DNA of 64,000 nucleotides from Dehalococcoidia bacterium (GTDB lineage: Bacteria > Chloroflexota > Dehalococcoidia > Bin125), in assembly GCA_022826965.1 (NCBI GenBank), contig JAJDTU010000002.1, positions 62,001-126,000 of the forward strand, in the 5' to 3' direction. Below are positions 1-64,000 of this stretch, piece after piece; the stretch's first letter is position 1; the number at the start of each line of letters is the position of its first letter. The notes beneath the pieces are model-generated. The model was not told the origin of the DNA, did not search any database, and saw only the letters and a list, made by a program, of their open reading frames with translations. A program made the position numbers and the translations under genes.

Positions 1-46
1 GAGCGGCGTCGAGCGACATGCGTTGGCGTTCGGTGTTGTCGGTCAT
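1..46 (-). CDS. Start of a TPP-enzyme partner subunit (cut by window edge)
   Basis: Reading leftwards from an ATG at 46-44 gives MTDNTERQRMSLDAA before the window ends. The ATG overlaps the TGA stop of the upstream gene in an ATGA junction, so the two are translationally coupled. The upstream gene looks like the alpha (pyrimidine-binding) half of a split thiamine-diphosphate decarboxylase. The expected partner is therefore the beta (diphosphate-binding) half. Only about 15 codons are visible, so the identity rests on context alone. Confidence 0.5.
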   Translation of the reverse strand, partial: MTDNTERQRMSLDAA

Positions 47-549
47 GATGTCGTCGTCCCTACCAGCAGGGCCACAGGGCCGTTGCGTTCGGCGGCCTCG
101 TCGAAGGCCTCGGCGACACAATGCAGGTCGTCCGGTCCGTCGAGCAGGTGCGATGGGATGTCCAGCGTCTCGAGCAGCGGGCGACAGAGCCGGACCATGG
201 ACGAGCCGTCTTGTTCCGGCTCCAGCTCCGGATCGCGGCCGAGCAGTCCGATCAGCAGCACGATCGGGAAGTGACCGTCGAGCGCGACCCCGCGCAGGTT
301 GTTGACCGAGGCGTAGAGCCCGGCGTGCTGGATCTGCATCATCGGTCGCCGACCGCCGATGATCAGACCGGCAGAAACCGCGACCGCCTCGTCCTCGGTC
401 GAGCAGTGAATCGTGCGGATTTCTTCGTCGTCCATCAGCAGGTCGAGCACCGTACGCTGATGCGTGTCGGGCACGAGCACCACGTCCTGCACGCCCGCTT
501 CGCGGATCGCCGACAGCAGTTGGTCCGCCGGAATTGACTGAGCCGTCAT
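43..549 (-). CDS. Thiamine-diphosphate-binding decarboxylase, alpha-type subunit (sulfopyruvate/phosphonopyruvate decarboxylase-like)
   Basis: A 168-residue protein equal to the N-terminal TPP (Pyr) domain of decarboxylases. It has the expected glutamate (Glu-52 in STEDEA) followed by AVSAG, GGRRPMMQIQHAG and a NNL stretch, the layout seen in sulfopyruvate decarboxylase alpha chains and phosphonopyruvate decarboxylases. The cofactor-anchoring GDG half is missing and must come from a partner, which starts at 46 with a 4-base overlap. I chose the ATG at 549 because the upstream extension does not look like protein. The substrate (sulfopyruvate, phosphonopyruvate or another 2-oxoacid) cannot be decided from sequence. 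Confidence 0.75.
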   Translation of the reverse strand: MTAQSIPADQLLSAIREAGVQDVVLVPDTHQRTVLDLLMDDEEIRTIHCSTEDEAVAVSAGLIIGGRRPMMQIQHAGLYASVNNLRGVALDGHFPIVLLIGLLGRDPELEPEQDGSSMVRLCRPLLETLDIPSHLLDGPDDLHCVAEAFDEAAERNGPVALLVGTTTS

Positions 550-590
550 AGGCTGCCTCCAACAACTCAGCGACATCTGCGCCGAACGCC

Positions 591-1685
591 ATGAATGATA
601 CCGACGCCCCCACTGATCAAACAGAGGTGCCGGTAGACGATCAGGCGGACGGACTGCCGCACGAGAATCCCAATCGCCCGCGCGAGTATCACGGCGCGCG
701 CACCGTGATCGCCGGCGCCGGCGTCGTCATCGCGGTGGCGGCCGCGCTCTGGCTGACGCTGCTGCAGCCGTCCAACGGCGGCGGCGAAGGCGTGGTCGAT
801 CTGCCGTACTGGCTCCCGACCGAGAGTCGCGAGATCGGCTCCGACGTCGGCGATCTGGCCCCGGACTTCGATCTGGAGACGGTCGACGGCGGCCGCTTCC
901 GGCTCTCGGACTGGCGTGGACAGCCGGTCCTGATCAACTTCTGGGCTTCCTGGTGCGGACCCTGCCGCCGCGAGGTCCCTGCGCTGATCCGCGCGCTTGA
1001 GCAGCATCAGGCAACCGGGTTCACGGTCGTCGGGATCAACATCGAGGAATCCACCTCGGTCGCGCAGAACTTCGTCAGCGAGTTCGGCATCGAGTACCCG
1101 GTGCCGATGGACTTCGACGGCGCGGTGTTCCGCGCCTACGGCGGCGGCGGTCCGAGCGGTCCGCCGCGTTCATTCTTCATCAATCCGGATGGGATGATCG
1201 TGCGGATCTGGGCAGGCCAGGCGCCGGATGACATCGTCGCCGAGCACACCCGCGAGTTCGCTGAGGCATACGCAACCAACCAGGTCGGACAGTTGCCGGG
1301 ACTGAAATCGCCGCCACCCGTAGAGGAAGGCGAAGATCTCGCGGTCGGCCCGGAAGTTGGCGCAATCGCGCCGGACATGCTGCTCTCCCCGAAACTGGAA
1401 CCCGACGGTCGCTGGCTGCTCAGCGCGGAACGCGGACGGAGCATCACCATCGCCATCGTGCCGCCCGGCTGTATGCGCTGCGGACGCGCGGTCGGCGCGG
1501 AGGAGGACGCGACCGAGGGCTCAGTCATCCTGCTTGGCGGTTCGGACGATGAGCAGGAAACAGAGCGGCTGGAACTGGCCTGGTCTGCCGACGTCGGTCG
1601 GCTCTTTGCGCCCAACGGCGACTTACAGTTGATTCAGATAGACGAGCGCGGTGTGATCGTCAGCATTTCGGGAATGCTCGAGTAG
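591..1685 (+). CDS. Membrane-anchored TlpA/ResA-like thioredoxin with a second, degenerate thioredoxin-like domain
   Basis: A 364-residue protein. Residues 1-36 are acidic and cytoplasmic-looking; 37-58 form a hydrophobic anchor. Residues 85-235 are an AhpC/TSA-TlpA type thioredoxin fold with the redox motif WCGPC at 121-125 preceded by INFWAS. Such proteins reduce periplasmic disulfides, for example in cytochrome c maturation. After a proline-rich linker a further ~110 residues follow with a CMRC motif near residue 298, suggesting a second thioredoxin-like domain or metal site. Ordinary ResA/TlpA proteins are about 170-200 residues, so the C-terminal half is extra. It precedes leucine dehydrogenase by 18 bases, probably on the same transcript. 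Confidence 0.8.
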   Translation: MNDTDAPTDQTEVPVDDQADGLPHENPNRPREYHGARTVIAGAGVVIAVAAALWLTLLQPSNGGGEGVVDLPYWLPTESREIGSDVGDLAPDFDLETVDGGRFRLSDWRGQPVLINFWASWCGPCRREVPALIRALEQHQATGFTVVGINIEESTSVAQNFVSEFGIEYPVPMDFDGAVFRAYGGGGPSGPPRSFFINPDGMIVRIWAGQAPDDIVAEHTREFAEAYATNQVGQLPGLKSPPPVEEGEDLAVGPEVGAIAPDMLLSPKLEPDGRWLLSAERGRSITIAIVPPGCMRCGRAVGAEEDATEGSVILLGGSDDEQETERLELAWSADVGRLFAPNGDLQLIQIDERGVIVSISGMLE

Positions 1686-1703
1686 ACGACAGCGAGGTCA
1701 CCG

Positions 1704-2762
1704 ATGGCCCAGTTCCGCACCATCATCAAGCACGGTTTCGAAGAGGTCGCCCACTGGCGAGACTCCAAAGCGGGGATCGAGGCGATCTGCGCGATTCACT
1801 CGACCGCTCGCGGTCCGGCGATTGGTGGCACCCGCTGGCAGCCGTATGCGGACGCCGAAGCGGCATTCAAGGACGTCCTCCGACTCTCCGAGGCGATGAC
1901 GCTGAAGTCATCGGCGGCGAAGCTCCCCTTCGGCGGCGGTAAAGCCGTCGTCATCGGCGACCCGGCGAACAAGACCGAAGACCAACTGCGCAGTTACGCC
2001 GAGTTTGTCAACGAGTTCGAGGGGCGTTATCTGACCACCACCGACGTGGGCACCACAACCGACGAGATCGATCAACTGTCCCGCTGGACTCCGCACATCG
2101 TGGGGACATCGCCTGCGCTGGGCGGCTCGGGCGACACCTCGGCCCTGACAGCGGTCACCGTGCTCAACGGGATCTACGCCACGCTCGAAGCGCTCGACGG
2201 CGACCCGAGTCCGGCCGACAAGACCATCGTGGTCGTCGGCGTCGGCAAAGTTGGATCGAAGGTCGCGCGTTCACTTGCCGAGGACGGCGCCCGAGTCCTG
2301 GTCGCCGACATCCGCGCGATCGCCGCCGCCGCGCTGGCGGTGGAAATCGGCGCAAACACCATCTCAGTGGATGAGGCTTACGTCGTCCCCTGCGACGTGC
2401 TCTCGCCCAATGCACTGGGCGGCGTGTTCGGCGAGGAGACGATTCCCGCGCTCCAGTGCCGATCCATCTGCGGCGGAGCCAACAATCAACTGGTCCGCGA
2501 CCCTGAGGACGCCGCCCTGATCGCCGAGCGAGGCATCCTCTACGCACCCGACTACGTCGTCAACTCCGGCGGCGTGATCTCGGTCGCCCAGGAGGTCGCT
2601 GGTTGGAGCTACGAGCGAGCGCTCGAACATGCAGAGGGTGTGTTCGATACGACGCGCGAGATCTTCGAACTGGCGGACCGCCGCAAGACCACAACAGCCG
2701 AAGCCGCCCGCGACTTCGCCCTCGCTCAGGTTCCCAGTGTGGTGACATCTGCATTGAGCTGA
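1704..2762 (+). CDS. ldh: Leucine/valine dehydrogenase (Glu/Leu/Phe/Val dehydrogenase family)
   Basis: NAD-dependent oxidative deamination of branched-chain amino acids to 2-oxoacids, or the reverse amination. The 352-residue length matches bacterial leucine dehydrogenases. Lys-68 in MTLKSSAAK and Lys-80 in PFGGGK lie at the positions of the catalytic lysines of the family, and GVGKVG at 179-184 is the nucleotide-binding loop of the Rossmann domain. A GAG-type ribosome site precedes the ATG. The ilv biosynthesis genes lie 20 kb away, so this enzyme may balance synthesis and breakdown of the same amino acids. Confidence 0.9.
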   Translation: MAQFRTIIKHGFEEVAHWRDSKAGIEAICAIHSTARGPAIGGTRWQPYADAEAAFKDVLRLSEAMTLKSSAAKLPFGGGKAVVIGDPANKTEDQLRSYAEFVNEFEGRYLTTTDVGTTTDEIDQLSRWTPHIVGTSPALGGSGDTSALTAVTVLNGIYATLEALDGDPSPADKTIVVVGVGKVGSKVARSLAEDGARVLVADIRAIAAAALAVEIGANTISVDEAYVVPCDVLSPNALGGVFGEETIPALQCRSICGGANNQLVRDPEDAALIAERGILYAPDYVVNSGGVISVAQEVAGWSYERALEHAEGVFDTTREIFELADRRKTTTAEAARDFALAQVPSVVTSALS

Positions 2763-2794
2763 GGCAAAAGCCAACGCTTGCTGTCAGATTGCGC

Positions 2795-3439
2795 TTAGAA
2801 CCTCTTGAAGTGTCGTCGCCAGGGACCATCAAGCAAAACTTCGACCCGATCGTCGATCCATGACGAGTGGCGCTTGGACGGCACGATGATGAACGCACGT
2901 GGAAACACAGGTCTGTAACGCAAGATCTGCGGTTCATGGTGCTCGTGCAGCAGACGACTCACTTCACGCTTCCATGTTGCCATCTGCTCCACGTGCTTCG
3001 AACGCCCGAAGCTCTGGTAGATGACGACTGTCTGATCGCTGCCAAGTTCCGCCTTATCAAGAGTCGCATGCGCCTTCGAGGAGCGCTGTTTGTCGTTGAA
3101 CGCTAAACCTGTGTCGGGATCGAGAAAGACGATGTCCGACTCTCCGGTGGTTGGTTGTGCGTGGAAGCGAGTTTCTGGCCCTAGGATTCCGCTTCGCTCT
3201 ATTGACTCGACTGTTCTCGAATCGTCGTGGACGAGTGTCTTAAGGTCCTGGAACAGCTCGGGATCGCAGTCGGCAAACTTCTTGGATTGCTCCACGTAGT
3301 CAAACTGCTTGCCTTCGTTGCGGTACCAGACAACATTCAGCGACAAACGCGGGTCGGAGGGCGGGCTGATCCCACACAGTGCTCGCAGCAGTCCATACTT
3401 CCCGAAGTCACCAACATCAGCGATGAACTGATTGCGCAT
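2795..3439 (-). CDS. Conserved hypothetical protein with N-terminal DFGKYGLLR motif
   Basis: A 214-residue soluble protein beginning MRNQFIADVGDFGKYGLLR and containing IVFLDPDTGL near residue 105. I recall this opening as that of a widespread family of unknown function; the LDPDTGL stretch is reminiscent of a nucleotide- or SAM-binding loop but is not diagnostic. Base composition is visibly lower in GC than both neighbours, suggesting recent acquisition. It converges with leucine dehydrogenase, with 32 bases between them, and has its own upstream region facing the amidohydrolase. No function assigned. Confidence 0.7.
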   Translation of the reverse strand: MRNQFIADVGDFGKYGLLRALCGISPPSDPRLSLNVVWYRNEGKQFDYVEQSKKFADCDPELFQDLKTLVHDDSRTVESIERSGILGPETRFHAQPTTGESDIVFLDPDTGLAFNDKQRSSKAHATLDKAELGSDQTVVIYQSFGRSKHVEQMATWKREVSRLLHEHHEPQILRYRPVFPRAFIIVPSKRHSSWIDDRVEVLLDGPWRRHFKRF

Positions 3440-3529
3440 TGCGCCAGCTTACTCCGCCGCCACCGCTGAGAGCCGAGTGACCCGATACCATGCAGGGGAA
3501 CCCTTCGGAGCAACCTGCAGGAGCACGAC

Positions 3530-4726
3530 ATGTCTCTCACCGTGCATGGCATTCCCGTCATCGACATCGACTCCCACTACACCGAGCCGCCCGACCTCTG
3601 GACCTCGCGCGCGCCGGCCAAGTACAAGGACGCCGTCCCGCACATCGTGCTCAACGATGAGGGCCAGCAGCGCTGGCAGGTGCTCGACGACATCGACTTC
3701 GGCCCTCCTGGCTTCACCGTCGTCCGCGAAGACGGCACGAAGGAGTACGGCTCGATCTCTCTCGCTTCCTTCGAGCAGATGAGCAAAGCCGCAACCGATC
3801 CCAAGGAACGGCTCAAGCTGCTCGACCAACTCGGAATCGCCCAGCAGATCGTCTACCCCAACGTGGCCGGCTTCGGATCGCAGAACTTCGTCAAGATCGA
3901 GGACCACGAGCTGCGCAACGTCTGCTGCACGGTCTACAACGACGCGATCGCGGAATTCCAGGCCGAGGGCGAAGGCCGTCTCTACCCGCAGGGCCTGGTG
4001 CCGTTCTGGGACATTCCCGCCGCAGTCGACGAACTGCAGCGAATCAAGGACCTCGGCATGACCGGGATCACCATGTGCGACACGCCGGAGGCGTTCGGCC
4101 TGCCCCACCTCGGCGACCCAGCCTGGGACCCGTTCTGGGATGCCTGCCAGGACATGGAAATGCCGGTCAACTTCCACATCGGCGCCGGCGCCGGCGTGGC
4201 CGACAAACTGCTCTGGCCCGGCTACGGCCCGCAGCGCTCGTTGGCCCTGATCTCGATCAGCCTGTTCATCACCAACTTCAAAGTGATCATGAACCTGATC
4301 TTCTCCGGCCTCTGCGAGCGCTACCCGAACATCAACTTCGTATCCGTCGAATCGGGCATCGGCTGGGTGCCGTTCCTGCTCGAGGCGATGGACTACCAGT
4401 TCGAGGAGACCGTCCCGACCGAGCGCGAGGGTCTGACGATGAAGCCGTCGGAGTACTTCCGCCGCCAGATCTTCGCTTCCTTCTGGTTTGAGGACTTCGG
4501 TCCCCGCGCCACGATCTCCGCGATCGGCGAGGACAACGTGATGTTCGAGACCGACTTCCCCCACCCCACCTGCCTCTACCCGAGGGCGCAGGAGCACATC
4601 ACGGAAGTCCTCACCGACCTAGACGAGGGCATCCGTGAGAAGGTCCTCCGCACCACGGCGGAACGCATCTACCACCTGCCGCCCGCCCCGGCCTCGATCT
4701 ACGAAAGCGCCGCCGCGGGAGGATAA
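3530..4726 (+). CDS. Amidohydrolase-2 family metal-dependent hydrolase
   Basis: A 398-residue TIM-barrel hydrolase or decarboxylase of the amidohydrolase-related (PF04909) type. The N-terminus IPVIDIDSHYTEP carries the first metal-binding region, VNFHIGAG in the middle holds a conserved histidine, and FETDFPHP from residue 339 supplies the late aspartate. Homologues act on aromatic carboxylates or unknown cyclic substrates; the reaction here cannot be named. The start ATG has a GGAG ribosome site 8 bases upstream. The next gene follows after 5 bases. Confidence 0.85.
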   Translation: MSLTVHGIPVIDIDSHYTEPPDLWTSRAPAKYKDAVPHIVLNDEGQQRWQVLDDIDFGPPGFTVVREDGTKEYGSISLASFEQMSKAATDPKERLKLLDQLGIAQQIVYPNVAGFGSQNFVKIEDHELRNVCCTVYNDAIAEFQAEGEGRLYPQGLVPFWDIPAAVDELQRIKDLGMTGITMCDTPEAFGLPHLGDPAWDPFWDACQDMEMPVNFHIGAGAGVADKLLWPGYGPQRSLALISISLFITNFKVIMNLIFSGLCERYPNINFVSVESGIGWVPFLLEAMDYQFEETVPTEREGLTMKPSEYFRRQIFASFWFEDFGPRATISAIGEDNVMFETDFPHPTCLYPRAQEHITEVLTDLDEGIREKVLRTTAERIYHLPPAPASIYESAAAGG

Positions 4727-4731
4727 GAACC

Positions 4732-5355
4732 ATGGCCGAAACACCGGAACCCGTCGCGGTGTCAGAGCTGAAGACACCCGTTCGAGTCGAGGCCCGTGAA
4801 GGGTTCCGCGTGTGGGTCGAATTCACCGATGGCGTGGCCGGCGAGGCGGACATCTCCGACTTCGCCAGTCAGCCGGGGTTCTCATGCTGGAGTGATCGGG
4901 CGCGCTTCGAGAGCGTCTGCATCAACGAGAATGACTACCTGGACTGGGGCGTCGGCGAGGACAGTTGGGAGTCGGCAATTGATCCCGACGAGATCTACTC
5001 GCGGATCACCGGGTTATCGATGGAAGAAATCTATCCCGAATGGGCGGCTCAACAGCGTGATGGCCCCAGCCCAACCGAGGTCACTGCGGTTGAGCCACGC
5101 GACGGCTTCACGGTCTGGCTGAGGTTCGCCGACGGCACATCAGGTGTTGCTGATCTCACGTTCCTTGCGGACAGCCCCGCGTTCGCAGGCTGGCAGGATC
5201 GAGCGTACTTTGAGTCGGTCCGTGTTGTTCCTGGTGGCGACGTTGTATGGGGAGACGATCTCTATCGGTGTGGATACTCGCTCTACATCGATCTGACGGG
5301 CCTGCCTTGGGAGGTGGTTTGGGCGCGCATGCGCGAGAAGATCGTTGGTGTCTGA
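4732..5355 (+). CDS. Tandem DUF2442 protein
   Basis: A 207-residue protein with two copies of the ~75-residue DUF2442 fold: residues 10-95 (VEAREGFRVWVEFTDGVAGEADISDF) and 120-195 (VEPRDGFTVWLRFADGTSGVADLTFL). DUF2442 is normally a single-copy protein of 75-100 residues that often sits beside DUF4160, the arrangement found here. Its role is unknown, although the pair is often discussed as a possible toxin-antitoxin or host-interaction module. The end overlaps the DUF4160 gene by 8 bases. Confidence 0.75.
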   Translation: MAETPEPVAVSELKTPVRVEAREGFRVWVEFTDGVAGEADISDFASQPGFSCWSDRARFESVCINENDYLDWGVGEDSWESAIDPDEIYSRITGLSMEEIYPEWAAQQRDGPSPTEVTAVEPRDGFTVWLRFADGTSGVADLTFLADSPAFAGWQDRAYFESVRVVPGGDVVWGDDLYRCGYSLYIDLTGLPWEVVWARMREKIVGV

Positions 5356-5599
5356 ACTCTGTCGACTTGGCGCCATCAAGATCTTCATGTACCCGAACGA
5401 TCACGGCCCTCCCCACTTCCACGCGGAGTCTCGCGGATCGGCGATAGTTGTGCTCATCGACGACCTGCTGATCGAGCGCGGCCGTCTATCGATTCGCCAG
5501 CAGCGGGTAGTCCTTGAGTGGGCGCGAACGCATCAAGCTGAGCTGCGTCGCGCCTGGAGACAGGCTTCGGCAGGCATTCATCCAGATCGCATCGAATAG
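5348..5599 (+). CDS. DUF4160 protein
   Basis: An 83-residue protein with the DUF4160 hallmark KIFMYPNDHGPPHFHAE followed by a short helical part ending ELRRAW. I take the GTG at 5348 as start; a TTG one codon earlier is also possible. It overlaps the end of the double-DUF2442 gene, so the two are translated together. The family is small, intracellular and of unknown function; the HGPPHFH stretch could bind metal, which is inference. Confidence 0.75.
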   Translation: MSELCRLGAIKIFMYPNDHGPPHFHAESRGSAIVVLIDDLLIERGRLSIRQQRVVLEWARTHQAELRRAWRQASAGIHPDRIE

Positions 5600-5616
5600 C
5601 GAAAGGCGACAGCGAC

Positions 5617-6378
5617 ATGCCCGGAAGACTCGAAGGAAAAGTCGCCATCGTCACCGGAGGCGGCGCCGGAATGGGCGCGGCCGAGTGTCGACTGCTTGCT
5701 CGCGAAGGCGCAGCGGTCGTCATCGTCGACCTGTACGAGGACGGCGGCCGCGAGGTTGAGGACCAGATTCGCTCAGCCGGCGGCGTCGCCAACTTCGCGA
5801 AGATGGATGTCACCGCTGAAGAGGAGTGGAACGCGCTCTTGAGCTCGACGCTCGAGACCCACGGCGGCCGACTCGATGTGCTGGTCAACAACGCCGGGCT
5901 CTCGTCGACCTCGGTGGACGACCCTGACTCGACCGAGGGCTGGCACCAGATCATGAATGTCAACGCCACCGGCGTCTTCCTCGGCACCAAGTTGGGCTCG
6001 GCAGCCATGCTCGCGGCGGGCAACGGCGGCTCGATCGTCAACATCTCCTCGATCTACGGCTTCGTCGGTTCCGAGGCGGGTCACCCGGCCTATCACGCCT
6101 CCAAGGCCGCCGTTCGCAACTTCTCCAAGGCCATGGCCGTCCGACTCGGCCCGCAGGGCATACGCGTTAACACGGTCCACCCCGGCTTCATGCCGCCGAT
6201 GCGCTCCAGCGTCGGCATGTCCGAGGAGATGCGCGCTCGCCTGGTGCGGGCGATTCCGTTGGGTCGAACCGGCGAGGTCGATGAGGTGGCCAATGGCGTC
6301 CTGTTCCTCGCCTCGGACGAATCGTCGTATGTAACCGGCGCCGAACTGAAGGTCGACGGAGGCTTCCTCGCACGCTGA
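5617..6378 (+). CDS. Short-chain dehydrogenase/reductase (SDR), classical
   Basis: A 253-residue NAD(P)-dependent oxidoreductase. TGGGAGMG at 13-20 is the cofactor loop, NNAG at 91-94 the structural motif, Ser-144/145 with Tyr-159 and Lys-163 (YHASK) the catalytic set. IVDLY at the end of strand 2 carries an aspartate, favouring NAD(H). The substrate is not predictable. It follows the DUF4160 gene by 17 bases. Confidence 0.85.
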   Translation: MPGRLEGKVAIVTGGGAGMGAAECRLLAREGAAVVIVDLYEDGGREVEDQIRSAGGVANFAKMDVTAEEEWNALLSSTLETHGGRLDVLVNNAGLSSTSVDDPDSTEGWHQIMNVNATGVFLGTKLGSAAMLAAGNGGSIVNISSIYGFVGSEAGHPAYHASKAAVRNFSKAMAVRLGPQGIRVNTVHPGFMPPMRSSVGMSEEMRARLVRAIPLGRTGEVDEVANGVLFLASDESSYVTGAELKVDGGFLAR

Positions 6379-6587
6379 CGCGGTCTCGATCCGACCGCCG
6401 CGTTTGTTGACATATGCAGGCGGCCTTGAGAAAGTGACTACAGTGCCAGTCGACTGAGAGGCGTTCGTTAGACGAGCGCAAAATCGGTCAGTGCCTCTTG
6501 ATGGCTGGAGGCAGCCCGCAAATGCCGCGATAAACTGTTGTCAAGTAACTCCCACCACGGCGGGTGCGGGGCAAGGAGGAGCAGGGA

Positions 6588-7349
6588 ATGCGTACCATCT
6601 CGTCTGACGGAGCAGCCACACGCTGGATAATCCGTCTTTCACTTGTGGCCGCTCTGGTGGCGTTGCTCGCCTCGCTGACTCCAGCGCTCGACGCTCAGGA
6701 ACGCCCCCCCGGACCGCAGGTGTTCTATGGCGAAGATGCCGTCGGCTACGCCGGATCGGAGATCAAGGTCTTCAATCAGAATGGCGTAGAGATCAGCTCC
6801 GGCGGAGAGGGCACGGGACTCGTCGGCAGCGACGGTACCTGGTTCGTGCAGATCAGCCTGCAAGAGGCAACGAGGGCCAAGCTGCGGATCGTGTCCGCGT
6901 CAGGTGACCGCGAGACCGGACTGCTGGATTTGATCGAATTCGACCTCAAGGAAATCTCCATTCGAGAATTCTCTGCTGTCTCCGAGGAACTCGATGTCAC
7001 CGGCGAAACGATTTCGGTCAAGATCATCGCCCGTCGAGCTCCGGACGGCCGCATCGAGTTCGGCATGCGCGGACCGGACGGCGAGGACATCCTGCCGCCC
7101 AGGCGACTGTTCCCGCTGGGTGGCCCAGGGCACACTCGATGGCTGCGCAGCTCGGTGATTGACTTCGGCAATGGCTTCGAGGGCCGGATTATCGCTCGCT
7201 ACGTGGAAGCCGACGGCCGCACCGAGTTCGGTTTCCGCGTTGTAGGCCATGATGACCAGTTCCCCACCCGACGCTTCTTCCCAGCGACCGGTCCAGACCA
7301 CAACCGCTGGCTGAGTAGTTCGGTGATCGAAATCGGCAGACCCAGATAA
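6588..7349 (+). CDS. Secreted protein with two IAR/EFG/RRFFP repeats
   Basis: A 253-residue exported protein. The start at 6588 is set by the strong AAGGAGGA site at 6573-6580. A signal peptide covers about residues 1-36 (hydrophobic core LSLVAALVALLASL). The middle part is beta-rich and unassigned. Two tandem repeats follow at 143-193 and 198-250. Each has an IIAR strand, a GR(I/T)EFG strand, a PRRLFP or TRRFFP turn and a WLRSSVI or WLSSSVI end. The same repeat appears twice in the selenoprotein at 44714 and once, more diverged, in the transposon protein at 11502-12758. I know no named family for it. Confidence 0.75.
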   Translation: MRTISSDGAATRWIIRLSLVAALVALLASLTPALDAQERPPGPQVFYGEDAVGYAGSEIKVFNQNGVEISSGGEGTGLVGSDGTWFVQISLQEATRAKLRIVSASGDRETGLLDLIEFDLKEISIREFSAVSEELDVTGETISVKIIARRAPDGRIEFGMRGPDGEDILPPRRLFPLGGPGHTRWLRSSVIDFGNGFEGRIIARYVEADGRTEFGFRVVGHDDQFPTRRFFPATGPDHNRWLSSSVIEIGRPR

Positions 7350-7375
7350 CGCGAGCGGCCCAGGTCGCCATTCAA

Positions 7376-7401
7376 CAGCCCACTCCTCACCGAGTGGGCT
7401 G
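7376..7401. terminator. Perfect 10-bp hairpin between convergent genes
   Basis: CAGCCCACTC at 7376-7385 pairs with GAGTGGGCTG at 7392-7401 around a 6-base loop. It lies between the stop of the secreted repeat protein and the stop of the convergent MFS gene, the position of a bidirectional terminator. No U-run follows on either strand, so efficiency is uncertain. Confidence 0.6.
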
Positions 7402-7415
7402 CGTACGGTCCCCGC

Positions 7416-8765
7416 TCAGATCCGCTTCTGCGATGCCGGGCGCGCAGCGGGGTGCGTCCTCGGCGTGATCAGCGCCGCCACACGCCGCACCAGCGTCTCC
7501 AGCGGCAACCGACGCTTGGCCGGCAACCGCAACATCAGGCAGAGAAGCGCTGAGAAGGCCCAGAACGCGGCGCAGGTATAGAACGCATAGTCGTAGCTGC
7601 CGATCAGGTCATACGACAGCGCCACCGCGATCGGAGTGATGGCGTTGATGCCCATCGCGATCGGAAAACCGATGCTGCGAACCGCGCCGAGGTACCGCCG
7701 GCCGAAGTACTCGGCCCAAAACATGTCCTGAATCGGGATGTTGCCCCCGATGCCGAAACCCATCACCGCCAGTGCTCCCGCGATCACCCACCAGTCGCCG
7801 GTCGGAGCCGCCTGGATCACCAACACGAAGCCGAATGCGCCAAGCGCGAACGACGCGAATCCGACCACGCGTGTGTCGAACTTGTCCAGCATCCAGCCCC
7901 ACGGCGGCTTGGTCAGCATCGACATGAGCGAGAACGCCGCCACGGCGCCCGCCGCCTCGACAGAAGTGAACCCGTGCTCCCTCAGGTACAGCACGCCGTT
8001 TAACAGAATCGCGAAGATCCCGACCACCGAGATACCGAAGATGAGCACGATCAGGTAGAAGCAGGTCGTCCTCAGCGCCTCGCCGCGAGTCAGCGACGTC
8101 TCTTCGTCATGCCGGCCTGCCTCGACCTGTTGGCGCGTCAGCTGCGTGGGTCCGCCGTCGGGCAACATCCCATAGTCCTCTGGACGGCGGCGCATGAGCA
8201 GTGCCGCCGGGATGAGGATGGCCGCGAGGCATCCCGCCAACACCATCCAGGCGGTTCGCCAGCCCAACGGCTCGATCAGGACGCCTGCCGTGAATGTCGG
8301 CCAGAAGAACCCGGCCATCGAGACGCCCATCGAGGTCCAGCCCAGCGCCTGTCCCCGTTTGGCCACAAACCATTGCGACACCGCTATCGAAACCACCAGG
8401 AAACCAGCCACCGAGGCCGACGTGACCAGGAACACGCCGCGGACCAGGACGTACTGCCAGTACTCCTCGATCTGACTCATGAAGAACAACGCGGGGATAC
8501 AGATCACCGCGGCCGACAGCATGATCGGGCGCGCGCCGAAGCGATCGATCCTGGGGCCGAGCGCCAGCCCGATCGCCATCAACAGCGCCTGGCCGATTGA
8601 GTCTGCGGCGAAGAATTGCGTGCGCGTCCAGCCGAACTCCTCAATGAACTCCGGCGCGAACACAGCCACCACAGAGGTTTGCACCCCGACCGTCACAAAC
8701 TGGGCAACAAACGCCGCCGCCACCACGACCCAGCCATAGAACACCGGCCGCCCGAACAGGGTCAT
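7416..8765 (-). CDS. MFS transporter, monocarboxylate/oxalate-formate antiporter-like
   Basis: A 449-residue membrane protein with about 12 hydrophobic segments in a 6+6 pattern. It starts MTLFGRPVFYGWVVVAAAF, the opening typical of MFS carriers of the monocarboxylate porter and oxalate/formate antiporter types. The loop between segments 2 and 3 carries GPRIDRFGARP, the MFS signature. A longer upstream reading is possible but is arginine/serine-rich and unlikely. It follows an SDR gene on the same strand by 46 bases, so the pair may import and oxidise a small acid or alcohol (inference). Confidence 0.85.
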   Translation of the reverse strand: MTLFGRPVFYGWVVVAAAFVAQFVTVGVQTSVVAVFAPEFIEEFGWTRTQFFAADSIGQALLMAIGLALGPRIDRFGARPIMLSAAVICIPALFFMSQIEEYWQYVLVRGVFLVTSASVAGFLVVSIAVSQWFVAKRGQALGWTSMGVSMAGFFWPTFTAGVLIEPLGWRTAWMVLAGCLAAILIPAALLMRRRPEDYGMLPDGGPTQLTRQQVEAGRHDEETSLTRGEALRTTCFYLIVLIFGISVVGIFAILLNGVLYLREHGFTSVEAAGAVAAFSLMSMLTKPPWGWMLDKFDTRVVGFASFALGAFGFVLVIQAAPTGDWWVIAGALAVMGFGIGGNIPIQDMFWAEYFGRRYLGAVRSIGFPIAMGINAITPIAVALSYDLIGSYDYAFYTCAAFWAFSALLCLMLRLPAKRRLPLETLVRRVAALITPRTHPAARPASQKRI

Positions 8766-8811
8766 CGAGCGCTTCGTTGCAGTCTTCGCTGCGCAACCAA
8801 CCGATGAGGTG

Positions 8812-9666
8812 TCATTCCGACGGCGTCTCGATGCCGAGCGCGTCGAACATGCGCTGCATGTTCTCGCCAAACTCGTCCTGACGTGGCCGACCCAGAGTCA
8901 GCCCGCCGTCGACGACCAGCGCATGTCCGGTCACGAACGTGGAGTCGTCGCTGGACAACCACAGCGCCGCGTGCGCGATATCGGACGGCCGGCCCGAGCG
9001 CTGGATTGGCTGCGCTTGACCGATCACCTCAGCCATCGCCTCGACCGTCTTGTCGGCGTCCTCCGCCGAAAGACCCAACGACTTACCGAAGATGGGCGTC
9101 GCTATCCCGCCCGGGCAGATGCAGTTCACGCGGATGTTGTGCTCGCCCAGCTCGTACGCAGCGACCTTCGTCAGGTGTACGACCGCCCCCTTGGCGACGC
9201 TGTAGATCGCCGGTCCGTTGCCCGCGCTCACCCCGGCGACACTGGCCGTGCTGACGATGGCGCCACCGCCGCCCTGCGCGATCATCGCCCGCGCTGAGTG
9301 CTTGATCCCGAAGAAGACGCCCTTCAGCAGGCCTCCCATCGTCAGCTCGTACTCGTCCTCGTCGACCTCAGTGACACCGCCGAGCGCGCCCGCGTATCCC
9401 GCGTTGTTGAAAATCGCGTCGATTCGGCCGTAACGGTCGATGGCATGGGCGACAGCCCCCTGAACCTCGGCCTCAACGGAGACATCGGCATGGACGTAGG
9501 TCGTGTCTCCGCCGATCGATTCGACCAGCGCGTGTCCGCGTTCATCCTGGATGTCCGCCACGACCACACGGCCGCCCTCCTCCGCGAACAGACGCACCGA
9601 ACCCTCGCCGATGCCGCTCGCGCCGCCCGTGATCACCGCCACCTTGCCGTCGATCCGTCCTGCCAT
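8812..9666 (-). CDS. Short-chain dehydrogenase/reductase, classical
   Basis: A 284-residue SDR with TGGASGIG at 13-20, NNAG at 87-90 and the catalytic pair Tyr-155 and Lys-159 (YSVAK). VVVADI at the end of strand 2 points to NAD(H). It is about 30 residues longer than the usual 250 because of a C-terminal extension with GENMQRMFDALG. The ATG at 9666 was chosen because conserved SDR sequence begins there. It is the upstream partner of the MFS gene; the divergent SDR at 9782 shares its promoter region. Confidence 0.85.
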   Translation of the reverse strand: MAGRIDGKVAVITGGASGIGEGSVRLFAEEGGRVVVADIQDERGHALVESIGGDTTYVHADVSVEAEVQGAVAHAIDRYGRIDAIFNNAGYAGALGGVTEVDEDEYELTMGGLLKGVFFGIKHSARAMIAQGGGGAIVSTASVAGVSAGNGPAIYSVAKGAVVHLTKVAAYELGEHNIRVNCICPGGIATPIFGKSLGLSAEDADKTVEAMAEVIGQAQPIQRSGRPSDIAHAALWLSSDDSTFVTGHALVVDGGLTLGRPRQDEFGENMQRMFDALGIETPSE

Positions 9667-9781
9667 GATGCTCGCTCCGCCCCGTGTGGTCGCTTCGTGT
9701 GTGCGTAGGATACGCACGGTTCCAGCTTTGGCGACTCCCTAGACTGCGCAAGCCGCAGGACAACGGAGCAGGAGCAGAGAC

Positions 9782-10525
9782 ATGGTTGACCGACTGAAGG
9801 ACAAAGTCGCGCTGATCACCGGCGGATCCCGCGGCCAGGGAGCAGCAGAAGCAGAGCTGTTCGCCGCCGAAGGCGCCCGGGTCGTGATCGCGGACGTGCT
9901 AGACGCTGATGGCGCCGAAACCGCCGAGAGGATCGGGGATGCCGCAACGTACCACCACCTCGATGTCACCGACGAAGACGCCTGGCACGCCCTCGTCGCC
10001 GAGATCGTGGAGCAGCACGGCAAGCTCGATGTCCTGGTCAACAACGCCGGCATCTACCGCAACGCGTCAATCGTCGAGATGACCATAGAGATGTACCGCC
10101 AGGTGATCGACATCAACCAGATTGGCGTCTGGCTGGGCATGAAGGCGGTCGGACCGCAAATGATTGCGCAGGAGTCCGGTTCGGTCGTCAACATCTCCTC
10201 GACCGCCGGCTTCCGCGGCGGCGGAGGCTCGATCGCCTACACCGCCAGCAAGTTCGCCGTTCGCGGCATGACCAAGGTCGCCGCCCGCGAGTGGGGCCGC
10301 TACAACATCCGAGTCAACAGCATCCATCCCGGACCAATCGACACGATGATGCTCCACCAGGTCCCTGGCTTCGAGGCCGACAGCGAGCGCTTCCTCCGCA
10401 ACACCCCGCTCAGACGGGCCGCGGACCCCTCCGAGGTCGCCTACCTCGCCCTCTACCTCGCCAGCGACGAATCCAGCTTCAGCACCGGAGCCGAATTCAT
10501 CGTCGACGGCGGCGGCCTGGCCTAG
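9782..10525 (+). CDS. Short-chain dehydrogenase/reductase (RGQG type)
   Basis: A 247-residue SDR with cofactor loop TGGSRGQG at 13-20, NNAG, and the catalytic YTASK. IADVLDADG after strand 2 points to NAD(H). The RGQG loop and the INQIGVWLGM and RVNSIHPGPIDT segments are shared with the four tandem SDRs at 46.6-49.9 kb, so it belongs to the same paralogue family, resembling 3-alpha/20-beta-hydroxysteroid dehydrogenase-type enzymes. A GGAGCAGGAG ribosome site precedes the start. Its last 4 bases overlap the convergent PIN remnant. Confidence 0.85.
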   Translation: MVDRLKDKVALITGGSRGQGAAEAELFAAEGARVVIADVLDADGAETAERIGDAATYHHLDVTDEDAWHALVAEIVEQHGKLDVLVNNAGIYRNASIVEMTIEMYRQVIDINQIGVWLGMKAVGPQMIAQESGSVVNISSTAGFRGGGGSIAYTASKFAVRGMTKVAAREWGRYNIRVNSIHPGPIDTMMLHQVPGFEADSERFLRNTPLRRAADPSEVAYLALYLASDESSFSTGAEFIVDGGGLA

Positions 10526-10869
10526 CCAGTAGCGTCAAGCACCGCCAGGAATTCGGGCGCGCGCAGGATCCGAACGCCATCAAGCTCCCCCAGCGGCAGC
10601 AAATGCTTGCGGTCGCCGGTCACGAGATAGTCGGCCTCGGCGTGAACGGCGCACTCGAGCACGCGGTTGTCAGGGTGATCGCCAGGAACGACGGTGATAG
10701 TCCGGGGCGGGTCGATGATCGTCGCAAGCTCTCGAAGGTCCCAAAGCACTTCGGCGATCTCGGTTGCCGATCGACCGAATTTCCTGCCAAGAACCCCTTC
10801 TACTTCGCGAAAGATCAGGTCGGAGCTGATGAGCTCGAACTGCCGCGTTAAGGCAGCCTCCAACACGCG
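10522..10869 (-). pseudogene. 3' part of a PIN-domain toxin gene split by the IS1595-type element
   Basis: This holds the C-terminal ~115 residues of a PIN-domain protein, beginning RVLEAALTRQFELISSD and keeping DHPDNRVLECA and ADYLVTGD, which contain the later acidic active-site residues. An open frame runs upstream to 10974, but that part is element sequence and lacks the first PIN strand with its catalytic aspartate. The missing start (VKAVLDSNVIVSGVLF) lies at 14551-14620 on the same strand. Removing the element and one copy of the 8-bp duplication joins the halves in frame (ERVL-EAAL) into a normal 136-residue protein. The gene is therefore an insertion-inactivated toxin, COG1569-like by my reading. 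Confidence 0.85.
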
Positions 10870-10893
10870 GGGGTTTATATACCTCGCTTGACC
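10862..10893 (+). repeat. Left target-site duplication (10862-10869) and left terminal inverted repeat (10870-10892)
   Basis: AACACGCG at 10862-10869 is repeated directly at 14551-14558. The element end that follows reads GGG, two variable bases, TTATATAC, one variable base, TCGCTTGAC. It matches the inverted right end at 20 of 23 positions. The inner TTGACC resembles a promoter -35 box pointing into the element. Confidence 0.85.
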
Positions 10894-11016
10894 ATTTAGC
10901 TCGACGCTAACTGTACGTCGATTCGAAGCTCCGGTATCGTTGTCCGTTTGTCCCCCTATGATCGCAAGACACACAGGCGTCCCAGGCGCGTCAGCGTCAC
11001 ATGGCGGGGAGACTCA

Positions 11017-11388
11017 ATGACTACTGCTGCTCACGAGCGTCAGCACGATTTGATAGAACAGACGCTGCACGAAATTCGTGGGGATGTGAAGTGGCTGCGT
11101 GAGAGCCAAGAGCAGATGCGCTCTAAGCAGGAGCAAATGCGCTCAGAGCTTACGAGCATCAAGCGTCAGCAAGTCGAGTTGCGCAAGGCACAGGGTCGAA
11201 TGAAGGACCAACTCGACCACCTCGAACTCACTGTAGATGGCATCAAGCAGGACGTGACGGTCGGTGTCAGGATGATTGCCTCCCTTGCGATGGTCTCGAT
11301 TGATACGGGGGTCAGCGTCGAGAAAAAGCAGAATGCGCTCAAGTTGCTCTTGAAGGATCTCCAAGATCAAGTGGATGCGAGGGCGTAA
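11017..11388 (+). CDS. Small coiled-coil protein (transposon passenger)
   Basis: A 123-residue protein. Residues 5-75 are a continuous heptad-rich helix with a repeated EQMRSKQEQMRSE segment, then KAQGRMKDQLDHLELTVDGIKQDV. A short hydrophobic stretch (VGVRMIASLAMVSI) follows, then a basic tail. The ATG at 11017 has a GGGGAG site upstream; the longer frame from 10948 starts in arginine-rich junk. Function unknown. The GC content is lower than the chromosome average, as elsewhere in the element. Confidence 0.7.
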   Translation: MTTAAHERQHDLIEQTLHEIRGDVKWLRESQEQMRSKQEQMRSELTSIKRQQVELRKAQGRMKDQLDHLELTVDGIKQDVTVGVRMIASLAMVSIDTGVSVEKKQNALKLLLKDLQDQVDARA

Positions 11389-11475
11389 ATGCCTCGGAAG
11401 CCAATGCTCGAGCCGACGACGAAGACGCCAGAAGAGATCGCGAAGATTCTCCTGCGGCCGATCAAGAAAAAGTAG
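11389..11475 (+). CDS. Possible 28-residue peptide coupled to the coiled-coil gene
   Basis: An ATG directly after the TAA of the coiled-coil gene (TAAATG) opens a 28-codon frame, MPRKPMLEPTTKTPEEIAKI then LLRPIKKK, ending in TAG. The proline- and lysine-rich sequence with a short amphipathic helix reads like a real small protein rather than noise. The immediate stop-start junction would allow reinitiation. There is no independent evidence of translation. Confidence 0.4.
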   Translation: MPRKPMLEPTTKTPEEIAKILLRPIKKK

Positions 11476-11501
11476 AGATCGGCCCAGTCCGCGAAGCAGT
11501 T

Positions 11502-12758
11502 CTACCCGCACGTCCGCGTTGCGACCGGTTCAGCGCTGATGTCCACGAACGTGAAGATCAGGGTGTTGCTGCCCTTGGCGCTGTTGAGTGACATTGTGTG
11601 CGAGTGGGCGCGCCGCGCCGCCTGATAGAAGTCTCGGGCCTGACTCCCGCTCAGGGTTGCCGAACTGGCGGAGACGCTGAACGAGTACGACCGTCCGCCG
11701 AGCGTCGTCCTGACCGTGCCGGCGGTCAGGCTGTGGTAGTCGCCCTGTTCGTGCAGGCGGATTGACACTCTCCAGCCACTCGCCGAGGGGCTACAGGTGA
11801 CCTTCATCTCGGCTGTGAACACGGCGGTCGTACCGATTGCCGTGCCGTTGATCGTCCTGGTGCCGCTCATCGGCGGTTGGACCGCTTCCGGTTGCGGAGT
11901 AGTCGAGCGCTGGGATTGCCCAGTGGTTCCGGTCTGACCTTGCGGAGACGCCGGCTGTTGGACCCTCACGCCGCAAACATGTAGAGACGACGGCAGTCTG
12001 TCGAGTTGGTCCATCTCGAAACGCGCGGTGATCGAACCGCCGTTGTGTAGCGGCAAGGCAATGACGACGGCTTCCGATTGCAACGCGTCTTGCCAGAAGT
12101 TGCGCGCCTGGGTTCCGCTCAGCGTCGCCTTGGTGCCAGGTGAATCTGCGACGGGCGCCTGATTCACGCTGCCGTCGTGCCGGGCAACTCGGAATGTGTA
12201 CACCTTCTTGTTGACCGCTACCGACGTGGACGCGCCGGACCGCAGCACGCGGCGAACATTTCCAAACCCCGATTGCCGATAGGTCGAGACAATCTCGGCT
12301 TCCCAGTTGGAGGCGTTGGACGGGCAAGAGACTCGGAGGGTTGAGTGGCCGGAGCCGGTGACACTCTGGGATCCACCTGTTGTTGGTTGGGCAGGTTCCG
12401 ACCGCTCCGTTTGCCGGGATGTCGATGTGCCCTGTGGCCCGCCCTCCAGCGTCATCTCTGTGCCTTCGAGGAGGGATGACGCCGGGAACGTCACGGTGAA
12501 TGGTGACGACTGGTACCAGGCGTTCCGTTGCGGGTTCCGAGGAAGATAGCGGGCTTCGACCAGCTGCCGGTCGCCCCAGTCGTCGCCGTCGCGCTGCTGC
12601 AACGAGAACTCCACGCGGCCATCTGAGAGTTCTCGGGCGTTGATTCTGACTTCGGTCGTGATGTCGTCCGTCGATGCAGCGTGGGCGCCGAGTGCGGCCA
12701 CTGCGATGAGCAGCGCGGCAATGAGCAAGAGTCCGACGCGTTTGCGGAGTCTCGACAC
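11502..12758 (-). CDS. Secreted protein with duplicated C-terminal domain and one diverged IAR/EFG repeat (transposon passenger)
   Basis: A 418-residue exported protein read from a GTG at 12758 with a GGAAGGGGG ribosome site. The signal peptide covers about residues 1-28 (basic VSRLRKR, then a leucine/alanine core ending GAHA). Residues 36-90 form a diverged copy of the repeat found in the proteins at 6588 and 44714 (RINAR, GRVEFSL, YLPRN, WYQSS). Two homologous ~120-residue beta-rich units follow, ending LSGTQARNFWQDA and LSGSQARDFYQAA, joined by serine/threonine/glutamine-rich linkers. Four cysteines, two per unit (VSCPS/HVCGV and VTCSP/RTCG), could pair outside the cell. Function unknown. 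Confidence 0.7.
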   Translation of the reverse strand: MSRLRKRVGLLLIAALLIAVAALGAHAASTDDITTEVRINARELSDGRVEFSLQQRDGDDWGDRQLVEARYLPRNPQRNAWYQSSPFTVTFPASSLLEGTEMTLEGGPQGTSTSRQTERSEPAQPTTGGSQSVTGSGHSTLRVSCPSNASNWEAEIVSTYRQSGFGNVRRVLRSGASTSVAVNKKVYTFRVARHDGSVNQAPVADSPGTKATLSGTQARNFWQDALQSEAVVIALPLHNGGSITARFEMDQLDRLPSSLHVCGVRVQQPASPQGQTGTTGQSQRSTTPQPEAVQPPMSGTRTINGTAIGTTAVFTAEMKVTCSPSASGWRVSIRLHEQGDYHSLTAGTVRTTLGGRSYSFSVSASSATLSGSQARDFYQAARRAHSHTMSLNSAKGSNTLIFTFVDISAEPVATRTCG

Positions 12759-12792
12759 GGTGAGACCCCCTTCCTGGCACGAGATGCGCGCT

Positions 12793-12897
12793 GTTGCCAG
12801 ACAAACGGCTCCCGAGGGATCGCCACGAAGGGGGCGCGGCAGCGGCATCCCTCAGAATGCAGCGACCCGTTCGGGCAAACTCCGTTTGTCTGGCAAC
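12793..12897. repeat. Nested inverted repeat, possible structured leader or small RNA
   Basis: GTTGCCAGACAAACGG at 12793-12808 is the perfect inverse of CCGTTTGTCTGGCAAC at 12882-12897. Inside it GAGGGAT at 12814-12820 pairs with ATCCCTC at 12847-12853. Sequence just outside the 16-bp arms is also loosely similar in inverted orientation (ATCT...CAGG). On the minus strand the block lies 34 bases upstream of the GTG of the secreted protein, so it could be its structured 5' leader, a small RNA, or a MITE-like remnant. No target duplication flanks it. Confidence 0.6.
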
Positions 12898-12927
12898 GGG
12901 AAGGGTATCTGCTCAGGTTCGGTCATT

Positions 12928-12959
12928 CGCAGTTATTACGGATTCACGAAATAACTGCG
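12928..12959. repeat. 10-bp AT-rich inverted repeat
   Basis: CGCAGTTATT at 12928-12937 is the perfect inverse of AATAACTGCG at 12950-12959 with a 12-base spacer. The A/T-rich core and position between divergent transcripts would suit an operator or a promoter-proximal cruciform. The role is inferred. Confidence 0.5.
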
Positions 12960-12971
12960 CTAGGATACGAA

Positions 12972-13000
12972 GAAGCCCGCACCAGAGGGGCGCGGGCTTC
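12972..13000. repeat. GC-rich 9-bp hairpin upstream of the tRNA
   Basis: GAAGCCCGC at 12972-12980 pairs with GCGGGCTTC at 12992-13000 around an 11-base loop. It looks like a terminator stem but lacks a U-run on either strand; on the minus strand it is followed only by TTCGTATCC. It could isolate the tRNA transcript from its surroundings. Confidence 0.5.
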
Positions 13001-13096
13001 AGCAGTGGTGAGGCAGGATTTTCATCCGGCGCTAGGAACCTGAACGCCTCCTAGTGTACCAGATGATCCTTCCCGCCCTGGCCGCTGCATTGTCGC

Positions 13097-13183
13097 GGGG
13101 GCATGGCGAAATTGGCAAACGCAGCGGATTACCAATCCGTGGCTGGGCTCAGCTTGAGGGTTCGAATCCCTCTGCCCCTACCA
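13097..13183 (+). tRNA. Class II tRNA with leucine-type body and anticodon ACC
   Basis: A complete 87-base cloverleaf with encoded CCA. Acceptor stem GGGGGCA/TGCCCCT (7 bp, first pair G-U), discriminator A. D arm GCG/CGC with loop AAATTGGCAAA. Anticodon stem GCGGA/TCCGT with 7-base loop TTACCAA, so U33 is followed by anticodon ACC. Long variable arm GCTG/CAGC plus two unpaired bases. T arm GAGGG/CCCTC with loop TTCGAAT. A long variable arm means Leu, Ser or Tyr type. A73, the A15-U48 tertiary pair and two unpaired bases before the T stem favour leucyl-tRNA synthetase. ACC would read the glycine codon GGU. The gene lies inside the IS1595-type element. Confidence 0.85.
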
Positions 13184-13209
13184 AACCCTATCTGATTTCG
13201 ATCGCCTCC

Positions 13210-13446
13210 TTACTGGCCTTGTGATTCCTCATCGAGTTGGCGACATAGCGAGCGGAACTCGTCTGCATCGAACAGTGCGAGCATCGTGGTTGAAGGGCGA
13301 AGCTCTATGTCCAAGGGCCCCTGGAGCTGGTCCCTCGCTGTGAGTTCGACCAGCACTGTGTGATTCGGCCTGTCGTCTACCGGGGCCGGAACTGAATGAA
13401 TACGAGCGCTGTTGATCACAAAAAACACCTGTTGTCTCGCTGCCAT
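13210..13446 (-). CDS. Hypothetical 78-residue protein (transposon passenger)
   Basis: A small soluble protein MAARQQVFFVINSARIHSVP... with alternating beta-like segments (HTVLVELTARDQ, GPLDIELRPSTTMLALF) and a C-terminal helix EFRSLCRQLDEESQGQ. An AAAGGA ribosome site lies 8 bases upstream of the ATG. It reads in the same direction as the transposase and ends 26 bases from the tRNA. No family recognised; it could be a regulator of the element, but nothing in it shows that. Confidence 0.55.
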   Translation of the reverse strand: MAARQQVFFVINSARIHSVPAPVDDRPNHTVLVELTARDQLQGPLDIELRPSTTMLALFDADEFRSLCRQLDEESQGQ

Positions 13447-13542
13447 TGTTCAATCCTTTCGCTTCCCATGCTGTGGGCCAGGCCCACGTGAGCCTATGGC
13501 TAACCCGGATATCTGAGCAACTGATCGGGGTGCCGCGCTCGA

Positions 13543-14475
13543 TTACGCGATCAACCACGAGTACGGCAGGCGCCTACCGATTCCGCCGAGGAAGAGTTCG
13601 GCCATGATCGCCTCGGTGTCCATGTCGCGCATCGAGGCGCGCGCGGCGAACTCGCGGCAGTAGCGCCAGAGATGCTTGTCAGACCACTGGTGGAAGGTCC
13701 CGACCAGCCCGCGCTTCATCAGCGACCAGAACGACTCGATGCCCTGGGTGTGTACGTCTCCCCGGACGTACTCGCCGGCCGAGTGGTCCACGAATTCTCG
13801 ACGATGCCCGAGGAGCATCGAGTACCCGGAATGCCCGTCGGTGAACACCCGGCTGAATTCGACCACGTTTCTCTCGATCACCCTGGTCAGAGTGGGTACG
13901 TTTGCCACGTCGATTGGCAAGGCGCGAATTTCTCCGGTTGTTCGTGATTTGATCCCAACCACAGGAGTTTTGCCGACTGGTCCACCACTGATATTGGTTC
14001 TCTTTGAAGCGTGCTTGTTCTTTTCCTTGCCGCCCACGTAGGTCTCGTCCACTTCAACCGGGCCCCACATCAGGCCGTCGCCGGCGGCCATCGCTTCTCG
14101 GATACGGTGCGCCAGGAACCAAGCGGACTTCTGAGTGATCTTGAGATCCCGGTGCAGCTTCATCGACGACACGCCCTTGAGCGAAGTGGCGAACAGGTAG
14201 ATGGCGATCGCCCACTTGCGCAGCGGAATCTTGGACTGGGCCATGACGGTGTTCATTCTCACGCTGAAGTACTTGCCGCAGTCGATGCAGCGCCAGGGCA
14301 TTGGCTTGCGCGATGCGACCTCGTACACCGACTTGCTATCGCAGTGGACGCATCGGGCGCCGTCCGGCCAGCGGTTCCCCTCGAACCATTTGCGGGCCGA
14401 ATCCTCGTCCGGGAACTTCTCGAACAGCTCGAGCAACGAGATTCCTTCTCGATGCGCCTTACCTGGTGCCGTCAT
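13543..14475 (-). CDS. IS1595-family (ISXO2-like) transposase
   Basis: A 310-residue DDE transposase that catalyses cut-and-paste movement of the element. An N-terminal zinc ribbon has Cys-42, Cys-45, Cys-63 and Cys-66. The catalytic domain shows VDETYVGGK (Asp-143), FTDGHSGY (Asp-213) and GIESFWSLMKRG (Glu-247), plus the KNKHA segment typical of the ISXO2-like domain. It appears full length and uninterrupted, so the element may still be active. The ribosome site GGAAAGGGG precedes the ATG. Transcription probably starts from a promoter whose -35 lies at the edge of the right terminal repeat. Confidence 0.93.
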   Translation of the reverse strand: MTAPGKAHREGISLLELFEKFPDEDSARKWFEGNRWPDGARCVHCDSKSVYEVASRKPMPWRCIDCGKYFSVRMNTVMAQSKIPLRKWAIAIYLFATSLKGVSSMKLHRDLKITQKSAWFLAHRIREAMAAGDGLMWGPVEVDETYVGGKEKNKHASKRTNISGGPVGKTPVVGIKSRTTGEIRALPIDVANVPTLTRVIERNVVEFSRVFTDGHSGYSMLLGHRREFVDHSAGEYVRGDVHTQGIESFWSLMKRGLVGTFHQWSDKHLWRYCREFAARASMRDMDTEAIMAELFLGGIGRRLPYSWLIA

Positions 14476-14488
14476 GACTGCCCCTTTC

Positions 14489-14532
14489 CGCTTGTTTAAT
14501 CAAGCGTAAGGGATAAATCAGGATTCGTCAAG
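14489..14532 (-). promoter_or_regulatory. Probable transposase promoter with overlapping inverted repeat
   Basis: On the minus strand TTGACG (14532-14527) and TACGCT (14508-14503) are spaced by 18 bases. The -35 overlaps the inner part of the right terminal repeat. A 6-bp inverted repeat, CGCTTG at 14489-14494 and CAAGCG at 14501-14506, covers the expected start site and could bind a repressor or fold in the leader. Confidence 0.45.
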
Positions 14533-14558
14533 CGATGTATATAAGTCCCAACACGCGT
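14527..14558 (-). repeat. Right terminal inverted repeat (14528-14550) and right target-site duplication (14551-14558)
   Basis: Read inward from 14550 the end is GGG, AC, TTATATAC, A, TCGCTTGAC, matching the left end at 20 of 23 positions. AACACGCG at 14551-14558 is the second copy of the 8-bp duplication. The outer two bases also happen to extend the direct repeat to CCAACACGCG. Confidence 0.85.
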
Positions 14559-14620
14559 TCCTCGTTACCCGAGAAGAGCACGCCAGATACGATGACGTTT
14601 GAATCCAAGACAGCCTTCAC
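14551..14620 (-). pseudogene. 5' part of the split PIN-domain toxin gene
   Basis: A GTG at 14620-14618 overlaps the TGA of the antitoxin (GTGA). It reads VKAVLDSNVIVSGVLFSGNE and then ERVL before entering the transposon. VLDSNV with its aspartate is the first strand and first catalytic residue of PIN ribonucleases. The frame runs on into the element for GLIYIA and stops. The rest of the gene is at 10522-10869; this piece alone cannot fold. Confidence 0.85.
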
Positions 14621-14874
14621 CTATAGAGTTCCGGATGTTCGGCGCGAAACTCTTCAATGAGCCGTGGGACATCCTCGCGAGTGATGCCGTGTTTCTTTGC
14701 CAATGCCTGCCCGTACTTGAACGTCGCTTGCCAACGCTCTTCTCGCAGCACGCGCTCGATGGCGTCAAGGACGAACTCGTCCACCGTGCAGCCTCTTCTG
14801 CCCGTCACCGCATTGATGGACTCAACTTGATTGCTGGTAAGCGTGACGGTGATGTCTATCGTCTCGTCAGTCAT
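14617..14874 (-). CDS. Ribbon-helix-helix type antitoxin
   Basis: An 85-residue protein. Residues 3-13 (ETIDITVTLTS) form a beta strand, followed by two helices with a VDEFVLDAIERVL segment, the shape of CopG/RHH repressors. The C-terminal half (EDVPRLIEEFRAEHPEL) is the toxin-binding-like tail. Its stop overlaps the PIN start by 4 bases. This gives a classic antitoxin-first operon in which the antitoxin should bind the toxin and repress its own promoter at 14909-14937. With the toxin broken, the gene is now an orphan antitoxin. Confidence 0.75.
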   Translation of the reverse strand: MTDETIDITVTLTSNQVESINAVTGRRGCTVDEFVLDAIERVLREERWQATFKYGQALAKKHGITREDVPRLIEEFRAEHPELYR

Positions 14875-14908
14875 CGGATTACCTGATCACATGGCGCTGG
14901 TGCCGCCA

Positions 14909-14937
14909 ATTGTGCGCTTTCGGATGCGGGAGGTCAA
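14909..14937 (-). promoter_or_regulatory. Probable sigma-70-type promoter of the antitoxin-toxin operon
   Basis: On the minus strand TTGACC (14937-14932) and CACAAT (14914-14909) are separated by exactly 17 bases. The expected start is about 28 bases before the antitoxin ATG. This is a good match for a housekeeping promoter in a GC-rich genome. Confidence 0.5.
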
Positions 14938-14972
14938 ACCGCTGGCTGTTCCATCATCTCTACCTCCTACAT

Positions 14973-15689
14973 CTACGCCAGCAACTGCCGACTGAGGTCG
15001 GCGAAGTCGGTCGCGTTGACCGTGAACGACGGATCCGGCGACATGTCGGGATCGTTGCCCTCCCCCCGCTCGGTCGCGACCGGCACATATGCCGTCGGCA
15101 TCCCGGCCCGGGCCGCCGCCTGCAGGTCGCCCTTGTGCGCGGCGCACATCATCACCTCGGAGATGTCCAGACCCAGGTACTTCGCCGAGGCGTGATAGGC
15201 CTCCGGCTCCGGCTTGTAGTGACCGAGGAACTCGCAGGACAGAATCCCGTCCCAGCTGATTCCGTTGTGCTTGCTGCAGTCGACCGCAATCGCCCACGAC
15301 ATCACGGTCAACACCGTCACCTTGTACCGCGAACGCAGCGCCTCCAGGCACTCCGCCGATCCCGGCCATGCGTTCATCCGATGCCACACCGTGTTCAGTT
15401 CGTCGCGTTCGCTCGGGCTGAGCTTGAGCTGCGGATGCGCCTCCATCACCTCGTCGAGCACGCGGCGATGCAACTGGTCGGCATTGAGCCAGGGCAGATC
15501 TCCGCGACGCACCAGCTGCAGCCGCTTGAACATCGTGAACCGCCACATGTTCGTGAACGCTGCCGCGTCCAGTTCGACACCCTGCGCCTCCGCGATCGCC
15601 GAGACCTCGCCCTTGATCGTGTGATGCCAGTCGAAGATCGTGCCGCCGATGTCCCAGGCCAGCGCCTTCACGTTGCTCAGATCGCTCAT
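14973..15689 (-). CDS. HAD-superfamily hydrolase, (S)-2-haloacid dehalogenase-like
   Basis: A 238-residue hydrolase. The nucleophile motif DIGGT starts at Asp-13; a lysine-containing SCEFLGHYKPEPEAY stretch is the third motif, and MMCAAHKGDLQAAARAG near the C-terminus holds the acidic motif. The spacing matches L-2-haloacid dehalogenases (haloacid to hydroxyacid), but many relatives are general phosphatases or of unknown substrate. The ATG at 15689 is chosen because it has GGAG 8 bases upstream. The LLM gene upstream is on the same strand, 30 bases away. Confidence 0.8.
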   Translation of the reverse strand: MSDLSNVKALAWDIGGTIFDWHHTIKGEVSAIAEAQGVELDAAAFTNMWRFTMFKRLQLVRRGDLPWLNADQLHRRVLDEVMEAHPQLKLSPSERDELNTVWHRMNAWPGSAECLEALRSRYKVTVLTVMSWAIAVDCSKHNGISWDGILSCEFLGHYKPEPEAYHASAKYLGLDISEVMMCAAHKGDLQAAARAGMPTAYVPVATERGEGNDPDMSPDPSFTVNATDFADLSRQLLA

Positions 15690-15719
15690 GTCCAACTCCA
15701 GTTCCACTTCACCAATCGC

Positions 15720-16787
15720 TCAGGAAATCGAGGCTAACCGCTCTCGCACCCTCGGCAGAATCTCACGCGCGACCCGCACGGTGTAGCCGTCCTCCGCATC
15801 GTCGGGCGCGGGCGGATTGGGAATCGGATGCAGCACGACATGCTCAAACTCGATCCCATACGACGCCGCTTCGGTCAGCACGCCAACGATCTGCCCCGTG
15901 ACATCATCCGCCGTGCCCCGAACGCAGAAAGCATCCGCGTGCGCCTCGGACAGGAAGTCAACCGCGCGCCCGGCCTTGAGCAGGTCGGGATCGTGATGGA
16001 AGTCCGGCCAGACCCCGGTTTCGTGCTTCAGCGCTTCAGGATCCGGCCCATCCCATGTCAGCCCGGACGGCTCGAACAGCATCGGCGAGTACTCGTAGTA
16101 ACCCGCCGCCATCGCCTTGCCCATCGTCAACGCTTCATCCGGGTCGTCGACCAGCACCGTGTGGAAAATAATCCCGAGCGGGATCGAACGCGGATCTCGA
16201 CCGGCGTCCGCGGCCCCCTTGCGAATCGTGCGCACTGTCTCGGCAATCGTCGCCTGATCAGTCCCGACCCGCATGAACACGCCGTCGGCGACACGACCGC
16301 CCATCTCCAGTGTGCGCGGTCCCCCGGCAGTCAGCCACACAGGTACGGGACGGTGGAACGGCAGGTACGACGGACGCTCCGCCCCCACTTCCACTTCCTC
16401 GCCCGCCAGCAATCGCCGAATCAGGACGATCGCGTCTTCCATCTCGACCACCCGCGCCGGTCGCAACCCGCTCAGTCGCACCGCGGTGTCCCCGGCGCCG
16501 ATGCCCAGGGAGACCCGTCCGGGCGCAAGTTCGTCGATGGTCGCGATCGACGACGCCGTCACCGACGGATGCCGCGTGATCGGGTTAACGATCAACGTCC
16601 CGATCTGAATCGACTCCGTCGCTTGCGCCGCTGCCGCCAGCAGCACGTAGGTGTCGCGACGCCGCAACTGCGAGTCGGGCAACCAGGCGCAGTCCCAGCC
16701 CAGTGACTCAATCCGCGCTACGTCAACGGCGAAATGCGCAGGAGATTCCGCATCCTGCCGGTTGATGCCGAACTTCGGAACCTGCAC
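15720..16787 (-). CDS. LLM-class (F420- or FMN-dependent) oxidoreductase
   Basis: A 355-residue luciferase-like TIM-barrel protein beginning MQVPKFGINRQDAESP. It carries LGIGAGDTAVRLSGLRPARV after strand 4 and VWLTAGGPRTLEMGGRVADGVFM, segments typical of 5,10-methylenetetrahydromethanopterin reductase-like F420 enzymes. F420 dependence is inferred from the family. It ends 30 bases before the HAD gene and begins 6 bases after the D-aminoacylase stop, so the three form an operon. Confidence 0.8.
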   Translation of the reverse strand: MQVPKFGINRQDAESPAHFAVDVARIESLGWDCAWLPDSQLRRRDTYVLLAAAAQATESIQIGTLIVNPITRHPSVTASSIATIDELAPGRVSLGIGAGDTAVRLSGLRPARVVEMEDAIVLIRRLLAGEEVEVGAERPSYLPFHRPVPVWLTAGGPRTLEMGGRVADGVFMRVGTDQATIAETVRTIRKGAADAGRDPRSIPLGIIFHTVLVDDPDEALTMGKAMAAGYYEYSPMLFEPSGLTWDGPDPEALKHETGVWPDFHHDPDLLKAGRAVDFLSEAHADAFCVRGTADDVTGQIVGVLTEAASYGIEFEHVVLHPIPNPPAPDDAEDGYTVRVAREILPRVRERLASIS

Positions 16788-16793
16788 TACCGT

Positions 16794-18503
16794 CTAGACC
16801 GAAGTCAGCACCTGGCCCGTGGTGACACCGGTCGGCTCGCCGTCGCGCATCGTGATGCCTCCGTTGACGATCGACATGTGGTAACCCTTGGCCTTCTGCA
16901 CCAGACGGCGTTGACCGGCCGGCAGGTCGTGCTCGACTGTCGGTCGCTCCGGACCAACCGTGTCGAGGTCGAAGAGGATCATGTCGGCCTTGTAGCCACG
17001 ACGCAGCAGACCGCGATCGGGCAGCTCCCACGCTGTCGCCATGTCCCAGGTCAGATACTTGATGCCTTGCTCGAGCGTGACCTCGCCCGAGTTGCGCACC
17101 CAGTGCGAGAGCACGTGCGTTTGCAGCGACGAGTCCATGATCTGCGACACGTGCGCGCCCCCGTCCGAGAACGTGACCAGCGAACGCGGCTCCCGCATGA
17201 TCTCCAGCACCGTGTCCTGGTTCTCGTTAGCCAGCGGCACCATGTACAGCGTGTCCAGCGCCTGCTCGACGCCGACATCGATCATCGTCTTCACCGGATC
17301 TTCCTCGCGCTCACGCGCGACTTCGCCCAGCCGACGGTTCGGCGTGCCGTCGACGTGGTCGAGGATGAACACCCAGTCCCAGTCCGATGGCTTGCGAGCC
17401 TGCGCCGGCATCACCCGGGAGAAGTCCTCTTCCTCGGTGTTGGCAATGTGTACGAGCTGCTCTACGACATCAGGGTCCTGCAGCAGCGTCATCTGCTCGT
17501 CCAGCGGCAGCTTGCGGATGTCGCGCCACATCGAGAGCCGGTCGAACGGCATCTCGGTCCGCCATGACCAGTTCGTGCAGAGCTCGCGCGAGTGCGCCTG
17601 ACCGAACATTCGGCCGCCCTCGCCCGCTGCTTCCTGCGCCCGGTCGAAGAACCGCTTCCAGGTGCCCGGCTCGGCCCGACGGCTGTGCAGCGCCGGGAAG
17701 AACATCGGCCGGCCCGAGTCGATCGCCAGGTCACGGAAGCGACGCTCATAGTGGTTGGGGTCGTCGGGGTCCTGGCCCATCGTCGGCTCGCCGCTGATCT
17801 CCACCACGCCGCGATTGATCTCGCTGAGCGCCATGACTAGCTGCCGCACCTCAGCCCAGCTCGCCAACCGCGACGGCACCGGCGCGCCCTCGCGCGTCTT
17901 GTGCGCCGGAGAGCGAGTCGTCGAAAGACCCATCCCACCGGCCTGCACGCCCTCCTTGAGGATCTCGGCCATCTGGCCAATCTCCTCGTCCGAGGCCGGG
18001 TCCGTGAAGGCGCGCTCGCGCATCACGTACGTGCGCAGCGCCGTGTGTCCCACGTAGCCGCCGTAGTTGAGCCCCTTGGGCTTGTCCTGCAGGAACTGCA
18101 TGAACTCGGGGAACGTCTGCCAGGTCCAGTCGACCCCGACCCGCTGCGCCGCGGCCGGAATGTCCTCGACCGCCTCCAGCGTGCGCATCAGAATGTCCTG
18201 GTCGTCGGGATGGCAGGGCGCGAGCGTGAACCCGCAGTTGCCCATGATCACCGAGGTCACACCGTGGTAGCAACTCGAAGTCCCGTACGGGTCCCACGAA
18301 ATCTGCGCATCGAAGTGCGTGTGCCCGTCGATGAAACCCGGCGAGACAATCAGCCCGCGAGCATCAACCTCCTCCTTGCCCTTCTCCGCAATCCGCCCAA
18401 TCGAGGCGATCCGGTCGCCCTCGATCGCAATATCCGCCTGGTACCGAGGAGCCCCGGAACCATCCACAATGGTCCCGCCTCGGATCACGATGTCGTACGT
18501 CAT
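16794..18503 (-). CDS. N-acyl-D-amino-acid deacylase / D-aminoacylase-like amidohydrolase
   Basis: A 569-residue zinc amidohydrolase. The N-terminal beta-sandwich part MTYDIVIRGGTIVDGSG leads into PGFIDGHTHFDAQ with metal histidines 61 and 63. SVIMGNCGFTLAPC follows, the cysteine-containing segment typical of D-aminoacylases, and FSDGGAHVSQI supplies the late metal aspartate. Family enzymes hydrolyse N-acyl-D-amino acids or related amides. The length is at the upper end for the family (about 480-570). It leads the three-gene operon with the LLM and HAD genes. Confidence 0.85.
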   Translation of the reverse strand: MTYDIVIRGGTIVDGSGAPRYQADIAIEGDRIASIGRIAEKGKEEVDARGLIVSPGFIDGHTHFDAQISWDPYGTSSCYHGVTSVIMGNCGFTLAPCHPDDQDILMRTLEAVEDIPAAAQRVGVDWTWQTFPEFMQFLQDKPKGLNYGGYVGHTALRTYVMRERAFTDPASDEEIGQMAEILKEGVQAGGMGLSTTRSPAHKTREGAPVPSRLASWAEVRQLVMALSEINRGVVEISGEPTMGQDPDDPNHYERRFRDLAIDSGRPMFFPALHSRRAEPGTWKRFFDRAQEAAGEGGRMFGQAHSRELCTNWSWRTEMPFDRLSMWRDIRKLPLDEQMTLLQDPDVVEQLVHIANTEEEDFSRVMPAQARKPSDWDWVFILDHVDGTPNRRLGEVAREREEDPVKTMIDVGVEQALDTLYMVPLANENQDTVLEIMREPRSLVTFSDGGAHVSQIMDSSLQTHVLSHWVRNSGEVTLEQGIKYLTWDMATAWELPDRGLLRRGYKADMILFDLDTVGPERPTVEHDLPAGQRRLVQKAKGYHMSIVNGGITMRDGEPTGVTTGQVLTSV

Positions 18504-18601
18504 GCTCAGCTCAATTCAGAAGAACCTCAGGTTCCACCCATGCTAACCAATGCCGACCTCGAATTTTCTCCCCCCGGAGCGGTCACTCTTCCCCTCCCCC
18601 T

Positions 18602-18655
18602 TTCTCCCCCCGCAGAGCGGGGGGAGATGTCCCGTAGGGACAGAGGGGGCTCCCC
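18602..18655. repeat. Dispersed two-hairpin repeat, copy 1
   Basis: CTCCCCCCGC at 18604-18613 pairs with GCGGGGGGAG at 18617-18626. A second hairpin, TGTCCC/GGGACA at 18628-18642, follows, then GAGGGGGCTCCCC. Copy 2 at 60991-61045 has the same order with base-pair-preserving changes. It lies in the intergenic space between divergent genes. Confidence 0.7.
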
Positions 18656-18716
18656 GCCCGCCTCTCAGCTACCCTCCCCCACGACAGGAAGCCCACGCCA
18701 CACCGGATTCCCCACC

Positions 18717-19142
18717 ATGGTCAACCGCTCACCCTTAATCCTGCCCCCAGGCGCCGTCCCGACCGCGCCGACTCCGGCGCCCTCAGGCCCGCCGTTCGAC
18801 CGCAACTTCTTCGAGTCGGTCCTGCCCAGCGCCATTCAGTCCTACTGCTCGCAGGTCTCGTGCACGATGCCCCTGGTCCAGCTCTTCACCGCCGACGGCG
18901 CTCGCCACTACATCCGAGCCATCTCCGGCGTCACCGACCAGTGGGTCGCCCTGCACACCCAGGAAGAACTGAACGAGCAGCCGGTCCAGGTCTTTATCCC
19001 CTACGCCACCGTCATCCGAGTCGAAATCCACCCCGACCTCAGCCCGGACCTCCGCCGCTTCGGCTTCCTCACCGACGCAACCCCCGAATCAACAGCCCAG
19101 ATCGCCGCTACGGCTGAGGATGACGCGGCTCGTAGAGCATAA
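18717..19142 (+). CDS. Conserved hypothetical protein
   Basis: A 141-residue soluble protein with an N-terminal proline-rich tail (PPGAVPTAPTPAPSGPP), then FFESVLPSAIQSYCSQVSC, LVQLFTADGARHYIRAISGVTDQWVALHT and a C-terminal helix. The core resembles a small domain seen in uncharacterised proteins of environmental Chloroflexota-like genomes (my impression, unverified). The frame stays open far upstream, but the sequence before 18717 is antisense to the D-aminoacylase and contains the dispersed repeat, so I start at the ATG at 18717. Confidence 0.6.
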   Translation: MVNRSPLILPPGAVPTAPTPAPSGPPFDRNFFESVLPSAIQSYCSQVSCTMPLVQLFTADGARHYIRAISGVTDQWVALHTQEELNEQPVQVFIPYATVIRVEIHPDLSPDLRRFGFLTDATPESTAQIAATAEDDAARRA

Positions 19143-19697
19143 CCTCGACTCCCCCGGGAAACTCGAACGTCGCCGGTCACCAATCGGCGCGTCGGAACCT
19201 GGTAACGTAACCGCTCTAACACCTCGCATCGCACATGCGTGCTACGATGTCGAGATGAAGCGGCTCACACCCGATCCGGAGCTCTACCGACCGGACGACT
19301 TGGTCCGACCTCCCTCAACCGCGGACGAACACGCTGCGATGCCTCGCGTCCCGAACACGCGGCCGCATCGGCCGACCCTCACCGCCGTGCCCCTCCGCGG
19401 GCGCCACAACTCGACCATCCCGCATCGAAAACCAACCAAAATTGATCAAAATTGACCACCCCGAACGCACGATCCCCAGCGCTCAGCAGGATATCCGCCG
19501 AAACGCGCCCGAGATTTCTTTTTCGCCGCGAAGGTCACTCGTCGACACGTGAAACATTCGCCGGACCCGGAACGCAGCCGAACAAAACCGAACACCGCCG
19601 AACGCCCGAACGCATCACGTTCAGCGCTCAGCGGGAGTTGCGCGTTCGGCGACCCGAATTTCTTCCTCGGCCGAACGCGGAGCGAGAACCGACCAAC
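19143..19697. other. Intergenic region with imperfect direct repeats; no convincing gene
   Basis: A 555-base gap. A 66-codon frame from an ATG at 19255 (MKRLTPDPELYRPDDLVRPP...) ends at 19455, but it has no ribosome site and looks like low-complexity GC-rich noise. Two stretches of about 74 bases, 19460-19533 and 19606-19680, are imperfect direct repeats. Both contain CCGAACGCA, CAGCGCTCAGC and a CCGA(G/A)(A)TTTCTT core. Between them several CCGAAC words recur. The origin is unknown. Confidence 0.5.
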
Positions 19698-20726
19698 CTA
19701 CAGCGAGTGGTCCTCGTGCGGCGTGACCATGATCTTGCAGTGCTCCTCGGGATCGCCCAGGGTCTCGAACGCCCCCTCGACGCCGTCCAGGCCGACCCTG
19801 CCGGTCACGATCGGTCCGGGCTGAATGCCGCCCGCGGTGATCGTGTCGAGCGTCTCCGCGTATTCCTGCGGGGTATAGCCGAGCACGAACTGGAGCTGGA
19901 TCTCCTTCTCGATCCCGGCCATCGGGACGATCGTGTCCTCCTGCATGCAGACGCCGACGATGACGAGGCGGCCCCCGCGCGCGGGAGCTTCCTTCATCAG
20001 CAGCGCAATCGTGCCCTGCACGCCGATCGCGTCGAACATCACGACCTCGGCGCCGGGTGTGTAGCCGCGCTGCTCGAGCGCAGCCATCGGCGGATCCTCG
20101 CGCGGGTCAACCACGACGTCGGCGCCCATGATCCCGGCCAACTCCCGGCGGCGCGGCGAGAAGTCGGAGGCGACGATCGTGCCCGCACCCTCGCTGCACA
20201 GGCTGGCGATCGTGGCCAATCCGACCGGTCCGCAGCCGTAGACGACCGTCGGTTCCCCGCCGCTAATCTTGCCCATCCGCACCGCGTGCATCCCGACCGC
20301 CATCGGCTCGGTCGTCGCCGCGTGCTCGGTCTCGACGCTGTCCGCGACCGGCAGCAGCATCGACGCATCCAGCACCATGTACTCGCTGTAGCCGCCGGGA
20401 TAATCGTTGCTGTATGCGCCGCGACTCGGCACCGACGTCACACGATCGCCGATCCCGACCGGACCCGTCGTGTTCGGTCCATACGCCACGACCTCAACGC
20501 AGAATTCATGGCCCATGATGATGTCGCGGTTCAGGTCGGGCGCGAAACGTCCGTTGCCGGAATCCATCGAACCCTTGACGATGTCCGGTCCAAACCTGAC
20601 GAAATGCAGATCGGAGCCGCAGATGCCGCAGGCCAGCACCTTGACCAACGCCTCCCCCTCAGCCGGCTCAGGCTGCGGTACCTCCGCAACCCTCAGTTGT
20701 CCGTTTCTAGATGCGACGGCGCGCAT
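19698..20726 (-). CDS. Zinc-dependent alcohol dehydrogenase, threonine/sorbitol dehydrogenase-like
   Basis: A 342-residue medium-chain dehydrogenase. CGICGSDLHF contains the catalytic zinc cysteine, IMGHEF the histidine/glutamate pair, and VYGCGPVGLATIA the Rossmann loop. The usual four-cysteine structural zinc loop is absent; its place is taken by SRGAYSNDYPGG. The substrate is unknown. It is transcribed alone, away from the low-GC gene at 20952. Confidence 0.85.
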   Translation of the reverse strand: MRAVASRNGQLRVAEVPQPEPAEGEALVKVLACGICGSDLHFVRFGPDIVKGSMDSGNGRFAPDLNRDIIMGHEFCVEVVAYGPNTTGPVGIGDRVTSVPSRGAYSNDYPGGYSEYMVLDASMLLPVADSVETEHAATTEPMAVGMHAVRMGKISGGEPTVVYGCGPVGLATIASLCSEGAGTIVASDFSPRRRELAGIMGADVVVDPREDPPMAALEQRGYTPGAEVVMFDAIGVQGTIALLMKEAPARGGRLVIVGVCMQEDTIVPMAGIEKEIQLQFVLGYTPQEYAETLDTITAGGIQPGPIVTGRVGLDGVEGAFETLGDPEEHCKIMVTPHEDHSL

Positions 20727-20882
20727 GGCATGCTCCTCTCGTCACCCAAAGGCACTCATTGCCATCAGAATAACGAGAAGGCATCGGCGCTCTCGCACCA
20801 TTCACCGCCGCGCATCGCCAACTGTGGCCCACATCACGCCACCTTCACCAAACCATTGGCACAACCGACGTCCGCAACGCGC

Positions 20883-20888
20883 TACAAT
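20883..20888 (+). promoter_or_regulatory. Possible -10 box upstream of the low-GC gene
   Basis: TACAAT at 20883-20888 is a near-consensus -10. The best -35 (TTGGCA, 20856-20861) is 21 bases away, longer than ideal. The predicted start is about 55 bases before the ATG at 20952. Confidence 0.3.
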
Positions 20889-20951
20889 GCACGACCACGC
20901 CAGCACTGCTACTTACCTGACGTCTTTCTCTGCGAGAGTGAGTAGGTACCG

Positions 20952-22118
20952 ATGAATGACCAGGAACCGTTCTACGGCGTCTTTAGTGATGATGCATCGA
21001 AGGTACAATTGCATACGATTGCAAACATGACGGAAGATGATTGTTTCGCCATCGCTCGGTCCACCGAGTTTATTGACTTCGTGCCCGGCGCTAAAATCAA
21101 CGCAGAGCTCGAGTTTCTCGTCAACCTGACAGGCGACGATGGTGTCTGGACTACTCGACCGGACACCACGTACTACAAGTTCGAGAGCAAGACAGACGCT
21201 GAGTTCATAATGCACCGCCTCATTGCCCTCCGGCAGGGCTCTGCTGACTTGGAGACACACGCGGCAGAGCTTCGATTGAGCATGACTCTTGTTGACTTGT
21301 ACACTGGCGGCAATATGAAACGGGCGGAATCGGTCGGTCCCAACGATGTTCTTAGACTCGAAAAGGTTCTTGTCAACCAAGAGGACGAAGACCCACTCAT
21401 CATGTATGCGATTACTGGGCTCAAGCCAAACCTCCTAGGGAGTGTCGAGAGGCAGTTTCTGTGCACAACCTCTTCCGTGAGCCCAGGCCAACCTGAGTGG
21501 ACTGACGACTTGGGCTCTGCGCGCTACTTCTTTTCGAAGCAACACGCTCTCGATTCAGCCCGATGGATAATGCTCCAAGGCTCAATCGGCTATCACAGAA
21601 TGGGGAATCCATTGGACACGTTGTACCAAGAGATAGCCGGAGGAAGGCCGATCGAACAATCTCGTTTGAGGCTAACTGACACCGAAGGAAGAGTGGCGTC
21701 CTTTTGCTTCTTTACTATCAAATCGAAGTCAATGAAGAAGACCAGCATAAGTCGCGACATTAGCGGAGTCGACGATAGTTTCTCAAGTTCTACTAACAGG
21801 GGCGATGCCGAGTTTGCGAGGTATATGCTGAATCAAAGAGCGGTTTATGTGAACCTTACTGTGATGTTCCAGAACGAAGACGTCCGGCGATTCAAGGTCG
21901 AATCGATGCCAAGACGAGCGGGACGATATCTTGTGACAGCCCGTGAGATCATCGATGGTTCAAAGCAGCTGGGTCATGAAGTGCAATTCGAGATTGACAA
22001 TGTCGCCGAGCGCTCCGATCTACCTAATATTGGCAGAGTGCTGATCAGCGGCGAGTGCGATGCAAACCTCCTTCTTGATCAAGCGACTGGTATTGTTCAC
22101 GACAGTGAGGAGGTTTGA
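20952..22118 (+). CDS. Hypothetical protein of low GC content, probably foreign
   Basis: A 388-residue soluble protein MNDQEPFYGVFSDDASKVQL... with no domain I recognise and no signal or membrane segment. It seems to contain two similar halves. Each has a stretch of the form (A)EFxxHRL or EFARYMLNQR followed by a strand (LRLSMTLVDLYT, VYVNLTVMFQNEDVRRF), so an internal duplication is possible. GC content is about 50%, well below its surroundings, and codon use is relaxed (many AGA, CTT and AAT codons), pointing to horizontal transfer. It reads directly into the CoA-transferase fragment gene, whose ATG lies one base after its stop. Confidence 0.6.
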   Translation: MNDQEPFYGVFSDDASKVQLHTIANMTEDDCFAIARSTEFIDFVPGAKINAELEFLVNLTGDDGVWTTRPDTTYYKFESKTDAEFIMHRLIALRQGSADLETHAAELRLSMTLVDLYTGGNMKRAESVGPNDVLRLEKVLVNQEDEDPLIMYAITGLKPNLLGSVERQFLCTTSSVSPGQPEWTDDLGSARYFFSKQHALDSARWIMLQGSIGYHRMGNPLDTLYQEIAGGRPIEQSRLRLTDTEGRVASFCFFTIKSKSMKKTSISRDISGVDDSFSSSTNRGDAEFARYMLNQRAVYVNLTVMFQNEDVRRFKVESMPRRAGRYLVTAREIIDGSKQLGHEVQFEIDNVAERSDLPNIGRVLISGECDANLLLDQATGIVHDSEEV

Positions 22119-22119
22119 G

Positions 22120-22482
22120 ATGGCCGAGTTCGACGCATTGCAACGCGCCTACAGAGCGACCGACGGCTGGGTCCACCTGGCCGTCACCACGGATGACGAG
22201 TGGCGACGCCTGCGAGACACCCTCGGCGAAGCCGCCCTCGCCGACCACATGTGGGACCACCACGAGCGTCATCCCGCCGACGGCGAGGCCTACCGGCCCG
22301 AGTTCCAGCTCCAGGTCGAGGACGACCCCCGCTTCGCCACCGCCGAACTCCGGCTGAAGCACGCCGCCGACCTGTCAACCGTGATCACCGAAGCCCTCCG
22401 CTTCCGCACGCAGAAAGAGTGGGTCGACCTCTTCGAAGCCAGGGGCGTCCCCCACGAAATCAAGACGCTGGCCGAAGCCTGA
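22120..22482 (+). CDS. Free-standing C-terminal fragment of a CaiB/BaiF (family III) CoA-transferase
   Basis: A 120-residue protein MAEFDALQRAYRATDGWVHL... corresponding to the small-domain and C-terminal part of family III CoA-transferases: YRATDGWVHLAV, then EDDPRFATAELRLKHAADL, then RTQKEWVDLFEARGVP. The catalytic aspartate domain and CoA-binding N-terminus (about 250 residues) are missing. A very good ribosome site (GAGGAGG) precedes the ATG and the frame is intact, so it may still be made. It is either a decayed gene or a fragment with a new role. The upstream neighbour is a low-GC foreign gene, so a recombination junction may have removed the rest. Confidence 0.6.
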   Translation: MAEFDALQRAYRATDGWVHLAVTTDDEWRRLRDTLGEAALADHMWDHHERHPADGEAYRPEFQLQVEDDPRFATAELRLKHAADLSTVITEALRFRTQKEWVDLFEARGVPHEIKTLAEA

Positions 22483-22494
22483 ACGGGGCATCAA

Positions 22495-22986
22495 GTGACA
22501 ACGCTGAGGACCTTCACGTCGGAACTGGCAGAGGTGAAGCTACGCGAGCTGATCATCTACCTCTGCGAGCGCCGAATCACAGCCCGCTCGTTCGGCACGA
22601 GCCAGCTCAACACCCTGCTCTGCCTGAGCGATTTCCTCCACTACCGCCGCCACGGCGAGTCAATCACCGGCGCCGAATACGTCGTCGCCGAACACGGTCC
22701 GTGGCTGGTTAAGTTCGAACTGCACCTGGACCCGCTGATCGACGACGGCAAAATCGTCATCCGGTCATCTGACCTGGGCGGATACACCCAGTACCGTCCC
22801 ATGGCCTTGGCCAGCGCCGACCTGTTCGGCTTCAACGGAGCAGAAATCGCCACGGCCGAGCAGGTCTTACGCGCCACCGAAGATCAGAGCGCGTCGGAAC
22901 TCGGCGACCTCGCCCACTCCCTCACCCGCTGGCGAAACGGCAGCCTCGGAGACCCGCTGCCCTACGAGCTGGCCCTGACCGAGTAG
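22495..22986 (+). CDS. Panacea-domain (DUF4065/SocA-like) protein
   Basis: A 163-residue protein with a GTG start and GGGG 6 bases upstream. LCLSDFLHYRRHGESITGAEYVVAEHGPW matches the core of Panacea/DUF4065 proteins, which serve as antitoxins or chaperone-like adaptors next to many different toxins. No obvious toxin is adjacent: upstream is the CoA-transferase fragment (12 bases away), downstream an aspartyl-protease-like gene. A toxin role for one of these neighbours cannot be excluded. Confidence 0.65.
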   Translation: MTTLRTFTSELAEVKLRELIIYLCERRITARSFGTSQLNTLLCLSDFLHYRRHGESITGAEYVVAEHGPWLVKFELHLDPLIDDGKIVIRSSDLGGYTQYRPMALASADLFGFNGAEIATAEQVLRATEDQSASELGDLAHSLTRWRNGSLGDPLPYELALTE

Positions 22987-23165
22987 TCGATCCTCGCCCT
23001 CATCAGCACGGACCAGAGAGGAGCAGGTGGGGCCACCCGGTATCGGAGCGGGTCTATCATGACCCTTGCCAGCCTGGCGATTCCGAGAGCGCTGACCAGA
23101 TGCTGCTTACCAGAGCCGAACCGGAATTGCAGGCGCGCTGGTTGCGTCTGCTCGAGGAGATGCCG

Positions 23166-23525
23166 ATGGGCGAGGTCCGTGTGCCGGTCAGGGTGACCAA
23201 TCCCTACGAACCGACGCGTTACTGGGACGGCACGTTCCTCGTCGACAGCGGGGCGACGAACTCCCACGTGCCTGCGCCAATCCTGGAGTCCATTGGCATT
23301 CAACCGACGGGCGCACGTGAGGTGTGGCTCGGGGACAATCGCTCCGTTCGTCGCCTGTTCAGCTTCGCCGGATTCACTGTTCTCGGCGAGACGGACTACG
23401 CGACGGTCTTCTTCGTTGACGACGATGTCGAGCCGATTCTGGGCCTGACTGTGCTGGAGTCACTGGGCCTCTTGATCGACCCGGCCCGCGAACGGCTGGT
23501 ACCACCCAGCGTGGTCTCCGACTAG
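23166..23525 (+). CDS. Retropepsin-like aspartyl protease family protein
   Basis: A 119-residue protein. FLVDSGATNSHVP near residue 27 is the active-site motif of clan AA aspartic proteases; VEPILGLTVLESLGLLID later is the conserved ILG segment. At this size it must dimerise to form an active site, like retropepsin. The ATG at 23166 is favoured by GAGGAG 6 bases before it; a frame from 23100 would add 22 residues. The function of these small prokaryotic proteins is not established. Confidence 0.65.
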   Translation: MGEVRVPVRVTNPYEPTRYWDGTFLVDSGATNSHVPAPILESIGIQPTGAREVWLGDNRSVRRLFSFAGFTVLGETDYATVFFVDDDVEPILGLTVLESLGLLIDPARERLVPPSVVSD

Positions 23526-23559
23526 CGTCACGACGTCGCTCGGACCAGCAAGTGGGACG

Positions 23560-24564
23560 TCAGTCCGCCTCTTCGTTCAGCCACGACATCATGCCTCGGA
23601 GCTCGGCCCCCACCTCTTCGCTCGGGTGGCTGGCGGCTCGCGCCCGGAGCTTGTCGAAGCCCGGCCGGCCGGTCTGGTTCTCCATGATCCACTCGCGCGC
23701 GAACGTGCCGTCTTGAATGTCGGAGAGAATCTGCTGCATCCGCTCCTTGACCGAGTCGTCAATGATCCGCGTGCCGCGAGTCAGGTCGCCGTACTCGGCC
23801 GTGTCCGAGACCGAGTAGCGCATGTTGGCGAAGCCGCCCTCGTAGATAAGGTCGACGATCAGCTTGACCTCGTGGATCGTCTCGAAGTACGCCGACTCCG
23901 GCTGGTAGCCGGCCTCGACCAGCGTCTCGAAGCCGGCCTGCATCAGCGCGGTGATACCGCCGCAGAGCACCGACTGTTCGCCGAAGAGGTCAGTCTCGGT
24001 CTCTTCGAGGAAGGTCGTCTCCAGCACGCCCGCGCGCGTCCCGCCGATGCCCTTGGCATAGGCCAGCGCGACTTCCTTGGCCGTCTCGGATGCGTCCTGG
24101 TGAATGGCCAGCAATGCGGGGACGCCGCCACCCTCTTCAAACACGCGGCGGACCAGGTGGCCGGGACCCTTCGGTGCGATCATCGTCACGTCGACCTCGG
24201 GCGGCGGCATGACCTGGTTGAAGTGGATCGCGAACCCGTGCGCGAACATCAGCGTCTTGCCCTCGGTCATCGTCGGCGCGATGTGCTGGTCGTAGATCGA
24301 CTTCTGCACATGGTCCGGGGTCAGGACCATGACGATGTCCGCGGCGGCCGCCGCGTCGGCGACCGTGTCGACCTGCAACCCGGAGTCCTGCACCTTCGTC
24401 CAGCTGCGTGAGCCGGGGTACAGGCCCACGATCACATCACAGCCCGAGTCGCGCAGGTTGAGCGCGTGCGCGTGACCCTGCGAGCCGAAGCCGATCACGG
24501 CGATCTTCTTGTCCTTGATCAGGTCAAGGTCGGCGTCGGCGTCGTAAAACATCTGGGCGGGCAT
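23560..24564 (-). CDS. ilvC: Ketol-acid reductoisomerase
   Basis: Second step of branched-chain amino acid synthesis: isomerisation and NADPH-dependent reduction of acetolactate or acetohydroxybutyrate. A 334-residue class I enzyme. [10 protein letters not shown] at 25-34 is the cofactor loop, GLYPGSRSW follows strand 2, [12 protein letters not shown] and [21 protein letters not shown] are the metal and substrate regions. The ATG at 24564 has GGAG at the right distance. Last gene of ilvB-ilvN-ilvC, 81 bases after ilvN. Confidence 0.95.
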
Positions 24565-24645
24565 ACCGGTCTCCTGCACGTTGAGGTTGGGTGTTCGTGG
24601 TTCTGCCCTGAGTGTAGGCGTGGCTTTGGTTCCAGCCAGTTCCGG

Positions 24646-25233
24646 CTAGTCGCTGGCGAACGGCAACACGCCTTCCGGCCGTCGGCCGAGCATGGCGCGG
24701 ATCGCCGCAGCAGCCTGCTGCGAGTCCGAGATCGCCGGCGGCTTGGTCGTCTCGGTACCGCGAACCATCGCGATACGGCCGGTGCGCACCATCTCAAGGA
24801 TGCCGAACTGCTCGAACATCGTCACGGCGGCATCGACCTTGCCCTCGTCGCCCAGCACCTGGAGGATCAAGGCTTCCGAATGCACGTCAACGACATCGGC
24901 GCGGAACATCTCAACGACGTCCAGCACCTCGCGCCGATTGAAGTTCGTCGCCGAGACTTTGATCAACGCCAGTTCGCGGTCGACCATCGGCGCGTACGTG
25001 ATGTCCTGGACCGAGACCACGTCGATCAGCTTGAACAACTGGCGGCAGACCTGGTCGACCTGGTGGTCGTCGCCGTCAACGACGATCGTCATGCGGCTCA
25101 GCCCCGGTTCTTCGCAATGTCCGACGGTGAGCGACTCAATATTGAATCCTCGGCGGCGGAACAGCGAGGCGACCCGCGCCAGGACGCCGGGCCGGTCCTC
25201 GACGTGGGCGACGATGGTGTTTCGAGAAGCCAT
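24646..25233 (-). CDS. ilvN: Acetolactate synthase small (regulatory) subunit
   Basis: A 195-residue subunit that activates the large subunit and gives valine feedback control. The N-terminal ACT domain at about 3-75 contains NTIVAHVEDRPGVLARVASLFRRRG in slightly varied form; residues 80-160 are the conserved C-terminal domain (ALIKVSATNFNRREVLDVVE). A C-terminal tail of about 25 residues (KPPAISDSQQAAAAIRAMLG) is longer than in E. coli. It lies 23 bases after ilvB. Confidence 0.93.
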   Translation of the reverse strand: MASRNTIVAHVEDRPGVLARVASLFRRRGFNIESLTVGHCEEPGLSRMTIVVDGDDHQVDQVCRQLFKLIDVVSVQDITYAPMVDRELALIKVSATNFNRREVLDVVEMFRADVVDVHSEALILQVLGDEGKVDAAVTMFEQFGILEMVRTGRIAMVRGTETTKPPAISDSQQAAAAIRAMLGRRPEGVLPFASD

Positions 25234-25256
25234 GCGGTGAATCCCCTCTGCTCGCT

Positions 25257-26936
25257 CTAGAGATCCTCAGCCGATTCGATGGTCTCCGACAGCGCGGCGC
25301 CGGCCGGGACCATCGGCCAGACGTTCTCCTCACGCTCAAGCTGGAAGTCGATCACGACCGGTCCGTCGTAGCCCTCGAGATCACGGAAGACCTGCATCGC
25401 CTCCGCCCGCGTCGTTGCGCGAACTCCCCGTACCCCATAGGCCTCGGCGAGCTTGACGAAGTCGGGCTGGCCCAGGTCGACCGAGTGGTAGTTGTTCGCG
25501 TAGAACAGTTCCTGCCACTGACGGACCATCCCCAGGAATCCGTTGTTGAAGATCGCGAAGCGGACCGGCAGGTTGTGCTCGGCGACCGTCTGCAACTCCT
25601 GCGACGTCATCTGGAAGCCGCCGTCGCCGCAGATCGACCAGATCGGCTCGCGTTGCGCGAACTGCGCGCCCATGGCTGCCGGCACCTCGTAGCCCATCGT
25701 GCCGAGTCCCCCGGACGTGACCCACTGACGCTGCTTCGTGTACGGGTAGTACTGCGCGGCCCACATCTGGTGCTGACCGACACCGGTCACAATCGTCGAT
25801 TGCCCCTCCGTTGCCTCAGCCAGCGCCTGCACCAGCCAGGGACCGCCGAGCGAGGTGCCCTCCTCGACGTAGTCGGTCGGGTGCTGCGCCATGATCTGGT
25901 CGATCTCGGCGAGCCACTCCGGGTGCGAGTTCTGCTCGATCTGCGGCAGCAAGCGAGTGAGCGTTTCCTTCACGTCGCCGTTGACCGGGGCGTGGGTCTT
26001 GAAGTTCTTGCCGATCTCGGCCGGGTCGATGTCGATATGAACGATCTTGGCGGTCGGGTTGAAATCGCTGAAGCGGCCCATCGCGCGGTCGTCAAAGCGC
26101 ATCCCGATGCCGATCACGACATCGGCTTTGTCGGCGGCCATGTTGGCGTAGAAGTGGCCGTGCATGCCGAGGAAGCCGTACGAGAGATCGTGGTCCTCCG
26201 GCATGCCAGAAATCCCCAGCAGCGTGGTCAGCACCGGGGTATCCGAGCGCTCGGCGAACTCGACCAGCTCGGCCTGCGCCTCCGACTGCACGACGCCGTG
26301 CCCGGCGATGATGATCGGCTTCTTGGCCGCGTTGATGGTCTCGGCCGCCTTGACCACCTCTTCCTCGCGAGGAACATCCATGATCGGATAGCCGCGCAGC
26401 GAGACGCCCTGCGGATAGCCGTCCCACTCGGCCTCCTCGATGAACACATCCTTGGGAATGTCAACGAGCACCGGGCCCTTACGCCCGGTCGAGGCGATAT
26501 GGAAGGCTTCCTTGACCGCCGGCGCAATCTCCGAGGCGCGCATCAACAGGTAGTTGTGCTTCGTGATCGGCAGCGTGATGCCGGTGATGTCTGCCTCCTG
26601 GAACCCGTCGCGGCCAATCAGGTCGCGCGCGACGTTGCCGGTCAGCACGACCATCGGCACCGAATCCATGTAGGCCGTGGTAATGCCGGTGACGAGGTTC
26701 GTCGCGCCGGGGCCGGAGGTCGCCAGGCAGACACCGGTCCGGCCGGCGACGCGCGCATAGCCGTCGGCAGCGTGCGCAGCAGCCTGTTCGTGTCGTACGA
26801 GGACGTGCTTGATATCTGGGTATTCGCCCAGCGTGTTGTAGAGCGGCAGGACGACCCCGCCGGGGTAGCCGAAGAACACCTCGACCCCCTCCGCACGCAG
26901 GCACTCCATCAGGATTCGGGCGCCGGTCAAACGCAT
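25257..26936 (-). CDS. ilvB: Acetolactate synthase large (catalytic) subunit
   Basis: TPP- and FAD-dependent condensation of pyruvate with pyruvate or 2-oxobutyrate. A 559-residue protein with the TPP-activating Glu-50 in RHEQAAAHAADGYAR, the FAD-domain segment MHGHFYANMAAD, and the diphosphate/Mg2+ motif GDGGFQMTSQELQT followed by NN. The ATG at 26936 follows GAGGAG by 6 bases. First gene of the ilvBNC operon, preceded by a 324-base leader with stable hairpins. Confidence 0.95.
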   Translation of the reverse strand: MRLTGARILMECLRAEGVEVFFGYPGGVVLPLYNTLGEYPDIKHVLVRHEQAAAHAADGYARVAGRTGVCLATSGPGATNLVTGITTAYMDSVPMVVLTGNVARDLIGRDGFQEADITGITLPITKHNYLLMRASEIAPAVKEAFHIASTGRKGPVLVDIPKDVFIEEAEWDGYPQGVSLRGYPIMDVPREEEVVKAAETINAAKKPIIIAGHGVVQSEAQAELVEFAERSDTPVLTTLLGISGMPEDHDLSYGFLGMHGHFYANMAADKADVVIGIGMRFDDRAMGRFSDFNPTAKIVHIDIDPAEIGKNFKTHAPVNGDVKETLTRLLPQIEQNSHPEWLAEIDQIMAQHPTDYVEEGTSLGGPWLVQALAEATEGQSTIVTGVGQHQMWAAQYYPYTKQRQWVTSGGLGTMGYEVPAAMGAQFAQREPIWSICGDGGFQMTSQELQTVAEHNLPVRFAIFNNGFLGMVRQWQELFYANNYHSVDLGQPDFVKLAEAYGVRGVRATTRAEAMQVFRDLEGYDGPVVIDFQLEREENVWPMVPAGAALSETIESAEDL

Positions 26937-27260
26937 GGCGTTCTCCTCAGCCTTCACCCGGCATCGTGGCCGGGCGTTGTGGACTCATTCTTGTCGGTGG
27001 TTGTTGCTCGTCTTGAATCGGCGATTCTCAGGTGGCGGCGCTGGTTCCGTACTCGTCGCCTGAGCGCCGATCACTCAGGAGCGGAACGCGCGGCCGCCCG
27101 CTACAGCGACATGTACCCACCTGGCTCGCCGCGTCGTGAGACGTGTCGAGATCCCGACGCAGGCGAGGCGTTCGACGTCACACGCTGAGAATGGCGCGCA
27201 CAATGTCATGATTGTCCTGAATGTACTAGCTCAGCCAGATTACGTTTGTTACCGCAGCGA
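26937..27260 (-). promoter_or_regulatory. ilvB upstream leader with hairpins
   Basis: A 324-base non-coding region. On the minus strand a two-tier hairpin is formed by GTTCCG/CGGAAC (27087-27082 with 27049-27044) enclosing CCTGAG/CTCAGG (27079-27074 with 27064-27059). A second hairpin, CCCGGC/GCCGGG at 26957-26974, lies directly before the ribosome site. This is the layout of an attenuator or riboregulated leader. I found neither a clear T-box consensus nor a leader peptide rich in Ile, Leu or Val, so no class is assigned. Confidence 0.45.
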
Positions 27261-27911
27261 TCACGTTCTGGCCTTGGCGGCCTCGATCACTTGCTGCTCA
27301 TAGGCGTGCTCGATCTCGGGATAGTCGTAGTAGCGCTCGCGCAGGAGCCGATTGATCTCACGGGACGGAAAGAAGCGTCGCGCCCATTCGGTGTCCTCCG
27401 CCAGATCCAACGGATCTCCGGCGTTGGCCTTCACGACCATCTCGTACCGACGGCTGCCGACCTCGACCTCGTCCTGCAGCTCCCGCGCAGTCATCTGCAC
27501 CCGCGTGTGCTGCGACCACTCGACAATCGGCACCTGCCAGGTGTCTTCAACCACGCTGCGAATCGTCTGAGTCAGAGCCGAGCGGCGAGCGTCTTGATCG
27601 AGTTCGGGATCCAGCGGCTCAGGTCGAGGTTCGATATCGAACTCCAGGATCGGCAGTAGCCAGGGCTGATGCCGATCACCATGGCGAACGACGAGACAGC
27701 GGTCGCCACGCATGACGACGAGGAAAATGCGCTCGACCAGGTCCGGCTCGGGCAGTTCGTCGGTGCTGTACCGGTACTGCAGGTACACGTCGTCGACGAG
27801 CTTCTCCTGCCGCCAGATCTTGCGCCGCGGCTTGGGAAGGTGCTTCATCATCTCGGCGGGGTCCATGTCCATCCCCGGGCCGCCGCCGAGCGGGTGTTCG
27901 CCAAATGCCAT
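27261..27911 (-). CDS. Hypothetical protein, possibly NUDIX-related
   Basis: A 216-residue soluble protein MAFGEHPLGGGPGMDMDP... with a glycine/methionine-rich start and a middle segment RIFLVVMRGDRCLVVRHGDRHQPWLLP. That segment looks like the first strands of a NUDIX fold, but no GxxxxxEx7REuxEExGu box is visible. Charged helices dominate the C-terminal third. The ATG at 27911 has GAGGG upstream. It lies 35 bases downstream of the MBL hydrolase on the same strand, so probably co-transcribed. Function unknown. Confidence 0.6.
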   Translation of the reverse strand: MAFGEHPLGGGPGMDMDPAEMMKHLPKPRRKIWRQEKLVDDVYLQYRYSTDELPEPDLVERIFLVVMRGDRCLVVRHGDRHQPWLLPILEFDIEPRPEPLDPELDQDARRSALTQTIRSVVEDTWQVPIVEWSQHTRVQMTARELQDEVEVGSRRYEMVVKANAGDPLDLAEDTEWARRFFPSREINRLLRERYYDYPEIEHAYEQQVIEAAKART

Positions 27912-27946
27912 GTTCGTGCCCTCGTGCGCTCTTTCGGTCTGCTTCG

Positions 27947-28852
27947 CTAGTCGGTACCGACGACTTCCAGTGTCTCCGCGATCGCGTGCGGCTCTTCCGA
28001 GCTCCACACATTGCGACCCCGTTCCCCGGCGATCAGTCGACCGACACCGGGAAACGGATTGTGTACCGCGACCAGCAACGAACGGTTCTTGATCGCGTCC
28101 GCGATCAGCCGTTTCTTGGTTTCCAGGTTGAGCAGCGGCAACACGTCAAAGGCCGACAGCCACGCGACCCGCTCCAATTGCACCTGGTGTTGGATCATGT
28201 CGCCCAGGTAGATCGCCGACTCGCCGCTGTTGGCGATCACGACCGACGCGTGTTCCGCCGTGTGTCCCGGCGTCTCAATCACGGTGATATCTGAGGTCAC
28301 CTGCGTCTCGCCGTCAATGAACTCGATCTGCCCGGCCGCCTCGACCGGCAGCAGATTCTCCGGCAGGTAAGTCGCCCGGGTGCGCTCATTGGGGTGCATC
28401 GCATCTTCCCACTCGCCCCGCTGGATGTAGAAGCGGGCGTTGGGAAACGTGACGGCCAGGTCGCCGTCGCCGTTCGCAATCGTGTTCCAACCGGTGTGAT
28501 CGTTGTGCAGGTGCGTGTTGATCACGATGTCGACATCGGCCGGCTGCACACCGTTCCGAGCCAGATCCTCGATCAGCTTGCCATGGTCCGGTTCCCAGCC
28601 GCGGCGCCGGGTCTGCTCAAAGTCCTTGTTGCCCTGACCGGTCTCGATCAGCACGGTCTTGCCGTCCGATTCGAGCAGCAGGCAGTTGAGCGCCAGCGGA
28701 ATCTGATTGAGTTCGTTCGTCTCGCCGGTCACCCGCTGCCACATGATCTTGGGCACGAGACCAAAGACCGCCCCGGCGTCGAGCCAGATCACACCGTCGG
28801 AGAGCACCCGAACCTCACGCGATCCGACCCGATAGATTGGCGTAGCACTCAT
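27947..28852 (-). CDS. MBL-fold metallo-hydrolase (lactonase-like)
   Basis: A 301-residue metallo-beta-lactamase-fold enzyme. NTHLHNDHTGW is the HxHxDH zinc motif near residue 113, TPGHTAEH supplies the next histidine, LGDMIQH the bridging aspartate and VAVHNPFPG the last ligand region. The layout is that of the quorum-quenching lactonase/AttM-like group, whose members open lactones or hydrolyse esters. Actual substrate unknown. Confidence 0.8.
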   Translation of the reverse strand: MSATPIYRVGSREVRVLSDGVIWLDAGAVFGLVPKIMWQRVTGETNELNQIPLALNCLLLESDGKTVLIETGQGNKDFEQTRRRGWEPDHGKLIEDLARNGVQPADVDIVINTHLHNDHTGWNTIANGDGDLAVTFPNARFYIQRGEWEDAMHPNERTRATYLPENLLPVEAAGQIEFIDGETQVTSDITVIETPGHTAEHASVVIANSGESAIYLGDMIQHQVQLERVAWLSAFDVLPLLNLETKKRLIADAIKNRSLLVAVHNPFPGVGRLIAGERGRNVWSSEEPHAIAETLEVVGTD

Positions 28853-28917
28853 GGCGTGACGTTATCACCAACGGCAGGTTGATTCAGTTTGTGCCTGCCA
28901 GACCACCGGAGCGGCCA

Positions 28918-29331
28918 ATGTCGGATGCAGAGACGCTCGATGTCGAACCGTACCGCCGAGGATTTCGCGGTCTCTTCCCGGAGCATCTCGGCGTTCGCCT
29001 GCTGTCCGTGCATCCTGAACTGATCGTCGCCGAGATCGATGTCGAGCGGCATCTCTGCACCGCCCCGGGACTGATGCACGGCGGCGCCATCATGGCCTTC
29101 GCCGACACGCTCGGCGCCGTCGGGACCAGCGCCAACCTCCCGCCTGGCGCCGGCACCACCACGATTGAGTCCAAGACAAACTTCTTCCGCGGCGGCGTCG
29201 AGGGAACAACGCTGCGAGGCGAATGCCGACCCATGCATCGAGGTCGACGCACGCAAGTCTGGCAGACGACCATTCTCAACCCCGAAGGCAAGCTGGTCGC
29301 CCAGGTGACTCAGACCCAGATGGTGCTGTAG
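28918..29331 (+). CDS. Hotdog-fold thioesterase, PaaI-like
   Basis: A 137-residue protein with LMHGGAIMAFADTLGAVGTSANL, the HGG(x)n active-site helix of PaaI/YigI-type acyl-CoA thioesterases, then TTTIESKTNFFRGG and a C-terminal VWQTTILNPEGKLVAQVTQTQ strand pair. The ATG at 28918 has CGGAG upstream. It probably releases an acyl or phenylacyl group from CoA; substrate unknown. It is followed by ilvE after 73 bases. Confidence 0.8.
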   Translation: MSDAETLDVEPYRRGFRGLFPEHLGVRLLSVHPELIVAEIDVERHLCTAPGLMHGGAIMAFADTLGAVGTSANLPPGAGTTTIESKTNFFRGGVEGTTLRGECRPMHRGRRTQVWQTTILNPEGKLVAQVTQTQMVL

Positions 29332-29404
29332 GACGCCGCCTGCCTCGCGTGTATCGTGACGGGTAATGCTTCTGCCTTGACCTCATTTCCACGAGGAGCG
29401 CGCG

Positions 29405-30334
29405 ATGTCCGGCACTGAAATGGCCTACCTCGAGGGCGAAGTCATGCCCCTGTCCGAGGCCAAGATCAGCATCATGACCCATGCCTTGCACTACGGCACT
29501 GCCGTATTCGAGGGCATCCGCGCCAACTGGAACGCCGATCACGAAGAGCTCTATCTGTTCCGCATGCGCGAGCACTACGAGCGCCTGCGCCAGTCGGCAC
29601 ACGCGCTGATGATGGACCTGCCTCTGTCGGACGACGAACTCTGCGACATCACGATCGACCTCGTCCGCCGCAGCGGCTTCAAGCAGGACGTCTACGTGCG
29701 GCCCATGGTCTACAAGTCGGCCGAGGCGCTCGGCGTGCGACTCCACGGAGTGGCCGACGACTTCCTCTGCTTCCTCATCCCGTGGGGCGCGTACCTTGAC
29801 ACGACGGGCGGCGTGCATGTCGTGACCTCCTCCTGGCGCCGGACCGAGGACCAGTCGATTCCCGTCCGCGCCAAGGTCACCGGCGCGTACATCAACTCGG
29901 CGTTGGCCAAGACTGAGGCCGAGACCGCCGGCTTCGACGAAGCGATCATGCTCAACGAGGACGGTCATGTCTCCGAGGGCTCGGGCGAGAACATCTTCAT
30001 CGTCAACGACGGTGTGATCTACACGCCGCCCAGCAACGACAACATCCTCGTCGGAATCACCCGTAACACGGTGATGGAGCTGGCCGAGCAGGAACTCGGT
30101 ATCGCCACCGTCGAACGAACGCTCGACCGCTCCGAGTTATGGCTCGCCGACGAAGTGTTCATGACCGGTACCGCCGCCCACGTGACGCCGATCGCATCGG
30201 TCGATCGACGCATGATCAACGGCGGCGAGACCGGACCGATTACCGCCCAGTTGGAACGTCTCTACTTCGACGCGATCATTGGCAACCGCGACGCCTACTC
30301 GCATTGGCTGACGCCCATCTACACGAACGGCTAG
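29405..30334 (+). CDS. ilvE: Branched-chain amino acid aminotransferase
   Basis: PLP-dependent last step of Leu/Ile/Val synthesis. A 309-residue class IV aminotransferase. ALHYGTAVFEGIRA is the substrate-side signature, Lys-157 in RAKVTGAYINS the Schiff-base lysine, Glu-191 in VSEGSGENIFIV the PLP-ring partner, and GITRNTVMELA the phosphate region. GAGGAG lies 6-7 bases before the ATG. It completes, with ilvBNC 2.4 kb away, most of the pathway; ilvD is not in the window. Confidence 0.93.
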   Translation: MSGTEMAYLEGEVMPLSEAKISIMTHALHYGTAVFEGIRANWNADHEELYLFRMREHYERLRQSAHALMMDLPLSDDELCDITIDLVRRSGFKQDVYVRPMVYKSAEALGVRLHGVADDFLCFLIPWGAYLDTTGGVHVVTSSWRRTEDQSIPVRAKVTGAYINSALAKTEAETAGFDEAIMLNEDGHVSEGSGENIFIVNDGVIYTPPSNDNILVGITRNTVMELAEQELGIATVERTLDRSELWLADEVFMTGTAAHVTPIASVDRRMINGGETGPITAQLERLYFDAIIGNRDAYSHWLTPIYTNG

Positions 30335-30362
30335 TCCCGGGAGCGCCGCCCAAGGAATCGAC

Positions 30363-30932
30363 ATGCCCGAGGCGGTCACGCTGATCCTCGCCTACCTGTT
30401 GGGCTCGATACCGGTCTCGTGGCTCGTCTTCCGCTGGCGCACCGGCCAGGACCTCCGCAAGGTCGGCGACGGCAATGTCGGCGCCGCGAACGCGGCGCGT
30501 GAAGGGGCCGGCCACTTCTTCGGCGCGGTGATCATCGTGACCGACATCGGTAAGGGATTGCTGGCCGTCTCCATCGCACGTTGGTGGGGACTGGAGCTGG
30601 GCTGGTGGATGGCGGCCGGCGGGATCGTCATGGTCGGCCATATGTGGCCGCTGTTCCTGCGCTTCAACGGCGGTCGCGCCGCCGCGACGGGTCTCGGCGC
30701 CGCCGGAGCGTTCATCCCCTGGCAGTTCGGCATCACCTTCGTCGTCGGTGGGCTGACCTACCTGGTCACCAGGATCGCCGAACTCGGCATCCTCCTCGTC
30801 GCCGCGCCGCTGCCGTTCCTGGCGATCGCGTTCGGCGAACCGATTGAGTCGATCATCTTCTGCTTTGCGGCGCCAATCGCCGCCGGAGCCAAGACAGCGT
30901 GGGACAAATGGCGAGAAGCTGGGACGTCATAG
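30363..30932 (+). CDS. plsY: Glycerol-3-phosphate acyltransferase PlsY
   Basis: Integral membrane enzyme that acylates glycerol-3-phosphate from acyl-phosphate, first step of phospholipid synthesis. A 189-residue protein with about five membrane segments and the three family motifs: YLLGSIPVSWL at the start, GDGNVGAANAAREG (motif 1), and MVGHMWPLFLRFNGGRA (motif 2/3), with TDIGKG between. Its last 25 bases overlap the next gene. Confidence 0.88.
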   Translation: MPEAVTLILAYLLGSIPVSWLVFRWRTGQDLRKVGDGNVGAANAAREGAGHFFGAVIIVTDIGKGLLAVSIARWWGLELGWWMAAGGIVMVGHMWPLFLRFNGGRAAATGLGAAGAFIPWQFGITFVVGGLTYLVTRIAELGILLVAAPLPFLAIAFGEPIESIIFCFAAPIAAGAKTAWDKWREAGTS

Positions 30933-32089
30933 TCGTCGGCGCCGGCCCCGGCGGATCGACCGCGGCATTCGACCTTGCCCAGGCGGGCGCAGATGTCTTG
31001 CTGCTCGACCGAGCCGGGTTTCCGCGCGACAAGCCCTGTGGCGGCGGCGTGCTGGTCTCCGTGCTCAAGCTGCTGCCCTACTCGTTGGAGCCGGTGACGG
31101 AGCAGACCATCACAACGTTCCGAGTCCGCTACAAGCGTTCTTGGGAGTTTGAGCACCGCTACCACGAGCCGCTCGCGATCATGACCCAGCGTTCGCGACT
31201 CGATCAATACATGGTTGAGCAGGCGATCGGAGTCGGCGCAGAGTTCCGCGACGGTTCGGCCGTGCGCGATCTGGACGAAAACACGATCACCCTGAGCAAT
31301 GGCGACGTCCATGAAGCTCCGGTGATTGTCGCTGCCGACGGCGCCAACGGCATCGTCAGACGCGCGCTCGGCTTGCCGAAGTTGCGCGGCGCCGTTGCGC
31401 TGGAAGGCAACGCATCGCGTCTCGATCAGCGCGCTGGTGAACGCTGGAGCGATGCCGTCGGACTCGAACTCGGCTCGATGCCGGGTGGATATGGTTGGGT
31501 GTTTCCCAAGGATGATCACTGCAACGTCGGTCTGGGCGGCTTTCCGGCTGCGGCGCCGAGGTTGCGTCAGGAACTGTCGTTGTACGCCAACGTCGAGTCC
31601 TTTGACGCCGCCGGCCTGACGGCGCTTCGCGGGCATCATTTGCCGCTGCGCGATCCGAATAGTGCGCTGGTCTGCGGCCGGGTCGCCTTCGTCGGAGACG
31701 CAGCCGGACTTGTTGACCCGCTTTCCGGCGAAGGGATCGGCAACGCGATTCGCAGCGCCCAACTTGCAGCGGGAGCTGCACTCGAATATCTCGCCGGAAC
31801 AAGCCGGGACTTGACTGCCTATCAACGTTCAATCGAAACGGAGATCGAGCCCGATCTCAGGGTCGCCCGACAACTCCAGGCGCTGTTCCACCAATGTCCG
31901 TGGCCGTACGTCCAGCTTCTGCGCCGCTCGGATCGCTTCTGGACCGCCTTCTGCAGGATCGTCCGCGGGGAATCGAGTTACACGTCGTTCCAGGCTCGGC
32001 TAGGACCGGCCAAAATCCTGGTCGATGCCGCAGCAGGTTTCGCGGAGCGTCGCGGTCGAACAGCCGCCGCCTGGCAGACCACTTCCTGA
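30908..32089 (+). CDS. Geranylgeranyl-reductase-family FAD oxidoreductase
   Basis: A 393-residue flavoprotein. VVGAGPGGSTAAFDLA is the ADP-binding loop, FPRDKPCGGG the family signature near residue 38, and VGDAAGLVDPLSGEGIGNAI the FAD-binding C-terminal motif. Relatives saturate isoprenoid chains of archaeal-type lipids, chlorophylls or menaquinones. With PlsY upstream and menaquinone genes 6-9 kb further on, reduction of a lipid or quinone side chain is plausible (inference). The ATG at 30908 overlaps plsY by 25 bases. Confidence 0.8.
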   Translation: MARSWDVIVVGAGPGGSTAAFDLAQAGADVLLLDRAGFPRDKPCGGGVLVSVLKLLPYSLEPVTEQTITTFRVRYKRSWEFEHRYHEPLAIMTQRSRLDQYMVEQAIGVGAEFRDGSAVRDLDENTITLSNGDVHEAPVIVAADGANGIVRRALGLPKLRGAVALEGNASRLDQRAGERWSDAVGLELGSMPGGYGWVFPKDDHCNVGLGGFPAAAPRLRQELSLYANVESFDAAGLTALRGHHLPLRDPNSALVCGRVAFVGDAAGLVDPLSGEGIGNAIRSAQLAAGAALEYLAGTSRDLTAYQRSIETEIEPDLRVARQLQALFHQCPWPYVQLLRRSDRFWTAFCRIVRGESSYTSFQARLGPAKILVDAAAGFAERRGRTAAAWQTTS

Positions 32090-32090
32090 G

Positions 32091-33326
32091 TCAGCCTTCT
32101 ATCTCGCGCGCCGTCTCCAGGGCTTCGTCCCAGCTCACCTGCTCGCGGATCAGACCCTGATAGCGACGCAACATTCTCGGCCAACCGACCGCTACCACAC
32201 CGGTCAGGTAGCCGCGCAGACCGTAGATTGCGGCGAATCGATTCGACTCCAACGTCCCGTGGACCAGTCGAAACTCGTCGCGCGGCGACGTGATGCCTGA
32301 GGCCATGATGCTCAGTCCGTGCTGGTCCGACCAGAAGTACGGCGCCGGAGCGAACGCCTCCAACGGCTCGCCGCGACGTTCGAGGAGTAGGTTTCGCGCC
32401 GCCGCCATGCCCTGTTCGACGGCGTTCGTCCAGTGCTCGATTCGCATCGTGCGCTGCGGTTCGCCGTAGCGAAAGTGCATGAACAACTCGTTCGGCCAGC
32501 GCGCGACGTCTCCGGCGGCGTAGATCATCGGCGCCGCGCGGCAGTACTGGTCGCAGATCACGCCGTCCCCGACGGTCAGGCCTGAACCCTCCAGCCATTC
32601 GACGTTCGGTCTCACGCCGATCCCGACAACGACCGTGTCCGCCTCAACAATCGACCCGTCATCAAGCTTGACCGCCTCGACTCGGTCGCTGCCGATCATG
32701 TCCGACACCCTGGCGTCGAATCGCATCTGCACGCCGGCCTGCGCGTGCAGCTCAAGCGCCCACCCCGCGAGCTCTTCGCCCAGCGGCCCGATCATCGGCG
32801 CGGCAAGCGCTTCGACCATCGTCACCTCGAGACCCCGCGTTCGAGCCGAGGAGGCGACTTCCGCGCCGATGAACCCTGCACCGATCACGACAACGCGGCT
32901 GCCGCGCTCAAGCGCGCTGCGTATCTGCAACGCGTCGGCCTGGCTGCGCAAGGTATGCACTCCCTCCAAGTCATGTCCAAAAGGAAGCGCCAGTGGACGT
33001 GCACCGGTTGCGATGATTAGGCCGTCGAACTCGATCTCGAGACCGTCGTCCATCCGAAGTACGCGACCGGCGACGTCGAGTGCAGCGGCCGTGCGTCCGC
33101 GAAGCAACTCGAGATCCAGCTTCCCGAGCTCGTCCTCCGAGCGCAGCGCCAACCGGTCGACGTCCCATTCGCCGGTCAGCAGCTGTTTCGAAAGCGGCGG
33201 CCGGTCATAGGGAGCCTCGGCCTCGTCCCCGACCAGCGTGATCGGACCCTCAAACCCCTCCTGGCGCAATGCCTCGCCAGCCGTTACGCCAGCCAGCGAA
33301 GCGCCGACGATCACCACTCGTTCCAT
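32091..33326 (-). CDS. NAD(P)H-dependent ferredoxin/rubredoxin reductase-like FAD protein
   Basis: A 411-residue two-dinucleotide-domain flavoprotein. VIVGASLAGVTAGEALR binds FAD, VVVIGAGFIGAEVASSA binds NAD(P), and MIYAAGDVARWPN is the late FAD motif. The layout equals putidaredoxin/rubredoxin reductases that feed electrons to oxygenases. The C-terminal domain (FWSDQHGLSIM) is complete. It converges with the GGR-like gene, with one base between the stops and no visible terminator. Confidence 0.85.
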   Translation of the reverse strand: MERVVIVGASLAGVTAGEALRQEGFEGPITLVGDEAEAPYDRPPLSKQLLTGEWDVDRLALRSEDELGKLDLELLRGRTAAALDVAGRVLRMDDGLEIEFDGLIIATGARPLALPFGHDLEGVHTLRSQADALQIRSALERGSRVVVIGAGFIGAEVASSARTRGLEVTMVEALAAPMIGPLGEELAGWALELHAQAGVQMRFDARVSDMIGSDRVEAVKLDDGSIVEADTVVVGIGVRPNVEWLEGSGLTVGDGVICDQYCRAAPMIYAAGDVARWPNELFMHFRYGEPQRTMRIEHWTNAVEQGMAAARNLLLERRGEPLEAFAPAPYFWSDQHGLSIMASGITSPRDEFRLVHGTLESNRFAAIYGLRGYLTGVVAVGWPRMLRRYQGLIREQVSWDEALETAREIEG

Positions 33327-33431
33327 GGCCAGAGGCTATCGCGGGCCGTATCTGGTTTCGCTTGTGAAATGCTTCGCTATGATGCTTTCGAACACCATGG
33401 CAACACCCCAACCACATGACTGGAGAACGTA

Positions 33432-34289
33432 ATGGGCAAGCTGGACGGCAAAATCGCCATCGTCACTGGAGCCAGCCGCGGTATTGGCGCGGCCATCGCT
33501 GAGTGCTTTGCGGCCGAGGGGGCCAAGGTCATCGCGACCGCTCGCACGGTGCAGGAGGGCACGCACCCGTTGCCCGGTTCGCTGGAGATGACGATCAAGA
33601 ACATTCGCGACGCGGGTGGTGAGGCCACGGCGGTGGCCGGCAACGTCTCCGAATACGAAGAGTGCGCCGGCATCGTGCAGCAGACGATCGACACGTACGG
33701 ACAGCCCGACGTGCTGGTCAACAACGCCGCGCTGACCTACTTCATCCCGGTCAAGGACTTCCCCGTCCGACGTTGGCTGCGCTCGACGGCCGTGAACTTC
33801 CACGGACCGTTCTACATGAGCCAGCTCTGCCTCAACGAGGGCGGCATGATCGAGCGCGGCGCCGGAGCGATCGTCAACGTCTCCTCGGCCGCGGCGATCG
33901 GCCCGGGCCGAGGGCCGTACGAGGGCGACGGTGGCGGCGGAACGCTCTACGGCGCCGAGAAGGCGGCATTGGAGCGCTTCACCCAGGGCCTGGCCTCCGA
34001 GGTTCACCAGTACGGCATCTCGGTAACCTGCTACAGCCCTTCCCAGATCGTCCCGACCCCTGGCGTCGTCTTCCACAAGCTGATGGAAGGCCGCGACCCG
34101 AACGACGCCGAAAGCGTGGAGATCATGGCGCAGGCGGCGCTGCTGCTCGCCACCGAGCCGCTGGACAAGGTCTCCGGCCGCGTCACCTATTCCCAGGAAA
34201 TCCTCAAGGAGTTCGGCTGGGACATGGGCGGCAAGGAGCCGGCCGGCACCGGCGTCACATCGCCAGGTTCGGGCTACTCTCAGATCTAA
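33432..34289 (+). CDS. Short-chain dehydrogenase/reductase with long C-terminus
   Basis: A 285-residue SDR: TGASRGIG at 12-19, NNAA in place of NNAG, and YGAEK as the catalytic YxxxK. IATART after strand 2 has Arg rather than Asp, favouring NADP(H). The C-terminal 40 residues (EILKEFGWDMGGKEPAG) exceed the usual SDR end. Substrate unknown. Confidence 0.82.
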   Translation: MGKLDGKIAIVTGASRGIGAAIAECFAAEGAKVIATARTVQEGTHPLPGSLEMTIKNIRDAGGEATAVAGNVSEYEECAGIVQQTIDTYGQPDVLVNNAALTYFIPVKDFPVRRWLRSTAVNFHGPFYMSQLCLNEGGMIERGAGAIVNVSSAAAIGPGRGPYEGDGGGGTLYGAEKAALERFTQGLASEVHQYGISVTCYSPSQIVPTPGVVFHKLMEGRDPNDAESVEIMAQAALLLATEPLDKVSGRVTYSQEILKEFGWDMGGKEPAGTGVTSPGSGYSQI

Positions 34290-34327
34290 TCGCCGCCGAG
34301 CCGCTCCCATATCACCTGGCGGTCTAG

Positions 34328-35548
34328 TTGGGCACAGCCGTGGCCTCCGCCGATGTTGAACGAGTAGAGTGCTGGTTCCGCGACGGAAATCTGCTCCACC
34401 CCTGCGAAGGCGACGCCCCGCCCTCGACGGTGGATCTCGCTCGCGCAATCGCTTCGATTGGCGGCGTCCCGCTCGCGGATCACGATGTCAGAGCTGCCGA
34501 ATTGGCAGAGCGAATCGGTCGCGATCGACCCTTGCTCTTCGTCCTCGTTGACGGCCTCGGCTGCGTCTTCGACAAGCGGTCGACGCCGGGCGGTTTCCTC
34601 GCACGTGCCGAGGGCATTCAGCTTCGCTCCGTCTTCCCGTCGACCACCGCCGCAGCGCTGACCACCCTTGCCACCGGTGCCTGGCCGTCGGAGCATGGAG
34701 TACCGGCCTGGTACACCCACCTGCACCGCAACGACCTCACCGCCACCATCCTCCCCTTCATCGAGCGTGACTCCGAGCGCAAGCTCCAGGAGTTTGGCAT
34801 TCGACCGAGCGAGGCCTTCGCCTTTCCATCTCGGATGGCGTCAATCCAGGGTCGCCTGCGGACTTATCATCCGCGAGCAATCTCCAACAGCGAGTTCACG
34901 ACCTACCTGCGGGGCTCCGCTCCAACCGACCCATACGACAACTTGCGCGAGGCGGCTGCAAGCGTCGTCGCCCGGATCGTGGAGCAGGACGAGCCCGGGA
35001 TTCACTACCTGTATCTGCCCATGGTCGACTCCGCCTCACACCGAGAGGGACCTCACGCGTCGGGCACGATACGAGCCCTGGAAGCAGTCGACCGCGCTCT
35101 CGGAGCGATCTCCGAGCAATTGGACGGTCGCGCCCGCATCGCGATCAGCGCCGACCACGGCGAGCTGCATGTCTCGGCAGCCGAAAAGTCGCTGTTCTTG
35201 CCCGACGACGAGATCATTGACGAATTGCATACGCCGCCCCATGGCGAACCACGCGTGCCGATGTTCTGCGTCCGCTCCGGGCGCGAGGACGCGTTCGCTG
35301 GCCAGTTCCGCGAGCGCTGGGGCCGCAACTGGGCGCTGCTCTCCCTCAAAGAAGCGGAGGACTTGCAGCTCTTCGGGCCAACACCGCTCAGCAACCTGGC
35401 AGCCGAACGGATCGGCAGCCACATCGCCGTCTCGGCGAATCGCAACATCCTGGTCTACGGCGAGGCCGGCAATCGCGTCTCCGCCTTGAACGGTTACCAC
35501 GCCGGCATGCGCTCGGAGGAGATGGAGATCCCCCTGCTGCTGGCGTGA
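34328..35548 (+). CDS. Alkaline-phosphatase-superfamily phosphodiesterase/pyrophosphatase
   Basis: A 406-residue soluble hydrolase of the nucleotide pyrophosphatase/phosphodiesterase type. LLFVLVDGLG provides the first metal aspartate, SVFPSTTAAALTTLATG the nucleophile threonine, LPMVDSASHREG further ligands and ISADHGE the late metal motif. There is no signal peptide, so it acts in the cytoplasm. I follow the TTG at 34328; a GTG at 34340 is an equally good start. Confidence 0.78.
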   Translation: MGTAVASADVERVECWFRDGNLLHPCEGDAPPSTVDLARAIASIGGVPLADHDVRAAELAERIGRDRPLLFVLVDGLGCVFDKRSTPGGFLARAEGIQLRSVFPSTTAAALTTLATGAWPSEHGVPAWYTHLHRNDLTATILPFIERDSERKLQEFGIRPSEAFAFPSRMASIQGRLRTYHPRAISNSEFTTYLRGSAPTDPYDNLREAAASVVARIVEQDEPGIHYLYLPMVDSASHREGPHASGTIRALEAVDRALGAISEQLDGRARIAISADHGELHVSAAEKSLFLPDDEIIDELHTPPHGEPRVPMFCVRSGREDAFAGQFRERWGRNWALLSLKEAEDLQLFGPTPLSNLAAERIGSHIAVSANRNILVYGEAGNRVSALNGYHAGMRSEEMEIPLLLA

Positions 35549-35561
35549 GTGCTCGCCGTCA

Positions 35562-35582
35562 ATCCCGCGGCGAGCGCGGGAT
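35562..35582. terminator. 8-bp hairpin between convergent genes
   Basis: ATCCCGCG at 35562-35569 pairs with CGCGGGAT at 35575-35582 around GCGAG. It lies just after the phosphodiesterase stop and before the convergent dehydrogenase stop. No U-run follows. Confidence 0.5.
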
Positions 35583-35617
35583 CGCCGACAGGGTCAACGC
35601 GACGAGTTGACCGGCCT

Positions 35618-36733
35618 TTAGTCGTCGAACTCCATGATTGCGCGACCGAAGATCTCGCCCTGCTCGAGCGCTGCGGTCGCCTCATTGATCTGACCGATCT
35701 TGAAGCGCTCGGTGACCATCGCGTCGAGGTCGAGCGCGCCGTCCTCGGCCCAGGCGAGGAACATCGGGAAGTCGCGGTCCGGGCGGCAGCTGCCGCCGAT
35801 TGAGCCGATGTACTTCTTCTCGTTCACCAGCATGCCCATCATGTCCTGCTGCGTGAACTCAGCGCCCGATTCGTGCGGAACCCCCACCAGCACAGCCGTA
35901 CCGCCGCTCTCCGCGCCGAGGATGCCGGGACGGACGGCACGCAGGATCTGCTCCATCGTGACCTTGCGGCCGATGCAGTCGAAGGCAAAGTCGACGCCGG
36001 AAATCGGCTCGCCGAAGCTGGTCGTCACGTCATCCGGTCCGTCGGTGAGCGCCTTGATCTGTTCAATCGCGTCGCCCTGTCCAGCGTTGACGCCGTGGGT
36101 CGCGCCGAAGCGCTTGGCGAACTCCAGCTTCTCTTCGTCAAGGTCCACGGCAATGATCGGATCGGCTTTGACCACCGACGCCGCCACGACCGCGGAGAGC
36201 CCCACCCCTCCGACGCCGAAGATGGCCACGCTGTCGCCTTCGCGCACGGCCGCAGTGTTGTAGACCGCGCCGGAACCGGTCAGGACGGCGCAGCCGATGA
36301 TTGACGTCACGTCGCGTCGTGTGTCCTGGGGAACCTTGACGATGTACTTCTCATCCGCGATCGTCGTGTCGCACCATGTGAACACGTTGCGCGTCGTCGC
36401 GGTTCGGCCGTTGGGACGTTCGACCACGATCGTATCGACGTCGCGAATCGCCGTCTCCGCATTGCGCGGCACCCACGTGACGAACACGATGTCGCCGACC
36501 TGCACATTCGTGACTTGCGAGCCAACCTTGATCACCTCACCGGTTGCCTCATGCCCCAGAATCTGGTCCCCATCGCGGGGATTATGCATCTGGTGCAGCT
36601 GGGAGTGACAGATACCGGAAGCGAATTGCCGGACGACCACCTGGTAGTCGGTCGGGTCGGGCAAGTCGACACGTTCGACGGCCAGAGGCTCGTCGGCTTC
36701 GGGCAGAAACACGACGCGGGCGGGAGTCGGCAT
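35618..36733 (-). CDS. Zinc-binding alcohol dehydrogenase, class III-like
   Basis: A 371-residue medium-chain dehydrogenase. ICHSQLH contains the first zinc cysteine, ILGHEATG the histidine/glutamate pair, IFGVGGVGLSAVVA the nucleotide loop, and VDLDEEKLEFAKRFGA an aspartate that favours NAD(H). The four-cysteine structural zinc loop is missing. The arrangement resembles class III/NDMA-type alcohol dehydrogenases. Substrate unknown. Confidence 0.83.
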   Translation of the reverse strand: MPTPARVVFLPEADEPLAVERVDLPDPTDYQVVVRQFASGICHSQLHQMHNPRDGDQILGHEATGEVIKVGSQVTNVQVGDIVFVTWVPRNAETAIRDVDTIVVERPNGRTATTRNVFTWCDTTIADEKYIVKVPQDTRRDVTSIIGCAVLTGSGAVYNTAAVREGDSVAIFGVGGVGLSAVVAASVVKADPIIAVDLDEEKLEFAKRFGATHGVNAGQGDAIEQIKALTDGPDDVTTSFGEPISGVDFAFDCIGRKVTMEQILRAVRPGILGAESGGTAVLVGVPHESGAEFTQQDMMGMLVNEKKYIGSIGGSCRPDRDFPMFLAWAEDGALDLDAMVTERFKIGQINEATAALEQGEIFGRAIMEFDD

Positions 36734-36799
36734 TCTAGGTTCCTAACGATTGCTCAGTCAGTGTCTAGGGGATTCTAGTCTGCCTTACGGGGAAGACGC

Positions 36800-37420
36800 A
36801 TGGAGATCACCACTCGCAGAGGCCCGCGGAGCATGGCGCAGGCCGAGTTCGACCAATTGCGGAGCCGCTATGCCTCGACCCTGGTCGATCTCGGTACCGG
36901 CGACGGTGCCTGGCCGCGCCGCTTCGCCCGCGATTACGGCAACGTCCTAGCCATCGGCGTCGATCCCGACCGCAGCGCCTTGCAAGACGCAGCGAAACTC
37001 GCCGAGCGTAAGCCGGCCAGAGGCGGCGCACCCAACGCGCTCTACGTTGCGGCCAGCGCGGAATCACTGCCCGCTGAACTTCAAGGCGCAGCCGACTGGA
37101 TCACGATCTACTTCCCCTGGGCCGCCCTCCTGCGCATGATTCTCGCGGGAGAACAACAGATCGCAGACATCCTCAACACTCTCGCCGCGCCAAGAGCCCG
37201 GCTGAGCATCGTCCTCAATGCCGAAGCCGCACCCGATGGCTTCAAGAAGCCCGAACCGAGCGCGGTCAGAAAGTCCCTACATGTCCCGCTGGAATCCATG
37301 GGCTTTCGAATCGCGAAATCCGAATGGTTAGACGCCGCCGCGGCGCCACCGACGACCTGGGGCGGCCGCCTCGTCAAAGGCAGCGGCCGAGCGATGGTCG
37401 GGCTGGATGCAAGCCGCTAA
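36800..37420 (+). CDS. 16S rRNA (adenine-1408-N1)-methyltransferase-like protein (KamB/NpmA family)
   Basis: A 206-residue SAM-dependent methyltransferase. VDLGTGDGAWPRRFAR at 29-44 is motif I, GVDPDRSALQDAAKLAERKPARGG follows strand 2 as in KamB/NpmA, and ALYVAASAESLPAEL and WITIYFPWAALLRMIL match the family's later segments. The length agrees with KamB and NpmA (about 214-219). Those enzymes methylate A1408 of 16S rRNA and give resistance to aminoglycosides such as kanamycin and apramycin. Family membership is clear to me; resistance activity is untested. It overlaps the convergent ubiE gene by 4 bases. Confidence 0.75.
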   Translation: MEITTRRGPRSMAQAEFDQLRSRYASTLVDLGTGDGAWPRRFARDYGNVLAIGVDPDRSALQDAAKLAERKPARGGAPNALYVAASAESLPAELQGAADWITIYFPWAALLRMILAGEQQIADILNTLAAPRARLSIVLNAEAAPDGFKKPEPSAVRKSLHVPLESMGFRIAKSEWLDAAAAPPTTWGGRLVKGSGRAMVGLDASR

Positions 37421-38118
37421 CGCTTCCGAGCCGCGTGCAACGCCACGGCCCCCATCGACAGCCTTCGATACGTCACTTCTTCCAGCCCGATCGATTCCAG
37501 CATCTCCGACAACTCGTCGGCCGTCGGATAGCCCGACAGCGAGTTCGGCAGGTATCGGTACGCCGATCGATCGCCCGACAGCAGCCCTGCGACCCGCGTC
37601 ACGCCCTGCTCGAATCCAAGCCTCAGCATCTTGCCCCAGGGCGTATCTGGTGGATGGGTGATATCGAGGCCGATCAGCCGACCCCCTGGCTTGAGCACCC
37701 GCGCCATCTCCGTGAATGACCCGGCCAGATCGGGCAGATTCCGCATGACGAAGGCAGAGCCCACGACATCGAACGACTCTTCCGGAAACGGCAAGTGCAG
37801 CGCGTCGCCCTGCAGCCAGTCGACACCGTCTTGTCCGAACTTCTCCTCGGCCCGGACGAGCATGGCCGCCGAGAGGTCGAGTCCGATCACCCGCACGGCG
37901 CCCTGCCGACGGAACTCCGCGCTCAGATCGCCGGTACCCGCCCCAAGATCGAGGACCACGGCGTCCTGCGGCTGCGAACTCTCAACAGCGCGAGTCCGCC
38001 AGCGTCCGTCCCGGCCGGCGGTCATCAGCCGGTTCATTCGGTCGTAGTGCGGAACCAGTCGGCTGAACATTTCCCCAATCGTTCGCGTCCGCTCTCGCGC
38101 CGTGAGCAGGTCAGCCAT
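37417..38118 (-). CDS. ubiE: Demethylmenaquinone methyltransferase UbiE/MenG
   Basis: A 233-residue SAM methyltransferase for the last step of menaquinone synthesis. MFSRLVPHYDRMNRLMTAGRD is close to the first UbiE signature, LDLGAGTGD at 57-65 binds SAM, and RVLKPGGRLIGLDITHP and RYLPNSLSGYPTADEL form the second signature region. The ATG at 38118 starts conserved sequence. It is divergent from the TetR gene (58 bases apart), beyond which menB and menA lie. Confidence 0.9.
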   Translation of the reverse strand: MADLLTARERTRTIGEMFSRLVPHYDRMNRLMTAGRDGRWRTRAVESSQPQDAVVLDLGAGTGDLSAEFRRQGAVRVIGLDLSAAMLVRAEEKFGQDGVDWLQGDALHLPFPEESFDVVGSAFVMRNLPDLAGSFTEMARVLKPGGRLIGLDITHPPDTPWGKMLRLGFEQGVTRVAGLLSGDRSAYRYLPNSLSGYPTADELSEMLESIGLEEVTYRRLSMGAVALHAARKR

Positions 38119-38176
38119 GCTGATACAGTACAGAAACCGACCCACGCGTCGGATTTGTGTTGCCTCGGAACGGCCA

Positions 38177-38830
38177 ATGACCACGACCAGACCACGACAG
38201 GCCAGAGCGATCGAGCGCCGTGAGCACCTGCTCGACGCGGCCGCCACGGTCTTCGCCCGGCGCGGCTACGCCAACGCTCAGATGGACGAAATCGCCGCCG
38301 CCGCGGACACGTCCAAGGGTGGGCTCTATTTCCACTTCCCGACCAAGGAGGCACTGATTGCCGCGGTCATCGGCCGCGCCGGTGACATCCTGCGTCGACG
38401 CGTAACCCGAGCAATGACAGCGGCCGGGGCGGATCCCGTTGCTCGCGCGGACGCCGCTCTGTCCACGCTTGTCGACACGCTGTCCGCCCATCGGTCACTG
38501 GCGCGAGTGCTGGCCGCCGAGACGCTGGGCGTCTCGGCGGCTGCGCGAGAGCGCGTCGCCGCGATCGAGGACGAGTACGTGGCGATCATCGCGGAGGAGT
38601 TGCGCAACGCGCTCGCACTCGGACGTCTCACACGACTCGAGGCTCCCCTCGATCCTGATGTGACCGCGCGTGCCTGGGTTGGCATGGTTCGCGCCATGCT
38701 CTCGGCCTGGGCCTCCGGCCGCATCGCAGCCCCGCTCGACCGCATCTATCCCGAGCTTCGACGCCTGCTGCTGCGCAGCGCCGGCGTTCCCCTTGAACCA
38801 CAGTCACACAATCGCTCATCGAAGGAGTAA
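38177..38830 (+). CDS. TetR-family transcriptional regulator
   Basis: A 217-residue repressor-type protein. Residues 15-60 hold the helix-turn-helix: EHLLDAAATVFARRGYANAQ then MDEIAAAADTSKGGLYFHFPTKEAL. The C-terminal domain is all-helical and ligand-binding. It lies between divergent ubiE and the menB-menA pair (6 bases before menB), so it probably co-transcribes with and may control the menaquinone genes; the ligand is unknown. Confidence 0.85.
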   Translation: MTTTRPRQARAIERREHLLDAAATVFARRGYANAQMDEIAAAADTSKGGLYFHFPTKEALIAAVIGRAGDILRRRVTRAMTAAGADPVARADAALSTLVDTLSAHRSLARVLAAETLGVSAAARERVAAIEDEYVAIIAEELRNALALGRLTRLEAPLDPDVTARAWVGMVRAMLSAWASGRIAAPLDRIYPELRRLLLRSAGVPLEPQSHNRSSKE

Positions 38831-38836
38831 CGCATT

Positions 38837-39688
38837 ATGTCCCGACCCACCGTCACTGTCGAACGCACCGGCCTCCCCGATTGGGAGCGTTCCGGCGACT
38901 ACGGCGACATCTACTACGACGTCGCCGAAGGGATCGCCAAGATCACCATTGCCCGCCCCGAGGTGCGCAACGCCTTCAGACCGAAAACGCTGTTCGAACT
39001 GCTGGACGCCTTCCAGCGCGCTCATGAGGACATGTCGGTCGGCGTGATCATCCTGACCGGCGAGGGCAAGGAAGCGTTCTGCTCGGGCGGCGACCAGCGC
39101 ATCCGCGGCGACGGCGGTTATGTCGGCGACGACGGCGTGCCGCGACTCAACGTGCTCGACCTACACCGCTACATGCGCTCGATCCCCAAACCGGTCATCG
39201 CGATGGTCGCCGGCTACGCCATCGGCGGAGGCAACGTGCTCGCCACCGTCTGCGACCTGACCTACGCCGCCGACAACGCCTGGTTCGGCCAGACCGGTCC
39301 CAAGGTCGGATCGTTCGACGCCGGATACGGGACGATGCTGCTCGCCCGACTCGTCGGACACAAGAAAGCCGCCGAGATCTGGATGCAGTGCCGGCAGTAC
39401 AGCGGCGCCGAAGCTGCCGCCATGGGCCTCGCCTGCGAAGTCTTCCCGGTCGACGACCTCGAGCTAGAGGTGGTCAATCGCTGTCGCGAGATCCTCTGCA
39501 TGTCTCCGACTGCGCTGCGCTTCATCAAGCGAGCCCTCGTCGCCGACACTGACGGCCTCTCCGGCATGCAAATGTTCGCCGGCGACTCGACGCTGCTCTA
39601 CTACCTCTCCGAGGAAGCCAAGGAAGGCAAGAACGCCTTCCTCGAAAAGCGCAAGCCCGACTTCTCCAAGTACCCCCGCTTCCCCTGA
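38837..39688 (+). CDS. menB: 1,4-dihydroxy-2-naphthoyl-CoA synthase
   Basis: Crotonase-fold enzyme that closes the naphthoquinone ring. A 283-residue protein: [11 protein letters not shown] at 82-91 is the oxyanion-hole region, [12 protein letters not shown] the second, and [20 protein letters not shown] the MenB-specific segment with the catalytic aspartate loop. The C-terminal [16 protein letters not shown] is typical of MenB. It overlaps menA by one base (TGATG). Confidence 0.95.
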
Positions 39689-40617
39689 TGGCGGCCTCAG
39701 CGCCTCCAGCGCCTCCAGCGCCTCCAGTGCCTGGCAAACGTCGAGCATGGTTGCTCGCCGTCCGGCCGCCGACCCTGCCGGCCGCCGTCTCTCCGGTCCT
39801 CGCCGGGACCGGGATTGCGGCCGTCGATGGCGATTTCGAGGTCGGTCGATTCTTGCTCGCCATGATCGGCGCGATCTTCATTCAGATCGTCGTCAACTTC
39901 GCCAACGACCTCTCCGACTTCCGCCGCGGCGCAGACACCCCCGATCGCCTCGGACCGCCGCGCGCCGTCGCCCAGGGCTGGTTGTCGCAGCGCGAAATGA
40001 CGATCGGTATCGCCCTGGCGACGGTTGCCGCCCTGATCGTAGGCATCGTCCTGACCCTGATCGTCGGCTGGCCGATCCTGATCATCGGCGGCGCGTCGCT
40101 GATCGCAGCCGTGACCTACACCGGCGGCCCTCTGCCATACGGATATCGGGGCCTCGGCGACCTAATCTGCTTCCTCTTCTTCGGCTTCGTCGCCGTGATC
40201 GGCGCAGGCTACGTGCAGATCGAAGAACTGACCTGGGAACTCGCGGCTGCATCCGTTCCGGTCGGATGCCTGGTCACGGCGATCCTCGTCGTCAACAACC
40301 TGCGTGACATTCACACCGACCAGGCCAGCAACAAGCTCACGCTTGCCGTGCTGATCGGCGAGCGCAATACCCGCATCGAATATGCGGTCCTGACCATTGG
40401 GGCGTTCGTCGGCGTCGCTGTATTCGCGTCTGTCGGGCTGCTGCCGTACTACTGTTACCTCGCCTGGATCGCCCTGCCGCCCGGGATGTGGCTCGTTCGC
40501 GAGATCATCAACGGCCGCTCAGGTGCAGCGTTGAACCCGATGCTGAAGCGCACAGCGCAATTGCATCTGCTGGTTGGAGCGCTAATCGGCCTTGGCGGGG
40601 TTCTGGCTACGTTGTAA
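39688..40617 (+). CDS. menA: 1,4-dihydroxy-2-naphthoate polyprenyltransferase
   Basis: Integral membrane UbiA-family enzyme that attaches the isoprenoid tail to dihydroxynaphthoate. A 309-residue protein with about eight membrane segments. VRPPTLPAAVSPVLAGTG starts the conserved core, NFANDLSDFRRGAD is the first aspartate-rich motif, and NNLRDIHTDQASNKLTLA the second. The N-terminus carries a short alanine/proline repeat. The coupled start with menB supports the assignment. Confidence 0.93.
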   Translation: MAASAPPAPPAPPVPGKRRAWLLAVRPPTLPAAVSPVLAGTGIAAVDGDFEVGRFLLAMIGAIFIQIVVNFANDLSDFRRGADTPDRLGPPRAVAQGWLSQREMTIGIALATVAALIVGIVLTLIVGWPILIIGGASLIAAVTYTGGPLPYGYRGLGDLICFLFFGFVAVIGAGYVQIEELTWELAAASVPVGCLVTAILVVNNLRDIHTDQASNKLTLAVLIGERNTRIEYAVLTIGAFVGVAVFASVGLLPYYCYLAWIALPPGMWLVREIINGRSGAALNPMLKRTAQLHLLVGALIGLGGVLATL

Positions 40618-40632
40618 CTGGAGGCGAGATCG

Positions 40633-41136
40633 ATGCCGATCTTCAAGCTCGAGGCCGCACAGACGCTGCCCACCGAGATCGACGCCGCCTGGCAGTTCTT
40701 CTCCGACCCACACAACCTGGCCGTAATCACGCCGCCGGAGATGCGCTTTCAGATCACCGGCGAGCCGCCCCCGGCGATTCACGCTGGCCTGATCATCACC
40801 TATCGGCTGACGCCCTTGCCCATTCTGCCGCTGCGCGTTGCCTGGGCGACCGAGATTGCTCAGGTCAACGCGCCGTACTATTTCGCCGACGATCAGATCG
40901 CAGGTCCATACGCGCTCTGGCATCACGAGCACCACTTCCAGGAAGTCGAGAACGGCGTACTGGCGACGGACCACGTCCACTGGTCGCTGCCGCTCGACCC
41001 AATCTCTGCGCCGATCGCCAACCTCGCTGTCGTGCCCCAGTTACGACACATCTTCGGCTTCCGTGCCAGGAAACTCCAGGAACTGTTCGGCGCGGCGAAC
41101 GCCCGAGCTCCCACCGTGCGCATTCGGCCGCTGTAA
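40633..41136 (+). CDS. SRPBCC/START-like ligand-binding protein
   Basis: A 167-residue protein of the polyketide cyclase/START-like fold: FKLEAAQTLPTEIDAAWQFFSDPHNLAVITPP is the typical opening of YfhR/SRPBCC proteins. A central LWHHEHHFQEVENGVLATDHVHW and a C-terminal helix FGFRARKLQELF follow. Such proteins bind hydrophobic ligands. It follows menA by 15 bases on the same strand, so a link to quinone or lipid metabolism is possible. Confidence 0.75.
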   Translation: MPIFKLEAAQTLPTEIDAAWQFFSDPHNLAVITPPEMRFQITGEPPPAIHAGLIITYRLTPLPILPLRVAWATEIAQVNAPYYFADDQIAGPYALWHHEHHFQEVENGVLATDHVHWSLPLDPISAPIANLAVVPQLRHIFGFRARKLQELFGAANARAPTVRIRPL

Positions 41137-41181
41137 ATCTGTTTGTTACCTGATGAACGCTGTTCGAAATCCCTAGAATTT

Positions 41182-41202
41182 CCTCACACGTGGAATGTGA
41201 GG
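41182..41202 (+). promoter_or_regulatory. Inverted repeat overlapping the ribosome site of the binding-protein gene
   Basis: CCTCACA at 41182-41188 pairs with TGTGAGG at 41196-41202 around 7 bases. The right arm contains the GAGG that serves as ribosome-binding site for the ATG at 41209. The stem could hide the site or be a protein operator. Confidence 0.45.
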
Positions 41203-41208
41203 ATCGAA

Positions 41209-43227
41209 ATGACTGAGCGTCAGAACTACTGGCGGCGGATCCGCCGCAGGCGAATGAGTCGGCGCTCGCTCTTGCGAGCTTCGTCACGTGCCGGCGTCGG
41301 CGCCGCAGGCATCGCGTTAGTTGGCTGCGGCGACGATGACGACGACGGACAGCAGGCTGTCACCGCGGCGCAGCAGCAACAGCAGGATCAACAGCAAGCC
41401 GCCCAGCAGCAGGCCATGCAGCAACAACAGCAGCAGGCCATGCAACAGCAGCAGCAACAACAGGCCGACCAGCAGGCCTCACAGGCCGACCGACAAGAGG
41501 GAACGCAAGAGGAGCAGGCGGAGCAGGCACAACAACAGCAGACGGCGGTCGACACCTCGGCTCTGACTCGCGGCGGCACGCTGCGCTTCTCCGCACCCGC
41601 AGCGACGCACGACTATTTCGACCCGCACCGCGGCGTCTTCGGTCCCACTCAGTTCTGGATGGGGTTCTACATGAACTACCTCATCCGTTGGCGGAATAAA
41701 GAGAAAGGGATCATGGAGAGCGACATCGCCTCGCTGCCGGAGATTCCCGACAACACGACCTACATCTTCTCGGTCGACCAGGGCGCCCGCTTTTGGGATC
41801 GCTACCCGACCGAGGGCGGCCGGCTCGTCACCGCTGAAGACATCGCGTTCAACGCGCAGCGGCAGATCGACTCGGTTGACGCCGACGGCGTCGAAGACAC
41901 GTCCTTCCTCACCGCCAGCAAGTATCAGCAGACCGACACGCTCGAGGTCGTCGACGACGCGACAATCACGTTCACCACCGCCGAACCGGACTCTACGTAC
42001 CTCGGGGCGCACCTGAGTCCGTTCTCCTGGATCACCTCGCCTGAGGCGATCAATGAATTCGGCAATCGCTGGCGCGACGAGCAGACCAACGTGGAGCTGT
42101 CGTCCGGTACCGGCGCGTACATCCCGTTGGACTACGACCCCGACCTCGGCATCAATCTCGACGTCAATCCTGACTACTGGAAGAACGGTGCGGATGGCGG
42201 TCCTCTGCCCTACCTCGACCGGGTCGAGTTCACGAACCTGCTCGATGCGACCGCAGTCGATGCGGCGTATCGCGGCAAAGGTATCGACATCGGGGGATTC
42301 CCGCTGTCCAGCCTGCAGGTCGAAGGGATTCTGCAGGACTTCCCGGAGCACAATTCATTCGACGTGCCGTTCGGCTTCACGATCCAGATCCGCTACAACT
42401 TCAACCCCGACTGGCCCGGCGAGGACGGCTTGGGCAACCCCTGGGCGGATCGGCGGCTCGCGTACGCCTTCCACGTCGCGACGGACCGCTACCTGCTCAT
42501 CGACGCCGTCTATCTCGGCTCGGCCAAGATCAGCGCGATCGCGCAGGCGCCTTGGTTCAATCAGTTCTGGACTGTGCCGCCGGACGAACTCGCGACCTGG
42601 CCCGGTTACCGGCCGAACCGCGACGATGACATCCAGATGGCCAACGAACTCATGGATGCGGCGGGAGTCGACCGGGACAGCCGCACCTTCTACTGGATCA
42701 CGCCGGACGTTTGGGAACAAACCTATCCGGGTATCACCGAGACGGTCCGCTCAATGTACGAGCAGGCCCTTGGTGTCACGCTCTCGATGGATATTCAGCC
42801 CTACACGGTCATTCTGCAACGGCTGCTCGAAGGTACCCACCCCGGCCAGACCCCGGCCTGGACCAATCCGCCGCAGGACCTCGACCCGACCGGTGAATGG
42901 AACATCACCCATGTGGTTGGCGGCAGCTCCAACTTCTCCCAGTATGACTACCCGCCCGCCGAGGAAATGATCAAAGGCATGAAGGGCGAGCTAGATGTCA
43001 ACAAGCGCAAGGAGACGGCCGACGAACTGTTGAAGATCTTCCTTGGGGTCCACCCCGACCACGGCGTCGATGGCATGACCGGCCAGCCGTCGGTGATGAA
43101 CGCCATCTCGCCGCAGGTGGAGTGGCCGTACGTGCACAACTCCGAGGACGTCTACCAGTTCGCGCATGCCTCGCACCGCTACGACGACACCTGGCTCGAC
43201 ACGACGCATCCCGACTACTCCGCGTAA
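41209..43227 (+). CDS. ABC-type oligopeptide/nickel-like substrate-binding lipoprotein with poly-glutamine linker
   Basis: A 672-residue exported lipoprotein. MSRRSLLRASSRAG at 16-29 is a twin-arginine signal, and ALVGC ending at Cys-40 is a lipobox, so it is a Tat-exported lipoprotein. Residues 41-46 are GDDDDD. Residues 52-112 are a linker in which more than half the residues are Gln. The SBP_bac_5 domain follows from about 118 (GGTLRFSAPAATHDYFDPHRG) to the C-terminus, with the typical (A)DRRLAYAFHVATDRYLLID. No permease or ATPase genes are adjacent, so the transporter is elsewhere. The start at 41209 follows GAGG in a hairpin. Confidence 0.88.
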   Translation: MTERQNYWRRIRRRRMSRRSLLRASSRAGVGAAGIALVGCGDDDDDGQQAVTAAQQQQQDQQQAAQQQAMQQQQQQAMQQQQQQQADQQASQADRQEGTQEEQAEQAQQQQTAVDTSALTRGGTLRFSAPAATHDYFDPHRGVFGPTQFWMGFYMNYLIRWRNKEKGIMESDIASLPEIPDNTTYIFSVDQGARFWDRYPTEGGRLVTAEDIAFNAQRQIDSVDADGVEDTSFLTASKYQQTDTLEVVDDATITFTTAEPDSTYLGAHLSPFSWITSPEAINEFGNRWRDEQTNVELSSGTGAYIPLDYDPDLGINLDVNPDYWKNGADGGPLPYLDRVEFTNLLDATAVDAAYRGKGIDIGGFPLSSLQVEGILQDFPEHNSFDVPFGFTIQIRYNFNPDWPGEDGLGNPWADRRLAYAFHVATDRYLLIDAVYLGSAKISAIAQAPWFNQFWTVPPDELATWPGYRPNRDDDIQMANELMDAAGVDRDSRTFYWITPDVWEQTYPGITETVRSMYEQALGVTLSMDIQPYTVILQRLLEGTHPGQTPAWTNPPQDLDPTGEWNITHVVGGSSNFSQYDYPPAEEMIKGMKGELDVNKRKETADELLKIFLGVHPDHGVDGMTGQPSVMNAISPQVEWPYVHNSEDVYQFAHASHRYDDTWLDTTHPDYSA

Positions 43228-43342
43228 GGAAGTCAGACTGCCTCGATCAGATTGACACTGACTGAGGGCATTCAATACCTTGCCCCAGAGACCGCCCGCC
43301 AAACGGGCGATGCCGTGATGTCGAAACCGAACGGAGTTGGCC

Positions 43343-44635
43343 GTGAAATTTGAGTTCTTCCACCTGATGCCTTATCGGGATCTGCCGCCCGACTTCGCCG
43401 AGACCAACAATTCGGTCTGGGTCGACGTTGATTCGAAGCTCTTCGACCCGGCCAAGGCGCACGAGATGTACAACGACGGCCTGGACGAGCTCGAGGCCGC
43501 CGCGGCTGCCGGTTATGACGGCATCTGCATCAACGAGCACCACCAGAACGCCTACGGCCTGATGCCGTCGCCCAATCTGATGGCCGCCAACCTCTGCCGG
43601 CGAACCAAGGACGTGGCGATCGTCGTGCTGGGCAACTCGATCGCGCTCTACAACCCGCCGACCCGCGTGGCCGAAGAGTTCGCGATGCTCGACTGCATCT
43701 CGGGCGGCCGCCTCGTCGCCGGCTTCCCCGTCGGCACGCCGATGGACGACTGCTTCTGCTACGGCGCCAACCCGTCGCACTTGCGCGACAAGTACTACGA
43801 AGCCGCCGACGTGATCACGCAGGCCTGGACCCGGCCTGAGATGTTCTCCTACAACGGCCGCTACAACCAGTTGCGCTACATCAACATCTGGCCGCGCCCA
43901 ATCCAGCAGCCTCACCCGCCCGTCTGGATCCCCGGTGGCGGATCCGTCGAGACCTGGGAATGGTGCGCCGAGAACAACTACGTCTACTGCTACCTCTCCT
44001 ACGGCGGCTACAAGGCCGGGCAGAAGAACGTCGACGGGTTCTGGCGCACGATGCAGCAGCGCGAGAAGCCGCTCAACCCGTACCACGCCGGATTCCTCCA
44101 GCTCGTCGCCGTCGGCGAGACCGAGCAGGAAGTCGCCGACAAGTTCGGGCCGCACGCGGAGTACTTCTACAACAAGATGCTCCACATCGACCCGCGCTAC
44201 GCCGACCCGCCCGGCTATCGCACCGTCCGCACGATCGAGCAGGGCTTCACCCGCAGCCAGGGCCTCAAGCCCGTCTTCGGAGACTCGAAGAAGTTCGAGG
44301 GCGAGAAAACCGCCGAGAAGATGATCGAGTCAAAGGCCAACTCGGAAATCACCTGGAACGACCTGATCCGCGAAGGCAACATCGTCGCCGGTACGCCCAG
44401 CCAGGTCACCGAGCAGCTCGAGGAAGTCATCCGCACGCTGCACGTCGGACACCTGATGATCCTCAACCAGTTCGGCTCGATTCCGAAGGAACTGGCGATC
44501 CCGAACATCGAGATGACCGCCCAGCAGGTGCTGCCCAACCTCAAGCACATCTGGGACGACGAGGGCTGGGAAGACCACTGGTGGCCTCAGGGCATGGAGA
44601 GCGGTCAAGCGGACCCCGCGCCGCTGGCCTTCTAG
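43343..44635 (+). CDS. LLM-class flavin-dependent monooxygenase
   Basis: A 430-residue luciferase-like protein read from a GTG at 43343 (a TTG two codons earlier is possible). VKFEFFHLMPYRDLPPDF, GICINEHHQNAYGLMPSPNLMAA, NPPTRVAEEFAMLDCISGGRLVAGFPVGT and PVWIPGGGSVETWEW are the usual flavin-binding strands. It is longer than most LLM enzymes because of a C-terminal extension of about 80 residues. Substrate unknown. It lies 115 bases downstream of the binding protein on the same strand. Confidence 0.83.
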   Translation: MKFEFFHLMPYRDLPPDFAETNNSVWVDVDSKLFDPAKAHEMYNDGLDELEAAAAAGYDGICINEHHQNAYGLMPSPNLMAANLCRRTKDVAIVVLGNSIALYNPPTRVAEEFAMLDCISGGRLVAGFPVGTPMDDCFCYGANPSHLRDKYYEAADVITQAWTRPEMFSYNGRYNQLRYINIWPRPIQQPHPPVWIPGGGSVETWEWCAENNYVYCYLSYGGYKAGQKNVDGFWRTMQQREKPLNPYHAGFLQLVAVGETEQEVADKFGPHAEYFYNKMLHIDPRYADPPGYRTVRTIEQGFTRSQGLKPVFGDSKKFEGEKTAEKMIESKANSEITWNDLIREGNIVAGTPSQVTEQLEEVIRTLHVGHLMILNQFGSIPKELAIPNIEMTAQQVLPNLKHIWDDEGWEDHWWPQGMESGQADPAPLAF

Positions 44636-44666
44636 CCGGGCTCAACCAGAGCAAGGTTCCCGTACC

Positions 44667-44694
44667 GAAGGGCGGCGCCGATGCGCCGCCCTTC
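44667..44694 (+). terminator. 12-bp GC-rich hairpin after the LLM gene
   Basis: GAAGGGCGGCGC at 44667-44678 pairs perfectly with GCGCCGCCCTTC at 44683-44694 around CGAT. It sits 32 bases after the stop codon. The following bases (GTCATATC) are only weakly T-rich. Confidence 0.6.
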
Positions 44695-44713
44695 GTCATA
44701 TCATCGAAAGACG

Positions 44714-45808
44714 ATGACTCGACAGCTCCTCGCCAGACTGCCCGCCCTGTCGGCGTTGCTGGCCCTGCCACTGGTGCTCGGCCTGGCAACGCTCAACGCG
44801 CACGAAAACGAGGGCGGAGAGACCGTCCGTGTCATCGCTCGCCTGCACGAGAACGGGCGAATCGAGTTTGGCCTGCGCACGTCGGAAGGCAACCAGTTCC
44901 CAAGTCGCCGATTCTTCCCCACGGTGGTGACCCACGCAAACTGGCTGCGCAGTTCGCCCATCGAACTCTCAGACGGCACGCAGGTCAGAATCATTGCCCG
45001 CCGCACTGAAGACACCAGAGTCGAGTTCGGCCTGCGAATCGACGAGCCGCGCAGGGACTTCCTGCCGACCCGACGCTTCTTCCCGCGCTCGCCCACAGTG
45101 GGTCGCTGGCTTTCCAGCACACCGGTCCTCCTGCCCGCGCCGGCGCCGGATGACGATCACCGCGACCAACTGCCGGAAACTCCGGCTCCTGAGCCGGATG
45201 AACCGGAGAGGCCGCAAGACGAGAGCGATGACACCGGCAGCGGAGAGCCGGATCAGGCTTCGGACGTCGAGAGAATCAGCGGCGGTCACCGCGATGGCCT
45301 AATCGTCGAAGGCAACACCATCGGCGACCCCGACGCACCCGTCCTGATCGTCGAATACGGCGATCCGTTTTGACCGAACTGCCGCCGGATCGCGACTCAG
45401 GTTGAGCCGCGACTGATCGACGAGTACGTCCGCACCGGCATCGCCCGGTTCAAATTCGTCAACATCGCCTACCTCGGCGCGGCGTCCGAACGGGTCGGCT
45501 ACGCGATGGTTTGCGCCATCGAGCAAAGCGGCGCTGCCTTCTGGCAAATCCACGATCGCTTCCTGATCGACGGCAGCCGCGCCGCGTCTCGCGCCCAGCT
45601 CATCAGGTACGCAGGCGAAATCGGCCTCGACGCTGACCGCTTCGAGCGGTGCTACGACGATCCTGCGACACGGCAGAAGCACAACCAGAACCTACGTGAT
45701 GCTCGGACGATCGGGATCACGTACGGTCCGCGAATCAGGGTCAACGGAGCCGGTGCGGGCACTTCGTTCGCGGCAATCGCGCAGGCCGTCGAAGCGGCGA
45801 CTCCATAG
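44714..45808 (+). CDS. Probable selenoprotein: secreted IAR/EFG-repeat protein fused to a DsbA-like thioredoxin domain (UxxC)
   Basis: The frame from ATG 44714 meets TGA at 45371-45373 and, read through, continues in the same frame to 45808, giving 364 residues with Sec-220. Order: signal peptide at about 1-30; two repeats at 38-83 and 91-138 (IAR, EFG, RRFFP, WLRSS or WLSS); an acidic proline-rich linker at 141-190; a DsbA/thioredoxin-4 domain from about 195. The TGA falls exactly at the first cysteine of the CxxC motif: VEYGDPF, Sec, PNCRRIA. The downstream part keeps the family pattern (LIDEYVRTGIARFKFVNIAYLG, FWQIHDRFL, GPRIRVNG with the cis-proline). A SECIS-like hairpin follows. The alternative is a nonsense mutation at this exact codon. 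Confidence 0.75.
45371..45411 (+). promoter_or_regulatory. Candidate bacterial SECIS element with in-frame UGA
   Basis: After the UGA at 45371-45373, CGCG at 45391-45394 and CTCA at 45396-45399 pair with TGAG at 45403-45406 and CGCG at 45408-45411. An A-C mismatch lies between the two stems and the apical loop is GGU. The loop begins 26 bases after the UGA and has G in its first two positions, within the known rules for bacterial SECIS hairpins (apical loop 16-37 bases from the UGA, guanine near the loop start). Confidence 0.65.
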
Positions 45809-45829
45809 CTCGGCGCTACGCTGACCTCC

Positions 45830-46240
45830 ATGAAACCAAAGATCAGCATCATCACGCTCGGCGTCTCCGATCTCGATGCGTCGGTCCGGTTCTACCGTGA
45901 CGGGCTGGGCTTGCCCGCGCCCAACTACAACGAGGGCGACAACATCTGCTTCCTCGAGTTGGATGGCACGTGGCTCTCGCTATACCGCCGTGACAAATTC
46001 CCCGAGGAGGCGGATGTCGAGTTCGCCAGTCCGACTGCCGGCACCCCAACCATCACCCTCGCGCACAATCTGGGCTCACGGGAAGCCGTCGATGCCGCGA
46101 TGTCCGAGGCTGTCGCGGCCGGCGCAACCCTGGTCAAGCAGCCCGAGGAGGTGTTCTGGGGTGGATACAGCGGATACTTCAGCGATCCAGACGGCTACCT
46201 CTGGGAACTCGCCCACAACCCGTTCACGGATCTGACCTGA
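45830..46240 (+). CDS. VOC-family (glyoxalase/bleomycin-resistance-like) protein
   Basis: A 136-residue two-module beta-alpha-beta-beta-beta protein. ITLGVSDLDASVRFYRDGLGL opens module one, and GYFSDPDGYLWELAHNP closes module two with its metal-binding glutamate. Members are glyoxalases, dioxygenases or drug-binding proteins; the reaction cannot be named. It follows the selenoprotein by 21 bases and precedes a second VOC gene by 2 bases. Confidence 0.85.
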   Translation: MKPKISIITLGVSDLDASVRFYRDGLGLPAPNYNEGDNICFLELDGTWLSLYRRDKFPEEADVEFASPTAGTPTITLAHNLGSREAVDAAMSEAVAAGATLVKQPEEVFWGGYSGYFSDPDGYLWELAHNPFTDLT

Positions 46241-46242
46241 CC

Positions 46243-46602
46243 ATGCCGGAAGTCACGGCGCTCAGCGCGGTCACGCTCGCCACTGCCAACATGTCGGCTG
46301 CTACCGCCTTTTACGAGACGCTCGGCTTCGAGAAGATTTACGGCGGACCGCAGGCCGGATTTACTTCATACCGAGCGGGAGAGAGTTATCTCAATCTGAT
46401 CGCAGCCGAAACAGGAGCCGGCTTCTGGGGACGAGCGATCTTCTACGTCGACGATGTAGACGCGTTCCATGCCAGCGCAGTTAGCGCCGGACTCAAGCCC
46501 GAGTTTGAACCGAGGGACGCGCCCTGGCGAGAGCGCTACTTCCACATCGTCGACCCGGACGGCCACGAGATCTCGTTCGCGAAGCCGATAGAGAGGAGTT
46601 AG
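46243..46602 (+). CDS. VOC-family protein, second copy
   Basis: A 119-residue protein of the same fold as its neighbour: LATANMSAATAFYETLGFEKI at the start and RYFHIVDPDGHEISFAKP at the end with His and Glu as possible metal ligands. The two adjacent genes are quite different in sequence, so this is not a recent duplication; they may form a heterodimer. Confidence 0.82.
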   Translation: MPEVTALSAVTLATANMSAATAFYETLGFEKIYGGPQAGFTSYRAGESYLNLIAAETGAGFWGRAIFYVDDVDAFHASAVSAGLKPEFEPRDAPWRERYFHIVDPDGHEISFAKPIERS

Positions 46603-46614
46603 CGAGCGAGTCCG

Positions 46615-47385
46615 CTATTCCCCAACCTCTAACGACCGACCCGCTGTCAGCCCGCCGTCGATGACGAACTCCGAACCGGTGCTGTAGGTCGCCTCGGCGG
46701 CGATGAACAGCATCATCTTGGCCACCTCATCGACCCGACCGAAGCGCGGGATCGGCATCCGAACCGGCACGTCGCCGTCCGGCCTGCGCGGTGTGTCCTC
46801 ATTCGTGGTCATCAGCGTATCGATCGGACCGGGATGAACCGAGTTGACGCGAATGTTGTACGGCCCCAGCTCCAGCGCCGCAACCTTCGTCAGGCCCCGA
46901 ACCGCGAACTTCGACGAAACATAGGCGCTGGAATCGGGATAGCCTTCCAGACCGGCCGTCGATGACGTGTTGATGATGCAGCCGCCGCCGGCCTCGCGCA
47001 TCGCCTTGATCGCTGCTCGGATGCCCAACCACACGCCCACCTGGTTGATCTTGATCATCTCCAGGTACTCCTGCGCGGTCGTGTCCTCGATCGAAGCGTT
47101 GCGTAGGATGCCGGCGTTGTTGATCAGGATGTTCAGCTTGCCGAACCGCTCGGTCGTCGCATCGACCATCTCGGCCCAGCTTGATTGATCGGAGACGTCC
47201 AGCTTGCGGAACATGGCATCGCCGCCGGTGTCGTTGATGCTCTCGGCAACCCGATTGCCGTCTTCCTCCAGCACATCGCCAATCGCGATTGCCGCGCCCT
47301 CGCGCGCAAAGAGGCGCGCCTGATGTTCACCCTGCCCTCGGGCGCCTCCAGAAATCAGTGCGACCTGTCCATCGAGCTTGCCCAT
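46615..47385 (-). CDS. SDR oxidoreductase, tandem paralogue 1 of 4
   Basis: A 256-residue SDR with SGGARGQG at 12-19 (Ser replaces the usual first Thr), NNAG, and Tyr/Lys in YVSSK near 155-159. GDVLEEDG after strand 2 favours NAD(H). It is one of four consecutive genes with near-identical N-termini (MGKLDGQVALISG) and segments NQVGVWLGI and RVNSVHPG. The part after 190 (TNEDTPRRPDGDVPVRMP) differs from the others, so substrate binding has diverged. Stop at 46615 converges on the VOC genes. Confidence 0.88.
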   Translation of the reverse strand: MGKLDGQVALISGGARGQGEHQARLFAREGAAIAIGDVLEEDGNRVAESINDTGGDAMFRKLDVSDQSSWAEMVDATTERFGKLNILINNAGILRNASIEDTTAQEYLEMIKINQVGVWLGIRAAIKAMREAGGGCIINTSSTAGLEGYPDSSAYVSSKFAVRGLTKVAALELGPYNIRVNSVHPGPIDTLMTTNEDTPRRPDGDVPVRMPIPRFGRVDEVAKMMLFIAAEATYSTGSEFVIDGGLTAGRSLEVGE

Positions 47386-47443
47386 GTTGGTTCTCTCAAT
47401 CCAGTTTCGTCGTTCCGCCACATCGCGGACGTGGCAACCTGAG

Positions 47444-48223
47444 CTAGTCCCGGGGCCGCGCGACCATTGTTCCGGCTGTGACACCGCCGTCGATCACGAA
47501 TTCGGCTCCGGTGCTGTACGTCGCGTCGGCGGCGATGAACAGCATCATCTTCGCGACCTCGTCGACGTGCCCCACTCGCGGGATCGGTGCGGTCCCTGCG
47601 ATGTCGAAGTCGTCGTCGTCAGTCCGCTGGATCTGCGGATCGCGAATCATCGGCGTGTCGATCGGTCCCGGATGCACTGAATTCACGCGAATGTTGTACG
47701 GAGCCAACTCCAGCGCCGCCACCTTGGTCATCCCGCGAACCGCGAACTTCGACGAGACGTAAGCTCCCAGGCCCGAGTAGCCTTCAAGGCCTGCCGTGGA
47801 CGACGTGTTGATGATGCAGCCGCCGCCGGCTTCCTTGAGCGCCGGGATCGCCGTCTTCATGCCCAACCAGACACCCAGTTGATTGACGAGGATGACGTCC
47901 AGGTAGTCCTGCAGGGTCGAGTCTTCAATCAGGTTCACCCGGGCGATGCCGGCGTTGTTGATCACGATGTCGAGACGGCCAAACTGCGACACGCTCTCGT
48001 CGACCATCGACTGCCAGCTCGACGCTTCGGTCACATCGAGCTTCTGAAACATGGCCTGACCGCCGGTGTCGTTGATGCTCTCGGCGACGCGCTGGCCGTC
48101 TTCCTCCAGCACATCGCCGAGCGCGACAGCCGCTCCCTCTCGGGCGAACAGACGAGCCTGAGCCTCTCCCTGTCCTCTCGCGCCGCCGGATATCAGCGCA
48201 ACCTGTCCATCGAGCTTTCCCAT
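47444..48223 (-). CDS. SDR oxidoreductase, tandem paralogue 2 of 4
   Basis: A 259-residue SDR: SGGARGQG 12-19, NNAG 89-92, Ser-141/142, Tyr-155 and Lys-159. Closest in the window to paralogue 1 over the first 60 residues (LEEDGQRVAESINDTGG against LEEDGNRVAESINDTGG). The variable loop reads RDPQIQRTDDDDFDIAGTAP. It begins 88 bases downstream of paralogue 3, and 58 bases separate it from paralogue 1. Confidence 0.88.
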   Translation of the reverse strand: MGKLDGQVALISGGARGQGEAQARLFAREGAAVALGDVLEEDGQRVAESINDTGGQAMFQKLDVTEASSWQSMVDESVSQFGRLDIVINNAGIARVNLIEDSTLQDYLDVILVNQLGVWLGMKTAIPALKEAGGGCIINTSSTAGLEGYSGLGAYVSSKFAVRGMTKVAALELAPYNIRVNSVHPGPIDTPMIRDPQIQRTDDDDFDIAGTAPIPRVGHVDEVAKMMLFIAADATYSTGAEFVIDGGVTAGTMVARPRD

Positions 48224-48311
48224 CTCGTACCTCCTCCTTCAGATTCCGTCTTTCCCTACAGCTTGCTCTCGCAGACCGAAGACTAGTCTCCGCTACTCGG
48301 AGCATCGACCG

Positions 48312-49082
48312 CTAGTCGTTGACCGGAATCGCCCGGCCCGACATATGACCGCCGTCGATCTGGAACTCCGCCCCGGTGCTGTAGGTCGCGTCGGCCGCAA
48401 TGAACAGCATCATCTTGGCCACCTCTTCCGGCAGACCAGCGCGCGCGATTGGGCTGGTCACCGAAATCTCCCCCTCGGGACTGCCGCCAATCCTGGGATC
48501 TCGCACCATCGGCGTATCGATCTGCCCGGGATGAACCGAATTGACGCGAATGTTGTACGGCGCCAGTTCCAGCGCCGCCACTTTGGTGATCCCCCGCACG
48601 GCGAACTTCGAGGAGACGTAGCCGCTGAGGCCGGCATACCCCTCGTATCCGGCGGTCGACGACACATTGACGATGCAGCCACCACCCGTCTCGCGCATCG
48701 GCTCGATAGCGGCACGGATCCCCAACCAGACGCCAACCTGGTTGATGTCGATGACCTCGAGATACTCCTCGAGCGTCGAGTCTTCAATCGTCCCGGCGCG
48801 CAGTATGCCGGCGTTGTTGATCAGGATGTTGAGACCGCCGAACTGCTCCACCGCCTGACCGACGATCTCCGACCAGCCGGACTGGTCGGTCACGTCCAGG
48901 TTGCGGAACATGGCCTGGCCGCCGGTGTCAATGATGCTTTCCGCGACCTGCCGTCCCTCCGCTTCCAACACGTCGCCCAATACGACCGCCGCGCCCTCGC
49001 GGGCGAAGAGTCGAGCCTGCGCCTCGCCCTGCCCGCGAGCAGCCCCCGAAATCAGCGCCACTTGTCCGTCAAGTTTGCCCAT
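48312..49082 (-). CDS. SDR oxidoreductase, tandem paralogue 3 of 4
   Basis: A 256-residue SDR with SGAARGQG as cofactor loop, NNAG, and YVSSK. The variable loop is RDPRIGGSPEGEISVTSPIARAG. The start codon is only 17 bases after the stop of paralogue 4, so these two are co-transcribed. The C-terminal DGGHMSGRAIPVND differs from the DGG(x)TAG of the others. Confidence 0.88.
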   Translation of the reverse strand: MGKLDGQVALISGAARGQGEAQARLFAREGAAVVLGDVLEAEGRQVAESIIDTGGQAMFRNLDVTDQSGWSEIVGQAVEQFGGLNILINNAGILRAGTIEDSTLEEYLEVIDINQVGVWLGIRAAIEPMRETGGGCIVNVSSTAGYEGYAGLSGYVSSKFAVRGITKVAALELAPYNIRVNSVHPGQIDTPMVRDPRIGGSPEGEISVTSPIARAGLPEEVAKMMLFIAADATYSTGAEFQIDGGHMSGRAIPVND

Positions 49083-49099
49083 CTCAAGCGCTCCTCGAT

Positions 49100-49882
49100 C
49101 TAGTCGCCGCGATCTTGCAGGCGCGTGACTGACCACCCGGCTGTCATGCCACCGTCAATCACAAACTCCGAGCCGGTGCTGTATGTAGCATCCGCAGCGA
49201 TGAAGAGCATCATTGTGGCGACTTCTTCAGGCCGGCCCACGCGCGGTATGGGAGCCTCGAAGCTGGTGTCGTCCGGCTCGCGCGTCGCGAGCTGCGGATC
49301 GCGGATCATCGGCGTGTCGATCGGGCCGGGATGGACGGAGTTCACTCGGATGTTGTACTGGCCCAGTTCTTGCGCGGCGACCTTGGTCAGGCCGCGCACA
49401 GCGAACTTGGAGGACACATACGCGCCCAGCCCCACGCTCCCCAGAAGTCCCGCGACCGAAGACGTGTTGATGATGCAGCCGCCGCCCGCTGCCTTGAGCG
49501 CCGGAATCGCCGCCTGGATGCCGAGCCAGACCCCGACCTGATTCACGCGGATGACCTCACGGTAGTCATCCAGCGTCGACTCTTCGATCAACTTGCTCCT
49601 GGCAATGCCGGCGTTGTTGATCAGGATGTCGAGCCGTCTGTACTGCTCCACGACGGCATCAACTGTGGCACGCCACTGGCTCCGCTCGGTCACGTCAAGA
49701 TGGTGATAGACCGCGTCGCCGCCCGTGTCGTTGATGCTGGCCGCGACGAGTTCCCCTTCGGCGTCCAATACATCGGCGAGCGCCACCTGGGCGCCTTCAC
49801 GAGCGAACAACCGTGCCTGCGCTTCGCCCTGACCTCTTGCCCCACCCGAGATCAGCGCGACCTGCCCGTCGAGCTTGCCCAT
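49100..49882 (-). CDS. SDR oxidoreductase, tandem paralogue 4 of 4
   Basis: A 260-residue SDR, first of the array in transcription order. SGGARGQG, NNAG and YVSSK are all present; the variable loop is RDPQLATREPDDTSFEAP. GGGAGGCAG precedes the start. A GTG/ATG-started cupin gene lies 41 bases upstream on the same strand, so the array may be read from the cupin promoter. Confidence 0.88.
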   Translation of the reverse strand: MGKLDGQVALISGGARGQGEAQARLFAREGAQVALADVLDAEGELVAASINDTGGDAVYHHLDVTERSQWRATVDAVVEQYRRLDILINNAGIARSKLIEESTLDDYREVIRVNQVGVWLGIQAAIPALKAAGGGCIINTSSVAGLLGSVGLGAYVSSKFAVRGLTKVAAQELGQYNIRVNSVHPGPIDTPMIRDPQLATREPDDTSFEAPIPRVGRPEEVATMMLFIAADATYSTGSEFVIDGGMTAGWSVTRLQDRGD

Positions 49883-49923
49883 CAACTGCCTCCCGCCCGT
49901 TGTACAGAGCGCTCACGCATAGG

Positions 49924-50499
49924 TCAGACCGACTTGATCTCGCGTCGGCTCTGCATCGCGAACGGCTCGACTTCGTTGGTCTCGAGATTGAATCGATAGC
50001 GCCACTGACGCAGCAGGTCGAGTCCGTAGACGTGGATCGCCAGCGTCTTGCCCTCTCGGATCTCGACCGAGTGGATGTCCGCGGGCGGCTCGGCGATCAC
50101 CGTTGTGGTCCCCGTCGGCACGCGGGTCGGGTCTAGTTCCTCCAACTCCGCGTACCACGGAGTCGTGCCATCGTCGACGCGCTGGTAGTTGCGGTTGAAC
50201 TCCACGCCCGAGATCACGCCCTCCATCGCCCAACCGTTGTGGTTGTGGACGGGGGCGCTTGAGTCGGGCTGCCACACCGTGCACATGATGGTCAGGTTGT
50301 CGGCGCGGTGGATCACGAACCCCTTGTCCGGGTCCACCTCGTCGTTGTCGGGCAGATCGAGCAGGCAGTCCTTGCGCTGGATGATCCGCTCGAGCGGCTC
50401 CGCGATTTGCGCGATCTGCCGTGCGGCCGAGTCGCCGCGGTCGGCAACCCGTTGGGCCTCCTTCACGAAGTCTTGCAGGGTGTATGTGCCGGTCGTCAT
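49924..50499 (-). CDS. Cysteine-dioxygenase-like cupin
   Basis: A 191-residue protein with a cupin core. SAPVHNHNGWAMEGVISG carries two histidines of the metal site, and PPADIHSVEIREGKTLAIHVYG the third histidine with the closing strands, as in cysteine dioxygenase type I and related thiol dioxygenases. The N-terminal 45 residues are helical. Substrate could be cysteine, mercaptopropionate or another thiol. Same strand as the SDR array and possibly its first gene. Confidence 0.72.
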   Translation of the reverse strand: MTTGTYTLQDFVKEAQRVADRGDSAARQIAQIAEPLERIIQRKDCLLDLPDNDEVDPDKGFVIHRADNLTIMCTVWQPDSSAPVHNHNGWAMEGVISGVEFNRNYQRVDDGTTPWYAELEELDPTRVPTGTTTVIAEPPADIHSVEIREGKTLAIHVYGLDLLRQWRYRFNLETNEVEPFAMQSRREIKSV

Positions 50500-50617
50500 C
50501 ACTCGAGCCCTTCACTCAACGGCCTACGTTGGCGTCGAGTATAGGTCCGCCGAATCCCTCTAGGAGCGTGTCGGTTAGCCTGCCCTGACCGACAGACTGG
50601 ACGAGCGGAGCAGGTCG

Positions 50618-51673
50618 ATGCCTGGCGAACGCGCTGAATTCGGGCTCTTCTTCCAGCTTCCCCAGGCCGACGGCCAGGACGTTCCTCAGCGATATCGCGA
50701 CACCATTGCCCAGATTGTCCACGCCGATCGGATCGGCTGGGACGCCGCGTGGCTCGCCGAAATGCACTTCGTGCGCGAGTTCTCTGTCCTCCCCTCGCCG
50801 ATGGTCGCAATGGCGGCGGCGGCGGCGCAGACCGAACACATCCGTCTCGGTACCGGCGTTGCGCTGCTGCCACTCGTCGATCCGATACGCGCGGCCGAGG
50901 ACGCCGCGACGGTCGACGTCATCTCGGGCGGTCGCTTGGAATACGGCATCGGACGCGGCGCGATCAGCGAGCATTTCTCCGGATTCAACGTCAGCATGGG
51001 CGACCGAGCGATTCGCTTCAACGAGGCGCTGACCGTAATCCAGCAGGCCTGGTCGGATAAACCCGTCAATTTCGAGGGCGAGCACTTCAGCTATCGCGAC
51101 GTGCAGGTCGTGCCCAAACCGATCCAGCGGCCCGGTCCTCCGCTGCGCATGGCCGCCAACAGTGACGAGTCATTCGCCCGAGCAGCCAATGAGGGCTGGC
51201 GCGTCTTCGCCAGCCCGATCACCGCCTTCAATGACGAACTCGATAGCCGCTTCACGATGTACCACGGCGCGCGACCGCACGCTCCGGCAACCGACGCCGG
51301 CCTCCTCCTCCCCGTCCACGTGCATGAGTCCTCGGAGACCGCCAGGGCCGAAGCCCGAGGCAGCCTGATGAGCTATATGAAGGTCGTCACCGATACCGGA
51401 ATGCGCGGTTGGCTCCGGCGTGGCGGCGATCCCGACGAGCTACCGCCGTTGCTCGCACGCAACCGTAACGCCAGCTATGAGGAGATCCTCGATTCGATGT
51501 GCGCGATCGGCGACCCCGACGAAGTCACCCGGAAACTGTCCGCACTGGGCGCTCGCTATGGTGTCGGGCACTTCCTGACCTGGTGCAACGCCGGCGGCGT
51601 CATCCCCCACGAACAGGTGACTCGATCGATGAGCCTCTTCATGCAGGAATGCGCCCCCAATATCAGGGTCTGA
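50618..51673 (+). CDS. LLM-class flavin-dependent oxidoreductase
   Basis: A 351-residue luciferase-like protein: EFGLFFQLPQ at strand 1, WDAAWLAEMHFVREFSVLPSP, LGTGVALLPLVDPIRAAEDAATVDVISGGRLEYGIGRG (the group's signature strands), then PLRMAANSDESFARAANEGW. It closely follows the alkanal monooxygenase-like layout. It ends 11 bases inside the convergent methyltransferase gene. Substrate unknown. Confidence 0.85.
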   Translation: MPGERAEFGLFFQLPQADGQDVPQRYRDTIAQIVHADRIGWDAAWLAEMHFVREFSVLPSPMVAMAAAAAQTEHIRLGTGVALLPLVDPIRAAEDAATVDVISGGRLEYGIGRGAISEHFSGFNVSMGDRAIRFNEALTVIQQAWSDKPVNFEGEHFSYRDVQVVPKPIQRPGPPLRMAANSDESFARAANEGWRVFASPITAFNDELDSRFTMYHGARPHAPATDAGLLLPVHVHESSETARAEARGSLMSYMKVVTDTGMRGWLRRGGDPDELPPLLARNRNASYEEILDSMCAIGDPDEVTRKLSALGARYGVGHFLTWCNAGGVIPHEQVTRSMSLFMQECAPNIRV

Positions 51674-52502
51674 CCACCTCGGCCTCGGGCAGCCTCTTCC
51701 GCATCACCTCGACCGCCTCGGCGTTCTCGTCAATCAGCAGATAGCGTCGACCAAGCTCTGTCGCAGCCGCGCCGACCGTGCCGCTGCCCGCGAACGGATC
51801 CAGCACCAGCTCCCCGGGATCGCTGGACGCGCGGATGATTCGTTCCGCTAACGCGGCCGGCTTCTGCGTCGGATATCCGGTCCGCTCCTTGGCGTTCGTA
51901 CCAACGATCGTGTGCCACCAGACATCGGTCGGCAGTTTGCCCCGTTCCGCCTTCTCCTTGCCCACCAGGCCAGGCGCCAGGTAGGGAATCCGATCAATTG
52001 CATCGCGGTTAAAGATGTACCGCTCCCGATCCTTGACGTAGACGAGGATGTTGTCGTGCTTCGCCGGCCAGCGCCGCTTCGGGCGCCCGCCGTAGTCGTA
52101 GGCCCAGATGATCTCATTGAGGAAACAGTCGCGGCCGAAGATGCGATCGAGCAGCACCTTCACGTAGTGCACCTCGCGCGCGTCGAGATGCAAGTACAAG
52201 CTCCCGTCCGGGCGCAAGACCCGCCAGATCTCGGCCAGCCGGGGCCTCAGAAACTCGATGTACTCCTCAAACGCATCGGTATAGGACAACGATCCGCCTG
52301 CCTCGCTGCGATATCGTCGCCCGCCGAAGCCGATTCGGTCGCCGTCGTCGTCCTGAGTCGTGTGGATCCGCTGATACGCGCGAACATTACCCGTGTTGAA
52401 CGGTGGGTCCGTGTAGACGAGCTGCGCGCTGTCCGTGGACAACGCTCGAAGGACGGGCAGATTGTCGCCCTCGATGATCCGAGCGGTCGGTTCCAGGCTC
52501 AC
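51663..52502 (-). CDS. Orphan DNA methyltransferase, beta class (N4-cytosine or N6-adenine)
   Basis: A 279-residue DNA methyltransferase. DPPFNT at 32-37 (motif IV) precedes DPFAGSGTVGAAATELGR near the C-terminus (motif I), the order of beta-class enzymes. The NEIIWAYDYGGRPKRRWPAKHD segment forms the target-recognition part. No restriction enzyme gene is nearby, so it is a solitary, probably regulatory or protective methylase. A GTG start at 52502 overlaps the flavin reductase stop (GTGA). The last 11 bases overlap the convergent LLM gene. Confidence 0.88.
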   Translation of the reverse strand: MSLEPTARIIEGDNLPVLRALSTDSAQLVYTDPPFNTGNVRAYQRIHTTQDDDGDRIGFGGRRYRSEAGGSLSYTDAFEEYIEFLRPRLAEIWRVLRPDGSLYLHLDAREVHYVKVLLDRIFGRDCFLNEIIWAYDYGGRPKRRWPAKHDNILVYVKDRERYIFNRDAIDRIPYLAPGLVGKEKAERGKLPTDVWWHTIVGTNAKERTGYPTQKPAALAERIIRASSDPGELVLDPFAGSGTVGAAATELGRRYLLIDENAEAVEVMRKRLPEAEVVRP

Positions 52503-53236
52503 GCTTCAGGCAACTCGCGCGGCAAGCTGGAGGTATCCGGCTCGGCCTCACCCCGCCGCTCCTCCTCGTCTCGCCGCTCAGCTTCTTCCTCCCGTTTGAT
52601 TCGCCGCTCGGCCTCCGCCTCCTCGAGTTCTCGGCCAATCCCTTCTTCCATCATCTGCTCGACCGGCCGCTGCTCGACAGTAGCGTCAAAGCCGTCGTCC
52701 ATGATGCTGTAGCTGCGCCCTCCGAGATACAGCAATGGCTTGTACTCATCATCATCCAACGACCACATGCCGGTGTTGAAGTCAAATCCATCGGTATCGG
52801 CCTGTGCCGAGACCACTTTGCCGATGAACAACGTATGATCACCCATCGTGTAGAAGTCGTGCAGCGTACATTCAATCCAGCCGATACAGCCTTCCAGCAG
52901 CGGCGAGTCGATCTCCTTGCCCTTGAACGTCGGCACGCGCGACGCTTCCAACTTGTCGCCAATCGTGTTCGATACCATCCCCAGCCACTGCGTGTGATTG
53001 AGCAGCACCTTGGAGGGAATGTTGATCGCAAACTCCTCGCCGAACTTGATCATGTCGTGCGTGCGCCGCGAAGGATGCACGGCGATCGCGACCAGCGGCG
53101 GGTTGACCGAGACCGGCATCGACCACGCGATCGGCGCGGCGTTGCCGACCCCCCGCCAGTTGGTGCTGACAATCGCCACCGGTGACCCGCCCAGCAGACG
53201 TCGGGCGTCATCCTCCAGCATTCGTTTGCGAACCAT
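52499..53236 (-). CDS. Flavin reductase-like protein with charged coiled-coil tail
   Basis: A 245-residue protein. Residues 10-165 form the FMN-binding split barrel of flavin reductases/flavoredoxins: GSPVAIVSTNWRGVGNAAPIAWSMPVSVNPPLVAIAV, then FAINIP and GDHTLFIGKVV. Residues 195-240 are a highly charged Glu/Arg helix (EEAEAERRIKREEEAERRDE) not usual for the family. It may supply reduced flavin to LLM monooxygenases encoded nearby (inference). Translationally coupled to the methyltransferase gene. Confidence 0.82.
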   Translation of the reverse strand: MVRKRMLEDDARRLLGGSPVAIVSTNWRGVGNAAPIAWSMPVSVNPPLVAIAVHPSRRTHDMIKFGEEFAINIPSKVLLNHTQWLGMVSNTIGDKLEASRVPTFKGKEIDSPLLEGCIGWIECTLHDFYTMGDHTLFIGKVVSAQADTDGFDFNTGMWSLDDDEYKPLLYLGGRSYSIMDDGFDATVEQRPVEQMMEEGIGRELEEAEAERRIKREEEAERRDEEERRGEAEPDTSSLPRELPEA

Positions 53237-53298
53237 GGCCGAAGTCTAGCCCTCACTTGAGATACGATGCGGTGAACGGGCCCGGATGGAGACGAACG

Positions 53299-54483
53299 AT
53301 GGTTGACTTCCACGACAACAACGAAGAAGCCGCATTTCGCACCGAGGTGAAGTCGTTCATCCAGAACGAGTTCCAGCCAAGACGCAACAGAATGCGCGAG
53401 GAATCCCGCGCCGCTCAGCCCTTCGACCGACCTCCGACCCAGCGGGAATGGGAGAAAGAACTCGCCGACCGCGGCTGGATCGCCCCGGCCTGGCCCAAGC
53501 AATACGGCGGCGCCGGACTCTCGGTGATGCAGCAGTTCATCTTCAACGAGGAAATGGCCGAAGCACGCGCTCCCCGTCCGGGCGGCATCGCGATCGGCAT
53601 GGCCGGCCCGACGATCATTACGATCGGCACCGATGAACAGCAGGAAGAACACCTGCCGCCAATCCTCAGCGGCGATGTGATCTGGTGCCAGGGCTACTCC
53701 GAGCCCGGCTCCGGCTCCGACCTCGCCTCACTCCAGACTCGCGCGGTCAAGGACGGCGACGACTTCGTCGTCAATGGTCAGAAGATCTGGACCTCCGGCG
53801 CGCACAAGTCGGACTGGATGATCCTCCTCGCTCGCACCGACCCCGACGCGCCCAAGCACAAGGGCATCACCTACTTCGTGCTCGACATGCACTCGCCCGG
53901 CGTCTCGACCCGACCGCTGGTCAACATGGCCGGCACGCACGAGTTCAATGAGGTCTTCTTCGAGGACGTGCGCATCCCGCAGCGCAACGTGCTCGGCGAG
54001 GTCAACCGCGGCTGGTACGGCGCCGTCACGACGCTCGACTTCGAGCGCTCCAGCATCGGCTCCGCCGTCGGCATGCAGCAGGCGGTTGAGGACATCGTCC
54101 GTTACGCGAAAGAGAACCGGGGCACCGGTCTCTCCTCGGTCGACAGGCGCGAGACTCAGCTTGCGCTGACCGACCGCTACATCGAGACGCAAACGGCGCG
54201 GATGATCTCGTACCGCATCGTCTCGATGCAGAACCAGGGCCTGATCCCCAACCATGAAGCGTCGATGGCCAAGCTGTTCGCGATGGAGTTGAACCAGCGC
54301 ATCCAGAGCACCGCAATCAAAGTGCTGGGACTCCACGGTCAACTCCAGGGCAAAGACGCCCCGCGCCGCGGCCGGCACTCCTACGGCTTCATCCGCTCCA
54401 TCGCCAACACGATCGAAGGCGGAACTTCGGAGATCCAGCGCAACATCATCGCCACGCGCGGCCTGGGCCTGCCCAGGGGTTAG
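53299..54483 (+). CDS. Acyl-CoA dehydrogenase
   Basis: A 394-residue FAD enzyme for the first oxidation of beta-oxidation or a related acyl-CoA. WCQGYSEPGSGSDLASLQTRAV is the first signature, IWTSGAHKSDWMILLART the second, and GGTSEIQRNIIATRGLGLPRG the C-terminal signature. The catalytic glutamate is not at the usual C-terminal place (IANTIEGGTSEIQ keeps EGG, typical of isovaleryl/long-chain and bacterial FadE2-like groups). GGAG precedes the ATG at 53299. Confidence 0.9.
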   Translation: MVDFHDNNEEAAFRTEVKSFIQNEFQPRRNRMREESRAAQPFDRPPTQREWEKELADRGWIAPAWPKQYGGAGLSVMQQFIFNEEMAEARAPRPGGIAIGMAGPTIITIGTDEQQEEHLPPILSGDVIWCQGYSEPGSGSDLASLQTRAVKDGDDFVVNGQKIWTSGAHKSDWMILLARTDPDAPKHKGITYFVLDMHSPGVSTRPLVNMAGTHEFNEVFFEDVRIPQRNVLGEVNRGWYGAVTTLDFERSSIGSAVGMQQAVEDIVRYAKENRGTGLSSVDRRETQLALTDRYIETQTARMISYRIVSMQNQGLIPNHEASMAKLFAMELNQRIQSTAIKVLGLHGQLQGKDAPRRGRHSYGFIRSIANTIEGGTSEIQRNIIATRGLGLPRG

Positions 54484-54959
54484 TCGCCCGGCCGGCCCAG
54501 CACGATGTTGGCGTTCAAGTCCTCCGGCCTCAGATGGGCGGGCTGATTGAACCAGGCGCACAGTCCGAACAGCACGCTCATTGCCTCCCCGCACGCAATC
54601 CGCACGCTCGCAGATTGCCAGGCGGCGTTGAGGTAGACCCCGCCGCGCCGTTGACCTGCGATGCGCCGTTGGAAGATCAGCGCGTCCAGGTCGCGCGGAT
54701 CGTGGATGACCAGCAATGAACCAGTGCCGGCGTCGGCGATGGCCGAGGCCAGCTTCGCGGTACGCGACTCGTCATCGGATGCGTCGGCGGCGATGATCCA
54801 AACCCGCTGGCCGCGGGGCAGGCCGGATTCGCCAAGGTGGCTGGCAATTTGCTGCGCCAGTTGGTTGGCCTGATCCGGCGGAAAATCCAGCGCAAAGGCG
54901 ATCGCTGCGTCGTCGCCGCGCCCCGCCGACAACTCCGCCAACGAGTGCATGGCGCTCAT
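54480..54959 (-). CDS. Hypothetical protein coupled to a membrane protein gene
   Basis: A 159-residue soluble protein MSAMHSLAELSAGRG... with a Rossmann-like alternation (GQRVWIIAADASDDESR, GTGSLLVIHDPRD) and a C-terminal helical part (SVLFGLCAWFNQPAHLRPEDL). No family recognised. Its ATG overlaps the stop of the next gene upstream (ATGA), and its last 4 bases overlap the convergent acyl-CoA dehydrogenase. Confidence 0.6.
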   Translation of the reverse strand: MSAMHSLAELSAGRGDDAAIAFALDFPPDQANQLAQQIASHLGESGLPRGQRVWIIAADASDDESRTAKLASAIADAGTGSLLVIHDPRDLDALIFQRRIAGQRRGGVYLNAAWQSASVRIACGEAMSVLFGLCAWFNQPAHLRPEDLNANIVLGRPGD

Positions 54960-55543
54960 TCGGACCTCTTCATCCAGCGCCCGATGTATGGCGACGCAGC
55001 GTCGGTTCGCTCGAGAACAAGCAGTCTCACGTCCCCGCACGAGGTCACTGTAGGGGCCATGCTTTCGTCGGCGACAGCGAAGACGCCCGACCACTCGCCC
55101 TTGAGTCCGTCGCTGCAGACTGACTCAAACGGTTCACCGTAGTAGGCGACCAACCAGACACTGCGCGTCGGGACATACTCGCGCGCCGACTCGACCAATC
55201 CCCACAGCGCCTCCGCAGACACTCCGGTGGTTGCAGGGACGATTGCCACTTCGCGGCGCTCGACGATGAGGAGCAAACCCAGTGTCTCCAGCGCTGTCCA
55301 GACGTGCCGATCATCGTCGGGCAGGACGACGATGAGATTGACGGATTGCGGCGGTTCGACGGGCACGATCATGGCCGCCGGCGGTTCGTCGGAGATTTTG
55401 ACGACCGTATGGTCGCGGGCCAGCTCCTTGGTTGCGGCTTCGAAGGTTGGTTCGGAGGTGCCGAAGAGGAAGAGGTACATCAACGCCACGATGATCGCGA
55501 CCAACGGAACGCCCAGGCCGACGATGCCCAGTTTGCGCAGCAT
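54956..55543 (-). CDS. Hypothetical protein with N-terminal membrane anchor
   Basis: A 195-residue protein: residues 5-27 are one membrane segment (LGIVGLGVPLVAIIVALMYLF), the rest an extracytoplasmic alpha/beta domain. The outer domain has strands NLIVVLPDDDR, LGLLLIVERREVAIVPAT and SVWLVAYYGEPF. Its fold recalls small alpha/beta domains, but I do not recognise a family. It lies 6 bases downstream of the two-domain esterase lipoprotein and is coupled to the next gene, forming a three-gene operon. Confidence 0.6.
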   Translation of the reverse strand: MLRKLGIVGLGVPLVAIIVALMYLFLFGTSEPTFEAATKELARDHTVVKISDEPPAAMIVPVEPPQSVNLIVVLPDDDRHVWTALETLGLLLIVERREVAIVPATTGVSAEALWGLVESAREYVPTRSVWLVAYYGEPFESVCSDGLKGEWSGVFAVADESMAPTVTSCGDVRLLVLERTDAASPYIGRWMKRSE

Positions 55544-55549
55544 GGCCCG

Positions 55550-57544
55550 TTACTTCGTCCGCGACTCATTGAACAGCCACTTCAACAGTCGGTCGGGCCA
55601 GTCCTCCTGGAAAATGGGGAAGTGGTCAGCGCCTTCGATGGTCCACAACTCGATCGTGATCCCGTCCGAACAACCGTCGCGGATCCGCCGGACCGAGGTC
55701 TCTGCGCCATCAATCGACACGTCGAGATCGATATCAGGTAGCGCAACATCGGAGTCGACCTGGCATCCGGCGCGCTCGGCCCAACGCGTCACAAGTTCCA
55801 GCGCTCCCGAGTAACCGCCCTCGTACTCGAGCGTGCCACCGTACGGGATCTGCATGTCCTGGGTCCCATGAATCTGTAGGACTGACACGGGCAATGCATC
55901 GGCGCATCGCTCGGGATCGCCGAACGACGATCCGGCCACGCTGGCAATGGCGACCAGTCCCTCAAGCCCATCGCACGCCAGTCGATAAGACATGAACCCG
56001 CCGTTGGAGTAGCCAACCACATATACGCCGGAAACATCAACGATCTCACGTGCGTCAGCCACGAGGCTGCTAATCCAGCCGGAGTCGTCAACATCGCCGC
56101 CGTAGAAGTTGCAACAGCCGTCGGTCGCATTCCAGAAGCGGCTGCCGCTCGAATCCGTCGTGCCCTGCGGTGTAATCAGAGCAAAGCCGTACTCGGCAAT
56201 CCGGTCCGACAAACCGAAGTACCAATCCTGTCCCTCGGCATCGCCACCGTAGCCGTGCAGCGATACCACAACCGGCAGCGGACCAGCGCCGCGATCTGCC
56301 GGAAGCAACAACTGTGCGGTCCGTTCGCCGCCGATCGTTCGCTCCTCGACCTCTGTGCTTGCCGAGTCTTCCTCCAAGGCATCAATGCCGTACCGCTCCA
56401 GGAGCCACTTCAGAATTCCCGGCGTGAAATCGGTGCCCCAGACCAGCGGAACGTGACCGCCGCCCTCGATCTTCCACAGCTCCATCACCGTTCCCTCGGC
56501 GCAGCCCTCAGCGAAACGAACGATCGATGTCTCGGCGCCCTCGACCGCCGTGTCCGTGTCGATCCGCGGCGGGAATCTCGCGTCCTCAATGTCGCAGCCC
56601 GCGCGTTCCGCCCATCGCAGAACCGAGTCCTTGGCGCCCGGTACCGCTTGCCGATCCGGATCCGGATGATCGGGCAACCGCCCACCCTCGTAGAGCACAA
56701 ACCTGTCTGCGGTGCCGTGAATCTGCAGCACCGACAGCGGCGTCGGAACACGGCAATCCTCGAAGTCGGCGAACGCCCCGCCGGCGAGGCTCACGATCGC
56801 CGTCAAGCCGGGCACTTCCTCACAGGCCAGCCGATAAGCCATGAATCCGCCATTCGAGTGACCCACGGCGAAGACGTGATCGAATGCGGCATATGTCCCC
56901 GCCTCCTCGATCAGCGCCTTGATGTATCTGACATCATCAGGCTCGGCCCCGAAGATGTCGCAGCACTCAGGAGTCGCGTTCCAGAACCGGTTGCCAATCT
57001 GATCGGTCGTCCCATCCGGCAGCAGCAGACCAAAGTCGCCCTCATCAACCCATTGCGAGAACTGGAAGTACTGATCCGCCTGCCCAGCGAAACTGCTGTA
57101 GCCGTGCAGCAGCACGATAAGCGGTCGCGCTACCGTTCGATCCGCCTCTTGCGGTAGCAGGAGGGTTGCCGGCCGGCCTCCCCCAAGGACGACCTTGGTT
57201 GGCCTTTCCTGCCGTGGCTGTTGAACCTGCTGCTGAGTCCGGTCCCCGGTCTCCTGCTCTCGCTGCGATTGCTCCTCAACGACCTGGGCGGCCTGCGCTT
57301 GCTCGGACTGTTCCAGCGTCGATTGCTGCGCCTCTTGTTCGACAGCCGTCTGCGTCGGCTCCGCCTGATCCGACTGCTGAGAACGCGCCGTCTCTCCATC
57401 GCGCTGCCCTGCATCGTCCTGCTGCTCGACTTGCGGCGCCGACCGTTCAGGTTCCGCCTGATCAGGCGCTTCGTCGTCGCCGCAACCGGCCACGATCAGC
57501 GCGACAACAAGTAAGCCGACGAGCAGGACCACAGTTCGGCGCAT
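55550..57544 (-). CDS. Lipoprotein with two tandem PHB-depolymerase/LpqC-like esterase domains
   Basis: A 664-residue lipoprotein: signal with lipobox IVAGC ending at Cys-21, then a Gln/Glu-rich linker at about 25-112. Two homologous alpha/beta-hydrolase domains follow at about 112-365 and 370-660. Domain 1 has LLHGYSSF, nucleophile GHSNGG and histidine in GGGHVPL; domain 2 has SLHGYGG, GYSNGG and histidine in GADHFPI. Paired cysteines (TPECCDIF, TDGCCNFY) occur in both. The domains are related to polyhydroxybutyrate depolymerase/feruloyl esterase (Esterase_phd) proteins, so it likely cleaves extracellular esters. Confidence 0.83.
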   Translation of the reverse strand: MRRTVVLLVGLLVVALIVAGCGDDEAPDQAEPERSAPQVEQQDDAGQRDGETARSQQSDQAEPTQTAVEQEAQQSTLEQSEQAQAAQVVEEQSQREQETGDRTQQQVQQPRQERPTKVVLGGGRPATLLLPQEADRTVARPLIVLLHGYSSFAGQADQYFQFSQWVDEGDFGLLLPDGTTDQIGNRFWNATPECCDIFGAEPDDVRYIKALIEEAGTYAAFDHVFAVGHSNGGFMAYRLACEEVPGLTAIVSLAGGAFADFEDCRVPTPLSVLQIHGTADRFVLYEGGRLPDHPDPDRQAVPGAKDSVLRWAERAGCDIEDARFPPRIDTDTAVEGAETSIVRFAEGCAEGTVMELWKIEGGGHVPLVWGTDFTPGILKWLLERYGIDALEEDSASTEVEERTIGGERTAQLLLPADRGAGPLPVVVSLHGYGGDAEGQDWYFGLSDRIAEYGFALITPQGTTDSSGSRFWNATDGCCNFYGGDVDDSGWISSLVADAREIVDVSGVYVVGYSNGGFMSYRLACDGLEGLVAIASVAGSSFGDPERCADALPVSVLQIHGTQDMQIPYGGTLEYEGGYSGALELVTRWAERAGCQVDSDVALPDIDLDVSIDGAETSVRRIRDGCSDGITIELWTIEGADHFPIFQEDWPDRLLKWLFNESRTK

Positions 57545-57645
57545 GAACGTCAGCGTATCCGCAGCCCGCCATCGCGCGCCCTCGCTGACTGTTAGCCTTG
57601 CCGCGCACTCGACCCTCACTTGTGGCAGCCGATTGGAGCCCACCG

Positions 57646-58686
57646 ATGCGACGCGCCGCCTGGAACAAAGACCGATCACTCAGCGTCCACGACGATCCAA
57701 CCCGCGCCCCAGGCGAAGGTGAAGTGCGAGTCCAGGTAGTCAACGCCGGCATCTGCGGCTCCGATCTGCACTGGTATCGCGGTGACTTCGAACCGATCTC
57801 AATGCGCACCCCCGGACACGAGATCGGCGGCATCGTGTCCGCCGTGGGCCCTGGAGTCGACCACGTTCAGGAGGGCGACGTCGTCGGCGTAGAGCCGCTC
57901 CTGCGCTGCGGCCAATGCGGACACTGCGTCTCTGGACACTACAACCAGTGCCAGGTCGCCGGCGGATTGATCGGCATCGCCGTCGACGGCGGCATGGCCC
58001 AGGATGTCTTCGCCCCCTCGCCCGCCGTCTTCAAAGCGCCGCCCAACGTCGACGGCGAGGTCGCCGCCATCGCCGAGCCGCTCGCCTGCGGCGTACACGG
58101 ATACAACATGGCCACCCTCGGCCAGGGAGAGACCGTCCTCGTCATCGGCGCCGGCACCATCGGACTCACCGCCCAGCTCGCGGCCCAGGCCGCCGGGGCC
58201 AACGTCATTGTCCTCGCCCGACACCCCCATCAGCAGGAAGCCGCCCGCAACCTCGGCGCGGCCGAAGTCATCGGTGAGGACGAAGCCGGCCAGCAGCGAC
58301 TCAAGGAACTCACCGACGACGACGCCATTGACGTGGTCGCCGAATGCGTCGGCGGCCACGCCGACACTATCCGCCAGTCCGTCGATGTCGTCCGCCGTCT
58401 CGGCCGAGTCATCATCCTCGGCGTCTTCGCGATCGACAACGCCGGTTTCAACCCGCTCACCCTGCTCGGCAAAGAGATCACCATGGTCGGCGCCGTGACC
58501 TACGGAGCACTGGGCGGTCGAGCGCCCGACTACCAGCAGGCGCTGGAAGTCCTCTCCGGATGCACTGAAGAAGCCCGATCCTTAATCACACACCGGTACG
58601 GCCTCGACGGCATCAACGAGGCATTCGACACCGCGCTCGACAAGAGCTCCAAGTCGATCAAGGTCCACATCACGCCCAACGCGTGA
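57646..58686 (+). CDS. Zinc-dependent alcohol/polyol dehydrogenase
   Basis: A 346-residue medium-chain dehydrogenase with both zinc sites: catalytic ICGSDLHW and TPGHE, and the structural four-cysteine loop LLRCGQCGHCVSGHYNQC near residue 85-102. VIGAGTIGLTAQLAAQ is the nucleotide loop. The architecture is that of sorbitol/L-threonine/butanediol dehydrogenases. Substrate unknown. It is divergent from the esterase lipoprotein. Confidence 0.88.
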   Translation: MRRAAWNKDRSLSVHDDPTRAPGEGEVRVQVVNAGICGSDLHWYRGDFEPISMRTPGHEIGGIVSAVGPGVDHVQEGDVVGVEPLLRCGQCGHCVSGHYNQCQVAGGLIGIAVDGGMAQDVFAPSPAVFKAPPNVDGEVAAIAEPLACGVHGYNMATLGQGETVLVIGAGTIGLTAQLAAQAAGANVIVLARHPHQQEAARNLGAAEVIGEDEAGQQRLKELTDDDAIDVVAECVGGHADTIRQSVDVVRRLGRVIILGVFAIDNAGFNPLTLLGKEITMVGAVTYGALGGRAPDYQQALEVLSGCTEEARSLITHRYGLDGINEAFDTALDKSSKSIKVHITPNA

Positions 58687-58707
58687 CCAGGAGCACCCCT
58701 TCTAGCT

Positions 58708-58728
58708 CCCTCTCCCTCTGGGAGAGGG
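58708..58728. terminator. 9-bp hairpin between convergent genes
   Basis: CCCTCTCCC at 58708-58716 pairs with GGGAGAGGG at 58720-58728 around TCT, followed by CTGGGGTGAGGG. The word is a common dispersed intergenic hairpin in many bacterial genomes. Its position between convergent stops suits termination in both directions. Confidence 0.55.
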
Positions 58729-58750
58729 CTGGGGTGAGGGTCCGGCTGCC

Positions 58751-59701
58751 TCAGAAGATCGCCAGCGGATTCGCCGGACTCCCCGTCCCGCCGATAATCC
58801 TCAGCGGACTCAGCACGAACTGGAACTCGTGCCGACCGTATCGATCGGCCGCCGCAGCAACATCCTCGAGCTGCATGTTGTCCATCAACCACAGACCCAT
58901 ATGCACGATGCCGACCGCGTGAATCGGGATACGCAGCGTCTCGTAGCCCGACGGATTGACATCCGTCGCCGTATCCGCCCCGATCACCGCCGCGCCCCGC
59001 TCGTGCAGCCAGGGCAAACAGGCCACGTGCCAGCCGGGGAATCCCGTCTCAAGCAGCGGCTCGCGTCCGACCTCGCGCTTACGCTTGCCGTAGCCGGTCC
59101 GCAACAGCACGGCGTCGCCCTCACGCACCCGAACGCCCTGGCGCTCTTCGGCCGCTTCAAGGTCCTCCGGGAAGACGCCCTCGCCCGGTTCCATCCAGTC
59201 GACGCCTTTGGCCGCCGCCACGTCGAGCAGCACACCACGAGTCACAATCCCGTCCCGCAACTCGGTGATCGGCAGGTCTGTCGCGCCGCCGCCCGAGTTG
59301 ACCAGATGCGCCGGCTTGCCGTTGTACATCTTGCCGTCCCAGAAAATGTGGCACAGCCCATCGAGGTGCGTAATCGCGTACCCGTGATAGACCAGCCCGA
59401 AGAACTCCAGCGCCCCACTCATCCGCGACACGCCCGACTCGGCAACCGCCGCCGCTGACTCGCCGGTCGCGACCATGAAGCGCTGCGGCGTCCCCATCGC
59501 ATGATCGGGCTCGTGCGTGTTCTCGATGTCCCAGGCGCACGAGACCGACACGCCCTCGGTCACCAGTCCCGCCGCCGTTCTGCGCACCTCGGGCGTGACG
59601 TAGTTCAGCGTCCCCAACTGGTCATCGTCGCCCCAGCGACCCCAGTTCGAGAGCGAGTCCATCATCGCAATCACTTCAGCTTCAGTCGGAACGTTCGGCA
59701 T
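58751..59701 (-). CDS. Cyclase-family (kynurenine formamidase-like) metal hydrolase
   Basis: A 316-residue protein with THLDGLCHIFW near residue 112, the HxDGxxH metal motif of the cyclase family (PF04199). The late WHVACLPWLHERGAAVIGADTATD segment carries the other conserved residues. Members include kynurenine formamidase (about 210 residues) and longer uncharacterised hydrolases; this one is of the long type. Substrate unknown. Confidence 0.82.
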   Translation of the reverse strand: MPNVPTEAEVIAMMDSLSNWGRWGDDDQLGTLNYVTPEVRRTAAGLVTEGVSVSCAWDIENTHEPDHAMGTPQRFMVATGESAAAVAESGVSRMSGALEFFGLVYHGYAITHLDGLCHIFWDGKMYNGKPAHLVNSGGGATDLPITELRDGIVTRGVLLDVAAAKGVDWMEPGEGVFPEDLEAAEERQGVRVREGDAVLLRTGYGKRKREVGREPLLETGFPGWHVACLPWLHERGAAVIGADTATDVNPSGYETLRIPIHAVGIVHMGLWLMDNMQLEDVAAAADRYGRHEFQFVLSPLRIIGGTGSPANPLAIF

Positions 59702-59822
59702 CGTCGGATCCCTTCTAGGTCATCCGGTCAGGTCGGATTGACGCCGACAGGCTACCGACTCGTCGACGTGCTAGCGTTGCCTGCGGAAACAGGCGCTGAC
59801 GGCCGAGACAAGGACTTCAAGC

Positions 59823-60983
59823 ATGACCGACACCCCAATCGGCGGATGGAACGAACCCGGATTCGAGGCCGTTCGCGAGGCCTTCGCCAACAACTTCGCC
59901 GAGCACGGCGAGGTCGGCGCCGCCATCAGCGTCTATCTCAATGGCGAGCCCGTCGTCGACCTCTGGGGCGGCTGGTACGACACGGACCGTGTGCGAGAGT
60001 GGGACCGCAACACCCTCGTCAACGTCTTCTCGACCACCAAGGGTCTGGCCGCCTTCTGCGCCCATCGATTGGCCGAGGAAGGCCGCCTCGACTTCGATGC
60101 GCCGGTCTCCGACTACTGGCCCGAGTTCGCCCAGGCCGGCAAGGGCGATATGCCTGTCCGCTGGCTGATGTCGCACCGCGCCGGCATGGCCGCCGTCCGG
60201 CGTCCGCTGGTCATGGAAGACCTCTTCAACTGGGACACCATGTGCGAAGCCCTCGCCGAGCAGGAACCCTGGTGGACCCCCGGCGAGCAGCACGGCTATC
60301 ACGCCCTGACCTACGGCTGGCTCGTGGGCGAGGTTGTCCGCCGCATCGACGGACGCTCAATCGGCCGCTACTGGTGGGATGAGTTCGCCGCGCCGCTCGG
60401 CCTCGACGCGCACATCGGCACCGGACCCGAGTTCGACGGCCGAATCTCGACCCTGATCAACGCCCCCGTCGACCCCAACGCGCCAAACCTCGTGGAGATG
60501 CTGGGCGAAGACAGCGTTGGCGCGGCGGCATTCTCCAATCCGCCGATCGCCGGACCGGACGACGACAACATCACCGGCAGCCGTGGCTGGCGCGGGGCCG
60601 AAATCCCCGCCGCCAACGGCCACGCCACGGCACGCTCTCTGGCCCGCCTCTACGGCGGGGCAACCAACGGCGGCGAGATCGACGGCATCCACATCATCAA
60701 CCCGGAGACACTGGACAACGCGATCGTCGAGCAGTCCAAGGGACCCGACGCCTGCCTGATGATCCCCACCCGCTTCGGCCTCGGCTTCATGCTCACCGGC
60801 GAGTTCATGCCTCTCGGTCCCAACCCCCGCGCCTTCGGCCACCCCGGCGCCGGCGGCTCCCTCGGCTACGGAGACATCGACGCCAACATCGGCTTCGGCT
60901 ACACCATGAACCAGATGCAAAACAACCTCAGCGGAGACCCCCGAGTCATCGGCCTGATCAACGCGGTCTACGAGTCCCTGTAG
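59823..60983 (+). CDS. Beta-lactamase-fold serine hydrolase (EstB-like), copy 1
   Basis: A 386-residue class C beta-lactamase-like esterase. VFSTTKG at 68-74 holds the catalytic Ser-70 and Lys-73 (SxxK). WWTPGEQHGYHALTYGWLVGEV carries the tyrosine motif, and AFGHPGAGGSLGYGD near 335-350 is the HxG-like third motif. EstB-type enzymes cleave small esters and usually not beta-lactams. No signal peptide, so cytoplasmic. Its tandem copy at 61063 is of identical length. Confidence 0.87.
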   Translation: MTDTPIGGWNEPGFEAVREAFANNFAEHGEVGAAISVYLNGEPVVDLWGGWYDTDRVREWDRNTLVNVFSTTKGLAAFCAHRLAEEGRLDFDAPVSDYWPEFAQAGKGDMPVRWLMSHRAGMAAVRRPLVMEDLFNWDTMCEALAEQEPWWTPGEQHGYHALTYGWLVGEVVRRIDGRSIGRYWWDEFAAPLGLDAHIGTGPEFDGRISTLINAPVDPNAPNLVEMLGEDSVGAAAFSNPPIAGPDDDNITGSRGWRGAEIPAANGHATARSLARLYGGATNGGEIDGIHIINPETLDNAIVEQSKGPDACLMIPTRFGLGFMLTGEFMPLGPNPRAFGHPGAGGSLGYGDIDANIGFGYTMNQMQNNLSGDPRVIGLINAVYESL

Positions 60984-60990
60984 GCCTCCC

Positions 60991-61045
60991 TTCTCCCCCC
61001 GCCTAACGGCGGGGGGAGATGCCGAAGGCAGAGGGGGGGCTCCCC
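60991..61045. repeat. Dispersed two-hairpin repeat, copy 2
   Basis: CTCCCCCCGCC at 60993-61003 pairs with GGCGGGGGGAG at 61008-61018. Then TGCC/GGCA at 61020-61030 forms a small second hairpin, and GAGGGGGGGCTCCCC closes the unit. Same architecture as 18602-18655. It lies between the two paralogous hydrolase genes. Confidence 0.7.
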
Positions 61046-61062
61046 AGCCACGAGGACCAACC

Positions 61063-62223
61063 ATGACCACCCCAATCCACGGCTGGAACGATCCACGCTT
61101 CAACGCCGTACGACACGCATTCGAAAGCAACTTCGACGAGCGGAACGAAGTCGGAGCAGCCGTCTCCGTCTACCTCCACGGAGAGCCCGTCCTCGACCTC
61201 TGGGGTGGCTGGTACGCGCCCGACCGCGAGCGTGAATGGGACCGCAACACGCTGGTCAACGTCTACTCATCGACCAAAGGACTCGTCGCCTTCTGCGCCC
61301 ACCGAATGGTCGAAGAGGGCAAGCTCGACATCGACGCCCCCGTCGCCGAATACTGGCCCGAGTTCGCCGCCGACGGCAAGCAGGAACTCCCGGTCCGCTG
61401 GCTGCTTTGTCACAAGGCCGGCATGGCCGCGGTTGAGCGCGAGCTCGTCACCGAGGACATGTTCAACTGGGAGACCATGACCTCTGCCCTCGCCGAGCAG
61501 GAACCGTGGTGGACGCCCGGCGAGAAGCACGGATATCACGCCATGACCTTTGGCTGGCTCGTCGGCGAGGTCATCCGCCGTATCGACGGCCGCTCGGTCG
61601 GGACCTACTTCCGCGAAGAGTTCGCCGCGCCGCTCGGACTCGACGCCCACATCGGCACCGGTCCCGAGTACGACGCCCGCATCTCGACCGTGATCGAGCC
61701 TGAGGTCGCTGCCGAGTTCCCGCCCACCAGCGACCTCTTCGGCGACCCCGAGAGCGTCGGCATCGTCGCCGTCATCAACCCGCCGGTCTTCAACCCTGGC
61801 GGTCCCGCGATGGCCTCACGCCGCGACTGGCGAGCCGCGGAGATCCCCGCCGCCAATGGTCACGCCACCGCCCACGCACTCGCCCGCATCTACGGAGCCG
61901 CAGCCAACGGTGGTCATTTCGACGGCATCCACGTGCTCAGCCCCGAAACCATCGAACAGGGCATCGAGGAGCAAACCAACGGCCCCGACACCTGCATCGG
62001 CATCAACACCCGCTTCGGCCTCGGCTGGGCCCTGACTGGACAGTCCACCCCCTACGGTCCCAATCCACGAGCCTTCGGCCACCCCGGAGCCGGTGGCTCC
62101 CTCGGCTACGCCGACCTCGACGCCGGAATCGGCTTCGGCTACGCGATGAATCAAATGGGAACCGAAGTCGCCCACGACCCCCGCTGCGCCACCCTCATCG
62201 ACGCCCTCTACGAGTCCGTCTGA
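61063..62223 (+). CDS. Beta-lactamase-fold serine hydrolase (EstB-like), copy 2
   Basis: A 386-residue tandem paralogue of the preceding gene with the same order of motifs: VYSSTKG (Ser-69, Lys-72), WWTPGEKHGYHAMTFGWLVGEV, and FGHPGAGGSLGYADLDAGIGFG. Most differences fall between residues 205 and 260 (IEPEVAAEFPPTSDLFGDPE), probably around the substrate pocket. Duplication followed by substrate divergence is the likely history. Confidence 0.87.
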   Translation: MTTPIHGWNDPRFNAVRHAFESNFDERNEVGAAVSVYLHGEPVLDLWGGWYAPDREREWDRNTLVNVYSSTKGLVAFCAHRMVEEGKLDIDAPVAEYWPEFAADGKQELPVRWLLCHKAGMAAVERELVTEDMFNWETMTSALAEQEPWWTPGEKHGYHAMTFGWLVGEVIRRIDGRSVGTYFREEFAAPLGLDAHIGTGPEYDARISTVIEPEVAAEFPPTSDLFGDPESVGIVAVINPPVFNPGGPAMASRRDWRAAEIPAANGHATAHALARIYGAAANGGHFDGIHVLSPETIEQGIEEQTNGPDTCIGINTRFGLGWALTGQSTPYGPNPRAFGHPGAGGSLGYADLDAGIGFGYAMNQMGTEVAHDPRCATLIDALYESV

Positions 62224-62258
62224 CCTACTCCTTGCCAGATACATACATCGCTCTTATG

Positions 62259-62267
62259 TGCTATCCT
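62259..62267 (+). promoter_or_regulatory. Possible extended -10 promoter of the PRTase-DprA pair
   Basis: TGCTATCCT at 62259-62267 is an extended -10 (TGn-TATCCT) just before the GAGGAG ribosome site of the phosphoribosyltransferase-like gene. The -35 region is not recognisable and the leader would be very short (about 15 bases). Confidence 0.3.
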
Positions 62268-62288
62268 CTTCGCTGAGGAGCACACGAG

Positions 62289-63143
62289 ATGCCCAGGTGC
62301 GGTCGAATGGATCTCATTGAGAGCAGCGAAATGCTGGGGCGATGGAGGTTCGTGGCGACAGTACTACCGCTCTCGCTTCGCACGAAACTCATGCGCACCC
62401 TACAGATGGCGCTCGGAGACCAGGTCGTCGTTGCACCTGGCATGAATGCGAACGAGATAATCGTCACCTCTGGAGAGTCCGACTGGGAACGCCCAACACA
62501 CCGCCTACTCAACCTCCTCGCGCAGCACGTCACGATCGAAGACGACACGGATGCCTCTCACGCTCTTGCAGTTCACACCTTGTTCGACTCTCAAGTGGAC
62601 GACGGCAATGGCGTCAAGAGCTACATCGGTGAAGTGGTGAGCGACGCAAAGTACTCGCGAGATTCTTGGTCGGAGGCGCACCTTGCAGAGCTGATGACCG
62701 AGTTCGTCGACTCGCACCCGCTCTTTCGCCGGGCCACTCACATCACTTGTCCACCGGGCAGCAGTGGAGGTAACAACACCTCTGGTCTGGCTCACCGCTT
62801 GGTAGAACACACCAATGCCCGACTCGGATTGCAGTTTGTCACAATACAAGGAATGAGTCGTGTCCCCCGAAAGAGCAAGCGCCACTCCAACGATTGCTCG
62901 GACGTCAACGGCACCTTTCAGGTCAGCCAACGTGTTGAGGGGGCAACGGTCTTGGTACTCGATGATCTGTATGGCCACGGCTGCACGGTTAACGAAGTCG
63001 CCAGGTCCCTGCGTGCCGCTCGAGTTCGGCAGGTCTTGGCACTCTCTGGCAGCAAGGATGCGACGGGCTGCGAGGGACTACCGCCGCATCAGGGCAACTG
63101 GCACGATTGGCACCCGCCAAACCTCGACTTACCATTTCAGTAA
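62289..63143 (+). CDS. Phosphoribosyltransferase-fold protein
   Basis: A 284-residue protein. VLVLDDLYGHGCTV at 221-234 is the PRPP-binding loop of type I phosphoribosyltransferases (two aspartates after strand, glycine/threonine loop). ITCPPGSSGGNNTSGLAHRLVEH at 152-174 resembles the substrate loop seen in ComF-type proteins. The N-terminal ~140 residues have no known match. GC is below the local average. GAGGAG precedes the ATG by 8 bases. It is followed after 11 bases by a DprA-like gene, suggesting a two-gene functional unit. Confidence 0.7.
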   Translation: MPRCGRMDLIESSEMLGRWRFVATVLPLSLRTKLMRTLQMALGDQVVVAPGMNANEIIVTSGESDWERPTHRLLNLLAQHVTIEDDTDASHALAVHTLFDSQVDDGNGVKSYIGEVVSDAKYSRDSWSEAHLAELMTEFVDSHPLFRRATHITCPPGSSGGNNTSGLAHRLVEHTNARLGLQFVTIQGMSRVPRKSKRHSNDCSDVNGTFQVSQRVEGATVLVLDDLYGHGCTVNEVARSLRAARVRQVLALSGSKDATGCEGLPPHQGNWHDWHPPNLDLPFQ

Positions 63144-63154
63144 GGATCAGCTTC

Positions 63155-63841
63155 ATGAGACCCGATGAGCCTTGGTCTCGCTCGGCAGACGACTCTCTCC
63201 CAAATCTCGCCGGGTACGGTCGTGAGGACCTGCTTGCCACTAGGGGCATCTCGCTGTGCGGTTCTCGTGCGGCGGGCGACGTCGGGCTTGAGTTCGCGCG
63301 CGCGGTTGGTTCGTTCGCCGCGGAGTTGGGACTACCACTCGTCAGCGGGTACGCGAAGGGAGTCGACATGGCCGGCCATGTGGCCTGCGTTGAGCCGGGT
63401 GGGCACACCATCGCTGTCCTGGCCGAAGGTCTCGGACGATTCCGTCTGCGCCGAGAGATGAGTGCCGTCATGGACCCGTGGGATGACGACTTTGAACCCC
63501 ACCTCACGGTCGTATCAGAATTCGAACACAATGCCGGTTGGACCGTCTGGCGAGCGATGCAGCGAAACGCGCTCATCTGCAGTCTTGGTAGGGTTCTTGT
63601 CGCAGTCGACCCAGGAGAAAGCGGGGGCACGCTTGATGCCGTGAAGAAGGCGGTCAAACGGGACATGCCCGTTGTGATCGGTTGGTCCAACCCCGAACGG
63701 AGCCACGACCACCTGCAGAACCTGCTCACGGATCCAACAGTCAAGATCGCGACCACACTCGATGACTTGCTCGCCGGAATCGATGCGGCTCTGGAGTTCG
63801 ACAAGGTGTTGCCGGGGGTGAGTCAACCGACCTTGTTCTGA
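63155..63841 (+). CDS. DprA/Smf-like (SLOG superfamily) Rossmann-fold protein
   Basis: A 228-residue protein. ISLCGSRAAGDVGLEFARAV, LVSGYAKGVDMAGHVACVEPGGHTIAVLAEGL and a later strand RVLVAVDPGESGGTLDAVKKAV reproduce the DprA/Smf core (SGxAxGxDxxAH...GGxTIAVL...G). Bona fide DprA has added SAM-like and winged-helix domains and is about 300-380 residues, so this is a minimal form. SLOG proteins bind nucleotides or single-stranded DNA. AAGGA lies 8 bases before the ATG at 63155. Confidence 0.75.
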   Translation: MRPDEPWSRSADDSLPNLAGYGREDLLATRGISLCGSRAAGDVGLEFARAVGSFAAELGLPLVSGYAKGVDMAGHVACVEPGGHTIAVLAEGLGRFRLRREMSAVMDPWDDDFEPHLTVVSEFEHNAGWTVWRAMQRNALICSLGRVLVAVDPGESGGTLDAVKKAVKRDMPVVIGWSNPERSHDHLQNLLTDPTVKIATTLDDLLAGIDAALEFDKVLPGVSQPTLF

Positions 63842-64000
63842 GAATTGTCGTTCAGACAGCGCCTGATCCGCCGCAACCTCGCCCGAGAACCGCAGATCCA
63901 CGGCGGCAAGAAGTCCCGCGTCGTCTTCACCGGCGACGGCGAAGCGTCGGTCCGACGCCACGACCGAGAATAGAACATCTGTCTCCCACGACACACCGCA
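63842..64000 (+). other. Window end; possible remnant of another gene's C-terminus
   Basis: No start codon is visible. A frame directly after the DprA-like stop reads SFRQRLIRRNLAREPQIHGG then KKSRVVFTGDGEASVRRHDRE and ends with TAG at 63967. The basic, non-random composition suggests a leftover gene end, but no family is recognised. The remaining 31 bases hold nothing I can call. Confidence 0.3.

Follow-up and report, generated by a model that had tools for sequence, protein, structure and literature searches.

A leucine-type tRNA with a glycine-codon anticodon inside an IS1595-family transposon, and its relatives with other anticodons

Our analysis of 64,000 nucleotides of a Dehalococcoidia genome (the window) finds a tRNA gene that combines the class II body of a leucine tRNA with the anticodon ACC, and that is almost certainly the passenger of a complete IS1595-family transposon. 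Judged by sequence, leucine-type tRNAs of this kind recur in at least three bacterial phyla. The most informative finding, which lay beyond the reach of the first-pass annotation, is that different elements carry different anticodons. The window tRNA belongs to a family with leucine-type bodies in which the anticodon has been switched away from leucine and varies between copies; the full explanation, with leucine charging and missense decoding included, we hold at about even odds.

Results

Over the whole window, ARAGORN calls a tRNA-Gly(acc) at exactly 13097-13183 on the forward strand, and the same span is the sole Rfam match above gathering score within the 64 kb (RF00005, the Rfam tRNA model; 57 bits, E 1.2e-9). 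Every arm of a class II tRNA can be recognized (acceptor, D arm, anticodon arm, long variable arm, T arm), as can A73 and an encoded CCA, and the 7-nt anticodon loop, UUACCAA, keeps U33 intact. The first-pass annotation had described a complete, well-formed cloverleaf with encoded CCA, a leucine-type class II body and ACC in a 7-base loop, and each part of that description holds. It had also raised the prospect of a different anticodon beside an intact U33, and the ARAGORN placement, ACC with U33 in place, speaks against this.

The nearest of the host's normal tRNAs is Leu-UAA (77% identity), compared with 67-68% for the best non-leucine ones. A73, the long variable arm, G18/G19 and the T-loop contacts of tRNA-Leu are all found, and the alignment places G1-U72 and G2-C71 at the acceptor end. 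The anticodon is neither of the leucine types NAG or YAA, however, so that as decoded the gene is not a tRNA-Leu. Conversely, ACC pairs with GGU as a tRNA-Gly anticodon should, but a tRNA-Gly has a class I body with U73 and C2-G71, whereas this one has a class II body with A73 and G2-C71. The host assembly (3.0 Mb in 14 contigs, 97% complete) encodes a full normal set, including Gly GCC, CCC and UCC and all five Leu isoacceptors, which makes the window tRNA an extra. A sigma-70 promoter scan of the window gave no match on the tRNA strand.

The ends of the transposon are defined by paired repeats. GATGTATATAAGTCCC lies upstream of the transposase, its mirror GGGGTTTATATACC lies 3.7 kb leftward, and AACACGCG stands outward of both; these flanked, mirrored repeats delimit the element (Table 1). 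Its terminal inverted repeats are 23 bp long and agree at 20 of 23 positions, the left one being of the GGG..TTATATA type seen in the other IS1595 elements examined. The element has the zinc ribbon, the DDE_Tnp_IS1595 domain, the inverted repeats and the 8-bp target duplication of the family, and it contains the tRNA, an open transposase frame and two ORFs without a Pfam match. The earlier reading of the tRNA as transposon-borne is thus confirmed by a transposase matching PF12762 and PF12760, by terminal inverted repeats and by exact 8-bp target duplications.

Table 1. Features of the transposon and its tRNA (window positions)
Feature	Positions	Strand	Evidence
Complete IS1595-family transposon, 3,680 bp, within PIN-domain gene	10870..14549		inverted repeats, exact 8-bp duplication, PF13470
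Left target-site duplication AACACGCG	10862..10869		exact 8-bp match to 14550-14557, directly outside inverted repeats
Left terminal inverted repeat GGGGTTTATATACCTCGCTTGAC	10870..10892	+	20/23 complementary to right end
Passenger ORF without Pfam match	10948..11388	+	ORF list, Pfam
Passenger ORF, 448 aa, without Pfam match	11502..12848	-	ORF list, Pfam
G+C-rich hairpin (GAAGCCCGC..GCGGGCTTC) upstream of tRNA	12972..13000	+	
Class II Leu-type tRNA, anticodon ACC, encoded CCA	13097..13183	+	ARAGORN, Rfam, host tRNA identity, alignment
Anticodon ACC (positions 34-36), U33 and A37 intact	13131..13133	+	ARAGORN, Rfam
Long variable arm, 5-bp stem	13141..13154	+	tRNA fold
IS1595-family transposase, 310 aa, apparently intact	13543..14475	-	PF12762 E 8.6e-30, PF12760 E 4.7e-8; no stops
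Right terminal inverted repeat	14527..14549	-	pairs with left end
Right target-site duplication AACACGCG	14550..14557		exact copy of left one

The element evidently interrupts a PIN-domain gene: the two portions of that gene are found in the flanking stretches (10522-10869 and 14550-14874), and the PF13470 (PIN_3) match on the left flank is without its N-terminal part. A small probable antitoxin ORF (14617-14874) precedes the interrupted gene. A perfect 16-nt inverted repeat (GTTGCCAGACAAACGG, 12793-12808 and 12882-12897, arms 73 nt apart) is located close to where the 448-aa passenger ORF begins. A strong hairpin likewise precedes the tRNA in the other Chloroflexota elements, and no known Rfam RNA matched the region upstream of the tRNA.

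The host carries a second leucine-type tRNA on another contig, with anticodon AGC, which adjoins a decayed IS1595 transposase remnant. BLAST with both host tRNAs found a GUC tRNA in one genome of the same genus (G008) and two identical CGC tRNAs in another (G011). A pattern with C36, run across 393 genomes of the class, returned only the members in these two genomes and the host, plus one false match (in G110) that was rejected as apparently coding sequence with no tRNA called. A scan of named genomes added ACC, GUC and CGC copies in Rhodobacteraceae bin131, CAR1_bin_2 (whose members have CGC and GCC) and an ACC copy in Acidobacteria bin61; the ACC copies of bin131 and bin61 adjoin IS1595 transposases. 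From the sample series, we take the bins bearing these tRNAs to be sponge symbionts. The second, different member in the host and the relatives in other genomes exclude a sequencing error, an explanation that the first-pass annotation had raised.

Our early search patterns demanded C36, and part of the C36 frequency stems from the pattern. A search with the anticodon unconstrained, which covered bin131, CAR1_bin_2 and bin61, found an AGG member in bin61, inside an element with the exact target-site duplication ATCTCGTC, as well as one GCC copy and one degenerate CGC copy in CAR1. Because the AGG member turned up once the constraint was lifted, a strict C36 rule was dropped, and C36 is a tendency only. 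The Rhodobacteraceae and Acidobacteria versions have the anticodons ACC, GUC, CGC, GCC and AGG, and several lie in or beside IS1595 elements. Some members are decayed; the one in CAR1 (C17) no longer has a T arm. The copies from G011 and bin61 do not encode the CCA. A tree of class II bodies sets the odd tRNAs apart from normal Leu tRNAs, but its support on about 90 nt is modest and the acceptor was partly fixed by the search pattern, so we place no weight on this grouping.

The plasmid collection gave no match to the window tRNA, a tight-pattern search of the genome contig collection gave no close relatives of it, and the viral contigs (33 loci) held no C36 tRNA near an IS1595 transposase. 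Three viral contigs have C36 leucine-type tRNAs and one has a UGU version. A leucine-type tRNA with anticodon UGU on a viral contig (L188 1281-1369) stands beside a distant IS1595-like transposase, where inverted repeats were sought and none was clear. Leucine-type bodies paired with an Ala, Asp, Glu or Gly anticodon were also seen in Azospirillum (where two stand in tandem), in Planctomycetota and Blastocatellia, and in further genomes and viral contigs (L081, L082, L085, L086, L090, L094, L097, L099 and L100); no IS1595 transposase match was found within the stretch covered at these loci.

Relatives of the window tRNA move with IS1595 transposons, including as a MITE. In G011, a full element (L077, from 5782 to roughly 8899; target-site duplication TTTCGGGT) carries the CGC tRNA together with a C5 methylase and a GIY-YIG protein, and the tRNA occurs again in a 407-bp MITE (L076 5780-6186) with the exact 8-bp duplication TTTCTTTC. 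The MITE interrupts an ATPase gene, and the reconstructed empty site is one continuous 618-aa ORF. Exact target-site duplications were found for L077, L134, L150 and L207. A tRNA is absent from many, or most, of the IS1595 elements in the genus and is thus an optional passenger.

Two class I tRNAs, both with an Arg-like body, are found in a further Chloroflexota element, L134 of G014, which is bounded by exact duplications CAGAGCTT; their anticodons are GAC and ACC, and strong hairpins separate the two (4711-4939). The acceptor stem of the GAC tRNA in this element recurs in the host in a weak, additional tRNA-Ser(GCU), whose class I body is also Arg-like (L047, G000:C13:371178-371248). In Acidobacteria bin61, the IS1595 transposase of an element at L150 476-3507 (exact duplication GGTAAAGG) is preceded by four consecutive tRNA-like genes (1805-2249); three of the four have expanded anticodon arms, one of these with an inserted hairpin. 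Some 10-60 bases upstream of the leucine-type tRNAs of L145 and L078 (G008, C14) lies a mini tRNA-like structure, with an acceptor-like stem and an anticodon arm and without a D or T arm. Its loop anticodon is that of the adjacent tRNA (GUC and AGC), and beside it a longer stem is kept, with a sequence that differs between the two loci.

Across eight leucine-type members, 99.4% of helix cells are paired. Double-changed cells number 28, against 10.4 in shuffles (0 of 500 shuffles reach 28), and 11 of the 20 pairs are doubly changed, again above all slid controls. The three bin131 copies are nearly identical outside the anticodon loop: 4 of the 7 loop sites vary, compared with 12 of 243 sites in the body and flanks (p=3.6e-4). 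No two of these copies agree at position 34 or 35, and position 36 is C throughout. Taken together, helix covariation and loop-concentrated variation indicate a conserved fold and a changing anticodon. Such diversification on a constant body suggests selection on the codon or the anticodon-loop ligand that is addressed. TATAAT is present just upstream in two of the three bin131 copies.

Discussion

E. coli LeuRS has been described as recognizing A73, G18:U55, G19:C56 and U54:A58, and not the anticodon (PMC9976931). All of these determinants are present in the window tRNA, and its G1-U72 wobble with A73 is also found in the host's own Leu-CAA. We propose that the window tRNA would be transcribed and CCA-mature, and that LeuRS would charge it with leucine because this enzyme recognizes A73 and the D-loop/T-loop contacts and ignores the anticodon. 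The resulting Leu-tRNA would pair through ACC with GGU, and A34 might extend its reach to other GGN codons. The expected outcome would be low-level Gly-to-Leu misreading, in competition with the three normal tRNA-Gly. In E. coli, C2-G71 keeps tRNA-Leu away from SerRS, and its absence from the window tRNA acceptor makes serine charging possible as well.

These steps merit different degrees of confidence. From its identity elements, the window tRNA is probably chargeable with leucine. As a mechanism, we favour leucylation followed by misreading of GGU, and we would give it about an even chance; that the tRNA decodes glycine codons at a level that matters is a tentative expectation, with the balance leaning against it. 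The related elements in at least three phyla, with other swapped triplets, raise the idea that a mobile element may spread code-breaking tRNAs. The broadest form of this idea, in which IS1595-type transposons spread anticodon-diversifying, leucine-charged tRNAs across phyla and impose codon-specific mistranslation on their hosts, with the codon varying by copy, is speculative and rather unlikely.

The body could instead be kept for a job other than decoding, as a decoy or substrate of a tRNA-binding protein or as a structured RNA for the transposon, which we consider somewhat unlikely. The partner might be an anticodon-loop nuclease or LeuRS itself, for example, with the anticodon free or diversifying against it. 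The constant body and changing anticodon of the three bin131 copies would fit such a role, as would the extra structured RNA upstream in some Chloroflexota elements, including the mini tRNA-like structures (G008, C14), and the three further bin61 tRNA-like genes with expanded anticodon arms. However, the leucine-type members retain U33, A37, a 5-bp stem and a 7-nt loop, as decoding expects, and a non-exhaustive search saw no partner protein common to the elements.

It is improbable that the gene is a neutral hitchhiker, a captured tRNA gene that is decaying, unexpressed, with an anticodon that has drifted. Decay of this kind would account for the CAR1 copy without a T arm, and the lack of a tRNA in most IS1595 elements of the genus is in keeping with it. 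It is difficult to reconcile with near-complete pairing and double changes at 11 of 20 pairs in eight members, with change that is concentrated in the anticodon loop rather than spread, or with recurrence in three phyla.

We also regard it as very unlikely that GlyRS charges the tRNA and that it reads GGU as glycine, as an ordinary tRNA-Gly in an unusual body would. The two anticodon bases that GlyRS recognizes, C35 and C36, are in place, but the bacterial enzyme also requires acceptor-end determinants including U73, and the window tRNA has A73, G2-C71 and G1-U72. In the alignment, moreover, the AGC and CGC sisters are without the alanine determinant G3-U70 and the GUC copies are without the aspartate determinant G73. 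The host already has three tRNA-Gly.

The first-pass annotation had also considered service to the element's own translation. The tRNA is encoded within the element, but in four tRNA-bearing transposases the cognate codons never fall at a conserved leucine (they sit where Gly, Asp, Ala or Val is conserved, or at variable sites), and the two main element ORFs use GGT for 12% of their Gly codons, compared with 20% for host ORFs nearby. We therefore rejected both transposase recoding and codon supply for the two main ORFs, and find a role in recoding the element's own genes, or in providing codons for them, highly implausible. An assembly error or chance cloverleaf, for which one could cite a genome in 14 contigs that is not closed, is practically precluded by independent members in other assemblies, by target-site duplications and covariation, and by the 57-bit tRNA score.

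Among known systems, the nearest counterparts of the window tRNA are the nematode nev-tRNAs and tRNA-ProX. The nematode nev-tRNAs are likewise class II, with a glycine (or isoleucine) anticodon, and are leucine-charged in vitro, although nev-tRNA-Gly gave no detectable mistranslation in C. elegans cells (PMC4300185). Unlike the tRNAs described here, they have the anticodons CCC and UAU rather than a set varying between near-identical copies, and they are nematode genes that the abstract does not describe as transposon passengers (PMC4300185). The tRNA-ProX of Streptomyces and Kitasatospora is bacterial and joins the body of one synthetase to another anticodon (AGC, AUU or AGU, with A34 in all), much as the window tRNA joins a leucine body to a glycine anticodon, and it mistranslates in E. 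coli (PMC11415595). It has a proline body, A33 and a dedicated, co-encoded ProRSx, and transposon carriage does not figure in the cited part of that account (PMC11415595). The window tRNA differs in its leucine body, U33 and IS1595 carriage, and no synthetase was seen among the ORFs of its element.

On the side of the carrier, IS1595-family transposons with passengers share the zinc ribbon and DDE_Tnp_IS1595 domain, GGG..TTATA repeats, 8-bp duplications and passenger ORFs, but a switched-anticodon tRNA passenger was not found for them in the open-access literature. Phage-encoded tRNAs are also tRNA genes on a mobile element; in contrast, they are not inside inverted-repeat transposons and normally have a matching body and anticodon. 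Misidentity tRNAs and passenger-carrying transposons are thus both already known. Their combination, and the swapping of anticodons, are new to our knowledge, and we know of no earlier transposon-carried tRNA family in which body and decoding identity are systematically uncoupled. Our search for reports of IS1595 tRNA passengers or anticodon-diversifying mobile tRNAs found none in the open-access literature, a coverage that makes the lack of a prior report weak evidence. With this family it becomes testable whether mistranslation or codon ambiguity can be forced on hosts by mobile elements. It also supplies naturally occurring groups of tRNAs that are almost identical and are set apart mainly by the anticodon.

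Finally, similar small passenger proteins are encoded at L075 5063-5305 (G008, ..ALLNTHPKRDDEW..) and at L184 near 6.0 kb (G004, ..SILNTKPKKREEW..). Both lie near IS1595 element ends and possibly represent a conserved accessory ORF.
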